From Prosthecobacter debontii (GTDB lineage: Bacteria; Verrucomicrobiota; Verrucomicrobiia; Chthoniobacterales; Chthoniobacteraceae), in the NCBI GenBank assembly GCA_945861385.1, contig CAMAUI010000029.1:1-42665 (forward strand): 42,665 nucleotides of DNA, read 5' to 3'. Below the pieces are notes generated by a model. That model was given only the letters and a program-made list of their open reading frames with translations, did not search any database and had not been told where the DNA came from. Shown here piece by piece: positions 1 to 42,665 of the stretch. How positions within the stretch are numbered: the first letter of the stretch is position 1; each line of letters begins with the position of its first letter. A program made the translations under genes and the position numbers.

Positions 1-10
1 TGATTTTGTG

Positions 11-176
11 CCGGAGGCACGACGGAAATTAGCCGGTGGCGTAAGCCACCGGAACAGCCATGGAAACGAAACCCGCCCTGGAAGGGCGGCGGATCCAGCG
101 CCCCTGCCGGGGCGCGATTCGTGTGGACGAAGATCCGGTGGCTTACGCCACCGGCTAATTTCCAAAGCGCCTCCGG
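11..176. repeat. Compound palindromic intergenic repeat
   Basis: Positions 24-53 and 134-163 are perfect 30-bp inverted copies. Each arm is also a hairpin on its own (GGTGGCGTAAGCCACC). Outside them CCGGAGGC at 11-18 pairs with GCCTCCGG at 169-176. Between the arms lie two more hairpins: CCGCCC-TGGAA-GGGCGG at 73-89 and a GCGCCCC/GGGGCGC pair around 99-117. The block lies downstream of the minus-strand glycosyltransferase gene. It resembles dispersed hairpin modules common in PVC-group genomes (recalled, not searched). No transposase is visible, and its function is unknown; termination or a non-autonomous mobile repeat are possible. Confidence 0.85.
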
Positions 177-218
177 CGCACTCAGCCAGCCATCGCTGTA
201 GTCCATCCCGCCGATTCA

Positions 219-1403
219 TCAATATGCGGCGGGCGGCTGGCGCTTGGAGGTGCGGAGGCCGAGGATGCTCATGAGGAAACTCGTGGCGATCAATTGCACG
301 CCGAGGAGCAAGAGCGTGGTGCTCGCGATGATGCGGCGCATGTTTTCCGACCACGGCAGGTCGCCAAAGCCGGCATGCCGCCATTGCAGGAATGCGTGGA
401 TGAACAATGCGGCGCCGCCGCCGAGGCAAAGGACGCCGGCGATGAGGCCGCGCTCGAGGGTGAAGACGCGGAAGATGCGGGCAAATTTCGCATCGGGCGG
501 AAGCAGCCCTTCGCCGATCGCGAATACTTTGGTGACGAACGCGAATGCGATGAGCTGGGTGCCGGCGAGGATCGCCGCGCACGCGACGGCGAATGCGCCG
601 GCGTCGAGCCGGATGCCGGCGACATCCGGAGTGCGGAGGTAGGTGAGGAGGGCGAGTGCGCCGCCGGTGAGGACGGCGACGAAGCCGGGGACAAGGTAGA
701 GCCAGCGGGGGTTGTAGATGAGCATGAAGCGGAGGTGCCGCCAGCCGTCGCGCCACGGGCGGAGATGCGGCGGGCGGTTGCGCCCGTCCTTGTGGAGCGT
801 GATGGGGACTTCGCTGATTTTCATGCGTGCGAGGGAGGCTTTCATCACCATCTCGCTGGCGAATTCCATGCCGCTGGTCTGGAGATCGAGGCGCTGGCAG
901 GCTTCGCGGCTGAAGCCGCGGAGGCCGCAGTGGAAATCGCGGACGGGGGTTTTATAAAGGACACGGCCGAGCGTGGAGAGGACGGGGTTGCCGAGCCAGC
1001 GGTTCTTCCACGGCATCGCGCCGGGCATGATTTTGCCGCCGCCGGAGGGAAGGCGGCAGCCCATGACGAGGTCGTCGCCTGCGCGGAGGCGCTCGATGAA
1101 GCCGCGGATGGCGGAGAAGTCGTAGCTGTCATCGGCGTCGCCCATGATGATCCATTCGCCGCGCGCTGCCGTGATTCCGCCGCGAAGCGCGCTGCCGTAG
1201 CCTTTCTCCGGGACGTGGACGACGCGGGCGCCGTTGCTTTCTGCGATCTGGATGGAGCCGTCCGTGCTGCCGTTGTCGGCGATGAGGATTTCGCCGGTGA
1301 CGCCCGCATCGGCGAGGCCGCGATGGGCCTTGGCGATGCATGCGGCGAGGGTTTCCGCCTCGTTGAGGCAGGGCATGAGGATGGTGACTTGGCAGGATTC
1401 CAT
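219..1403 (-). CDS. Glycosyltransferase family 2 (dolichyl-phosphate mannosyltransferase-like) with membrane tail
   Basis: A 394-aa protein with an N-terminal GT-A fold like that of polyprenyl-phosphate sugar synthases. The start MPCLNEAETL (10-19) is the nucleotide-binding entry, NGSTDGS (44-50) follows, and the metal-binding DxD is D89-A-D91 in MGDADDSYD. From about residue 230 there are four hydrophobic segments, so the enzyme is membrane anchored. Family members move a sugar from a nucleotide donor to a lipid carrier at the inner face of the membrane; the donor and acceptor here cannot be read. Its ATG abuts the stop codon of the upstream membrane protein gene, so the two are almost certainly co-transcribed and may form a donor-synthase and transferase pair. 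Confidence 0.85.
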   Translation of the reverse strand: MESCQVTILMPCLNEAETLAACIAKAHRGLADAGVTGEILIADNGSTDGSIQIAESNGARVVHVPEKGYGSALRGGITAARGEWIIMGDADDSYDFSAIRGFIERLRAGDDLVMGCRLPSGGGKIMPGAMPWKNRWLGNPVLSTLGRVLYKTPVRDFHCGLRGFSREACQRLDLQTSGMEFASEMVMKASLARMKISEVPITLHKDGRNRPPHLRPWRDGWRHLRFMLIYNPRWLYLVPGFVAVLTGGALALLTYLRTPDVAGIRLDAGAFAVACAAILAGTQLIAFAFVTKVFAIGEGLLPPDAKFARIFRVFTLERGLIAGVLCLGGGAALFIHAFLQWRHAGFGDLPWSENMRRIIASTTLLLLGVQLIATSFLMSILGLRTSKRQPPAAY

Positions 1404-2975
1404 TTACGAAGCGGGGGTGTTTTTCCGCCGCAGCGCGCGGACTGCAAGATCAAGCGGAACAAAAAGCACCGGCAGGAAGACGAGCCACGCGGGTGCGAAG
1501 TAGCGCGGGCTGACGAGCGAGACGAGGAAGACACCCGCGAGGTAACTGAACGCCGCGAGCACCCACACGCCGAGGCTGCGCCAGTAAAATGCGGACAGCC
1601 CGAGGCTCGCGATCAGCCACCAGCCAAGCACCGTGATGCGCGAGCGGAAGATGCCCGCGGCGGCGGGCGGCGCGTCTTTTGGCGGAAGAAGGACGACGTC
1701 GCCGACCGTGCCGGCCGCATTCACCCAGCCCAACACGGCGCGCTCGGCCCAGCCGCCGGGTGCGGGGGAGATGCGGCGCTGGAGGTCGGCGATGGGCGGG
1801 AGCGGCGCGCGGGCATCAAGCCCGAACGCCATCGGGATGCTGACGCTCTTGCCTTCCGCGAGCTTCTGCGCGGCTTCGCGGTGGAGGCGTTCGAGTTTCC
1901 CCGGGTAGTAGCCGGACTCGAACCGCCCGGTGCGGAAGCCGGAGAGATTCGCCGAGGCGATGAGGCGCTGCGCCCCGAGGTAGAGGAAGTCGCCGGGCCG
2001 GGCGCGGATGCCTTCGAGCGCGAGGTCCATGTAAAGGGCGCGCTTCTTCTGCGCATCGCCGTCGAGCTTGGCCCAAAGCGGCGGGCCGTTTTCCTCGCTC
2101 GGGGATTCGAGGAATTTGAACGGGCCTTCGTCGCGCAGGTAGTAGGCGTCGAGGCCGCGGACGTAAGGCTCGGCGTAGGCGCGCAACTCCGCTTTGTACT
2201 CCGCGTGCTTCGGCGTATCGAGCTGCGTGAGCGGGAAGCTCGCGACGTAGAGGAGCCACGCCGCCTGCTTTTTCGAGCCGACCGTCAGCGTCACGGCGAA
2301 GAGCAGCCCGATGGCCAGCCAGCGGCGCCAGTCCAGCACCCGCCACGCGCGCACGGCCACCAGCCCGAGGACGATGCCGGGGACGGCGAAGCGGCCCGAG
2401 GGTTTCGTGAGGAGAAACGCCGCGAGCGGGACGAAGAAACACCAGAAAATCCGCCGCGAGCGGGCGGGGTCGCGCTGCGCCGCCCACGCCACCCACCCCG
2501 CGAAGGCCCACAGGAACGCGGAGAAAAAAACCGCCTCCCCGAGAAGCTCGTGCTCATACCAGAGGAACAGCGGCATCCCCGCGTAGCAGAGCGTGAGCGG
2601 CACGATCCACCACCGCCACGCGTGGAAGCTGCGCCGCGCGATGTAGGCCAGCGGGAGGACCGCACACAGCCCCATCGCGTGCTGGAAAAAGGCGAGCCAT
2701 TTCAGCGGAGTGTCAGGCAGCGCGGACACTGGCACCATCAGCATCGGGTAAAGATACCGCCGCTTTTCATCGAGCGACACGTAGCCATCGCTCAGCAGCA
2801 TGTGCGCGAAGCTGAAGTAGCTCCGCGAATCGCTGCCCCAGTACGCATACGGATGGTAGCTGAGGAAAAGCGCCCGTAGCACGAAGCCAAACAGCAGGGC
2901 CGGCACAGACCAGACGACTGCGTCCCGCAGGATCGGATGCCTTCGGAAAAAAGCGCGGACGCGCGTGGTGAACAT
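1404..2975 (-). CDS. Polytopic membrane protein, GT-C glycosyltransferase-like
   Basis: About 523 aa, starting at the ATG at 2975; an in-frame ATG 22 codons upstream at 3041 is less likely because the intervening residues are Arg/Pro-rich and precede the first membrane segment. The protein has roughly ten hydrophobic helices. The first periplasmic loop carries YWGSDSRSYF, resembling the acidic loop of GT39/PMT-type GT-C enzymes, which use lipid-linked sugars. A long soluble stretch lies around residues 240-400. It is directly followed by the GT2 gene, which fits a lipid-sugar producer and user pair in envelope glycosylation. The family assignment is by topology and context only; it could also be an unrelated membrane protein. 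Confidence 0.6.
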   Translation of the reverse strand: MFTTRVRAFFRRHPILRDAVVWSVPALLFGFVLRALFLSYHPYAYWGSDSRSYFSFAHMLLSDGYVSLDEKRRYLYPMLMVPVSALPDTPLKWLAFFQHAMGLCAVLPLAYIARRSFHAWRWWIVPLTLCYAGMPLFLWYEHELLGEAVFFSAFLWAFAGWVAWAAQRDPARSRRIFWCFFVPLAAFLLTKPSGRFAVPGIVLGLVAVRAWRVLDWRRWLAIGLLFAVTLTVGSKKQAAWLLYVASFPLTQLDTPKHAEYKAELRAYAEPYVRGLDAYYLRDEGPFKFLESPSEENGPPLWAKLDGDAQKKRALYMDLALEGIRARPGDFLYLGAQRLIASANLSGFRTGRFESGYYPGKLERLHREAAQKLAEGKSVSIPMAFGLDARAPLPPIADLQRRISPAPGGWAERAVLGWVNAAGTVGDVVLLPPKDAPPAAAGIFRSRITVLGWWLIASLGLSAFYWRSLGVWVLAAFSYLAGVFLVSLVSPRYFAPAWLVFLPVLFVPLDLAVRALRRKNTPAS

Positions 2976-3096
2976 TCGCGGAGCCGGATAACGCGGGCAC
3001 CCCGCGCGGGCAATGCGAAACAATCGCCGCGCGCGAACCATTCCAAGATCATACAGGCCGGACCGGGTTCAGGAGCCACTTTCCGAAAAGGGCCGG

Positions 3097-3125
3097 TTGA
3101 CAGGGAGCATGCCCGGGGGTATCCA
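3097..3125 (+). promoter_or_regulatory. Candidate sigma-70-type promoter for rplI-dnaB
   Basis: A perfect -35 TTGACA (3097-3102) is followed after 17 bases by TATCCA (3120-3125), which has the first three -10 bases only. It lies 42 bases before the rplI start codon, in the gap after the divergent membrane protein gene. Confidence 0.5.
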
Positions 3126-3167
3126 GCGCGCCCTTTTCGTCCGACAACTCACGCAACACGTATTTTT

Positions 3168-3752
3168 ATGGCCAACACTGAAGTCATCCTGACATCGAAG
3201 ATTCACAACCTGGGCGCCGAAGCCGACATCGTCAAAGTGAGGACGGGCTACGCGCGGAATTTCCTCATCCCGCAGGGCAAGGCGCTCGAGGTGACGCCTG
3301 CTGCGCTGCGCCGGATCAATATCCTCAAGGCGAAGCGCGCCGAGCGGGAGGCGCAGGAGATGAATGAGGCGCAGGGGCTCGCGAGCAAGATCGGGAAGAT
3401 CAAGCTGGATCTCGAGCTGGAGACTGGCGAGACGGGGAAGGCGTTTGGCTCGATCACCGCGACGGACATCGCCGACAAGCTGCGCGCGGCGCTCGGCGGC
3501 GGCGTGGAGATTGACCGGCACAAGATTCACCTCGAACGCCCGATCAAGGAGAGCGGCAAGCATGAGGTGACGGTGAAGCTGCACCATGACATCACGGCGA
3601 CCCTCGTGGTGAACGTGACCGCGAAAGGGGCCGCTCCCGCCGGGGAAGGCGCGGAGGCCGCGGAGGAGGAGAAGCCGGCGGGCGGTTTCAAGGCAAAGGC
3701 GAAGGCCCGGCACAAGAAGCCCGAGGCGAAACCCGAGGCTCCAGCGGAATAA
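3168..3752 (+). CDS. rplI: 50S ribosomal protein L9
   Basis: A 194-aa protein. The N-terminal L9 signature is clear: EVILTSKIHNLG, then VKVRTGYARNFLIPQG around residues 22-37, followed by the long connecting helix and the C-terminal rRNA-binding domain ending near residue 150. Beyond that is an extra tail of about 40 residues rich in Ala, Lys, Glu and Pro (starting KGAAPAGEG), longer than the usual L9 of about 150 aa. The ATG at 3168 was chosen because the L9 core begins there; the frame stays open upstream without L9-like sequence. It precedes dnaB by 6 bases, a common bacterial linkage. Confidence 0.95.
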   Translation: MANTEVILTSKIHNLGAEADIVKVRTGYARNFLIPQGKALEVTPAALRRINILKAKRAEREAQEMNEAQGLASKIGKIKLDLELETGETGKAFGSITATDIADKLRAALGGGVEIDRHKIHLERPIKESGKHEVTVKLHHDITATLVVNVTAKGAAPAGEGAEAAEEEKPAGGFKAKAKARHKKPEAKPEAPAE

Positions 3753-3758
3753 CGCGCC

Positions 3759-5231
3759 ATGCCCGCCGGACCCAAGAAGGGAAACCCGGGGGTGGAGAAA
3801 AACCAGGACGGGGAGTCCGGGGCCGATCTGAAGGGGAGGGGGAGTTCTTCACAGGCTGCTGACAGGGAACTCCGGGGTTTTCCACAGGCGCCGGATGCGG
3901 AGCGCGGGGTGCTCAGTTCGATGCTGCTGACGCCGAATGTGGTGATTGACCTGTGCGTGGAGAAGGGGGTGACGCGGGAGGCGTTCTACATCCCGGCGCA
4001 TGCGGAGATTTACGAGGCGCTGGTGGAGATTCAGCGGGCGAACCGGCCGGTGGATTTCATCACGCTGGCGCAGCATCTCCGCGATCGGAACAAGCTGGAT
4101 CAGGTCGGCGGCGGGCCGTATTTGAACGATCTCTTCGTGTATCTGCCGACGGGGGCGAACGTGAGCTATTACGTGGACATCCTGCTGGAGAAGCATGTGC
4201 TGCGGCAGATCATCAGCGTCTGCACCGAATACTCGAAGCGCAGCTACGAGGAGCAGGATGAACCGGAGCGGCTGCTCGATGAGGTCGAGCAATCCATTTT
4301 CAACATCGCGAAGGATCGCTTCAAAGGGAAGACGCCCTCGATGAAGGAAATGGTGATGAAGGCCATCGGGGACATCCAGCAGCTTTACGAGCGGCGGGGG
4401 CAGATCACGGGGCTGGCGACGGGCTTCAAGGCGCTGGATCAAATGACCGACGGGCTGCACGGCGGGGAGATGTTCGTGATCGCGGCGCGGCCTTCGATGG
4501 GGAAGACGGCGCTGGCCATGAACATCGCCGAGCACATCGCGGTGGATCTCGGAAAAGCGGTGGCGGTTTTCTCGCTGGAGATGAGCGCGCAGCAGCTCGT
4601 GCAGCGGGTGGTTTGCTCGCTGGCCCGCGTGAGCCTCAAGGGGATCCGCGACGGGTTCCTGAGCGAGCGGAGTTTCCCGAGCATCACGGCGGCGGCGGCG
4701 AAGCTGGCGGGCGCGAAGATGTTCATTGATGACACGAGCGGGCTCACGATCCTGGAGCTTCGCGCAAAGGCGCGGCGGCTCAAGGCGCAGCACGACATCG
4801 CGGCGATCTTCGTGGATTACCTCCAGCTTTTGCGCAGCAACAGCAAGCGGGCGCAGGACAACCGGCAGCTCGAGATCGCGGAGATCAGCGCGGGGCTCAA
4901 GGCGCTGAGCAAGGAACTGAACATCCCGGTGGTCGTGCTCGCCCAGCTCAACCGCAACCCGGAATCGCGCACGGGCGAAAGCAAGGGCCGCCCGCGCCTG
5001 AGCGACCTGCGGGAATCGGGCAGCATCGAGCAGGACGCGGACATCGTGGCGCTGCTGGTGCGCGAGGAATACTACGCGGACAATGACGAGCAGCGCGGGG
5101 AACTGGAGGGGAAGGCGTCGCTCATCATCGCCAAGCAGCGCAACGGGCCGGTGGGCGATGTGCCGCTGACCTTCCTGAAGGAGTTCACGCGATTCGAGGA
5201 TCGCGCGGAAGGCGCGGAGCCGGAGATTTAA
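3759..5231 (+). CDS. dnaB: Replicative DNA helicase DnaB
   Basis: A 490-aa RecA-fold hexameric helicase that unwinds DNA at the replication fork and works with primase. The first 42 residues or so are a polar low-complexity extension; the DnaB N-terminal domain starts at PQAPDAERGVLSSML. The C-terminal ATPase domain has Walker A in ARPSMGKTA (G248-K249-T250), Walker B in AIFVDYLQLL, the arginine-containing loop motif LRESGSIEQDAD, and the KQRNGPVG end motif. No intein interrupts it. It starts 6 bases after rplI and its stop is one base from the next ATG, so rplI-dnaB-DUF5069 looks like one transcript. Confidence 0.96.
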   Translation: MPAGPKKGNPGVEKNQDGESGADLKGRGSSSQAADRELRGFPQAPDAERGVLSSMLLTPNVVIDLCVEKGVTREAFYIPAHAEIYEALVEIQRANRPVDFITLAQHLRDRNKLDQVGGGPYLNDLFVYLPTGANVSYYVDILLEKHVLRQIISVCTEYSKRSYEEQDEPERLLDEVEQSIFNIAKDRFKGKTPSMKEMVMKAIGDIQQLYERRGQITGLATGFKALDQMTDGLHGGEMFVIAARPSMGKTALAMNIAEHIAVDLGKAVAVFSLEMSAQQLVQRVVCSLARVSLKGIRDGFLSERSFPSITAAAAKLAGAKMFIDDTSGLTILELRAKARRLKAQHDIAAIFVDYLQLLRSNSKRAQDNRQLEIAEISAGLKALSKELNIPVVVLAQLNRNPESRTGESKGRPRLSDLRESGSIEQDADIVALLVREEYYADNDEQRGELEGKASLIIAKQRNGPVGDVPLTFLKEFTRFEDRAEGAEPEI

Positions 5232-5232
5232 A

Positions 5233-5673
5233 ATGAACGCACCCGACCTGACCAAACGACCTCCCCGCAGCCCAAAAGCCCGCCTCGGCGGCTACGCGCT
5301 CCTGCCGCGCATGCTCGACAAATGCCGCGCGGAAATCGCGGGAACCCCAGGCACCTTCCACTACGCGTGCCCGAACGATCAGCGCATCCTCACCTTTCTC
5401 GGGATAACCGCCGAACCGCTCAAGGCATTCGTCGCCACCGGCGCGGGTGATGGCGCCGTGCTGGAGTGGATCAAGGCAAACCAAACCCAGCAGCACACTC
5501 CCGCGCAGATCGAGGCATGGAGCGACGCGGCGGACAAACGCAGGCCGGATCCCGGCGACCGGGCGAAGTTCGAGGAATACCTCGCCGAATGCGGCCCCGG
5601 ACGGACTGACATCGTGACATGGAGCGACCTGCTCGACCTCGACGACCACGTGAGCTACGGCGGCAAAGCCTGA
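5233..5673 (+). CDS. DUF5069 family protein
   Basis: A 146-aa protein recognised by its opening DLTKRPPRSPKARLGGYALL and the following PRMLDKCRAE, the hallmark of DUF5069, which in my knowledge is frequent in Verrucomicrobiota and related bacteria. No catalytic motif, signal peptide or membrane segment is visible, so it is probably a small cytosolic protein. The ATG lies one base after the dnaB stop, which implies translational coupling. The function is unknown; the link to replication rests only on the gene order. Confidence 0.85.
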   Translation: MNAPDLTKRPPRSPKARLGGYALLPRMLDKCRAEIAGTPGTFHYACPNDQRILTFLGITAEPLKAFVATGAGDGAVLEWIKANQTQQHTPAQIEAWSDAADKRRPDPGDRAKFEEYLAECGPGRTDIVTWSDLLDLDDHVSYGGKA

Positions 5674-5936
5674 CGCCCGCGGTGTTGTCCGCCCTCGTTC
5701 GAGGATGCCGGGAAATGTGAGGCAGCCCCCCATCCGCCCCGCCATCCAATGAACCGCGATGAGCGCCACGCGACACGGAAAAATTTCCGGTTGACGGGAA
5801 GCCTGCGAATTCACATTGTCCCCCCGGTTGCCAGCGTCAGCGGTAAAGGCCTCCCACAATCTCGACGGCCTCTCTTTCTTCACGACGGAGCATTCTTACC
5901 GACGCGGCAGCAGTCTTTTTCCACCGATTTCTCATC
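5674..5936. other. Intergenic stretch before yebC-like remnant and rho
   Basis: No gene is supported here. A TTGACG (5791-5796) with a poor CATTGT (5814-5819) 17 bases on could be a weak promoter for the downstream rho transcript. An open frame from 5749 to 6021 shows no recognisable protein. Confidence 0.4.
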
Positions 5937-6152
5937 ATGGCTGGACACAATAAGTGCTCCAATTTGCGGCGCCTCAACGCCGCACTCGATACGAACCGCG
6001 GCAAGCTTTTCACCGGGCTGACCGGGGAAACCACGCTTGCCGCCGGATCGCCTGACCGCAATCCGCTTCGTCACCGCGCAGCAAGCGGGATCCACAGACA
6101 TTTCCAGCCGGGCGGGAACGAAATCATGGCCGCAAGGCCCGCGCAAATTAGC
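5937..6152 (+). pseudogene. Degenerate YebC/PmpR-family remnant
   Basis: The open frame 5937-6158 begins MAGHNKCSNLRRLNAALD, then RGKLFTGL and GSPDRNPLR. This follows, in order and spacing, the conserved start of YebC/PmpR proteins (MAGH-K-W, the -A--DA-RGK-FTKL block, the -T-AA block, the DP-ANPRLR block), but the invariant Trp is Cys and several basic residues are lost. After about residue 48 the similarity stops. A second frame near 6133-6147 reads KARAN, which might be the next YebC block (KARAAN) after a frameshift; this part is weak. YebC proteins are about 240 aa, so this is a decayed N-terminal fragment. A complete copy is expected elsewhere in the genome. Confidence 0.7.
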
Positions 6153-6201
6153 AACTGATCCAAAGGCGCGAACGCCGCGCCAATCCAACCGATTTACACA
6201 C

Positions 6202-7986
6202 ATGCCAAAGAAAGCAGCCACGGTCTCCGAGCCGAAAGAGACAAAAAAGAAGACCACAAAAAAAGCGCCGGCAAAAAAACCAGCAGCCAAAAAAGCTGCC
6301 GCGCCAAAAAAGACCGCACCGAAGTCGAAACGGAGTTCCCCCGCGCCGGAACCAGCAGCCGTGGAAGCAACACCCGCCCCGGTCGAGGCTCCCGCGGCCC
6401 GGCCCGCCCCCGAGCCACAAGTCCGTGCCACAGCACCAAACCCGGGTGGCCCGCAGCAGCGCCCACTTTACATCCCGCGTGAAATCGAGGCCTTCCTTCG
6501 GGCCGCTGGCATTCCAAATCCAACCGAGAAATCGCAGCTCGACGGGATCCTTGCAGCGATGAGTGCCGCGCGGGCCGCGGCATCGCAACCGCACCGCGCC
6601 GCGCCGGTCATCACGCAGCAACCGGCGCAGCAAGCTCCGCAGCAAGCTCCGCAGCAACATTCAAATCCCGACCAACAGCACCAACCACAGCAACAGGGCG
6701 GCCATCAACAGCAGCAGCAACATTTCAGCAGGAGGAAACAGCGCGATTTCGACCGCCGCGGACGCCGCGACCAGCACCGGAACCGCCAGACCGACCAGCC
6801 CCCAAATGGCGACCAATCGTTTGACCAGTCCGGCGACCAGCAGCAGCGCCACCCGAGGGATCCCGCGCCCGACGAGCCGGTCGAGATCGTCGAGGCCGAG
6901 GGGTACTGCGAGATCGCCGGAAAGGGCTTCGGTTTCGTCCGTGATCCAATTCGCCTCTTCCTGCCAAACCCGCTCGATGTTTTCGTCACGCCGGAAATCG
7001 TAAAACGCTTCGGGCTTCGCGACGGGCACTGGCTCAAGGTCGAGGCCAGGAAAAGCAGCCGCGGCATGCAGATTCAAAAGCTGCTCCTCGTGAACGACCA
7101 GCCGCCGGAGGCCGTGAAAACATGGCCGTCCTTCGAGGATCTCACCACGATCAACCCGATCGAGCGCTTCATTCTCGAAACCGTCCCCGAGCGCACCACG
7201 ACGCGGGTGATAGACCTCCTCATTCCCATCGGCAAAGGCCAGCGCGGCCTCATCGTCGCACCTCCGCGCACGGGAAAAACCACGCTCCTGAACCACATGG
7301 CGCAGGCCATCGTCGCAAATCACCCGGACGTGAAGCTCATGATCCTGCTCGTGGACGAGCGCCCCGAGGAAGTCACCGACTTCAAGCGCAACATCCCGGA
7401 AGCCGAGCTGTGGGCCAGCAGCAACGACATGGAGATCAAATCCCACACACGCATCGCGCAGCTCGCCATCGAGCGCGCACGCAGGCTCGTCGAGAGCGGC
7501 CACGATGTGTTCATCCTCCTCGACTCGATCACACGCATGGGGCGCGCATTCAACAATGCCATCGCGGGCGGCGGACGCACGATGTCCGGCGGCGTGGACA
7601 GCCGCGCCCTCGAAATTCCGCGGAAAATTTTCGCCGCCGCGCGAAACACGGAGGAGGCAGGCTCGCTCACCATCGTCGCCACGGCGCTGATTGACACTGG
7701 CAGCCGGATGGACGAGCTGATCTTCCAGGAATTCAAGGGCACGGGGAACAGCGAGATCGTCCTCGATCGCAAGATCAGCGACCAGCGCATCTACCCGGCG
7801 ATTGACATTTTCCAGAGCGGCACGCGCCGCGAGGAGCTGATCGTCCCCGCCGACGCGCTGCAAAAAATCAACGTCATCCGCCGCGGCCTCGCGGGCCACA
7901 AGCCGCAGGAAGCCATTGAGCGCGTGCTGAGCTTCCTCAAGCGATTCCCGACCAACGAACAGCTCCTCCGTGAAATCCCGGGCTGA
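6202..7986 (+). CDS. rho: Transcription termination factor Rho with disordered N-terminal extension
   Basis: A 594-aa ATP-dependent RNA translocase that ends transcripts. Start ATG 6202 gives MPKKAATVSE; the frame is open further upstream but runs over the yebC remnant. Residues 1-85 are Lys/Ala/Pro-rich, 88-125 resemble the Rho N-terminal helical domain, 139-216 form a Gln-rich stretch turning Arg-rich. The cold-shock RNA-binding domain (KGFGFVRDP at 241-249) and the ATPase follow: Walker A APPRTGKT (353-360), Walker B ILLVDERPEE (381-390), Q-loop LDSITRMGRAFN and R-loop GGGRTMSGGVD. It is much longer than E. coli Rho (419 aa) because of the extension. Scarcity of T-tailed hairpins in this window fits a strong role for Rho. 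Confidence 0.95.
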   Translation: MPKKAATVSEPKETKKKTTKKAPAKKPAAKKAAAPKKTAPKSKRSSPAPEPAAVEATPAPVEAPAARPAPEPQVRATAPNPGGPQQRPLYIPREIEAFLRAAGIPNPTEKSQLDGILAAMSAARAAASQPHRAAPVITQQPAQQAPQQAPQQHSNPDQQHQPQQQGGHQQQQQHFSRRKQRDFDRRGRRDQHRNRQTDQPPNGDQSFDQSGDQQQRHPRDPAPDEPVEIVEAEGYCEIAGKGFGFVRDPIRLFLPNPLDVFVTPEIVKRFGLRDGHWLKVEARKSSRGMQIQKLLLVNDQPPEAVKTWPSFEDLTTINPIERFILETVPERTTTRVIDLLIPIGKGQRGLIVAPPRTGKTTLLNHMAQAIVANHPDVKLMILLVDERPEEVTDFKRNIPEAELWASSNDMEIKSHTRIAQLAIERARRLVESGHDVFILLDSITRMGRAFNNAIAGGGRTMSGGVDSRALEIPRKIFAAARNTEEAGSLTIVATALIDTGSRMDELIFQEFKGTGNSEIVLDRKISDQRIYPAIDIFQSGTRREELIVPADALQKINVIRRGLAGHKPQEAIERVLSFLKRFPTNEQLLREIPG

Positions 7987-7989
7987 GCG

Positions 7990-8982
7990 TCAGCTCGCGT
8001 AAAACCTGCGGCCAAGCCGCGCATTCACAGGTACGAGCGCCAGCAGCACGACCGCGCAGGTGAAGCTCTCGGGCGTCTTTCGGAGCCGCGTTGGCACGGT
8101 CGGCACGAGGCAGAGCGCGGCCTGCATCACGAGCAGCAGGCGGATGAATCCACCGATGCGCGGGGCGAGCGGTGGCGGCGGCACCTTCATGAGCTGGCTG
8201 GTGTTCATCGCACACAGCACGATCGCCACGAGCCACAGGGTGGGAGCCTGATCGAGCAGCAGCGGCCCCGTGGCCTGCTTCAGCACAAGAAATCCGAGCA
8301 GAAGCACACCGAGAGGAAGGAGCCGGAGATACTTCGGGCAGCTCGGATTCGTCTCGTGACGCGCGAGCGCGGTGACCGCCGCGATGTAGAGCGCGACAAT
8401 GACAGCGCCGGCGAGCGCGAAAGTGAACAGCACGCTGGCCGTGGACATCACCGACGGCGCGAGCGCAATCGCCACGAGCGGATTCACCGTCGCGATCCCG
8501 CCGAGCTGCTCGCTCATCATCGGGGTCCCCGCCGCCGCTCCCAGCAGCAGGCTTCCGCCGCGACAGGCACCCATGGCAATCGCCCCGACGAAGGGGATGC
8601 GCTTCGCGAGGAAATTGTAGAACGTCACCGTCGCCAGCAGCAGCACGCCCGCCATGAATGCGAGCGGGCCGGCGCCAAGCCGCAACACCCCGAAGGCCAC
8701 CCCGATGAGCGCCAGCACCGCAATGATCGCCGCGCCTTTGCCGACGGCCCCGCTCGGCAGCGGCCGCGCCGGCCGGTCGCGCAGGTCCTCCTTCACATCG
8801 GCAAGGTCATTCATCGCGAGCCCCGCGGCGTACAAACACAAACTCGCCACGACAGCCACCCACGCGCGCGAATCGAGATGCCCGCCGGTCGCGATCAGAA
8901 ATCCCGCGAGAGGATCACCGGGAACGGTGAGGAGATTCGGCACACGAAAGAGCTGGAGCCAGGCGCGGAGTCGGTTGGGCAT
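7990..8982 (-). CDS. UbiA-family prenyltransferase (EboC-like)
   Basis: A 330-aa membrane protein with about eight helices. The first Asp-rich motif NDLADVKEDLRDRPARPLP (residues 58-76) binds prenyl diphosphate through Mg2+, and FRVPNLLTVPGDPLAG near the N-terminus matches the EboC-like branch. The second DxxxD motif of classical UbiA enzymes is not evident; the expected region reads ARHETNPSCPKYLRLLP. The ATG at 8982 is preferred because GGTGA sits five bases upstream; a GTG at 8991 is the alternative. It converges on rho with a 3-base gap. The substrate is unknown: an aromatic or sugar-like acceptor is typical of the superfamily. No other ebo genes are nearby. Confidence 0.75.
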   Translation of the reverse strand: MPNRLRAWLQLFRVPNLLTVPGDPLAGFLIATGGHLDSRAWVAVVASLCLYAAGLAMNDLADVKEDLRDRPARPLPSGAVGKGAAIIAVLALIGVAFGVLRLGAGPLAFMAGVLLLATVTFYNFLAKRIPFVGAIAMGACRGGSLLLGAAAGTPMMSEQLGGIATVNPLVAIALAPSVMSTASVLFTFALAGAVIVALYIAAVTALARHETNPSCPKYLRLLPLGVLLLGFLVLKQATGPLLLDQAPTLWLVAIVLCAMNTSQLMKVPPPPLAPRIGGFIRLLLVMQAALCLVPTVPTRLRKTPESFTCAVVLLALVPVNARLGRRFYAS

Positions 8983-9095
8983 GTCTGTCACCGCGCATTT
9001 ACGGCACGGCGCTCCCGTGGGGCGAGGGTGGAATTATACACGTGGGAAAGTCATCGCGTGACAACCCGACCCCCGCCCGCAACAACGCCCGGTTC

Positions 9096-11564
9096 ATGCG
9101 CATTGGTTTTGCACTCACACTCACGACCGCCGTCACGTTCGCAGCAGGTTCGCCAGAGGGCACCCTCATCGTCGTCAACGGCGACAGTTGGGCCTCCACA
9201 TGGATTGCTAACGAATACGCCGCCGCGCGAAACATCCCGTGGAGAAATGTCATCGCCCTCGGCAACATCCCGTCGTTTGAGCGGATCGGCGTGGAGGATT
9301 TTCGCACGAAAATCCTGATACCGGCACTACGCAGTGCCGAGGCTCGGGGAGTGCTCCCGCATCTCGATTGCATCGTGTACTCCGCGGACATGCCATGGGC
9401 GGTTGATGTGACAGAGGATCTTGGCGGCAAGACCCCTCCACGAGAGTTCACGCAGCCCGCGTCGCTCACGGGACTCACATTTCTCTACCCGCTCACGCTG
9501 GAAAAAAGGGCTTCCTACCTCGGCTTGAACACGAACTTTTTTTTCCGGCAGGTGTCACGCGCCAAAGTGCCGCCGTGGTCCGGGGATGAGACACAACGAT
9601 ACGCGGAAGCGCTGAAGGTGCTTCAGCAGGTGAGCGGGAAGATCGAGGCCACAACGGATCCCGCACTTTCCGACGACGACCTTGCCCATCTCCGTGCCGT
9701 TCGCAAAACCGTGATGGAGCTGTCAACCACCCATCCGTCAACTGCGGAGCTCTCCTACAACCTTGCCCGCTTCCATGCACTGCTCGGCGACAGCGACGCG
9801 GCAATGGCGGCAATCAGAAACGCAATGCGCCACGGCTGGGCGAACCTGGAGCATGCCCGGAGCAACTCTGATTTCCGCTCGCTCCGGGAGCGGGAGGATT
9901 TCAAGGCGCTCGCTTCCGTTCTTGATAAAATCCAATTCGAAAACACCCCCACGACCGGCTTCCGCGGGAGCGTGGGCTGGCTGCCAAATGGCACGCCGGT
10001 GCCGCCCGGCGAGGGCATGCGCTACCTGCTTTCGACGATGCTCGCCTGCACGAGCGGCCGCGGCACGTCCGCACGCGAGGCTGTCGCCGGCTTGAAGCGT
10101 AGCATTGGCGCAGACGGCACCCGCCCGAACGGCACGATCTACTTCATGAAGAACGCCGATGTGCGCTCGATTTCGCGTGAATGGGGATTCGCACCCGCCA
10201 CGGAAAAGTTGAAAGCGCTCGGCCTCGATGCATCCATTGAGGCGGGCGTGCTGCCGCAGAACAAGCACGATGTCATCGGCGGAGTGATCGGCGCGGCGGA
10301 CTTCGACTGGTCGAAGAGCGGGAGCCGCATCCTGCCCGGCGCGATCGTGGAGAATCTCACCAGCTTCGGCGGAGTGCTGAGCGAGGGCAGCGAGCAGACA
10401 CCCCTCACGGAATTTCTGCGCCACGGAGCTGCGGGATCCAGCGGCACAGTCACGGAGCCGTACGCGATCCAGGCAAAATTCCCGACGCCATTCATCCACT
10501 GGCATTACGCGCAGGGTGCCACGCTCGCCGAAGCCTTCTACCAGAGCGTCGCGGGGCCGTATCAGCTTCTCATCGTGGGCGACGCGCTTTGTGCCCCATG
10601 GAAAAAGCGGCTCGCAGTCACGCTCGTGGGTGCAAAGCCCGGCGAACTGCTGCGTGGCGCGGTGACGCTCAAGCCCGGAGCCACCTCACCGGATGGCCTC
10701 GCGCCTTCGGCGTTTGGAATTTACATCGACGGCCTGCAAATCGGTGGCGTGAAAGCGGGCGAGTCCCTCACATTCGACACCTCAAAATTCAGCGATGGCC
10801 ACCACGAACTTTCCATCATCGCCAGCGCGACGGATGCCCTCTCAACCACGGGACGCCTCACGATCCCCATCGTGACGAATAACTCGAACCGCACACTTAC
10901 CGTAGCCACGAACGCGACAGCCAGGGTGCCTTGGGATCGCCCGGTGCAATTCACCGCGAGCGCGCCCGGCGCCGTTAGTATCTCCTTTTTGCAGTTCGGA
11001 CAAAGCATCGCGACGATCCCGAGACCCGCTGGCATGGCTGTTCTTGACCCGCGCACACTCGGCCAGGGCCCGGTCACGATCTTTCCTGTCGCCACTTTCC
11101 AGGACGGCAAAAAGCTGTTCGGAAGGCCGGTTACTTTCACCGTCACGCCGCCCGCTCCCCTCGCTGCGCAAAGTCTGCCCAAAGGAAAATCCCTCGCGGC
11201 GGGGCTGCACGTGATCCCGGGGAACCGCCCTGTAGTTGTCGCCAATAAGGCCGACGGTGACTGGCTTGCAAATGCCGGCGTGCTCGCGGACGAGAATTTC
11301 GTAGTGGAAGGATGGTTCTCCGTGGATGCAGAGGACGTCTATCAATTCCAGTTCCACGGCCCCGAAACCCTGCGGCTCATCGTGGATGGGAAGCCCCAGG
11401 GCTGGCCGCGCGGCAAGGAATGGTGGTTCGTCCCCGTCCATCTCTCCGCAGGCCTTCACAAAGTGCGCATCGAGGGCAAGGCCAGCGGAAAGCCCCGCCT
11501 CGAAGCACGCTTCGGAGGGCCAGGCGCCCGCAAACTCGCCGCTCCACGCTTTCAGCATTTGTAG
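9096..11564 (+). CDS. Secreted TIGR03790-family protein with TPR-like insert and C-terminal PA14-like domain
   Basis: An 822-aa protein. The ATG at 9096 opens a signal peptide (MRIGFALTLTTAVTFAAG); an upstream ATG at 9042 would delay it. Residues 22-110 match the TIGR03790 start (LIVVNGDSWASTWIANEY, YAAARNIP, DCIVYSADMPW). Residues 215-275 look like an inserted tetratricopeptide-type helical segment (YNLARFHALLGDSDAAMAAI and following). The second half of the TIGR03790 region follows, then Ig-like beta stretches, then residues 720-822 resemble a PA14 carbohydrate-binding domain (VVEGWFSVDAEDVYQFQF, LIVDG, LSAGLHKVRIE). It is probably periplasmic or surface located, and its function is unknown. 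No operon partner is evident. Confidence 0.75.
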   Translation: MRIGFALTLTTAVTFAAGSPEGTLIVVNGDSWASTWIANEYAAARNIPWRNVIALGNIPSFERIGVEDFRTKILIPALRSAEARGVLPHLDCIVYSADMPWAVDVTEDLGGKTPPREFTQPASLTGLTFLYPLTLEKRASYLGLNTNFFFRQVSRAKVPPWSGDETQRYAEALKVLQQVSGKIEATTDPALSDDDLAHLRAVRKTVMELSTTHPSTAELSYNLARFHALLGDSDAAMAAIRNAMRHGWANLEHARSNSDFRSLREREDFKALASVLDKIQFENTPTTGFRGSVGWLPNGTPVPPGEGMRYLLSTMLACTSGRGTSAREAVAGLKRSIGADGTRPNGTIYFMKNADVRSISREWGFAPATEKLKALGLDASIEAGVLPQNKHDVIGGVIGAADFDWSKSGSRILPGAIVENLTSFGGVLSEGSEQTPLTEFLRHGAAGSSGTVTEPYAIQAKFPTPFIHWHYAQGATLAEAFYQSVAGPYQLLIVGDALCAPWKKRLAVTLVGAKPGELLRGAVTLKPGATSPDGLAPSAFGIYIDGLQIGGVKAGESLTFDTSKFSDGHHELSIIASATDALSTTGRLTIPIVTNNSNRTLTVATNATARVPWDRPVQFTASAPGAVSISFLQFGQSIATIPRPAGMAVLDPRTLGQGPVTIFPVATFQDGKKLFGRPVTFTVTPPAPLAAQSLPKGKSLAAGLHVIPGNRPVVVANKADGDWLANAGVLADENFVVEGWFSVDAEDVYQFQFHGPETLRLIVDGKPQGWPRGKEWWFVPVHLSAGLHKVRIEGKASGKPRLEARFGGPGARKLAAPRFQHL

Positions 11565-11572
11565 CGGGCGCT

Positions 11573-11593
11573 GCGCAAAAGCCGCATTTGCGC
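11573..11593. repeat. Short hairpin between TIGR03790 gene and uvrB
   Basis: GCGCAAA (11573-11579) pairs with TTTGCGC (11587-11593) across a 7-base loop, just after the upstream stop codon. There is no T-run, so it is a weak terminator candidate. Confidence 0.4.
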
Positions 11594-11625
11594 GACTCCC
11601 ACGCCCCATGCTTTGATCGCCCATC

Positions 11626-12888
11626 ATGCCCTTCACACTCGACAGCAAAATGCGCCCGTGCGGCGACCAGGCGCAGGCGATTGCGAAGCTGACCAAATCC
11701 CTCGATGCCGGCAACCGGCACCAGACGCTCCTCGGCGTCACCGGCAGCGGCAAGACCTTCACCGCAGCGAACGTCATCCGAAATCTGGATCGCCCCACGC
11801 TCGTGATCTCGCACAACAAGACCCTCGCCGCGCAGCTCTATTCGGAGTTCCGCAGCTTTTTCCCGGACAACGCCGTCGAGTACTTCGTCAGCTACTTCGA
11901 CTACTACCAGCCCGAGGCTTACATCCCGCGCACCGATACGTACATCGAGAAGGACTCGTCCATCAACGACGAGATCGAGCGCCTGCGGCTCTCCACCACC
12001 AGTTCGCTCCTTTCGCGACGCGACACCATCGTCATCGCCAGCGTTTCGTGCATCTACGGCCTCGCCTCGCCCGAGGATTTTTTGCAGATGCTCCTCACCG
12101 TGAAAGTCGGCCAGCACACCACGCGCGAGGCCGTTCTCGGCAAACTCGTGGAGATGCTTTACGAGCGGAATGACATCGCTTTCGAGCGCGGGCGATTCCG
12201 TGTGCGCGGCGACGTCGTCGAGGTCCATCCCGCGAGCTACGATGAAATCGCCATTCGCCTTGAATTCTTCGGGGATGAGATCGAGCGCATCACACGGTTC
12301 GACCCGCTCACGGGACGCACGCACGACCAGCTCACGCACCTCACGATTTTCCCCGCCAAGCAATTCGTCACCCCGCACGACCGGCTGCGCACCGCGATGA
12401 ACGGCATCAAGGAGGAGATGCTCGCCCGCGTGATCCACTTCGAGAAGCACGGCAAGCTCATCGAGGCGCAGCGGATCAAGATGCGGACCGAGTACGACCT
12501 CGAGATGATGCAGGAGATGGGGTTTTGCAGTGGCATAGAAAACTACTCCCGCCACCTGAGCGGACGCCCGCCGGGCTCGCGGCCATACACGCTGATGGAT
12601 TTTTTCCCGAAGGACTTCCTGCTCATCATTGACGAGTCGCACGCCACCATCCCGCAGATCGGCGGGATGTACGAGGGCGACCGTTCGCGGAAGACGACGC
12701 TTGTCGAATACGGCTTCCGCCTCCCCAGCGCGCTCGACAACCGCCCGCTGCGGTTCCCTGAATTCATGGAAGTGGCCGGCCAGACCATCTACGTCAGCGC
12801 CACGCCGTCGGAATTCGAGATCCGCAACAGCGTCGTGGGAAACACAGGATACATTCCGGTGAGCATCACGCAGGGTGGCACCGCATGA
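11626..12888 (+). CDS. uvrB: Truncated excinuclease ABC subunit B (N-terminal part only)
   Basis: The 420 aa match UvrB from its first residue: Walker A GVTGSGKT (37-44), the damage-binding beta-hairpin region [16 protein letters not shown] (85-100), DESH at 336-339 and SATPSEFE from 391. Full UvrB is about 670 aa; here translation ends 22 residues after motif III with ITQGGTA. The second helicase domain (motifs IV-VI), the RRR-type region and the UVR tail are absent, and no frame in the following 280 bases encodes them. Without motif VI the protein should not couple ATP hydrolysis to strand opening, so it is probably a pseudogene or a relic. Hairpin repeats begin about 30 bases after the stop. 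The sequence up to the break is well conserved, which suggests a recent event or a misassembly. Confidence 0.9.
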
Positions 12889-12919
12889 AGCCGGAACAGG
12901 CGCTGCCCGCTGCACGTGC

Positions 12920-12956
12920 CCGGCTGGAAGCCGGACACAGCACGTTGGAAGCGTGC
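12920..12956. repeat. Two TGGAAG-loop hairpins after truncated uvrB
   Basis: CCGGC-TGGAA-GCCGG (12920-12934) and GCACG-TTGGAAG-CGTGC (12940-12956) are adjacent stem-loops sharing a TGGAAG loop with the hairpin at 73-89. Such modules appear in PVC genomes also as translated stretches like AGWKPA or LEAC (recalled, not searched). Confidence 0.7.
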
Positions 12957-12996
12957 GCTCCCGGACGGATCTCAGTTTTTAGCAGGTAGCCCTCTC

Positions 12997-13114
12997 ATAC
13001 GATTTGTACAGTCAGACTGAAGGAATCCGGCGGTCGTCGGCTGCGTGGCGTTTCGTCGCCAGGCGTACCTCACGCATCCCCGCGCTTCGCGCAGTTTGAC
13101 TGTGAAAATCGTAT
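12997..13114. repeat. Terminal-inverted-repeat element, copy A
   Basis: The ends form a 23-bp inverted repeat matching at 20 positions: ATACGATTTGTACAGTCA at 12997 and the complement of TGACTGTGAAAATCGTAT ending at 13114. The 118-bp element has GC-rich inner palindromes and no coding capacity. The same ends recur in the element at 17357-17434. It lies between the convergent uvrB fragment and the sulfatase gene. MITE-like sequence or a long bidirectional terminator hairpin are both possible. Confidence 0.8.
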
Positions 13115-13171
13115 AAATCGCGGTTGATCCATCAACCAACCGCAGTGGAAAACGATAGCCAAAGTCTGTCG

Positions 13172-14710
13172 TCACTTCAGCGGGCCGGAGGGCAACGGAG
13201 TGCTGCGGGACTCGTTTTGGTACTTGGTCAGGAGCGCCGAAAGCCGCGCCACAATCTCCGGCTGTTCCTTGTAAACATTGGTCTTTTCGCCGGGATCCCT
13301 GGCGAGATTGTAGAGTTGTCCCTTGGGTTCTTCCGGCCCCGGCTTGGGTATCGCCTGCGGTGCGCTGAAGCCGCCGGAGCCGAGGTCGGTGCAGAGTTTC
13401 CACTCCCCCTGGCGGATGGCGAAGGTCCCGATCAGCGAGTGATGGATGGTGGCTTCTCGGATCGCCTTTTTGCGTGGCTGGTTCAACAGCGCCGGAAGGA
13501 TGTTCCAACTGTCCTCGGCGGCGTCCGCGGGAAGTCTGGCACCCGTGATCGCAGCGGTGGTGGCCATTAAGTCCACCAGCGACACCGTCTCATCGGAAAC
13601 GGTGCCGGCGGGGATATTCCCCGGCCAGCGGGCGACCATGGGGACACGGTGCCCGCCTTCCCAGATGTCACCCTTCATCCCGCGCCATGGACGGCTGGGA
13701 TTGTGGCCATAGCGCTCTTGGATCGAGTAGGTCTGCGACTTTCCGTCCGCAAAGCACGGCGATCCGTTGTCGCTGCTGAAGATCACCAGTGTGTTGTCGG
13801 CGATGCCTCGCTCCTCGATCACCTTGAGAACCTGCCCGACCGTGTCGTCGAGCTGGGCAACAAAGTCGCACACTTCCCCCGCCTTGGTCCTGCCCTGAAA
13901 ACCTGGAGTCGGGATGATGGGCATGTGCGGCGCCGTCAGCGCAAAATAGATGAACATCGGCTTCCGCGGATGCTGCTTGTGCTGCTCACGGATATACCAG
14001 CCGACCTTTTCAGTCAGCATCGGCATCGTGTTGTGGTTCGCCCAAGGGTTCAGGATCTCGGGCGAAACACCCGCGATCGGCGGCATGCGGTCCTTGCCAT
14101 CCCAGAAAAGCGGGCGGTCATTTTCAATCAGGGCATCATCGGTCGGAGTGGCTCCCACCATTCCGAAAAAATAGTCGAACCCCCGCGTCGTCTGGCCGTT
14201 GGTGATCGGTTTTGTAAAATCCACCCTGTCCTTCCAGCCACCTTTTCCGGGATTGGAGACCTCCGCTTTTTGACCCCACGTGAAGCCGAGGTGCCATTTG
14301 CCAAATGCAGCCGTCGAATATCCACGCTCCCGCAGCATCGCCGGCCAGGTGAGCCGCCCTTCCTCGATCAGCGCAGGTTCATCCTGCCGCAGCACTCCGA
14401 GCTTCAACCGGCCACGCCATGAATGACGGCCCGTCAGGATGGCATAGCGCGTCGGTGTGCAGACGGACGCGGGAGAATGACCGTCGGTGAATCGGATTCC
14501 CTCGCGCGCAATCCGGTCAATGTTTGGCGTCTGGACTTTCGATTGGTCGTTGTAGCAGCTCACGTCGCCGTAGCCCAGATCGTCGGCCAAAATCAAAATG
14601 ATGTTCGGCCGAGATACCGCGTCCGCCGCCGACACTTGCGCGCCGGAAATCATGACAAACGCAATCGCCGGGCACAGTGACCGCCGGAGAAACCGGATCG
14701 CTGAAGGCAT
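13172..14710 (-). CDS. Secreted arylsulfatase A-like sulfatase (type I, Cys-type)
   Basis: A 512-aa enzyme that should hydrolyse sulfate esters on a sugar or glycan. The signal peptide runs to about VSAAD (26-30). Metal ligands sit in ILADDLGYGD (D43, D44), and the catalytic cysteine, converted to formylglycine in this family, is C84 in SVCTPTRYA (C-x-P-x-R). GKWHLG and SSDNGSP are the other family signatures. A formylglycine-generating enzyme is not in the window. The ATG overlaps the stop of the upstream ThuA-domain gene (TAATG), so they are translationally coupled. Location is probably periplasmic. The exact substrate is not readable. Confidence 0.92.
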   Translation of the reverse strand: MPSAIRFLRRSLCPAIAFVMISGAQVSAADAVSRPNIILILADDLGYGDVSCYNDQSKVQTPNIDRIAREGIRFTDGHSPASVCTPTRYAILTGRHSWRGRLKLGVLRQDEPALIEEGRLTWPAMLRERGYSTAAFGKWHLGFTWGQKAEVSNPGKGGWKDRVDFTKPITNGQTTRGFDYFFGMVGATPTDDALIENDRPLFWDGKDRMPPIAGVSPEILNPWANHNTMPMLTEKVGWYIREQHKQHPRKPMFIYFALTAPHMPIIPTPGFQGRTKAGEVCDFVAQLDDTVGQVLKVIEERGIADNTLVIFSSDNGSPCFADGKSQTYSIQERYGHNPSRPWRGMKGDIWEGGHRVPMVARWPGNIPAGTVSDETVSLVDLMATTAAITGARLPADAAEDSWNILPALLNQPRKKAIREATIHHSLIGTFAIRQGEWKLCTDLGSGGFSAPQAIPKPGPEEPKGQLYNLARDPGEKTNVYKEQPEIVARLSALLTKYQNESRSTPLPSGPLK

Positions 14711-15732
14711 TATTTTGCTTCCTTGCTGGCGAAGATGGAACTCTCCCGGTCCTGGTCCGCGCCCGGAAAATCAGCGGGGATGGGAATGGTGACCTTGCCG
14801 GTGGCTGCCCATTCGGTGCCGCGTTGCACCACCGTGACAAAGCCTGCGCAACGCATGGAGTAATCACCGTGCCCGAGCGCAGTGTGGAACACCCGGCCGC
14901 GGCCGTAGTCGAGCGTCATGATCATCGGCTCGTCCCGGTCCCGGCCCCTCATCTGTTTCGACGAGTAGGCGGTCGCCAGCACGGTCATGTTCTCCGCCGG
15001 GCCGCGAAGATGGCTGTACAACTCGTCTTTCGCGTGCATCCACTTCAACGGCATCCCCCGTGTGATCGGATGATCGGGCTCCCGGATCACGACCGGAAAT
15101 GCGTGCTCCGGCCCGTGCCAGCCGCCGACACCGGGTCCGTTTTCCCTCACCAGCTTGCCATCTTGAAAATAAACGTAAGTGCCCGACTTGTCGTTCCGAT
15201 GCCCCCAGCCGCCCAGCCCGATCATCCGCTGGTATTCCTGCCAGCCCGAAAATGAATTGTTGGCGGAGTGGATCACCGACAATGCGCCACCGTTCTTCAA
15301 ATAATCCTCCAGCGCCCGCTGTGTCGGCTCCCCCCAATTGCGATCAGGCCGGCGGAGCACCGATCCGTCGCTGTTGTAGTTGAGCATCACCACTGCGTAG
15401 GCGGCAAAGTCGGGTTTGAAATTTGGCAGCTCATTCAAATCCTGCGGTGCCGTCGCCACCTCGACCGTGAAACGCTGGCTCGCCTCGAGAATCTTCCTCA
15501 GGATCGGCGTGGTGATCTCCCACTTGTGATTGCTGTGCCCATCCACGATCAGCGCCTTGATCTTCGGCAGTCCTCCACCCGGGGGCTGCGCAGTATTTTG
15601 CAGCGGCTCAGCCGCCATCGTGGTACAGGAAAAAGCGACGAATAAATGCGCGAGAAAGAGCAGGACTGCCCGGAAGCGGTTGTGGGTTGGTACAGTGGGT
15701 TTCTGGGGACGACGTTTTCCATCGAAGTGCAT
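14710..15732 (-). CDS. Secreted ThuA-domain protein
   Basis: A 340-aa protein starting at ATG 15732 with a basic N-terminus and a hydrophobic signal segment (AVLLFLAHLFVAFS, 22-35) ending near MAAEP. The ThuA/class I glutamine amidotransferase-like fold is recognised from IKALIVDGHSNHKWEIT, VVMLNYNSDG, the VIHSANNSFSGW region and ALGHGDYSMR near the C-terminus. ThuA-like proteins are found with sugar and glycan use genes in Verrucomicrobiota and Planctomycetota; their biochemical role is mostly unproven. It is the first gene of a two-gene unit with the sulfatase, suggesting joint handling of a sulfated carbohydrate. Confidence 0.85.
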   Translation of the reverse strand: MHFDGKRRPQKPTVPTHNRFRAVLLFLAHLFVAFSCTTMAAEPLQNTAQPPGGGLPKIKALIVDGHSNHKWEITTPILRKILEASQRFTVEVATAPQDLNELPNFKPDFAAYAVVMLNYNSDGSVLRRPDRNWGEPTQRALEDYLKNGGALSVIHSANNSFSGWQEYQRMIGLGGWGHRNDKSGTYVYFQDGKLVRENGPGVGGWHGPEHAFPVVIREPDHPITRGMPLKWMHAKDELYSHLRGPAENMTVLATAYSSKQMRGRDRDEPMIMTLDYGRGRVFHTALGHGDYSMRCAGFVTVVQRGTEWAATGKVTIPIPADFPGADQDRESSIFASKEAK

Positions 15733-15845
15733 GCGCCCGCTGTAGCGCACTCGCGGCTGAACTGTCGAGCAGAGCTGTCGCGCCGATGAATGCCCGGACG
15801 CGGGGATGGGATTTCAACGCTGCCTTAAACACAGCGCGCCGGGCG

Positions 15846-15873
15846 TTGACACACCACTGCTCGAATCCATACT
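15846..15873 (+). promoter_or_regulatory. Candidate promoter upstream of bactofilin gene
   Basis: TTGACA (15846-15851) is followed after 16 bases by CATACT (15868-15873), four of six -10 matches. It lies 69 bases before the bactofilin ATG. Confidence 0.45.
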
Positions 15874-15942
15874 CGCCCGCTGTCGCCGCCGGCACGACGC
15901 GGGCGTGCGCGAAAACCAACAAACCATACGCCCATCACACAC

Positions 15943-16344
15943 ATGCCAGAAACCACTCCACACTCGAAAAACCTTCTCAGCGCCGATGTCGAAATCAAAG
16001 GCTCCATCAAGTTTCAGAGCGAACTCACCATTGACGGCAAGGTCGAAGGTGAAATCAGCTCCGCCGGGGTCCTCACCGTCGGCGAAAACTCCGAAATCAA
16101 GGGTGAGATCAAGACCAAGTCCGTGACCGTGCTCGGCAAGGTGCATGGCAACATCACCGTTGATGAGCGCTGCGAATTGAAGTCTCACGCCGTTCTTTAC
16201 GGCGACCTCAAGGCCACCCGCCTCGTCATCGAGGAGGGCGCGACTTTTGTCGGCAAATCCGAGGTGACCCCCAACAAGGTCGCCATGCGCCAGCCGGAAA
16301 TCGTCCGGCCGGATCGCACCGGGACAGGCGGACAGGTACGCTGA
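15943..16344 (+). CDS. Bactofilin (polymer-forming cytoskeletal protein)
   Basis: A 133-aa protein of the bactofilin family. A short polar N-tail is followed at about residue 12 by the beta-helix repeat pattern (SADVEIKGSIKFQSELTIDG, VEGEISSAGVLTVGENSEI, GKVHGNITVDERCELKS, YGDLKATRLVIEEGATFVG), then a charged C-tail. Bactofilins self-assemble without nucleotide into membrane-associated filaments that place cell-wall enzymes or other factors. The length is typical. It is followed in the same direction by a second, zinc-ribbon bactofilin, so the two may co-assemble. The ATG at 15943 fits the family start. Confidence 0.9.
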   Translation: MPETTPHSKNLLSADVEIKGSIKFQSELTIDGKVEGEISSAGVLTVGENSEIKGEIKTKSVTVLGKVHGNITVDERCELKSHAVLYGDLKATRLVIEEGATFVGKSEVTPNKVAMRQPEIVRPDRTGTGGQVR

Positions 16345-16532
16345 CACTTCACGCCCTTGCCGGCAACGCGGCCGGGGCGGAGGCCCCACGGTCTCCGCGC
16401 CCGCGCCGCGTGCATGGGGGCGTCTCAAGCCGGGCACGCCCGGCCTTCCGCAATCACCGTGGCTTCGCATATCGAGATCCCCGGGGCACCCGCAAATTTG
16501 CGCATCCGCCCCGGCCTGGCTTAAGAATCACT

Positions 16533-17357
16533 GTGGCAAAAAACGTCCGCAAAAATACAGACAAGATGGCGGCCGTGTGCCCGCACTGCGGGTTCACGCA
16601 GGAGGAGTCTGTCGCGGCCAAGAGCACCTTCTGCCGCAAATGCCAGGGCCATTACACGCTCGAGCGGATGCTGGCAGGCGAGCGAAGCATCGTGAAGCAG
16701 CCGTCGCTCTTCTCGAAGCTATCGCGGATCATCACCGGCGACCGGCAGAGGGAGGTGAAATGTTTCAGTTGCAACCACGCGCAGACGCTCAGCACCACCG
16801 CGCAGAGCACCATGTGCCCGGGCTGCGGCGCCTACATGGATCTGCGCGACTTCAAAATCACCGGGCCTTTTGGCCGCAGCGTGCAGACTGCGGCGGAGGT
16901 GCACGTCTCGCCGCGCGGGGATGTCACAAGCACGCGCCTCATGTGCGGCTCGGCGTACATCGAGGGCAGCCTTCGCGGGTGCATCGTCTGCACCGGCACC
17001 ACGACGCTGCGCTTCAAGGGCCGCCTCGCCGGGCTGCTGGATAGCGCCCACATCCTCGTGGAGAAAAAGGGCGACGTTGAATTCCCGCGCCTCATGAAGA
17101 CCAAACTCTTCGAGGTCAGCGGCAAGGCCCGCGCTCGCATCGTGGCCGACAAGGTGAAAATCAACAAGGGCGGCTGGCTCGAGGGCAGCATCTGGGCCCG
17201 TGCGATCACCGTGGAGCACGGAGGCGTGTTCACCGGCGACCTTAATATCGGAGCCGATCAGAGCAACATCCCGGATGAACCGCCTCCGGAGACAGACCGC
17301 AGCCTCGCGAGGTTCGAGGACGATGAGAGCCCGTCCTTCCAGATGGACGCGCAGTAA
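16533..17357 (+). CDS. Bactofilin-like protein with two N-terminal zinc ribbons
   Basis: About 274 aa from the GTG at 16533 (VAKNVRKNTDKM); an ATG 11 codons on at 16566 is the alternative, and the more distant ATG at 16410 would add sequence unlike the family. Two four-cysteine ribbons follow: C16-x2-C19 with C34-x2-C37, and C77-x2-C80 with C95-x2-C98. Residues 105-240 carry the bactofilin beta-helix pattern (AYIEGSLRGCIVCTGTTTLR, GLLDSAHILVEKKGDVEF, GGWLEGSIWARAITVEHGG). The C-tail is acidic. Likely a membrane-near scaffold component whose ribbons bind zinc and a partner or nucleic acid (inference). The stop codon overlaps the first base of a terminal-inverted-repeat element. Confidence 0.8.
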   Translation: MAKNVRKNTDKMAAVCPHCGFTQEESVAAKSTFCRKCQGHYTLERMLAGERSIVKQPSLFSKLSRIITGDRQREVKCFSCNHAQTLSTTAQSTMCPGCGAYMDLRDFKITGPFGRSVQTAAEVHVSPRGDVTSTRLMCGSAYIEGSLRGCIVCTGTTTLRFKGRLAGLLDSAHILVEKKGDVEFPRLMKTKLFEVSGKARARIVADKVKINKGGWLEGSIWARAITVEHGGVFTGDLNIGADQSNIPDEPPPETDRSLARFEDDESPSFQMDAQ

Positions 17358-17434
17358 TACGATTTATACGATCACACAGCAGGAACGCCGCGCGAAGCGC
17401 GGCCCTTCCTGCTGTCTGAGTGTGAAAATTGTAT
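17357..17434. repeat. Terminal-inverted-repeat element, copy B
   Basis: Arms 17357-17385 and 17406-17434 are 29-bp inverted copies with 23 matches; the centre is a second stem, CCGCGC-gaa-GCGCGG, so the whole 78 bp folds into one long hairpin. The outer ends (ATACGATTT at left, TGTGAAAATTGTAT at right) match copy A at 12997-13114. It lies between the convergent zinc-ribbon bactofilin and yhbY genes. It could act as a bidirectional terminator, though no T-run follows, or be a MITE-like repeat. Confidence 0.8.
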
Positions 17435-17455
17435 GAGGCAGTTTCCCAAGCCGGC

Positions 17456-17746
17456 TCACGCCTCACCCGGCCCCGCATCCTTCCGCACCGGCCGGTAAAA
17501 CACCGCGACATTCCCGACCTGCATGATCATGTCGCTGCCCGTCTTCTCCGCGATTTGCAGCGCGAGTTCATGCTTCTGCTCCTTGAAATCGGTGAATTTC
17601 ATTTTCACCAGCCCATGCAGGCTCAGCGCCGCATCCATGCTGCGGATGAAGCCATCGCTGAGCCCCGCATGACCGAGCTTCACCACGGGCTCAAGCCGCT
17701 GTGCGCGTGCTTTCAGCTCCCGCTTCACCGCATTTGTGAGATCCAT
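17456..17746 (-). CDS. yhbY: YhbY-family RNA-binding protein (CRM domain)
   Basis: A 96-aa single CRM-domain protein that associates with pre-50S ribosomal particles in other bacteria. It starts at ATG 17746 (MDLTNAVKRELKARAQRLEP) and shows the VVKLGHAGLSDGFIRSMDAA block with the conserved G-x-x-G loop, the HGLVKMKF strand and the HELALQIAEKTGSDMIMQVG end. The length is normal. The frame is open further upstream, but over sufD sequence. It starts 11 bases after the sufD stop, so it may be the last gene of the suf transcript. Confidence 0.88.
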   Translation of the reverse strand: MDLTNAVKRELKARAQRLEPVVKLGHAGLSDGFIRSMDAALSLHGLVKMKFTDFKEQKHELALQIAEKTGSDMIMQVGNVAVFYRPVRKDAGPGEA

Positions 17747-17757
17747 GCCGTCGGTGC

Positions 17758-19086
17758 TCACCCGAGTTTTTCGTGGAGCAGGTCCGTGAGATGATCGCGC
17801 AAACTCGCACACGGAAGCCGGTCGAACACCTCGCTTAAAAAGCCAAACGTGATGAGCTGCTGCGCCTCCCACCGCGGGATGCCTCGCGATTGCAGGTAGA
17901 ACATCTCGTCCTCCTCCAGCGTGCCGCTGGTCGCCCCGTGAGTACACCGCACGTCATCCGCCTCGATCTCAAGGCCCGGTGCGCTGTTTGCCTCGGCTTC
18001 GTTGCTGAGAATCAGGTTGCGCACCTTTTGATAGGCGTCGGTCTTGTGCGCGACGGGTTCCACCCGGATCAGGCCCGTGAAGATGGTCCGCGCACGGTCG
18101 TTCAGCGCATTCTTGTAAAGGAGATCGCTGGCCGTGTCCGGCTGCTCGTGGATTTGCAGCGTGCGCTGGTCGAATATCTGCGCGCCCGCCGCAGCCGACA
18201 CGCTGAGCATGTCGCTTCGCCCGCCCTGGCCGCGCAAGTGGCTGGCCGCTTCATCACGCACACGCGCTCCGCCGAGATTGAGCCGCAGCGCAAGCGCCGT
18301 CGCATCACGGGCGACGGACGTGTTGTTGAGGTGAAAGGCCAGGGTCTTTTCGCTCCAGCGCTGGATCGCCACGTAGGTGACGCTGGCGCCGTTGCCGACG
18401 ACGATGTCATTCACACCGCACGCGAAGCCTGGACCGTCCGATGCGCCAGCGAACGAATCCACGACGGTCACCTTGCTGCATTCATCGGCGACGATGAGCG
18501 TGTGCGGGAACACCGCCGCGCCATCGCCGCTCAGCCAGTGAAACACCTCGATCGGCAGCGCGACTTCCACGCCTCGCGGCACGTGCAGGAAGCTCCCCGC
18601 CTTCACGTGCGCCTCGTGCAGCGCGGCAAATTTTGCCGAGCCGAGAAGGCTGTCCCCGCTCATGAAATGCCGCTCGATCAGATCCCTCTGCTCCACAAGC
18701 GCCTGCTCCAACGGCAGCCAGATCACACCTTTCGCCCGCATGTCGTCCGCCAGCACCTCGTGCGAGAGCAGCCGGTCGTTCGCAAAAACCATGCGCCCCG
18801 CAGTCTCGCCAAGCCCGCGCGATCGCGCCAGCAGCACCGCCTGCTGCGCATCGCTCACAGCGCCAGCGGCGCGGTAGGGCGAGAGATCGAGCGCCTTTAC
18901 ATCCGCGAAGCGCCACGCCTCGTCCGTCCGCGCAGGCATCGGGAGCGACTGGAACCGCTCCCACGCCGCCTGCTGGCGGCCGCGAAAATACGCGGGGCGG
19001 CTGGCGAAATCAGGGCTTTCGGTCATCACAGTTGGGCACTCGGGGATTTGAGCCCCACGCTCGGAGGCCTCGACGACTGCGTTCAT
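17758..19086 (-). CDS. sufD: Fe-S cluster assembly scaffold component SufD
   Basis: About 442 aa; SufD pairs with SufB and SufC in the cytosolic SufBC2D scaffold. The C-terminal beta-helix has the SufD end motif DDVRCTHGATSGTLEEDEMF followed by QSRGIPRWEAQQLI; the N-terminal region has TDEAWRFADVKAL, also typical. The ATG at 19086 overlaps the sufB stop (TGATG); a TTG one codon earlier is possible but unneeded. It is the third gene of sufC-sufB-sufD. Confidence 0.93.
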   Translation of the reverse strand: MNAVVEASERGAQIPECPTVMTESPDFASRPAYFRGRQQAAWERFQSLPMPARTDEAWRFADVKALDLSPYRAAGAVSDAQQAVLLARSRGLGETAGRMVFANDRLLSHEVLADDMRAKGVIWLPLEQALVEQRDLIERHFMSGDSLLGSAKFAALHEAHVKAGSFLHVPRGVEVALPIEVFHWLSGDGAAVFPHTLIVADECSKVTVVDSFAGASDGPGFACGVNDIVVGNGASVTYVAIQRWSEKTLAFHLNNTSVARDATALALRLNLGGARVRDEAASHLRGQGGRSDMLSVSAAAGAQIFDQRTLQIHEQPDTASDLLYKNALNDRARTIFTGLIRVEPVAHKTDAYQKVRNLILSNEAEANSAPGLEIEADDVRCTHGATSGTLEEDEMFYLQSRGIPRWEAQQLITFGFLSEVFDRLPCASLRDHLTDLLHEKLG

Positions 19087-20519
19087 CAACCGACGCTCCC
19101 TTCCATTTCGAGATCAATCAGCCGCTTCAGCTCAACGCTGTATTCCATCGGGAACTGTCGGACGAGGTCGTTCACAAATCCGTTCACAGACAGGCTCATC
19201 GCCTGCGCCTCCGAAAGCCCCCGCTGGCGCATGTAAAAAATCTGCTCGGCGGAGATCCGCGACACGCTCGCCTCGTGCTGGCATGCGTTGCCCGTGCCGC
19301 GAACGGTGATCGCCGGATACGTGTCCGTGCGGCTGCCAGCGTTGATCAGGAGCGCATCGCACTCGGTGTTGTTTTTGCAGCCCTTGAGATGTTTCGGGAT
19401 GTGGACGAGGCCGCGGTAAGTCGCCCGGCCCTTCCCGATGCTGATGCTCTTGCTGACGATGTTCGAGGTTGTCTCGTCCGCCGCGTGGATCATTTTCGCG
19501 CCGGTGTCCTGGTGCTGGCCGTCGCCCGCGAGCGCGATGGAGATGACTTCGCCGCGCGCCTTGCGACCTTTTAGCACGACGCCGGGATATTTCATCGTGA
19601 GGCGCGAGCCGATGTTGCAATCAATCCACTTCACCTCCGCCTCCTCGTGCGCGATGGCGCGTTTGGTCACCAGGTTGAAAACATTCGCGCTCCAGTTTTG
19701 CACGGTCACGTACTGCAGCTTGGCGCCCTTCATCGCCACCAGCTCGACGACCGCGGAGTGCAGCGTCGTCGTCTCGAATTTCGGTGCGGTGCAGCCCTCC
19801 ATGTACATCACCTCGCTACCTTCATCGGCGATGATGAGCGTGCGCTCAAACTGGCCGAAATTCTCCGCATTGATGCGGAAGTACGCCTGCAACGGATGTT
19901 TCACCTTCACGCCCGGCGGCACGTAGATGAACGAGCCGCCGCTGAAGACCGCGCTGTTGAGTGCGCTGAATTTGTTGTCGCCAGTGGGGATGACCTTCCC
20001 GAACCACTTCTTGAAAATCTCCGGGTGCTTGATGAGCCCCTCGGTCGAGCCGCAGAAAATCACGCCCTGATCCGCGACCGCCGCCTTGATGTTTGAGTAC
20101 ACGGCCTCGCTGTCAAACTGCGCCTCGACGCCAGCAAGGAATCTGCGCTCCTGCTCCGGGATGCCGAGCCGCTCGAACGTGCGCTTCACATCGTCCGGCA
20201 CCTCGTCCCACGAGCGCGTGGGCTTCTGCGCGTTCGCGAGGTAGTACCGGATCTTGTTGAAGATGATGTTGTCGAGATCGTGCGACGCCCAGTGCGTCGG
20301 CATGGGTTTGGAAAGGAATACGTCGAGCGCCTTGTGGCGGAACTCGCGGATCCAGTCCGGCTCGCCCTTCACGTTGGAGATGTAATCAATCGTCGCATGC
20401 GAAAGGCCGGTGCCGGCATCGAATTCATGCTGCTCCGGATAGCTGAAATTTCCGGCGGTGCGGTCAATATCGAACTGAGTTGCGGGCGATGCGGGGGTTT
20501 CAAGAATTTCGGTGCTCAT
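19086..20519 (-). CDS. sufB: Fe-S cluster assembly scaffold SufB
   Basis: A 477-aa scaffold on which Fe-S clusters are built. Family blocks include [20 protein letters not shown] near the N-terminus, [20 protein letters not shown] in the middle and [20 protein letters not shown] near the end; C413 in ACQHEA is the conserved cysteine region. The ATG at 20519 has a strong ribosome-binding site (GGAGGAAA), unusual in this window. It lies between sufC (18-base gap) and sufD (overlap). Confidence 0.96.
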
Positions 20520-20523
20520 GGTG

Positions 20524-20531
20524 TTTCCTCC
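20524..20531 (-). promoter_or_regulatory. Strong ribosome-binding site of sufB
   Basis: GGAGGAAA on the minus strand, ending 4 bases before the sufB ATG. Most genes here lack such a clear site, so SufB is probably translated more strongly than its neighbours. Confidence 0.75.
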
Positions 20532-20537
20532 GGTTTC

Positions 20538-21305
20538 TTATGCGCAGGCCGGTTCGGCCGCGTCCTCTTTGATCCAGTCATAGCCCTTCGCCTCGAGTTC
20601 GAGCGCAAGGGCCTTCGATCCGCTCATCGCAATCCGTCCGCCGACGAGCACGCTCACTTCATCCGGCACGATGTAATCGAGCAGGCGCTGGTAATGCGTG
20701 ATCACGAGAAAGCCGCGTTCCGCGCCCCGCTGGGAGTTGACGCCCTTCGAGACAACCCTCAGCGCGTCTATGTCGAGCCCGCTGTCCGTCTCGTCGAGAA
20801 TGGCGTACTTCGGTTTCAACATGAGCATCTGCAGGATCTCGTTCCGCTTCTTCTCGCCGCCGGAAAAACCCTCATTCACCGAACGCGCGGTGAACTTCCG
20901 GTCCATTTCCAGCATGTCCATTTTCTCGTAGAGCTGCGCGTAATAATCCGTCGCCTCCAATTCCTCGCCCTCCGGCATCCGCGCCTGCAGGGCCGCGCGG
21001 ATGAAGTTTGCGTTCGACACCCCCGGGATCTCCATCGGGTACTGAAACGCGAGGAACAGACCGGCGCGCGAGCGTTCATCTGGCTCCATGCCGAGGATGC
21101 TCGCGCCATCGAGCAGCACATCGCCATCGGTGATCTCGTAATCGGGATGCCCCCCGAGCACTTTGCTGAGCGTGCTTTTGCCCGAGCCGTTCGGGCCCAT
21201 GATTGCATGGACCTTGCCCTTCTCGATCGTGAGCGTGAGACCGCGGAGGATCTCGGTGCCATTGCCGGCGATGCGGGCGTGAAGATTTTTGATTTCGAGA
21301 CTCAT
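20538..21305 (-). CDS. sufC: Fe-S assembly ATPase SufC
   Basis: A 255-aa ABC-type ATPase that drives conformational change of the SufB-SufD scaffold. Walker A is GPNGSGKST (37-45), the signature is [13 protein letters not shown], Walker B is [12 protein letters not shown] with the SufC-type DETDSGLD ending, and the switch His is in [11 protein letters not shown]. The length is typical. The gene starts 12 bases after the Fur-family regulator and leads into sufB. The order sufC-B-D differs from the textbook sufB-C-D. Confidence 0.96.
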
Positions 21306-21317
21306 GGTTGAAAAATC

Positions 21318-21773
21318 CTAGTTCCTGTTCTGTTTCGCAGCCTTCGCGGCGCACTTCGGGCACGTGCCGCCAAAGGACACCTCGTGGTGCGAAATGCTGA
21401 AATCAGCGGGGAAATTCCACACATCCTGGGGCTGCTTGCGTGGCCGGAGCGGGATGTCGGACACCGTCCCGCAGGATTCGCAGAAAAAGTGCGCGTGCTC
21501 CTCGAGGTTCGGGCAGTACCGGGCGGATTCGCGCTCGTGTGCGACCGTCTTGACCAGTCCACAGGCGGTAAGGGTGTCCAGGCAATTATAGACTGTCGCC
21601 AGCGAGATGTTGGGAACCTTCGCACGGACACGCGTGAAAACCTCCACCGCAGTCGGGTGATCACGCTCTCCCATCAACACATCGAAAACCGCCCTGCGCT
21701 GGTCGGTCATCCGCAGGCCGTGCCCGTGGATGGTTTCCTCGGGCGATGAAGATTTGCTGGCTGGCACGTTCAT
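21318..21773 (-). CDS. Fur-family transcriptional regulator heading the suf operon
   Basis: A 151-aa metal-responsive repressor-type protein. The winged helix covers residues 20-85 (MTDQRRAVFDVL, HPTAVEVFTRVR, ISLATVYNCLDTL). Two zinc-type CxxC pairs follow, C98/C101 and C138/C141, with the metal-ligand region EEHAHFFC (91-98). The structural-zinc cysteines and the His-rich sensing region fit a PerR- or Fur-like protein; the sensed signal (iron, peroxide, other metal) cannot be told. It lies 12 bases ahead of sufC, so it probably regulates Fe-S assembly and itself, taking the place that SufR or IscR has in other bacteria (inference). Confidence 0.85.
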   Translation of the reverse strand: MNVPASKSSSPEETIHGHGLRMTDQRRAVFDVLMGERDHPTAVEVFTRVRAKVPNISLATVYNCLDTLTACGLVKTVAHERESARYCPNLEEHAHFFCESCGTVSDIPLRPRKQPQDVWNFPADFSISHHEVSFGGTCPKCAAKAAKQNRN

Positions 21774-21798
21774 GAGTCACTGCTAGCAGTCACGACTG

Positions 21799-21832
21799 CC
21801 TTAACAAGAACAATTCCAATTTAGATTAAGAA
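21799..21832. promoter_or_regulatory. AT-rich candidate operator ahead of the Fur-suf unit
   Basis: A rare AT-rich stretch in this GC-rich window. CTTAA (21800-21804) and TTAAG (21826-21830) are inverted, and AATTCCAATT (21812-21821) is an imperfect core palindrome. It overlaps the trpC stop and lies 25-60 bases before the regulator's ATG. Fur-type operators are AT-rich palindromes, but it does not match a known box closely. Confidence 0.3.
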
Positions 21833-22650
21833 CCCGCGCACTCGCCGGGGCTCAGCAGCTCGGTGATCTGCGCGGATATCCCGGACAGCCCGGCCCTCAT
21901 CAGCGCCTCTCCCACCAGCAGCGCGTCGCAACCGGCATCAAACGCCCGCTGCGCATCCGCCTTCGTTTTCACGCCGCTCTCGCACACGAGAATCACATCG
22001 TCCGGCACTTCCATGCTCAGCTCCTCGGTCGTGGCCAGGTCCACCTCGAACGTGTGCAGGTTCCGGTTGTTGATGCCGATCAAACGCGCGCCGAGATCCA
22101 GCGCACGGTCCAGTTCCTCCCGCGTATGGACCTCCACCAGCACATCCAGTTGCAGCATTTCCGCCTCGCCATATAGCCGCTCCAGCACCGGTTGATCGAG
22201 CGCTGCAACGATGAGCAGGATCGCATCCGCGCCGGCGACCGACGCCTCCCAGATCTGCGCCTCGTGGATCGTGAAATCCTTCCGCAGGAGCGGCAGCCCG
22301 ACCTCCCGGCGAATCCTCGCCAGGTGACTCAAGTGCCCTTGAAAAAACTGTTCGTCCGTCAGGACACTGATGCAGTGCGCGCCGCCGGACTCGTAAGCCC
22401 GCGCAATCGCCAGCGGGTCGAAGTCCTCCGCAATCACCCCTGCGCTGGGACTCGCCTTTTTCACCTCGGCGATCAGCGCCAGACCCGTCGGGTGGCCATC
22501 CCCGGCCCCCCCGCGATCCAGCGCCGCGGCGAATCCGCGGAAATCATTCCTCTGCAGCGCCGCCGCACGCAGATGCCCGGCGCGCGGCAGAATCCGCGCC
22601 ACCTCATCCTGCTTCACTTCGATGATTCGCTTGAGACGATCCGGCGGCAT
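21826..22650 (-). CDS. trpC: Indole-3-glycerol phosphate synthase
   Basis: A 274-aa TIM-barrel enzyme converting carboxyphenylamino-deoxyribulose phosphate to indole-3-glycerol phosphate in tryptophan synthesis. Signatures include LIAEVKKASPSAGVI (phosphate and catalytic Lys region), FDPLAIARAYESGGAHCISVLTD in two blocks, LPLLRKDFTIHE, LIGINNRNLHTFEVDL and VCESGVKTKADA. The ATG at 22650 gives the usual IGPS start (MPPDRLKRIIEVKQDEVARI); upstream open frame is antisense to the GAF gene. No other trp gene is adjacent. It precedes the Fur-type regulator by 52 bases on the same strand. Confidence 0.95.
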   Translation of the reverse strand: MPPDRLKRIIEVKQDEVARILPRAGHLRAAALQRNDFRGFAAALDRGGAGDGHPTGLALIAEVKKASPSAGVIAEDFDPLAIARAYESGGAHCISVLTDEQFFQGHLSHLARIRREVGLPLLRKDFTIHEAQIWEASVAGADAILLIVAALDQPVLERLYGEAEMLQLDVLVEVHTREELDRALDLGARLIGINNRNLHTFEVDLATTEELSMEVPDDVILVCESGVKTKADAQRAFDAGCDALLVGEALMRAGLSGISAQITELLSPGECAGS

Positions 22651-22713
22651 CCGCGCCCTTTCGCATGCCGGGCCGCACGAAGACGAGGGCAAAAATCCAC
22701 CTCGTTGTGCAAA

Positions 22714-22732
22714 GCCGGCATTGCCAGCCGGC
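22714..22732. repeat. GCCGGC hairpin in the divergent trpC/GAF gap
   Basis: GCCGGC (22714-22719) and GCCGGC (22727-22732) pair around a 7-base loop, with further GCCGG repeats to 22739. This is another small GC-rich hairpin module like those elsewhere in the window. Confidence 0.5.
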
Positions 22733-22759
22733 ATGCCGGGGTTCATACGGGCTGCCATC

Positions 22760-23215
22760 ATGACTGAAATTCCTCCGGCCATCGGATCGGCTTTATTGTC
22801 AGGGAACATCACCACGATTCTCCGCGAGACGATCAAACACTTTGGATGCGAGGCGGGCACGGTCCACTGGCTCGACATCCACTCCGGCCTCCTCACCCTC
22901 GCCGCCCACCATAAAATCCCGCCGCACATCAGCGAACTCATCGGAACCGTCCCGCTTGGAAAAGGCATCGCCGGTCTCGCCGCACAAAAGCGGCAGCCCA
23001 TCTCGCTCTGCAATCTCCAGACGGACACCAGCGGCCAGGCGCGACCCGAGGCCAAAACCACCGGGATGGAAGGCTCGCTCGCCGTTCCGATGATCACCTA
23101 CGGCGAACTCTGCGGAGTGCTCGGCATCGCAAAGGCAACTGCATACGAATGGACCGAGGAGGAAAAAAACCTCCTTCTCGCCGTCGCCGCGGAACTCGGG
23201 GAGAAGCGGCCGTAA
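22760..23215 (+). CDS. GAF domain-containing protein
   Basis: A 151-aa protein made of one GAF domain: GCEAGTVHWLDIHSGLLTLAA, then PLGKGIAGLAAQKRQPISL, EGSLAVPMITYGELCGVLGI and WTEEEKNLLLAVAAELG. No output domain is attached. The cysteines expected of free methionine sulfoxide reductases do not line up, so a small-molecule sensor or adaptor is likelier than an enzyme. The ATG at 22760 begins the domain-compatible protein; upstream open frame overlaps trpC antisense. It converges on lepB with a 3-base gap. Confidence 0.8.
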   Translation: MTEIPPAIGSALLSGNITTILRETIKHFGCEAGTVHWLDIHSGLLTLAAHHKIPPHISELIGTVPLGKGIAGLAAQKRQPISLCNLQTDTSGQARPEAKTTGMEGSLAVPMITYGELCGVLGIAKATAYEWTEEEKNLLLAVAAELGEKRP

Positions 23216-23218
23216 CCG

Positions 23219-24382
23219 CTATCTCACCAACCCCCACCGCCCGCCGCGATCACGCGAAAACGGCCAGTAAACAAAGAAGCCGGTTCCCATCAGGTTCTCT
23301 TCCGGCGCAGCCCCCCAATCGCGACTATCGGAGCTGAAATAGCTGTTGTCCCCCATCGCGAAGTAGTGCCGCTCCGGCACGGTGAATTTCGCCCGCGGAT
23401 CACCGAGCAGTGGAAATTGAAAGCCTCCGGCGGTTTGATTTGAGTATCCACGGTAGCCTTCCACGGGATTCTCGATCGTCCCCCTCATCACCCGCTCATA
23501 ACCGGTACCCTCGGCAATCTTTCCATTGATCAGCAGTTGCGGCGGCATCACCTGCAGCGTGTCGCCGGGGCCGGCCACGAGGCGTTTGATATAATACTGC
23601 GTGTTTGAACTTGGGTTGTTTCTTCGCTCGATCGTCGCCAGTGTCCGCGTGTCGAAAACGAACACCTCGCCAGCACGCGGCTTCCGGAAGTGGTAGCTGA
23701 CCTTGTCCACGAAAATGTGGTCGCCGGTGTCCGTGAACCCGCGCACGAACGTTTGCCCCTTTTTTAATCGAACCCCCGCGGACAACTTGAATGTCTGCTG
23801 CACGGGATTGACCGTCTCGTTGATCCAGTAGGTGTTCCCTTGGTCCGTTTCCACCCGCGTATAAGTCATCACGCGCCGAAGCCCTCCGCGCTTCACCTCC
23901 TTCACCTCCGTGATCGTCTCGTCCGCCAGCGCCACCTCCTCGTGCCAGGTGCGGCCATTCCATGCGAAATCCAAAATCCGCATCAGGATATTCGGCGGCC
24001 CCTCCTCGGTCTCCCGCCCCGTGATCCCAAAAAGCGTCGGCTCCATCGAGGAAGTCGGGATCGTGAACGGCTGCAGGAAGAACGTCCGGATGCCGAGCGC
24101 CACGATGATCGCCACAAGGATCACCTCCGTATTCTCCGAGATCCACGCATGCTTGTCCGTTGGGCAATGCACCTCGCAGAGCTGTTCCAGCGCATGCTCC
24201 GCCTCCGTGACTGCGGCCTTGTCGTGTTCCCTGACGGCCTTTTTCAGCTTCGCAATCTGCGCGTCGAAGTCCGCGACGGTCACATCGCTCCATCGGTCGC
24301 GGTTGTAGTGGACGCGCTTCTGCGCCTCGCGGATGTAGAGTTTGGCCCGCTTGACGTATTTCGGGCGTAGGAAAAGAAACAT
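23219..24382 (-). CDS. lepB: Signal peptidase I
   Basis: A 387-aa membrane serine protease that removes signal peptides from exported proteins. Residues 1-75 are a charged N-terminal region, a hydrophobic anchor covers about 87-105 (VILVAIIVALGIRTFFLQPF), and the catalytic serine is S112 in IPTSSMEPTLFG. The general-base lysine is K266 in YYIKRLVAGPGD. The late block MGDNSYFSSDSRDWG is the SPase box E. The protein is longer than many bacterial LepB proteins because of the N-terminal region and an insert of about 100 residues between the Ser and Lys boxes. It lies downstream of exbD, 133 bases away. Confidence 0.95.
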   Translation of the reverse strand: MFLFLRPKYVKRAKLYIREAQKRVHYNRDRWSDVTVADFDAQIAKLKKAVREHDKAAVTEAEHALEQLCEVHCPTDKHAWISENTEVILVAIIVALGIRTFFLQPFTIPTSSMEPTLFGITGRETEEGPPNILMRILDFAWNGRTWHEEVALADETITEVKEVKRGGLRRVMTYTRVETDQGNTYWINETVNPVQQTFKLSAGVRLKKGQTFVRGFTDTGDHIFVDKVSYHFRKPRAGEVFVFDTRTLATIERRNNPSSNTQYYIKRLVAGPGDTLQVMPPQLLINGKIAEGTGYERVMRGTIENPVEGYRGYSNQTAGGFQFPLLGDPRAKFTVPERHYFAMGDNSYFSSDSRDWGAAPEENLMGTGFFVYWPFSRDRGGRWGLVR

Positions 24383-24468
24383 GAGCGGCGTGGGCTATCG
24401 GAGCGTCATTCGCGTGGCAAGCAGGAGCATCGCCGGTGTCGTGGCTCAGTTTGGAAATGGAGGGAACA

Positions 24469-24506
24469 GGAAGCCATGAAACCAAGGAGGAGATTTCCTG
24501 GCTTCC
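24469..24506. terminator. Hairpin between exbD and lepB
   Basis: Arms 24469-24481 and 24494-24506 (GGAAGCCATGAAA and its complement) pair at 12 of 13 positions around a 12-base loop, 10 bases after the exbD stop. There is no T-run on either side, so intrinsic termination is uncertain; a Rho-assisted or RNA-stabilising hairpin is possible. Confidence 0.45.
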
Positions 24507-24515
24507 CGGCTTCGT

Positions 24516-24923
24516 TCACCGAAACGCCACTTTCCCGTGGCCGGCCTTCCGGACTGAACCGAGCACCTGCACCACGCGCTCGTGCCGCGCGTCGTTATGC
24601 GGACGGATAACGAACGGCGTATCCACGCCAATGCTCTCGCGATACTGCGCGAGCCATGCCCCCAATCCCGCGACATCCGCATCGCGCGGACCGACGACCG
24701 CCGTACCGTTGACACTCACAGTTCCATCGTCCGCGAGATCGAGGACAATCGGGACTTCATCCAGCACGGAACCTTCGGAGGGAGTTTGGGCGGTCACCCG
24801 GCGTTCCAGTTGGTTCGCACCCGCCAGCGCCATGAAAAACAGCAGCAGGACGAACACGACATCCACCATCGGAGCGATTTGAAAACCGTGATCGGCATCA
24901 TCGGGGAGTGAGAGACTGGCCAT
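24516..24923 (-). CDS. ExbD/TolR-family biopolymer transport protein
   Basis: A 135-aa protein with a short cytosolic N-tail, one transmembrane helix (residues about 16-37, IAPMVDVVFVLLLFFMALAG) containing the conserved proton-path Asp (D21), and a periplasmic domain ending VRKAGHGKVAFR. ExbD works with ExbB and TonB, or TolQ and TolA, to pass proton-motive force to the outer membrane. No ExbB/TolQ gene is adjacent; the upstream neighbour is divergent. Either the partner is elsewhere or this is a diverged copy. Confidence 0.85.
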   Translation of the reverse strand: MASLSLPDDADHGFQIAPMVDVVFVLLLFFMALAGANQLERRVTAQTPSEGSVLDEVPIVLDLADDGTVSVNGTAVVGPRDADVAGLGAWLAQYRESIGVDTPFVIRPHNDARHERVVQVLGSVRKAGHGKVAFR

Positions 24924-25064
24924 GTGAGTTCAGGACACAGGCTACCTGGATTTTCAGTGCAACCAAACGGAGTAGTTTGAAAAAGCTGTTAGACATTCAC
25001 GCAGCGGGCACGCGTCCGCAGGACTTTTCTTCCGCTCGCAGCCGTCCGGACCTACGCTCGCGGG

Positions 25065-25859
25065 ATGCTCGATTTCCTGCTCCGCCAAGCCCTGCGCCTC
25101 ATCCAACCAGTCGGCTTCACCTGGCTCGTGCTGATCGTTCTCAGCGTGGTGCTCTGGCGGCGGCGGATCCGGCGCCCGGCGTGCGTGTCCGGCGCGCTTG
25201 TGCTGCTCATCACTCTTTGCGGGGGAACCGATCTGCCGGGCTTCCTCCTCCGCGGTCTGGAGCGTCCGTGGGCCGGGGTGAAGATCGCGGAACTGCCAGC
25301 TTGCGACGCGGTCATCGTGCTCGGCGGCGGCACGGAACCGTCGCGCTATGAGGTGGGCGGAATGCACCTCACCAAGGCCGGCGACCGCCTCATCATGGGC
25401 TTGGAACTCATGCGCCTCGGCAAGGCCCCCGTGTTGCTGCTCGGTGGCGGCGCGGCGACATTCGAGGACGGCGAAAGGATCGAGGCGGACGTGGTGAAGA
25501 CGATGCTTGCGTCGTGGAAACTCCCGGCGACTGCGCAGGTGGAGAGCCTGGGCCGAAGCGCGAACACCCGCGAGGAGGCGGAAAAGGTGGCCGCGCTTGC
25601 GAAGGCACGCGGCTGGAACCGGGTGCTGATCGCGACTTCCGCGTGCCACATGCGGCGCACACTCGGGGTCTTTCGCACAGCGGGTGTCGGGGTGGTTGCG
25701 GCACCGTGCAACTTTCTCACCACGGTGAGCACGGCTCCCGTGCCGTTCCGGATCGGCGTGCCGGGATGGGAGGGCTTCGAGAAGATCTCGCTTTGGGTGC
25801 ATGAAAAAATCGGCTGGGCAGTCTATCGCCGGCGCGGCTGGATCGCGGACGGAATGTGA
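25065..25859 (+). CDS. YdcF/ElyC-type DUF218 protein
   Basis: A 264-aa protein with two N-terminal hydrophobic segments (about 15-31 and 40-58) and a DUF218 domain: CDAVIVLGGGTEPSR, MGLELMRLGKAPVLLLGGGA, ESLGRSANTREEAEKVAAL, VLIATSACHMRRTLGVF. In E. coli the relatives ElyC and SanA affect envelope integrity; the biochemical activity is not settled. It is probably anchored in the inner membrane with the domain outside. The gene is divergent from exbD, with a gap of 141 bases. Confidence 0.85.
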   Translation: MLDFLLRQALRLIQPVGFTWLVLIVLSVVLWRRRIRRPACVSGALVLLITLCGGTDLPGFLLRGLERPWAGVKIAELPACDAVIVLGGGTEPSRYEVGGMHLTKAGDRLIMGLELMRLGKAPVLLLGGGAATFEDGERIEADVVKTMLASWKLPATAQVESLGRSANTREEAEKVAALAKARGWNRVLIATSACHMRRTLGVFRTAGVGVVAAPCNFLTTVSTAPVPFRIGVPGWEGFEKISLWVHEKIGWAVYRRRGWIADGM

Positions 25860-25907
25860 CGCGCCTTCCGTGTTGCGCAGGCGTGCGCGGCAATCCACAC
25901 AACATTC

Positions 25908-26975
25908 ATGAGCAAATTTCGCATCGCCGGCATCAACTTCGACCACTTCCACATGGGCGACCTGCTCCGCATGGTCCACGAACATCCGGATGCGGAAATC
26001 GCCGGCATTTGCGACGAGCAGCCTCCGCGCATGGCGGAGGCGGCGCGCAATTTTTCCATCCCGCAGGATCGCGTATTCACCGATGTCGCTGCGTGCATGG
26101 AAATGACGAAGCCGGACGTCGTGATCCTCTGCCCCGCCGCGGCGCGGCATGGCGAATACGTGAAGCTCGTCGCGCCTTTCGGCGTGCATGTGATGGTCGA
26201 GAAGCCGTTCGCGGCATCGCTCGCCGAGGCGGATGCCATGATCGCGGCGATGCCGGGGGATCGTCTCCTCGCCATCAACTGGCCGCTCCGCTGGGAGCGC
26301 GGCGCGGCGACAGCGATGCGCCTCATCAACGAAGGAGTGATCGGCGAAGTGCGGAGCTACCACCACTACGGCGGAAACCGCGGCCCGCTTTACCACGGCG
26401 CGGACAAGATCGAAAAGGAGCCAACCGCCGCGGACAAGGCTGCGAGCTGGTTCTATCAGCGCGCAGCGGGCGGCGGTTCGCTGCTCGATTATCTCGGCTA
26501 CGGCACGACGCTCGGGACATGGTTCATCGGCGGAAAAAAGCCGATCGAGGTGACCGCGGTGACGGACGACCCGCCGGGGCTGGAGGTGGACGAGCACAGC
26601 ATGGTCGTCGTTCGCTACGATTCCGGCCTGAGCAAATGCGAGACGCGCTGGGGCACGTTCACCGACCCATGGACGCACCAGCCGCAGCCAAAATGCGGAT
26701 TCGTGATTTGCGGAAGCGAAGGCACGATCTCTTGCTACGATTACACCGCCACCATCCGCGTCCAGACCCGGCAACAGCCCCAGCGGACAAAAATGTTTTG
26801 CGACGCACTCCGCGCGCCGGAGCGCAACCCGGTCGAGTATTTCCTCCACTGCATCGGGACAGGCACGCCGTTGAGCGGCCCGCTTTCGCCGGAGATTTCG
26901 CGCATCGGCCAGCAGATCGTGGACAGCGCAGTCCTCTCGGCCCGCGAGAAACGGACGGTGCCGCTCGTGGGGTAA
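25908..26975 (+). CDS. Gfo/Idh/MocA-family oxidoreductase
   Basis: A 355-aa NAD(P)-dependent dehydrogenase-like protein. The Rossmann part begins FRIAGINFDHFHMGDLL, where the usual GxGxxG is replaced by GINFDH, and continues with AGICDEQP and VVILCPAAARHGEYVKLV; the family motif EKPFAASLAEAD (catalytic Lys region) is intact. The C-terminal half is the alpha/beta substrate domain. The substrate is probably a sugar or cyclitol, unspecified. No signal peptide is present. It stands 48 bases after the YdcF-type gene and converges on the DUF423 gene. Confidence 0.88.
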   Translation: MSKFRIAGINFDHFHMGDLLRMVHEHPDAEIAGICDEQPPRMAEAARNFSIPQDRVFTDVAACMEMTKPDVVILCPAAARHGEYVKLVAPFGVHVMVEKPFAASLAEADAMIAAMPGDRLLAINWPLRWERGAATAMRLINEGVIGEVRSYHHYGGNRGPLYHGADKIEKEPTAADKAASWFYQRAAGGGSLLDYLGYGTTLGTWFIGGKKPIEVTAVTDDPPGLEVDEHSMVVVRYDSGLSKCETRWGTFTDPWTHQPQPKCGFVICGSEGTISCYDYTATIRVQTRQQPQRTKMFCDALRAPERNPVEYFLHCIGTGTPLSGPLSPEISRIGQQIVDSAVLSAREKRTVPLVG

Positions 26976-27031
26976 GCCGCCGGCTTGCCCTCCCCGTGCC
27001 ACCTGGACCGGCGCGTCCATTATTTGGGGCG

Positions 27032-27391
27032 TTACTTTCGCAAGCTGGCAGCTTGCGCCACGAGGGCCAGCCATCCCGCAAGCAGCAGCACCCCGCCAAT
27101 GGGCGTGATTGCGCCGAGCCATTTCATCCCCGTCACCGCGAGAACGTACAGCGTGCCGCTGAAAACCACGGTGCCCGCGAGCCACAGCCTCCACGCCCAC
27201 ACGCGAAAAGGTGCGTGCAGCGCAACGGCGAGCAGCGCGACCGAGTGGATGAGGTGGTAGTGCGCCGCAGTGTTCCAGTTTGCGAGCTGCCCGGTTGCAT
27301 CGAGCGTGCCCTTCAGCCCGTGCGCACCGAACGCGCCGCACGCGACGGCGAGGAATCCCATGATGGCGGAAATGCGGACGGCGTTGCTCAT
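27032..27391 (-). CDS. DUF423 family small membrane protein
   Basis: A 119-aa protein with four hydrophobic helices and the family features MGFLAVACGAFGAHGLK near the N-terminus, AAHYHLIHSVALLAVAL, and AITPIGGVLLLAGWLAL near the end. It is related to E. coli YgdD, whose function is unknown. The last residues (AQAASLRK) are encoded by a perfect 8-bp-stem hairpin, so the C-terminus appears to have been formed by an intergenic repeat. It is divergent from the Nudix gene (49-base gap). Confidence 0.9.
   Translation of the reverse strand: MSNAVRISAIMGFLAVACGAFGAHGLKGTLDATGQLANWNTAAHYHLIHSVALLAVALHAPFRVWAWRLWLAGTVVFSGTLYVLAVTGMKWLGAITPIGGVLLLAGWLALVAQAASLRK
27039..27057. repeat. Hairpin at the DUF423 3' end
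   Basis: CGCAAGCT-ggc-AGCTTGCG is an 8-bp perfect stem with a 3-base loop. It overlaps the last codons of the DUF423 gene, in the gap to the convergent oxidoreductase gene. Its loop and flanks resemble the TGGAAG-type modules. Confidence 0.65.
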
Positions 27392-27440
27392 GCCCGCTTT
27401 CTAGCGTGCCAATTGCCATCCGTCACCTATCACTGCGCTC

Positions 27441-27914
27441 ATGGACTGGAAAAATTGGCAGCCGACCGAGACGGCCAACCTTTGCTTCATCGTGAAGGAC
27501 GGCCGCGTGCTGCTCATCCGGAAAAAGCGCGGCCTCGGCGCCGGCAAAATCAACGGCCCCGGCGGGAAACTCGAGCCCGGCGAGACCGCGCACGACGCCG
27601 CCGTGCGCGAGGTCCGCGAGGAAATCGGCGTGACACCGCTGCACCTGGAAAACCGCGGCGTGCTGCGCTTCCAGTTCACCGACGGCTACGCGCTGCATTG
27701 CACGGTGTTCGTCGCGCCGGATCTTGAAGGCGACCCGATCGAGACGGATGAGGCCACGCCTTTCTGGTGCGATCTGGACGCTGTGCCTTTCGGGGAAATG
27801 TGGGAGGACGACCGGCACTGGCTGCCGCATGTGCTGGCCGGGCGCTCGTTCCATGGATGGTTCGTTTTTGACGGCGAGCGGATGCTGGAGAACCGCGTGG
27901 AGATCACCGCGTAG
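27441..27914 (+). CDS. MTH1-like Nudix hydrolase (8-oxo-dGTP diphosphatase type)
   Basis: A 157-aa Nudix hydrolase that should cleave oxidised or other purine nucleoside triphosphates to monophosphates. The Nudix box is complete (GGKLEPGETAHDAAVREVRE then EIGV, residues 41-64). The flanking parts follow human MTH1/NUDT1 rather than E. coli MutT: KKRGLGAGKINGPGGK, TDEATPFWCDLDAVPF, MWEDDRHWLPHVL and FHGWFVFDGERML have clear counterparts there (recalled alignment). The paired acidic residues E-D/D-D of MTH1 substrate recognition appear as WEDD. It lies 2 bases before the SDR epimerase start. Confidence 0.88.
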   Translation: MDWKNWQPTETANLCFIVKDGRVLLIRKKRGLGAGKINGPGGKLEPGETAHDAAVREVREEIGVTPLHLENRGVLRFQFTDGYALHCTVFVAPDLEGDPIETDEATPFWCDLDAVPFGEMWEDDRHWLPHVLAGRSFHGWFVFDGERMLENRVEITA

Positions 27915-27916
27915 CC

Positions 27917-28777
27917 ATGCCGCTGCTCGTCATCGCCGGTGTTGGTTTCGCGGGGCTGGCAACGGCCCGGCTTTTTCTCGGGGCCGGATGGGAGGTGGCT
28001 GGCATCACGCAATCCGCCGATTCCGCCGGGCGCCTCGCAGCAGAGGGAATCCGCGGCATCCCGTGCGACATCTCGCAACGCAGTGCGGTGGATGCGCTCG
28101 ATCTTCGCGGTGCTGATGCGCTGATCCACTGCGCGAGTTCCGGGCGCGGCGGGGCGGATGCCTGCCGCGCCGTTTTTCTCGGAGGCTGCCGCAATTTGTT
28201 GGAGGCGCTCACGCCGCGACGCTTCCTGTTCACGAGCAGCACCAGCGTCTATGCGCAGACCGACGGCAGCATCGTGGACGAGACAAGCCCCGCCGAACCC
28301 CCGGGCGAAACAGGCCGCATCCTGCGCGCAAGCGAGGATCTGGTTTTGCAAAATGGCGGCATCATCGCGCGACTTGCAGGCATCTACGGGCCAGGCCGCT
28401 CGGTGCTTCTGCGGAAATTCCTTTCCGGTGAAGCGGTGATCGAGAGCGACGGCACACGCATCGTGAACCAGGTGCATCGCGATGACATCGCGACGGCGCT
28501 CCTTGCGATCATCGAGCGCGGCAGCCCCGGCGTTTTCAACGTGTGCGACAACACGCCCCTGCCGCAGCGCGAATTGTATGCGTGGCTTGCCCGGCACTTC
28601 GCCCGTCCGCTTCCCCCAGCAGGCCCCATCAATCCAAACCGGAAGCGCGGCTGGACGAGCAAGCGCGTCAGCAATTCAAAACTCCGAGCCCTCGGCTGGC
28701 AGCCCCGCTGGCCCTCGTTCTTCGACGCCGTGCTCGGCGATCCGGAACTCACCGCGGTCGCGCAAACGCAGGGTTGA
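27917..28777 (+). CDS. NAD(P)-dependent SDR epimerase/dehydratase-like protein (YeeZ-like)
   Basis: A 286-aa extended-SDR protein. The Rossmann start is LVIAGVGFAGLATARLF (G-x-G-x-x-G), the first conserved block is LIHCASSGRGG, and the active-site region reads FLFTSSTSVYAQTDG, with Ser and Tyr (SVYAQ) but without a standard YxxxK lysine. RLAGIYGPGR and FNVCDNTPLPQRELYAWLA are typical of the YeeZ/atypical SDR group. The substrate is unknown. The start codon is 2 bases after the Nudix stop, so they are co-transcribed. Confidence 0.82.
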   Translation: MPLLVIAGVGFAGLATARLFLGAGWEVAGITQSADSAGRLAAEGIRGIPCDISQRSAVDALDLRGADALIHCASSGRGGADACRAVFLGGCRNLLEALTPRRFLFTSSTSVYAQTDGSIVDETSPAEPPGETGRILRASEDLVLQNGGIIARLAGIYGPGRSVLLRKFLSGEAVIESDGTRIVNQVHRDDIATALLAIIERGSPGVFNVCDNTPLPQRELYAWLARHFARPLPPAGPINPNRKRGWTSKRVSNSKLRALGWQPRWPSFFDAVLGDPELTAVAQTQG

Positions 28778-28931
28778 TTCCGAATGCAGCGCGGCTCGCG
28801 GGCATGTCCCCGAACATTGCGGCTGTCCCATCGAACAGCGACCTGCAAACGCCCTGATGCCGAACCCGGCGGTACACATGCGAAGAGATCGCTTGTAATC
28901 CTTGCACCGGGATGACACCCCATGCCGCGTA

Positions 28932-30161
28932 ATGAAAGGCGCCCTGACACCACTCTTTGCTCTCGCAGTCGCTGCTGCTTGCACCGGAACCGCCCTTCCG
29001 GGCGAACCGGCGCGGGCTGACGAATGCTGCAAGCTGAACTTATGGACCGGCGAGGGCGTGAACCTCGGAGGAATTCTTTTCCCCGAGTTGAACTACCAGA
29101 CGGTCGTCGGCAGTTCGACGACTGACCCGGAGTCGCTCGCAGTCGGGCATCACGACCCGAACCGGCACGGCATCACACAGCAGAACATCGAGCTGACGCT
29201 CGGCATGAGGCTCGGCGAACATGTGCGGCTGTTCGGAAACTACAATGCGGTCATTGATCACGAGGATCACTGGTTTTCCGAATACGAGGAGCACTACGCG
29301 ATCATCAGCGGCCTGCCTTTCGGCGCGCAGTTGAAAGGCGGGAGGTTCTACACGCAATTCGGCTACCACAACCGCGAGCACCTCCACGACTTCACCTTCA
29401 TAGACAAGTATCTCGCGAGCGGACGGCTCATCGGCGAGGACTCCGTCAGCATCTACGGCGGTGAGATTTCGCTGCCCGTCCTGCGCTCCCTGCCCGCCGG
29501 CTGGAGCGACCGGCTCACTTTTTCCTACGGATCAGTGCCCGATCCGGCGGAAGAGGAGGGAGAGGAGGAGGGCCCGACGGCAAAATTTGAAGGCGAAGGC
29601 GGGCTTTGGCAGGACTGGCTGGCCACCGTGGACTACTCGCTGCTCTTTGCTGCGAATAAGACAACCCATTATGAGATCGGAGTGTCGGGCGCGTGGGGAC
29701 GCAACAACTTCGACCGGCGCACACAGCTCTACGGTGTGCATTTCGATTATCTCTGGCGCCCGGACGGTGCCCCGGCAGCCGACCCCGATTCCCACAAGGA
29801 AAGCGCCATTTTCCTCCGCTGGCGGACTGAGGCGATGGTGCGGCAGGTCGAAGCTGTGAGTGAGTCCGGGGAGCGCGGCGATTTCACCGATGCCGGTTTT
29901 TACTCGGCGCTCAGCTATGGATTTCCGGGAGGGAAAATGCAGGCGCATCTCCGTGGCGAATACGTGAGCGGCGTGGCTGAGGCCGGGTTGCCCGAGCGGT
30001 GGCGCGTTTCACCGGCGCTCTCGTGGCGCCCGTCGGCGGAGCTGCCGTTCCATTTCAAGCTCCAGTACAACTACGACCACTCGCCCGCATTCGGCGACGA
30101 ACACAGCGTCTGGGCGCAGTTCAGCCTCACATGGGGCGACTGCTGCGCGCACGAACATTGA
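28932..30161 (+). CDS. Outer-membrane beta-barrel (porin-like) protein
   Basis: A 409-aa protein. ATG 28932 starts a signal peptide (MKGALTPLFALAVAAACTGT, cleavage likely near GEPARA). The rest alternates polar and aromatic/hydrophobic residues in amphipathic strands with Gly/Asp/Asn turns (ELTLGMRLGEHVRLFGNYNA, FKLQYNYDHSP) and no internal helices, as in porins. An acidic loop EEEGEEEG lies near residue 210. The end FSLTWGDCCAHEH keeps a strand but has a Cys-Cys-Ala-His-Glu-His tail in place of a terminal Phe, unusual and perhaps metal binding. The mature N-terminus also has Cys-Cys (DECCKL). No specific porin family could be assigned. Confidence 0.7.
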   Translation: MKGALTPLFALAVAAACTGTALPGEPARADECCKLNLWTGEGVNLGGILFPELNYQTVVGSSTTDPESLAVGHHDPNRHGITQQNIELTLGMRLGEHVRLFGNYNAVIDHEDHWFSEYEEHYAIISGLPFGAQLKGGRFYTQFGYHNREHLHDFTFIDKYLASGRLIGEDSVSIYGGEISLPVLRSLPAGWSDRLTFSYGSVPDPAEEEGEEEGPTAKFEGEGGLWQDWLATVDYSLLFAANKTTHYEIGVSGAWGRNNFDRRTQLYGVHFDYLWRPDGAPAADPDSHKESAIFLRWRTEAMVRQVEAVSESGERGDFTDAGFYSALSYGFPGGKMQAHLRGEYVSGVAEAGLPERWRVSPALSWRPSAELPFHFKLQYNYDHSPAFGDEHSVWAQFSLTWGDCCAHEH

Positions 30162-30187
30162 GCGGGCGCAGAAGCGGCCAGCAGGCG

Positions 30188-32899
30188 TCAGGCGACGACG
30201 ATGTTCACGAGGCGGCCGGGGACGACGATGAGTTTCTTGATCGTCCTGCCGGCGGTGGCCTCGGCGATTTTTGGCGCGGCCTTGGCGATGGCTTCGATGT
30301 CCTCCTGCGTGGCGTCTTTCTTCACGACGATCTTGTCGCGCAGTTTGCCGTTCACCTGCACGGGGAGTTCGATTTCGTCCTCGATCAAAAGCGCGGGGTC
30401 GTAGGCGGGCCACGCGGCGTCGGCGAGGAGCGTCGTGCCGCCGAGGATGGCGTGCAGTTCCTCGGTGAGGTGCGGCGCGAAGGGATTCAGCACTTGCAGC
30501 AGGAGGCGGATCGCGGACACGGGGCGCGGAGTTGCGGCGATGAGAGCATTCGTGCAGACCATCATCTGCGCGATGGCGGTGTTGAAGCTGAGCGCCTCGA
30601 TGTCTTCGCCGACTTTTTTGATCGTGGCGTGGACGACTTTTGCGAGCGGCTTTTCCATAGGCACGTCCTGCACGGTGGCATTGCGCTGCCACTCACCGGC
30701 CTGATTTTCCTCCATGACCAAGCGCCACACTCGCGCGAGAAAACGGAAGACGCCTTCGACGCCGCTCATGCTCCACGGCTTGGTGGCTTCGAGCGGGCCC
30801 ATGAACATCTCGTAGAGCCGCAACGCGTCGGCGCCATACTCCTCGATCACGTCGTCGGGGTTCACGACGTTGCCGCGCGACTTGCTCATCTTTTGCCCGT
30901 CCTCGCCGAGGATGAGGCCCTGATTCACGAGGCGCTGGAACGGCTCGGGCGTCGAAACGTGGCCGAGATCGTAGAGCACCTTGTGCCAGAACCGCGCGTA
31001 GAGCAGGTGAAGCACGGCGTGCTCGGTGCCGCCGACGTAGAGATCCACGCCGCCGAACGAAACCGGAGAGCGGAGGGCGGAATGCGGAGAGGTTATCACG
31101 TCCGCACTGCCCGCATCTTTCCGGTCTCCGCTTTCCGCTTTCCGGTTTCCAAGCATCCAGTAGCGCTCCGCGTCCGCGCCGACGAAACGATCCGCATTTT
31201 TCGAATCAATGTAGCGGAGATAGTACCAGCATGAGCCGGCCCATTGCGGCATGGTGTTGAGTTCGCGCGTTGCGGTGGCGCTGTAGCGGACCCAGTCGGT
31301 CGCTTTTGAGAGCGGTGGCTCGGGGGTGCCGGTGGGTTTGAAATCGGTCAGCGAAGGCGGGACAACGGGGAGTTTGCTGGCGTCGAGCGCGCGGTGCTTT
31401 CCATTTTCCCAGACGATGGGGAAGGGCTCGCCCCAGTAGCGCTGGCGCGAGAAAAGCCAGTCGCGGAGTTTGAAGTTGATCGTCTTTTTGCCGAGGCCAT
31501 CGGCTTCGAGGCGGCGGATGATTTCGGCTTTCGCCGCGGCGCTGGGCAGTCCGTCGAGCGGGCCGCTGTGGATGGCGTAGCCTTCGCCGACAAAGCACTC
31601 GAGCGGCTCCGCGTCGCAAACGCCACCGCCGCCGAGTCCGATGCGAGGCTCCGGCGAGACGACCTCGCGGATGGGCAGCGCGAATTTCCTCGCAAACTCC
31701 CAGTCGCGCTCGTCGTGCGCGGGCACGGCCATGATCGCGCCGGTGCCATAGCCGGTGAGCACGTAGTCGGCGATCCAGATCGGGATGCGCTCGCCGTTGA
31801 CGGGGTTGATCGCGAACGCGCCGGTGAAGACGCCGGACTTGTCCTTCGTCAGCTCGGCGCGCTCGAGGTCGCTCTTGCGCGCCGCCCTTTCGCGGTATTC
31901 CTCGACGGCGGTCGCCTGTTCCTCGGTGACGAGTTCCTCGACCAGCACGTGCTCGGGCGCGAGTACCATGTAGGTCGCGCCGTAGAGCGTGTCGGGCCGG
32001 GTCGTGAAAACGGTGATCGTTTCATCCATCCCCGGCGGACAATCGGCGACTTTGAATTTCACCTCCGCGCCTTCGCTGCGGCCGATCCAGTTTCGCTGGT
32101 GAATCTTGATGCTCTCGGGCCAGTCGAGGCCGTCGAGTTCATCAATGAGCCGCTGTGCGTAGGCCGTGATGCGCAGCATCCACTGCCGCATCGGGCGGCG
32201 CTCGACGGGATGGCCGCCGACTTCGCTCTTGCCATCAATGACCTCCTCATTCGCGAGTACCGTGCCGAGTTCGGGGCACCAGTTCACCGGCGCATCGCTC
32301 ACATAGGCGAGTCGGTGCGAGTCAATGAACGCACGGCGCTCGTTTTCGCTTTCGTTTGGAAGCTCGGCCTCCCGCTTTTCGATCAACTCCGAGACGGGAC
32401 GCGCGCGATTTTTCTCCGTGTCGAAATAGCTGTTGTAGAGCTGCACGAAGATCCACTGCGTCCATTTGAAATAGCCGGGGTCGGTGGTGTTCACCTCGCG
32501 CTGCCAGTCGTAGCCGAAGCCGATGCTCTGGAGCTGCTGCTTGAACTTGGCGACGTTCGCCTCGGTCGTCGCGCGCGGGTGCTGGCCGGTCTTGATGGCG
32601 TATTGCTCCGCGGGCAGGCCGAACGCGTCCCAGCCCATCGGGTGCAGCACGTTGAAGCCGCGCATTTTTTTGTAGCGCCCGATGATGTCCGTCGCCGTGT
32701 AGCCCTCGGGATGCCCGACGTGCAGGCCCGCGCCGCTCGGGTAGGGGAACATGTCGAGCACATAGTATTTCGGCTTCGCGGGATCGAAGCCCGGCTCGCC
32801 GGGATTCGGGACGTGAAAGGTCTGCCGTTCGTCCCAAACGCGCTGCCAGCGCGGCTCGAATTGGTCGAATGGAAATGGTCTGCGGCGCTCGTTGCTCAT
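30188..32899 (-). CDS. leuS: Leucyl-tRNA synthetase with in-frame repeat insertion
   Basis: A 903-aa class I synthetase that charges tRNA-Leu. The ATG at 32899 gives [20 protein letters not shown]; upstream frame is antisense to rdgB. HIGH motif HVGH is at 60-63, the CP1 editing domain follows ([31 protein letters not shown]), and KMSKS is at 670-674. The C-terminal anticodon-binding and tail domains are complete. Residues 583-617, between YWM and [20 protein letters not shown], are an extra 35 residues (starting [15 protein letters not shown]) where other LeuRS proteins have one residue or so. This segment coincides with an inverted-repeat DNA element. Since leuS is essential, the insertion must be tolerated unless another copy exists. 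Confidence 0.95.
31049..31153. repeat. 105-bp inverted-repeat element inserted in leuS
   Basis: The 105 bases encode LeuRS residues 583-617. Arms 31059-31089 and 31119-31149 pair at 24 of 31 positions (GAAACCGGAGAGCGGAG and the complement of its counterpart), separated by 29 bases. The purine-rich arms read as repeated CGGAAAGCGGA units. Length is 35 codons, frame preserved, no stop on the leuS strand. It looks like an intragenic palindromic repeat that spread into a coding gene. Confidence 0.75.
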
Positions 32900-33001
32900 G
32901 TTTCGAAAAGGGCGCGGACTGTGCCCGCGCGGGCTGCGCTCCGCAAGCGCGGCGGCGTTTCGCCTTTCCTCCCACACCCGCCGCGGGGCAGGCTGCGCGG
33001 G

Positions 33002-33592
33002 ATGCAACGCCTGCTTGTCGCCACGAAAAATTCCCACAAGACGGCCGAGATCCGCGCCATCCTGGGCGCGGGCTGGGATGTCACGGACCTCACGGCGCAC
33101 CCGGTGATTCCGGTGCCGGAGGAGACGGGGAGCACCTTTGAAGATAATGCGCGCATCAAGGCCGAGGCCGCGTCACGTGTTTTCGCCGGCATCGTGCTCA
33201 GCGACGATTCGGGGCTGGAGGTGGATGTCCTGGGTGGGAAGCCGGGCGTGCATTCCGCCCGCTATGGGGGCGTGCATGGCGATGATGCGGCGAACCGTTT
33301 GCGCCTCAGGCGCGAGCTCGCTGCACTCGCGATTCCGCCGCCGTGGATCGCGCGATTCCGCTGTGCGATGGCGCTGGCTCGCGATGGAAAAACGCTCGCG
33401 GTTTTCGACGGGCGGGTGGAGGGATGCGTGATCACCGATGAGCGGGGAACCGGGGGTTTCGGCTACGACTCGATGTTCATCCCCGATGGCTGCACGGGGA
33501 CGTTCGGCGAGCTTCCCGGCTCCGTGAAAAACAGGATGAGCCACCGTGCCCGCGCGCTTTCCGGCGCCGCACGTTTTCTCTCAGCGGTGTGA
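33002..33592 (+). CDS. rdgB: RdgB/HAM1-family XTP/dITP pyrophosphatase
   Basis: A 196-aa enzyme that removes deaminated purine nucleotides (dITP, XTP) from the pool. The start [14 protein letters not shown] (SxNxxK type motif, N10 and K13), [55 protein letters not shown] and [10 protein letters not shown] are all present. ATG 33002 was chosen at the conserved start; the frame extends far upstream antisense to leuS. It is divergent from leuS (102-base gap) and converges on the prepilin gene with a one-base gap. Confidence 0.93.
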
Positions 33593-33593
33593 C

Positions 33594-34142
33594 CTATGGA
33601 TTTTGCTGGGGCTCCTGGCTGCGCCTGCGGGCCTCGTGGATGTCTATGATGCTGCCGTCGGCGAGAATCATGAGATTACCGCCGTGCATGTCCTGCCGCT
33701 CCGCAAACCAAGGCTGCTTGGCCCATCGCGTTGCAGTCCACGAGTTGTCGTCGAAGAATGCGCAGATGTAATCGGTGCGGTTGCGTTCGGCCTTGTTGAA
33801 ATCAGGGTTGCCGATTTTTACCTGCACGGATGGGCAGATGAAGTTCACGCGGCCAATCCCAAATGGGGAGAGCGCCTTGTACCACTCGCGGGCATAGATT
33901 CGCTCGTCCTCGGAGCTCCAGCGGATCTGCGGCCAGCGGCCACCCTCTGAATTCAGGTACGCAGTTCCGGCGGTGTAAAGACCCTTGAGATTTTCAGTGC
34001 AGGCGATCCTCCTTGCCCTGTTCTGGTACATGCTGATCCCCGGCAACAACAAGATTGCAAGAATCGCAATGATGACGATTGCAGTCATCAATTCCATCAG
34101 CGTGACCGCTGAATTCCTTCGCTCATCCTGGCTGCGTAGCAT
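33594..34142 (-). CDS. Type II secretion/type IV pilin-like prepilin protein
   Basis: A 182-aa protein with a short basic leader (MLRSQDERRNSA) and a prepilin-type start VTLMELMTAIVIIAILAIL. Glu at +5 is present, but the residue before the cleavage site is Ala12, where Gly is nearly invariant, so processing by prepilin peptidase is uncertain. After the hydrophobic helix come NRARRIACTENLKGLYTAGTAYLNSEGG and later HGGNLMILADGSI, typical of the pseudopilin-like H-x-G-x-x-N proteins abundant in Verrucomicrobiota and Planctomycetota. ATG 34142 was chosen to give a short leader. It lies 40 bases after the secreted-protein gene. Confidence 0.8.
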   Translation of the reverse strand: MLRSQDERRNSAVTLMELMTAIVIIAILAILLLPGISMYQNRARRIACTENLKGLYTAGTAYLNSEGGRWPQIRWSSEDERIYAREWYKALSPFGIGRVNFICPSVQVKIGNPDFNKAERNRTDYICAFFDDNSWTATRWAKQPWFAERQDMHGGNLMILADGSIIDIHEARRRSQEPQQNP

Positions 34143-34182
34143 GGAAGCAACAGCCTTGGGCCGTTGTGAGCCGACCGATGCC

Positions 34183-34818
34183 CTACCCGTTTTGACCGAC
34201 AACAGCGGTTGTCCCGGCACTTACGCTCTGCTTCACACCGTCCACTTTGTATCGGAGAATCCTATCCACCGTATTGCCGATAAAGACTCCCAGTTCCGCA
34301 GTACCAGAAATCCGGCCGAAATTCGAGGTCTGGAAAGCCAGGGGATCACCAGCGGGTGCGTTCTCCACCGATGCCTCCAGTGTGCCGCGGAGCGGCACGG
34401 CGAATTCCTGCGTCTGGAACCCCTGACCTGGGACGAGGATCGGGTCGCCGTTCGCGTCGCGGACGAAATCCGTGAAAGTGAAGAAGCCCTCGATGATCGC
34501 GCTCACCGAGCCCTTCCCGGGATCTCCCACGGCTGTCATCGTTCCAGAAAAAATTGTGCCCTGCGTAAAGATGAGGAAAGTCCCGTCACCCAGACCGCTA
34601 CTTGGCATCCCGACTGTAAAGATGCCCAATGAATTCATTGCTTCCGAACCCTGCACCGCTGGTGTCGCTGACTCTTCATCCTTTGGAATCAGCACGCCGG
34701 AATAAGTTCCGGTAATCGCAATGTTCTCCGATTCCGCGCTGTCCGGCCCTCCGGTGTGTGCGAGAACTTGAGCCTTCAGAAAGACAATGCAAAGCAGGAA
34801 GGAGAGGATGCGTTTCAT
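34183..34818 (-). CDS. Secreted protein of unknown function
   Basis: A 211-aa protein with a signal peptide (MKRILSFLLCIVFLKAQVLA, cleavage before HTGG). The mature part is Gly/Thr/Ser-rich and beta-like (ITGTYSGVLIPKD, LGIFTVGMPSSGLGDGTFLI, GSVSAIIEGFFTFTDF) with a repeated SGT/GT pattern, and no recognised domain. It precedes the prepilin-like gene on the same strand by 40 bases. A -35/-10 pair sits about 40-70 bases upstream. The codons are less GC-rich than neighbours, by eye. It may be surface exposed; the function is unknown. Confidence 0.7.
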   Translation of the reverse strand: MKRILSFLLCIVFLKAQVLAHTGGPDSAESENIAITGTYSGVLIPKDEESATPAVQGSEAMNSLGIFTVGMPSSGLGDGTFLIFTQGTIFSGTMTAVGDPGKGSVSAIIEGFFTFTDFVRDANGDPILVPGQGFQTQEFAVPLRGTLEASVENAPAGDPLAFQTSNFGRISGTAELGVFIGNTVDRILRYKVDGVKQSVSAGTTAVVGQNG

Positions 34819-34859
34819 AGGTGTGTGAGGTGTGTGAGAGGTTGGCGTCTGCAAGAACC

Positions 34860-34887
34860 TAGATAATGGCTGAAACTGGACGGTCAA
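34860..34887 (-). promoter_or_regulatory. Candidate promoter of the secreted protein-prepilin unit
   Basis: On the minus strand TTGACC (34887-34882) is followed after 16 bases by TATCTA (34865-34860). The leader between it and the ATG has the direct repeat GTGTGTGAG twice (34821-34838, plus strand) and no Shine-Dalgarno site. Confidence 0.4.
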
Positions 34888-34963
34888 ACTAAATCTTCCG
34901 TGATTTTTCGATCTGGCGCGGGCATTGACGGGGCGCGGTGCTTTCCACACCGTCCGCGCCGCC

Positions 34964-36253
34964 GTGAGCCAGCACTTCAGCCTTTTTCTCGCACTCCGCT
35001 ATCTAAAACCAAAGCGCACTTTCGTGTCGGTCATCACTGTGATCTCCGTGCTCGGCGTGGCGGTCGGGGTTTGGGCGCTGATCGTCGTCCTGTCGGTAAT
35101 GACGGGTTTCGACCATGAACTCCGCAGAAAAGTGCTCGGTTTCGAGGCTCACCTCACGGTCAGCGCGCGATCGGGCGTGATCAAAGAGTGGGAATCTGTG
35201 CGGGAGGCCTTGGACAAAACTCCCGGCGTGACTGCGTCGTCGCCGTTCGTCATGGGGCCGGCACTGCTCGACTTTGAGGACCACTTCCTCGCCGTCAAAC
35301 TGCGTGGCATCAATCTCGAGAGCGAAAGCCGCATCGCGAACCTGCACGAATTCGTCAAAACTGGCGCACTCGATCTCGACGGGGACAAGTGCATCATGGG
35401 CACCGAACTGGCCGCATCGCTCGGGGTGGTGGTCGGCGACAAGGTGCTCGTTCACGGCCCCGGGAACTTGCAGGAGGTGATGACCCAATTGAAGAAGGCG
35501 GAGAAAAAGGATCCCACGGCTAAGTCTATCGGCGACATCCGCCAGCTCGTGCAACCGGTGGAACTCGAGATCACGGGCCTCTTCGAGACCGGACGCTATC
35601 AATACGACTCTGAATTCGTGCTGGTACCGCTTCACGTCGCGCAGGAGGTGTACGGATTTCGCGGCGAAATCCACGGGATCACGCTTCGCACACGCGATCC
35701 GGAATGGGCGCACGGATTCAGGGGCGAACTCGAGGACCAGCTCGGCGGGAAACTGGCGGTGACCTCGTGGATTGATCAGAACAGGCAGCTCTTCGACGCG
35801 ATCGCCGTCGAGCGCGGCACGATGGCGGTCATCCTTTTCCTCATCGTGGGCGTCGCCGCGTTTGCGATCATGAACACACTCATCACGGTGACGGTGCAGA
35901 AAAGGAAGGAGATCGGCATCATCAAGGCGCTCGGGGCAAGCCAGTGGCAGATCATCAGGCTGTTTCTCTACCAGGGTGCCATGGTCGGGCTCCTCGGCAT
36001 CCTCGTGGGCTTTGGCACCGGGCTGGTGACGATTTTCTACCGGAACGAATTCCGCGCATTGCTTTCGCACGTCCTGGGCATCGAGATTTTTCCGAAGGGC
36101 ATCTATCAGTTTGCGAGCATCCCGGCTGAGATCGTGCCATACGACATGGCATTCATCTGCATCGCGTCGTTTATCGCATGCATGGTCGCCGGGCTCCTGC
36201 CAGCGGTCTTTGCGGCGAGGCTCGATCCCGTCAAGGCGCTGCGCGAGGAATAG
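34964..36253 (+). CDS. lolC: LolC/LolE-type lipoprotein-releasing ABC permease
   Basis: A 429-aa inner-membrane permease of the MacB/LolCE family, which with LolD ATPase extracts lipoproteins for transfer to LolA. The start is probably GTG 34964 (SQHFSLFLALRYLKPKRTFVSV); a TTG 13 codons earlier is possible. The first helix (about 25-45, VISVLGVAVGVWALIVVLSV), a large periplasmic domain to about 280, and three C-terminal helices are seen, with the FtsX-like block KRKEIGIIKALGASQWQIIR. The end PAVFAARLDPVKALREE is typical. LolD is not in the window. C versus E cannot be decided; single fused LolCE-type permeases are common outside enterics. Confidence 0.85.
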   Translation: MSQHFSLFLALRYLKPKRTFVSVITVISVLGVAVGVWALIVVLSVMTGFDHELRRKVLGFEAHLTVSARSGVIKEWESVREALDKTPGVTASSPFVMGPALLDFEDHFLAVKLRGINLESESRIANLHEFVKTGALDLDGDKCIMGTELAASLGVVVGDKVLVHGPGNLQEVMTQLKKAEKKDPTAKSIGDIRQLVQPVELEITGLFETGRYQYDSEFVLVPLHVAQEVYGFRGEIHGITLRTRDPEWAHGFRGELEDQLGGKLAVTSWIDQNRQLFDAIAVERGTMAVILFLIVGVAAFAIMNTLITVTVQKRKEIGIIKALGASQWQIIRLFLYQGAMVGLLGILVGFGTGLVTIFYRNEFRALLSHVLGIEIFPKGIYQFASIPAEIVPYDMAFICIASFIACMVAGLLPAVFAARLDPVKALREE

Positions 36254-36257
36254 CCGG

Positions 36258-37145
36258 TCACGCGCGCGGGTGGGCGTCGTCGTAGGCTTTCTTGAGCCGT
36301 TCCATTGTCACGTGCGTATAGATCTGCGTGGTGGAAAGCGACGCATGGCCGAGCAGCGCCTGCACGCTGCGGAGGTCCGCCCCCGCATCCAGCATGTGGG
36401 TGGCGAAGCTGTGGCGCAGCTTGTGGGGCGAAATGGTCTGTGGAATGCCGGCGTGCGCGAGGTATCGCTTCAGCGACAGCCAGACGCTCCGCGCGCCGAG
36501 GCGGTCGCGGCTCTTGTTGATGAAAAGCGGGCCGGCATTCACCGCGGCGGCGGCGCGGTATTTTTGCATCGCATCCAGCGCCGGCGCGCCGACCGGGATG
36601 ATGCGCTCCTTTCTCCCTTTCCCGAGCACACGCACGCTCTCCGTGAAAACATCCACGTCGCGCACATCGAGCAACGCAAGTTCCGCGATGCGCAGGCCGC
36701 TGCTGTAAAAAAGCTCCAGGATCGCCGCGTCTCGCAACGGCATCCACTTGGGTGCGCGGTCTGATTTCTCCATCGTGAGCGGCGCAGAGAGCAGCGCTTC
36801 AATCTGCTTCGCGGAGAGCACGACGGGCAGCTTCCGGTCGAGCTTGGGGAGCTGCACCTGCTTGAGCGGATTGTCCTTCAGCCCATGACGCTCGACGAGG
36901 AAGCGGAAGAATGTCCGCAGCGCCGCGAAATGCAGCCGGATGGTCGGCTTTGCCAGGCCGGCCTTCATCTTCTCGAAAAGGTAACGCCGGAAGTGTTCCG
37001 CGCGCAGTTCCCGCCAGGCGATCCCGGGCACTCCCGTGCGAAATGTTTCCAGCGCGTGCCGGTAGTTGATGAGTGTCCGCCCCGAGACGTTGCGCTCGAC
37101 TTCGAGGCTCTCGATGAACTCCTCCACCATTCGGTCTTTGCTCAC
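36258..37145 (-). CDS. Tyrosine recombinase XerC/XerD-like
   Basis: A 295-aa recombinase of the size of chromosome-dimer resolving XerC/XerD. The N-terminal SAM-like domain covers 1-95. Catalytic residues are all present: R152 (SSGLRIAELALLD), K176 (GKGRKERIIP), H241 and R244 (SPHKLRHSFATHMLDAG), H267 (LLGHASLSTTQIY), Y276. Start GTG 37145 is the longest; ATG 37130 is an alternative. It converges on lolC with a 4-base gap. Housekeeping length and close spacing to core genes favour Xer over a prophage integrase; no att-like repeats or phage genes are nearby. Confidence 0.88.
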   Translation of the reverse strand: MSKDRMVEEFIESLEVERNVSGRTLINYRHALETFRTGVPGIAWRELRAEHFRRYLFEKMKAGLAKPTIRLHFAALRTFFRFLVERHGLKDNPLKQVQLPKLDRKLPVVLSAKQIEALLSAPLTMEKSDRAPKWMPLRDAAILELFYSSGLRIAELALLDVRDVDVFTESVRVLGKGRKERIIPVGAPALDAMQKYRAAAAVNAGPLFINKSRDRLGARSVWLSLKRYLAHAGIPQTISPHKLRHSFATHMLDAGADLRSVQALLGHASLSTTQIYTHVTMERLKKAYDDAHPRA

Positions 37146-37318
37146 ACCCGGCAGAAATCACATCCGCGCCCCGAACGCGAGGTTGGAAAAAAGGAACTCC
37201 GAATGCGGTGGATGCGGCGCTCGCAATGCGGAAACCACCGCCTCCCCCATTCGTTCATTGGGGGCAAAAATCCGCCTCCTTCAACCTGCGCAACTTCACG
37301 CCCCGTGCTCGCGCGGCC

Positions 37319-37753
37319 TTATTGCGGTACCGCAGCCTGCGGGGCGGGCTGGCCGGGGAGCTGCGCCCTTACCACGGGGAGCGGGAACCGGATGATGAGC
37401 TGGTCATCGAGGAGAATCTCCACGTGGTAGTTTCCGTACTGCGCAAACTGCACGCCGCCGAAAAGATTCACGTTGGTCGCCATCACATCCATTTCCTTCA
37501 GTTCAAATTCCAAGCTCGCTTCGCCGAGCACCTTTTCAGCCGGATCCAGCAGCTTCGCGGTCTGCTTGAATCTCCCGATCCCATTGCACCACCGCGTCCA
37601 CATGCAGAGCTTCATGAAGCCCACCGGCAATTGTGGCGTGCGCACGCCGTTGATGACGCCCACGAGCGTCTGCATTCCGGTGATTTCGCGCCGGATGTCC
37701 TCGCAGAGGACGGACGCCTGACAGTTGGGAAGGACGTATTTATCTTCGTACAC
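37319..37753 (-). CDS. DUF6941-like hypothetical protein
   Basis: A 144-aa protein without signal peptide or membrane helix. The pattern SVLCEDIRREITGMQTLVGV, then PVGFMKLCMWTRW, LEFELKEM and GNYHVEILLDDQLIIRFPL resembles the DUF6941 beta-sandwich group (recalled; moderate certainty). A short Pro/Gln/Ala tail ends it (QPAPQAAVPQ). The role is unknown. It faces the EVE-domain gene divergently. The 172 bases between it and the Xer gene hold only imperfect GCGGTGG/CCACCGC palindromes. Confidence 0.6.
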   Translation of the reverse strand: MYEDKYVLPNCQASVLCEDIRREITGMQTLVGVINGVRTPQLPVGFMKLCMWTRWCNGIGRFKQTAKLLDPAEKVLGEASLEFELKEMDVMATNVNLFGGVQFAQYGNYHVEILLDDQLIIRFPLPVVRAQLPGQPAPQAAVPQ

Positions 37754-37889
37754 GATGCCCGTCTAACCGGGCATGGGTGCGCGGTCAACGCATGACAGAG
37801 CATGCACTCGGTTCGTGGTTGCCGCGCCCCACACGGCAGGAGGGATTTTCCACTTGCGCGGCGATCCTCCTATGATGCTCCTGTCAGCC

Positions 37890-38300
37890 ATGCAGCATTG
37901 GATGGTGAAACAGGAGCCCTCTGCCTATTCTTGGGCGCAATTCGTGAAGGACAAACGCTCCGCGTGGACGGGAGTCCGGAATTTCCAGGCGCGAAACAAT
38001 CTGCGCGCGATGAAAAAAGGTGATCACGTCCTCTTCTACCACTCGGTCGTGGGCAAGGAGGTCGTTGGCATCGCGAAGGTCGCCAAGACCGCCTACCCCG
38101 ACCCGACAGCGGACGAGGAAGGCTGGGAGTGCGTGGATCTTGTTCCTGTGCGAGTGCTAAAAAATCCTGTCCCGCTCGCTGCGATCAAGGCCGAGCCATC
38201 GCTCAAGAACATCGGCTTGCTCAAACAGTCGCGTCTCTCCGTGATGCCGCTCACCGCGGAGGAGTATTCCTCGCTTTTGAAAATGAGCGGCACGACTTGA
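37890..38300 (+). CDS. EVE-domain protein (thymocyte nuclear protein 1-like)
   Basis: A 136-aa single EVE domain of the PUA-like superfamily: HWMVKQEPSAYSWAQFVKD, TGVRNFQARNNLRAMKKGDH, LFYHSVVGKEVVGIAKVA, WECVDLVPVRVLKNPVPLA, IGLLKQSRLSVMPLT. EVE domains bind modified bases in DNA or RNA; free-standing ones are widespread in bacteria with unclear roles. ATG 37890 is chosen at the domain start; ATGs at 37872/37875 would add five to six residues. No restriction or modification genes adjoin it. Confidence 0.88.
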   Translation: MQHWMVKQEPSAYSWAQFVKDKRSAWTGVRNFQARNNLRAMKKGDHVLFYHSVVGKEVVGIAKVAKTAYPDPTADEEGWECVDLVPVRVLKNPVPLAAIKAEPSLKNIGLLKQSRLSVMPLTAEEYSSLLKMSGTT

Positions 38301-38350
38301 ACTGTGAAATTTTGAAGAAACGCCGCCGGAAACCGTCACTGATCCCGACC

Positions 38351-38821
38351 ATGAAAATCCACGCAATCCTCGCCGTCCTCGTCCTCGCAGCCCCTGCCAC
38401 GGCTCTCGCCGACCGCAGGGTCATCGTCGTGAATCGCAGCCACGGAGGCGGCCATTACCATGCACCGTCCTGCCGCACGTACGGCTCGTCTTATGTGCGC
38501 TACAGCAGTTCGAGCTACAGCCCGCGGTTCTCATGGTTTCGCTCTTCGCCTCGGTACTATTACAGCGGAGTGCCGTCGCTCAGGTTGTCCTACTCCTCGT
38601 CACCGCTCCGCTATTACAGTGCGGGGAATCGTGACTACGATGCACGCTCGATCGAGGTGGATGTGCAGCGCGAACTGCGCCGCCGCGGTTACTACCGGGG
38701 CCCGCTCGATGGCGACATCGGCCCCGGCAGCCGTGCAGCGATCCGCGCTTACCAGGCCGATCGCGGCCTCGAAATGAGCGGGCTCATTGACAGCACGCTG
38801 CTTCGTTCGCTCGGCCTCTGA
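38351..38821 (+). CDS. Secreted protein with C-terminal peptidoglycan-binding domain
   Basis: A 156-aa protein. A signal peptide (MKIHAILAVLVLAAPATALA) is followed by a Ser/Tyr/Arg-rich low-complexity segment (residues 30-98, many Tyr and Ser), then a PG_binding_1 domain (VDVQRELRRRGYYRGPLDGD, GPGSRAAIRAYQADRGLE, GLIDSTLLRSLGL). It probably anchors to the cell wall in the periplasm. The Tyr/Ser-rich spacer is of unknown function. It follows the EVE gene by 50 bases. Confidence 0.85.
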   Translation: MKIHAILAVLVLAAPATALADRRVIVVNRSHGGGHYHAPSCRTYGSSYVRYSSSSYSPRFSWFRSSPRYYYSGVPSLRLSYSSSPLRYYSAGNRDYDARSIEVDVQRELRRRGYYRGPLDGDIGPGSRAAIRAYQADRGLEMSGLIDSTLLRSLGL

Positions 38822-38893
38822 CCGCGCGACCAAATGGCAGGGCATGCCGGTGCTCGTTTGACACTCAGTGCTGCCCGGGGTAATCGCCACGGC

Positions 38894-39943
38894 GTGATTC
38901 GTTTCCTGGCGACACTCGCCGTCGCTGTCAGCTCACTGCTTGCCGAGGACCAGGTCAACCCGCCGGAGGTGGAACCGCCTCCCGCAGCGGCGACCAAGTC
39001 TCCCGGCCCCTCCATTGTCGCCGTGGCATTTGACGCCCGCGCCGTCGCCGACCTCGACGAAGATCGCGCCGTGACCGCTCCGCTCGTGGACGCGCTCGTT
39101 CGCACGGTCACCGGGGCAAAGGACACCGCTGCCGCGTGGCGCACACTGGTCGGGCCGGAGGATCGCGTCGGAATCAAAGTCACCGCGCATGGCGGGCGGT
39201 ACTTTGGCACCCGGCGCGGAGTGATTGCGGCCGTGGTTGCGGGCGTCCGCTCGGCGGGCGTGAAGGAAGTTTTCGTATGGGACAAAAGCGCCGCGGAACT
39301 CCGCGCTGCCGGAATCACCGCGGAGACTGTCGGGTGCGAGGTCCGTGCCATCGAGCCTCCGCGCGGATGGGACGGTGAGGCGACGGTGCAGGCTCCGTGC
39401 ATTGGAAAACTGATCTGGGGTGACTTCCTTTTCGCCGCCCGTGCGGCGCAGCGCGAGCCCGACCTCCTCAGCAGCAAGAGCAACCTCGCAAGTCTCCTGA
39501 CCCGCGGCTGCACCAAATTCATCAACATCCCCGCGCTCGCCGACGAGGCTGGCTGTGGCGTCGCCGGCGCGCTCCACAGCGCAGTCATCGGCAACCTCGA
39601 CAACTGGCGCCGCTTCACTTCCTTCGGCGAGGGCGGAGCCGCTGCGATCGCGGAAATCTATGCCGACAAGCGCATCGGCGGAAAATGTGTGCTCCACATT
39701 CTCGATGCCATGGTCGTGACCTACGCCGGTGGTCCCGGTGCAAACCCGCGCTATTCCTTCCCCCACGCCAGCCTCTACGCCAGCCGCGATCCGGTCGCGC
39801 TGGATACCATCGGCCTCCGGCTGATGGAGCGATGGCGCGTTGATTCCGGGCTCGCGCCCATCGGGACGAAGGCCGCATGGTTGCAAGGCACCACCGTTGG
39901 AAACTCCGACGACAAATTGATTCAGCTCAAAACCGCACGATGA
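38894..39943 (+). CDS. Secreted DUF362-domain protein
   Basis: About 349 aa from GTG 38894, which starts a signal peptide (IRFLATLAVAVSSLLAED); an ATG at 38834 would precede it by 20 unrelated residues. The DUF362 domain shows VGPEDRVGIKVTAHGGRYFG, GVKEVFVWDKSAAELRAAG, KFINIPALADEAGCGVAGAL, NLDNWRRFTSFGEGGAAAIA and SLYASRDPVALDTIGLRLME. Members often carry 4Fe-4S ferredoxin modules; none is present here. The function is unknown. The stop overlaps the next ATG by four bases (ATGA), coupling it to the squalene/phytoene synthase. Confidence 0.8.
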   Translation: MIRFLATLAVAVSSLLAEDQVNPPEVEPPPAAATKSPGPSIVAVAFDARAVADLDEDRAVTAPLVDALVRTVTGAKDTAAAWRTLVGPEDRVGIKVTAHGGRYFGTRRGVIAAVVAGVRSAGVKEVFVWDKSAAELRAAGITAETVGCEVRAIEPPRGWDGEATVQAPCIGKLIWGDFLFAARAAQREPDLLSSKSNLASLLTRGCTKFINIPALADEAGCGVAGALHSAVIGNLDNWRRFTSFGEGGAAAIAEIYADKRIGGKCVLHILDAMVVTYAGGPGANPRYSFPHASLYASRDPVALDTIGLRLMERWRVDSGLAPIGTKAAWLQGTTVGNSDDKLIQLKTAR

Positions 39944-40908
39944 CTGTTTCCAGCCTCAATGGACGCCTGCTCGAATCGGTTTCCCGCACCTTCTACTTAA
40001 GTGTGCGTCTCCTTCCCCGGCGTGTGCGTGAGCCTGTCGGTGTCGCCTACCTGCTCGCGCGTGCCGCCGACACGATCGCCGACACGGACAGCGCGAGCCC
40101 TGCCACGCGCCTCCGGCACCTCACGGATTTCCAGGGCCTCATCGGTGGCCAGGCGGGCCCCCATCTTGTCGCCGGCATCCAGCGTGACATCCAGCCGAAG
40201 CACAAGGGCGAACGCGCACTCGTCGCCGCGCTGCCGAAAGTCCTTGCCGCATTTTCCGCCCTCGACATTTGGGAGTGGAGGGAAACCTGCGACTTGCTCT
40301 CGAACATCATCCGGGGCCAGAGCAACGACCTCGAGATATTCAACGACCCCTCGCGTGTCATCGCCCTGCCGGATGCCACGGCGCTGGAGGATTACATCTA
40401 CCTCGTGGCTGGCTGCGTCGGTGAATGGTGGACGCGCATCTGCCTGCACCATTTGCGTGATTACTCCCGCATCCCCGAGGAGGAACTCACCACTTTTGCC
40501 TCCGGTTTTGGCAAGGCCCTCCAGCTCGTCAACATCCTCCGCGACATGCCGGCTGATCTCGCCGCCGGCCGCTGTTACCTGCCCGCGAACGAGCTCGCCG
40601 CCCTGAACATTGATCCCAACGAACTCCAGATCACGCCGTCCCTCGCACAGCCCGTTTTTGACCGATGGCTCGCGCATGCCCGCACGCTGATCGAGCTGGG
40701 CCGGCTTTACATCGCGGGCATCCGCACCCGCCGCGTCCGCATGGCGTGCTACATCCCGTGGGCGCTTGCCCGCCAGACGCTCGACCTGATGGAAAAAACC
40801 CCGCCGCTTGGCACTTCGCGGCGGGTCAAGGTGGGGCGGCTCGACGTTTATGCCACGCTGTTCCGGAGCTTCCGTGTCGCGTTTGGAAACAAACTGCTCA
40901 CCGCCTGA
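39940..40908 (+). CDS. Squalene/phytoene synthase family protein
   Basis: A 322-aa head-to-head prenyl synthase. The substrate-binding Asp motifs are D44-TIA-D48 (ARAADTIADTD) and the NILRDMPADLAAGRCYLP block. Other family features are SRTFYLSVRLLP near residue 16 and VGVAYLLARA. It should join two prenyl diphosphates, most likely two farnesyl diphosphates to squalene or a related intermediate; the second motif and SRTF start suggest a squalene-type rather than a carotenoid enzyme, but this is inference. No shc, hpn or crt gene is in the window. It is translationally coupled to DUF362. Confidence 0.85.
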   Translation: MTVSSLNGRLLESVSRTFYLSVRLLPRRVREPVGVAYLLARAADTIADTDSASPATRLRHLTDFQGLIGGQAGPHLVAGIQRDIQPKHKGERALVAALPKVLAAFSALDIWEWRETCDLLSNIIRGQSNDLEIFNDPSRVIALPDATALEDYIYLVAGCVGEWWTRICLHHLRDYSRIPEEELTTFASGFGKALQLVNILRDMPADLAAGRCYLPANELAALNIDPNELQITPSLAQPVFDRWLAHARTLIELGRLYIAGIRTRRVRMACYIPWALARQTLDLMEKTPPLGTSRRVKVGRLDVYATLFRSFRVAFGNKLLTA

Positions 40909-40980
40909 TCGGGGAGGTGATGGGCCGGCGCGATGGTTTCGCGCTTGGCGGCGGGGCTCCACATGGGGCATCTGGCTGGG

Positions 40981-42033
<1,053 letters not shown>

Positions 42034-42078
42034 TGTGCAGCCGTGGGTGCGGCTGATGGCGCGGGAACGCTGCGCGCG

Positions 42079-42665
42079 TTACGCTCCCATGCCTTCCTCG
42101 AAGCTGCCCGCGGCCTGCGGGAAGCAGAGGTTTTTCGCGACGTACGCGATGCCGTCGGCGGAGCAGAAATCGAGTTCCTTGTGGGCGCTCTCGGCTTCGA
42201 CCACGAGCGGGGCGCTGTCGGTCTTGTGGAGCTTGCAGTAGCGATCCTTGTAGCCGACGGCGAGGAGCAGTTCGGCGTAGCGGTGCATGTTCAGGTCGCC
42301 ACTGCCTAGGTCGGTGAACTGCATCGCGCGCTTCGGCCAGCCGGGCTCCATCGCGCGCAGCGGCAGGCCGCGGCGGATGACGAAGTTCTTCACGTGCGCG
42401 GCGTAGATGCGCTTGCCGACTTTCAGGAAGCGTGTCTCCCAATCCTCACCCTCCCAGCAGTGAGACGGGTCGGCATTCACGCCGAGGCACGCGTCGCCGT
42501 CGCAGATGTCCACGAGCATGTTGAAATCATCGGCCGTCGAGGCAGCGGTGCCGGGATGGATTTCGTGGCAGAGGTAGATGCCGTTTTTGCGGGCGTGGTC
42601 GCGGAGTTTCTTCGTCTTTTTCACGAAGCGTTCCTTCCCCGCCGCGAGCAGGTCGTAGCCGGGCC
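42079..42665 (-). CDS. Sugar phosphate isomerase/epimerase family protein, partial at window end
   Basis: The frame is open to the window edge, so the N-terminal part is missing; 195 residues are visible from PGYDLLAAGKERF. The xylose-isomerase-like barrel is recognised from NGIYLCHEIHPGTAAS (metal ligand E), GVNADPSHCWEG and IYAAHVKNFVI. The pattern LGVNADPSH-W and the later GDLNMHRYAELLLAVGYKD are typical of these proteins beside Gfo/Idh/MocA oxidoreductases. Cytosolic as far as seen. The gap to the convergent Tat-exported paralogue (45 bases) has a CAGCCG/CGGCTG hairpin at 42038-42055. Confidence 0.85.
   Translation of the reverse strand, partial: PGYDLLAAGKERFVKKTKKLRDHARKNGIYLCHEIHPGTAASTADDFNMLVDICDGDACLGVNADPSHCWEGEDWETRFLKVGKRIYAAHVKNFVIRRGLPLRAMEPGWPKRAMQFTDLGSGDLNMHRYAELLLAVGYKDRYCKLHKTDSAPLVVEAESAHKELDFCSADGIAYVAKNLCFPQAAGSFEEGMGA

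Follow-up and report, generated by a model that had tools for sequence, protein, structure and literature searches.

The window, a stretch of 42,665 nucleotides from Prosthecobacter debontii, carries on its minus strand leuS, the gene for leucyl-tRNA synthetase (LeuRS). Its product matches the LeuRS editing domain, tRNA-synt_1 and Anticodon_1 families of Pfam and LeuRS structures such as 1h3n, and it is the sole strong LeuRS match in the genome, which bears out the view of the initial annotation that an essential gene had received an insert. The LeuRS is intact and the reading frame stays open through the insert, as that annotation had also stated. Exactly 35 residues (ORF residues 650-684) lie between the motifs YWM and VDLYVGG; the earlier count of 35 extra residues holds in this sense, but two relatives from the genus with a short loop (G008 and G009) have 7 residues at the site, giving a net gain of 28. 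Throughout, G000 denotes the P. debontii genome itself, G001-G009 nine other genomes of the genus, and C the contigs of G000. The features of leuS and the array places in the same genome are collected in Table 1; the host genes were named by Pfam.

Table 1. Features of leuS in the window and heptamer-array places elsewhere in the P. debontii genome
Feature	Position	Strand	Remarks
leuS (leucyl-tRNA synthetase)	30188..32899	-	903 codons from likely ATG at 32899; ORF 30188-33100
Insert-bearing loop	31049..31153	-	in frame; 105 bp, 35 codons between YWM and VDLYVGG
Arm, purine-rich on leuS strand	31115..31150	-	GGAAACC GGAAAGC GGAAAGC GGAGACC GGAAAG
Hairpin loop	31094..31114	.	between 35-nt arms
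Other arm, purine-rich on plus strand	31058..31093	+	CGAAACC GGAGAGC GGAGGGC GGAATGC GGAGAGGT
valS array	contig C136		open frame
metG array	contig C23		open frame
ubiD-family gene array	contig C21		single arm
B12-binding/radical-SAM gene	contig C166		two elements; second runs into contig end
U32 peptidase gene	C13:33137		four GGATTTC units, after DUF3656 match
Array not clearly in a gene	C10:14099

The 105-bp inverted repeat with 31-base arms, 24 of them matching, is confirmed at the place reported. The best ungapped inverted pair of 31 nt joins positions 31058-31088 and 31120-31150, and its 24 matches were reached by none of 298 random 105-mers from the window and none of 300 shuffles of the element (maximum 19 in each set). 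The RNA of positions 31040-31165 is predicted to fold with -57.9 kcal/mol (z -3.23; 1 of 200 shuffles equally good). The period-7 nature of the arms is an addition to the earlier description: both are arrays of the heptamer GGANNNC, for which TRF reported a period of 7 in either arm, and on the leuS strand the second arm is the inverse of CGAAACC GGAGAGC GGAGGGC GGAATGC GGAGAGG. A known RNA family was rejected, as the eight Rfam matches in positions 30900-31300 (E up to 1) were all to microRNAs, far below gathering, and are taken as chance. Elsewhere in the window, another palindrome (7-53 and 134-180, 47-nt arms, 89% complementary) lies just upstream of an ORF ending at 219.

Two computed properties suit the element to coding DNA. 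A heptamer repeated head to tail and read in any frame yields the same cyclic heptapeptide, computed for GGAAAGC as GKRKAES or AFRFPLS. For GGAAAGC, GGAGAGC, GGATACC, GGAAACC, GGATTGC and GGAACGC both strands are stop-free, which holds for 50% of all heptamers. The elements are open on average in 4.9 of six frames compared with 2.2 for shuffles, one frame being forced for elements in genes. Annotators should beware that peptides of these genomes such as GKRKAESG or SALRSPLSA derive from repeats.

Related arrays in the genome and the genus

A search of the genome with the 105 bp, as the initial annotation had advised, found relatives elsewhere, some of them in genes, although what they share is the heptamer architecture: four other places are 72-91% identical over parts of the query only. 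With heptamer patterns, eight array places are known, leuS included, and the frame is open through the array at seven of them (leuS, valS, metG, ubiD, two in the B12/radical-SAM gene, and the U32 peptidase gene). These eight places cover 24 of the 27 one-mismatch matches, among the matches listed, and 14 of the 15 exact ones, so that at least one further place exists. Three of the eight lie in aminoacyl-tRNA synthetase genes, a post hoc count from which no excess is claimed. The assembly is a draft of 174 contigs, and C166 and C65 each end inside such an array. The same heptamers stand at both ends, and by eye we took that of C65 as the other side of the second radical-SAM element; such hairpins therefore probably break the assembly. 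The valS of this genome (L298) has two more repeat-like inserts, a GRADFQPAVQGILPG...GRIPAPAGCKPALP stretch and a STQSIESTQSMDSMDKMDGMD stretch; the ValRS of G001 has a stretch like the former at another position.

Across the genus we counted matches to four CGGANNN units with one mismatch allowed; matches overlap within an array, so these counts are not element numbers. Among the matches listed, there were 89 in G004, 77 in G008, 44 in G003, 32 in G005, 27 each in G001 and P. debontii, 18 in G006 and 2-4 in the other three genomes, against 0-3 per genome for the reversed control. Reading 30 regions of G004 and 10 of G005 gave 39 and 10 elements, of which 21 and 2 lie in likely genes by a post hoc criterion (a frame that stays open across the element, 80 or more codons to either side of it, and GC3 exceeding GC2 by 0.25 or more on both sides). 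All 15 G004 ORFs sent to Pfam match a family above cut-off. The element lies inside such a match in nine (protein kinase, UvrC RNase H, QueG, PSCyt2, four PSD1 and peptidase U32) and between two domains in two (ABC transporter, GMP synthase); in the remaining ORFs it stands at the edge of a match (two), inside a below-cut-off match (one) or outside (one). Four PSD1-family genes of G004 (L261, L262, L275 and L281) have heptamer inserts in the same domain with similar surroundings.

Paired elements of the genus share one anatomy: each of the two arms has some four to five heptamers, the purine arm comes first, an inner cap is present and the letters are specific to the genome. We sampled 16 paired elements, 12 from G004 and four from P. 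debontii, with 35 arms when neighbours within 40 bp are included. Exactly four perfect CGGA units were found in 31 of the 35 arms; because pairs were chosen by a four-unit pattern, arm length is bounded from below but not from above, and with one mismatch allowed arms run up to five or six units. The cap CGGA[ATG]AG is the innermost unit in 31 of 35 arms, compared with 25 of 101 other units. All 12 neighbouring pairs in the 40 regions from G004 and G005 have the purine arm first. Period 7 was not prominent in an unbiased scan of blind samples (400 kb of P. debontii, 200 kb of G008 and 130 kb of G001); the elements are thinly spread and were traced by pattern, and their frequencies therefore depend on the pattern.

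The three variable letters of the heptamer agree most often within an array (fraction of pairs identical 0.37), less often between arrays of the same genome (0.149) and least often between different genomes (0.026), for six genomes with arrays picked by pattern; none of 300 permutations reached the 0.149. The exact pattern occurs in 62 of 194 genomes of the phylum and 47 of 107 genera, where the reversed control also matches some. Outside the genus the arrays are mostly single. Twenty regions from six such genomes held seven neighbouring pairs, three with the purine arm first, two in reverse and two direct, and among the matches listed for 118 loci of named genomes 3 of 23 neighbouring pairs were inverted. 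Heptamer arrays therefore do not generally take the palindromic form.

Filled and empty sites in relatives

Nine genus genomes were examined at the insert sites of MetRS and ValRS (site A), and each site is empty in all seven relatives readable there. Site 2 of the radical-SAM gene has heptamer palindromes in P. debontii and G004, GGAAAGC-like and GGATACC-like, no palindrome in five other relatives and other inserts in two; G006 gave no gene. The UbiD loop has an ATCCGAA heptamer in G001 where P. debontii has GGAAACC, and neither in G002 and G009; it was unreadable in five other genomes.

In the LeuRS loop, six of eight readable relatives have inserts of other heptamers (the site was not recovered from G003): CCAGTCA-type units in G001, G004, G005 and G006 and CTCAACT-type units in G002 and G007, with a short loop in G008 and G009. 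Both types are stop-free on one strand only, the strand that is read in LeuRS. Six hand-picked inserts, five at this loop and one at another LeuRS loop, have a lag-7 identity of 0.58-0.88, the highest of lags 3-11. Against its own reading, the initial annotation had set a shared LeuRS insertion of unrelated DNA in all close relatives together with a 105-bp sequence of no other genomic copy; other DNA does fill the loop in six of the eight, but other copies exist. Among 28 genomes out to the order, single cases have quite different inserts, and the loop is therefore a tolerant place, as had been proposed. Some 200 residues, not repeat-like, are inserted between YWM and GGVDLY in the LeuRS of G012 (L054), and the same loop of G016 (L044) has a tandem peptide repeat (TIVGSSGDPAG-like). 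At another LeuRS loop, near residue 608 of the P. debontii protein, G001 (L041) and G014 (L046), which belong to different genera, have a common insert HHERG...FPLPSLSEIEGVEP. Near residue 354, G008 (L055) and G014 (L046) have inverted period-7 arrays of the GATTGCG/CAGCAAT and GCAGGGA/CCTGCTC types.

In relatives, GGAAAGC occurs within the native MetRS loops, and GGAAACC stands at the insert site in one LeuRS from the order. As SAAG is common to the native MetRS loop and the hairpin loop, the native loop may possibly survive inside the hairpin loop of metG.

Origin of the inserts

We conclude that a dispersed hairpin repeat has one of its copies in leuS, and that the scarcity of stops in this copy and its position in a permissive loop explain why it is tolerated. 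The family has probably arisen at new places by copying of a hairpin unit. In a full element, a short variable loop separates two inverted arrays, each of some four to five GGANNNC heptamers with CGGA[ATG]AG as the inner unit, so that one strand folds into a hairpin. Some process copying such a hairpin-prone unit would seed new places; most landings in genes would be lost to selection, and, to judge from the filled and empty sites, those that keep the frame in permissive loops would persist. LeuRS would gain a neutral or mildly costly peptide, for which no benefit need be assumed. This account is favoured by the copies in unrelated genes of P. debontii, the empty metG and valS sites, the constant anatomy, the genome dialects, the open frames and loop sharing in G004. 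On the other side stand the large differences in letters among copies, the lack of a period-7 signal in the blind samples and the mostly single arrays beyond the genus.

The earlier term mobile palindrome accordingly keeps its basis in related copies elsewhere, intragenic ones included, but mobility itself we infer: inspection of the metG and valS sites by eye revealed no clear target-site duplication, and a mobilising enzyme was not found either. Y1 transposase found no support as the mobiliser, since its gene numbers do not follow element numbers (3 genes to 89 pattern matches in G004, 2 to 77 in G008, 11 to 4 in G007 and 9 to 4 in G002); a period-7 array lies near a Y1 transposase gene at 1 of 12 loci.

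The loops bear on a competing explanation, local birth without mobility, in which a heptamer seed within a gene grows by slippage and a fold-back template switch makes the inverted arm in place. In one G004 gene, two elements (near residues 184 and 691) have 34 of 35 loop bases in common between unlike flanks. This recurrence counts against local birth and is our strongest indication that copying can take in a whole unit. One radical-SAM loop is shared by G004 sites 1 and 2 and P. debontii site 3 and occurs, with up to three mismatches, nowhere else in the ten genus genomes. Its confinement to one gene seems to speak for local copying, and so weighs against the dispersed family as well. Fourteen of the 16 loops of the anatomy sample could be cut out; among their 91 pairs, nine had at most 1 of 100 shuffles equally good. 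By chance about one to two such pairs would be expected, and of the nine, three come from one gene or have common flanks; loop likeness across unrelated genes is therefore weak. Local birth would also profit from seeds already in place, the GGAAAGC of native MetRS loops and the GGAAACC in one LeuRS of the order, from sister species filling the same LeuRS and UbiD loops with different heptamers, and from units being more alike within than between arrays. It does not sit well with constant arm length and inner cap, the invariant purine-first order in the regions read, or the genome dialects, and we consider it somewhat unlikely.

A reading of the LeuRS loop as a functional insertion specific to the lineage, under selection for the peptide or an mRNA hairpin, could draw on the strong predicted hairpin and on the presence of something in the loop of several relatives; we nevertheless judge it very improbable, as conservation is lacking both in sequence and in presence (among eight relatives, three heptamer types and two short loops) and the same repeat occurs in unrelated enzymes. 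An assembly or binning artefact, which the 174-contig draft and the ends of C166 and C65 within such an array might suggest, is scarcely credible given the open frame at seven of eight places and the same anatomy in independent genomes.

A bolder reading is that the elements are a class of selfish hairpins in this lineage whose period-7 arms act as a frame-proof coding disguise, giving one peptide in all three frames and leaving both strands stop-free; the letters would be renewed in each genome, with arm length and inner cap retained. This is speculative and, in our estimate, distinctly unlikely; if true, the copying machinery would read period and hairpin more than sequence. With filled and empty versions of the sites in LeuRS, MetRS, ValRS and other enzymes occurring naturally, repeat movement and the tolerance of core enzymes for arbitrary peptides both become testable.

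Comparison with known repeat systems

Palindromes in frame in core enzymes are a curiosity already known from Rickettsia and REP-rich genomes. Rickettsia palindromic elements (RPE) are described as palindromic stem-loops of about 100-150 bp that occupy many conserved, mutually unrelated protein genes without breaking the frame (PMC2229807; PMC10969869), with a counterpart in the protein-coding palindromes of Wolbachia (cited in PMC2229807). The leuS element resembles them as a long stem-loop palindrome (105 bp, 31-nt arms with 24 matching, fold z -3.23), and leuS-type copies likewise lie in frame in unrelated protein genes (7 of 8 places in P. debontii and, by the post hoc criterion, 21 of 39 in G004 and 2 of 10 in G005). 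By description, however, RPE sequence and peptide are conserved, whereas here copies are 72-91% alike over parts and heptamer letters vary by copy and genome; Rickettsia also belongs to another phylum.

Intragenic GTAG/CGTC REPs have been reported from conserved genes including tRNA synthetases (in species other than Opitutus terrae), sometimes two per gene; the dimers code for 20-30 residues, the stems are mostly 6-9 bp, and intragenic GTAG repeats are most numerous in O. terrae, a verrucomicrobium (PMC3733652). A palindromic repeat inside conserved genes, tRNA synthetases among them, is common to both systems. Identity with these REPs was rejected: neither strand of the 105 bp has GTAG, and its one CGTC is internal, in the loop at 31099. 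The 31-nt arms of the leuS element also contrast with the 6-9 bp stems, as do the heptamer arrays, and the elements show no association with the REP-associated tyrosine transposase (Y1_Tnp). With in-frame RPE and intragenic REPs in print, the phenomenon itself is not new.

Among other coding repeats, PARCEL is dispersed coding DNA with dyad symmetry, giving a tandem protein domain of 25 residues mostly in ORFs of unknown function (PMC2996958). The leuS-type element is likewise dispersed coding DNA with dyad symmetry, but has the heptamer arms that PARCEL lacks. Its arms also correspond to the terminal inverted repeats of a MITE.

The arms themselves find their likeness in heptameric simple repeats: the cyanobacterial heptanucleotides, TAACTGA of Beggiatoaceae and GGGAATC of Xanthomonas are dispersed 7-base units arranged head to tail, as in the leuS family. 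These are described as mainly intergenic and direct, with one indirect TAACTGA repeat reported (PMC4679880; PMC4692102). In one of its orientations, TAACTGA yields stops whichever of the three frames is read. In contrast, the genus arrays are often inverted pairs and those of P. debontii lie mostly in open frames. Our literature search, in which subscription journals were thinly covered, found no publication on heptamer-armed palindromes in genes. The combination of in-gene palindrome and heptameric arrays looks new, and leuS-type repeats, being built of heptamers, join two repeat classes that have been described apart in the literature covered.
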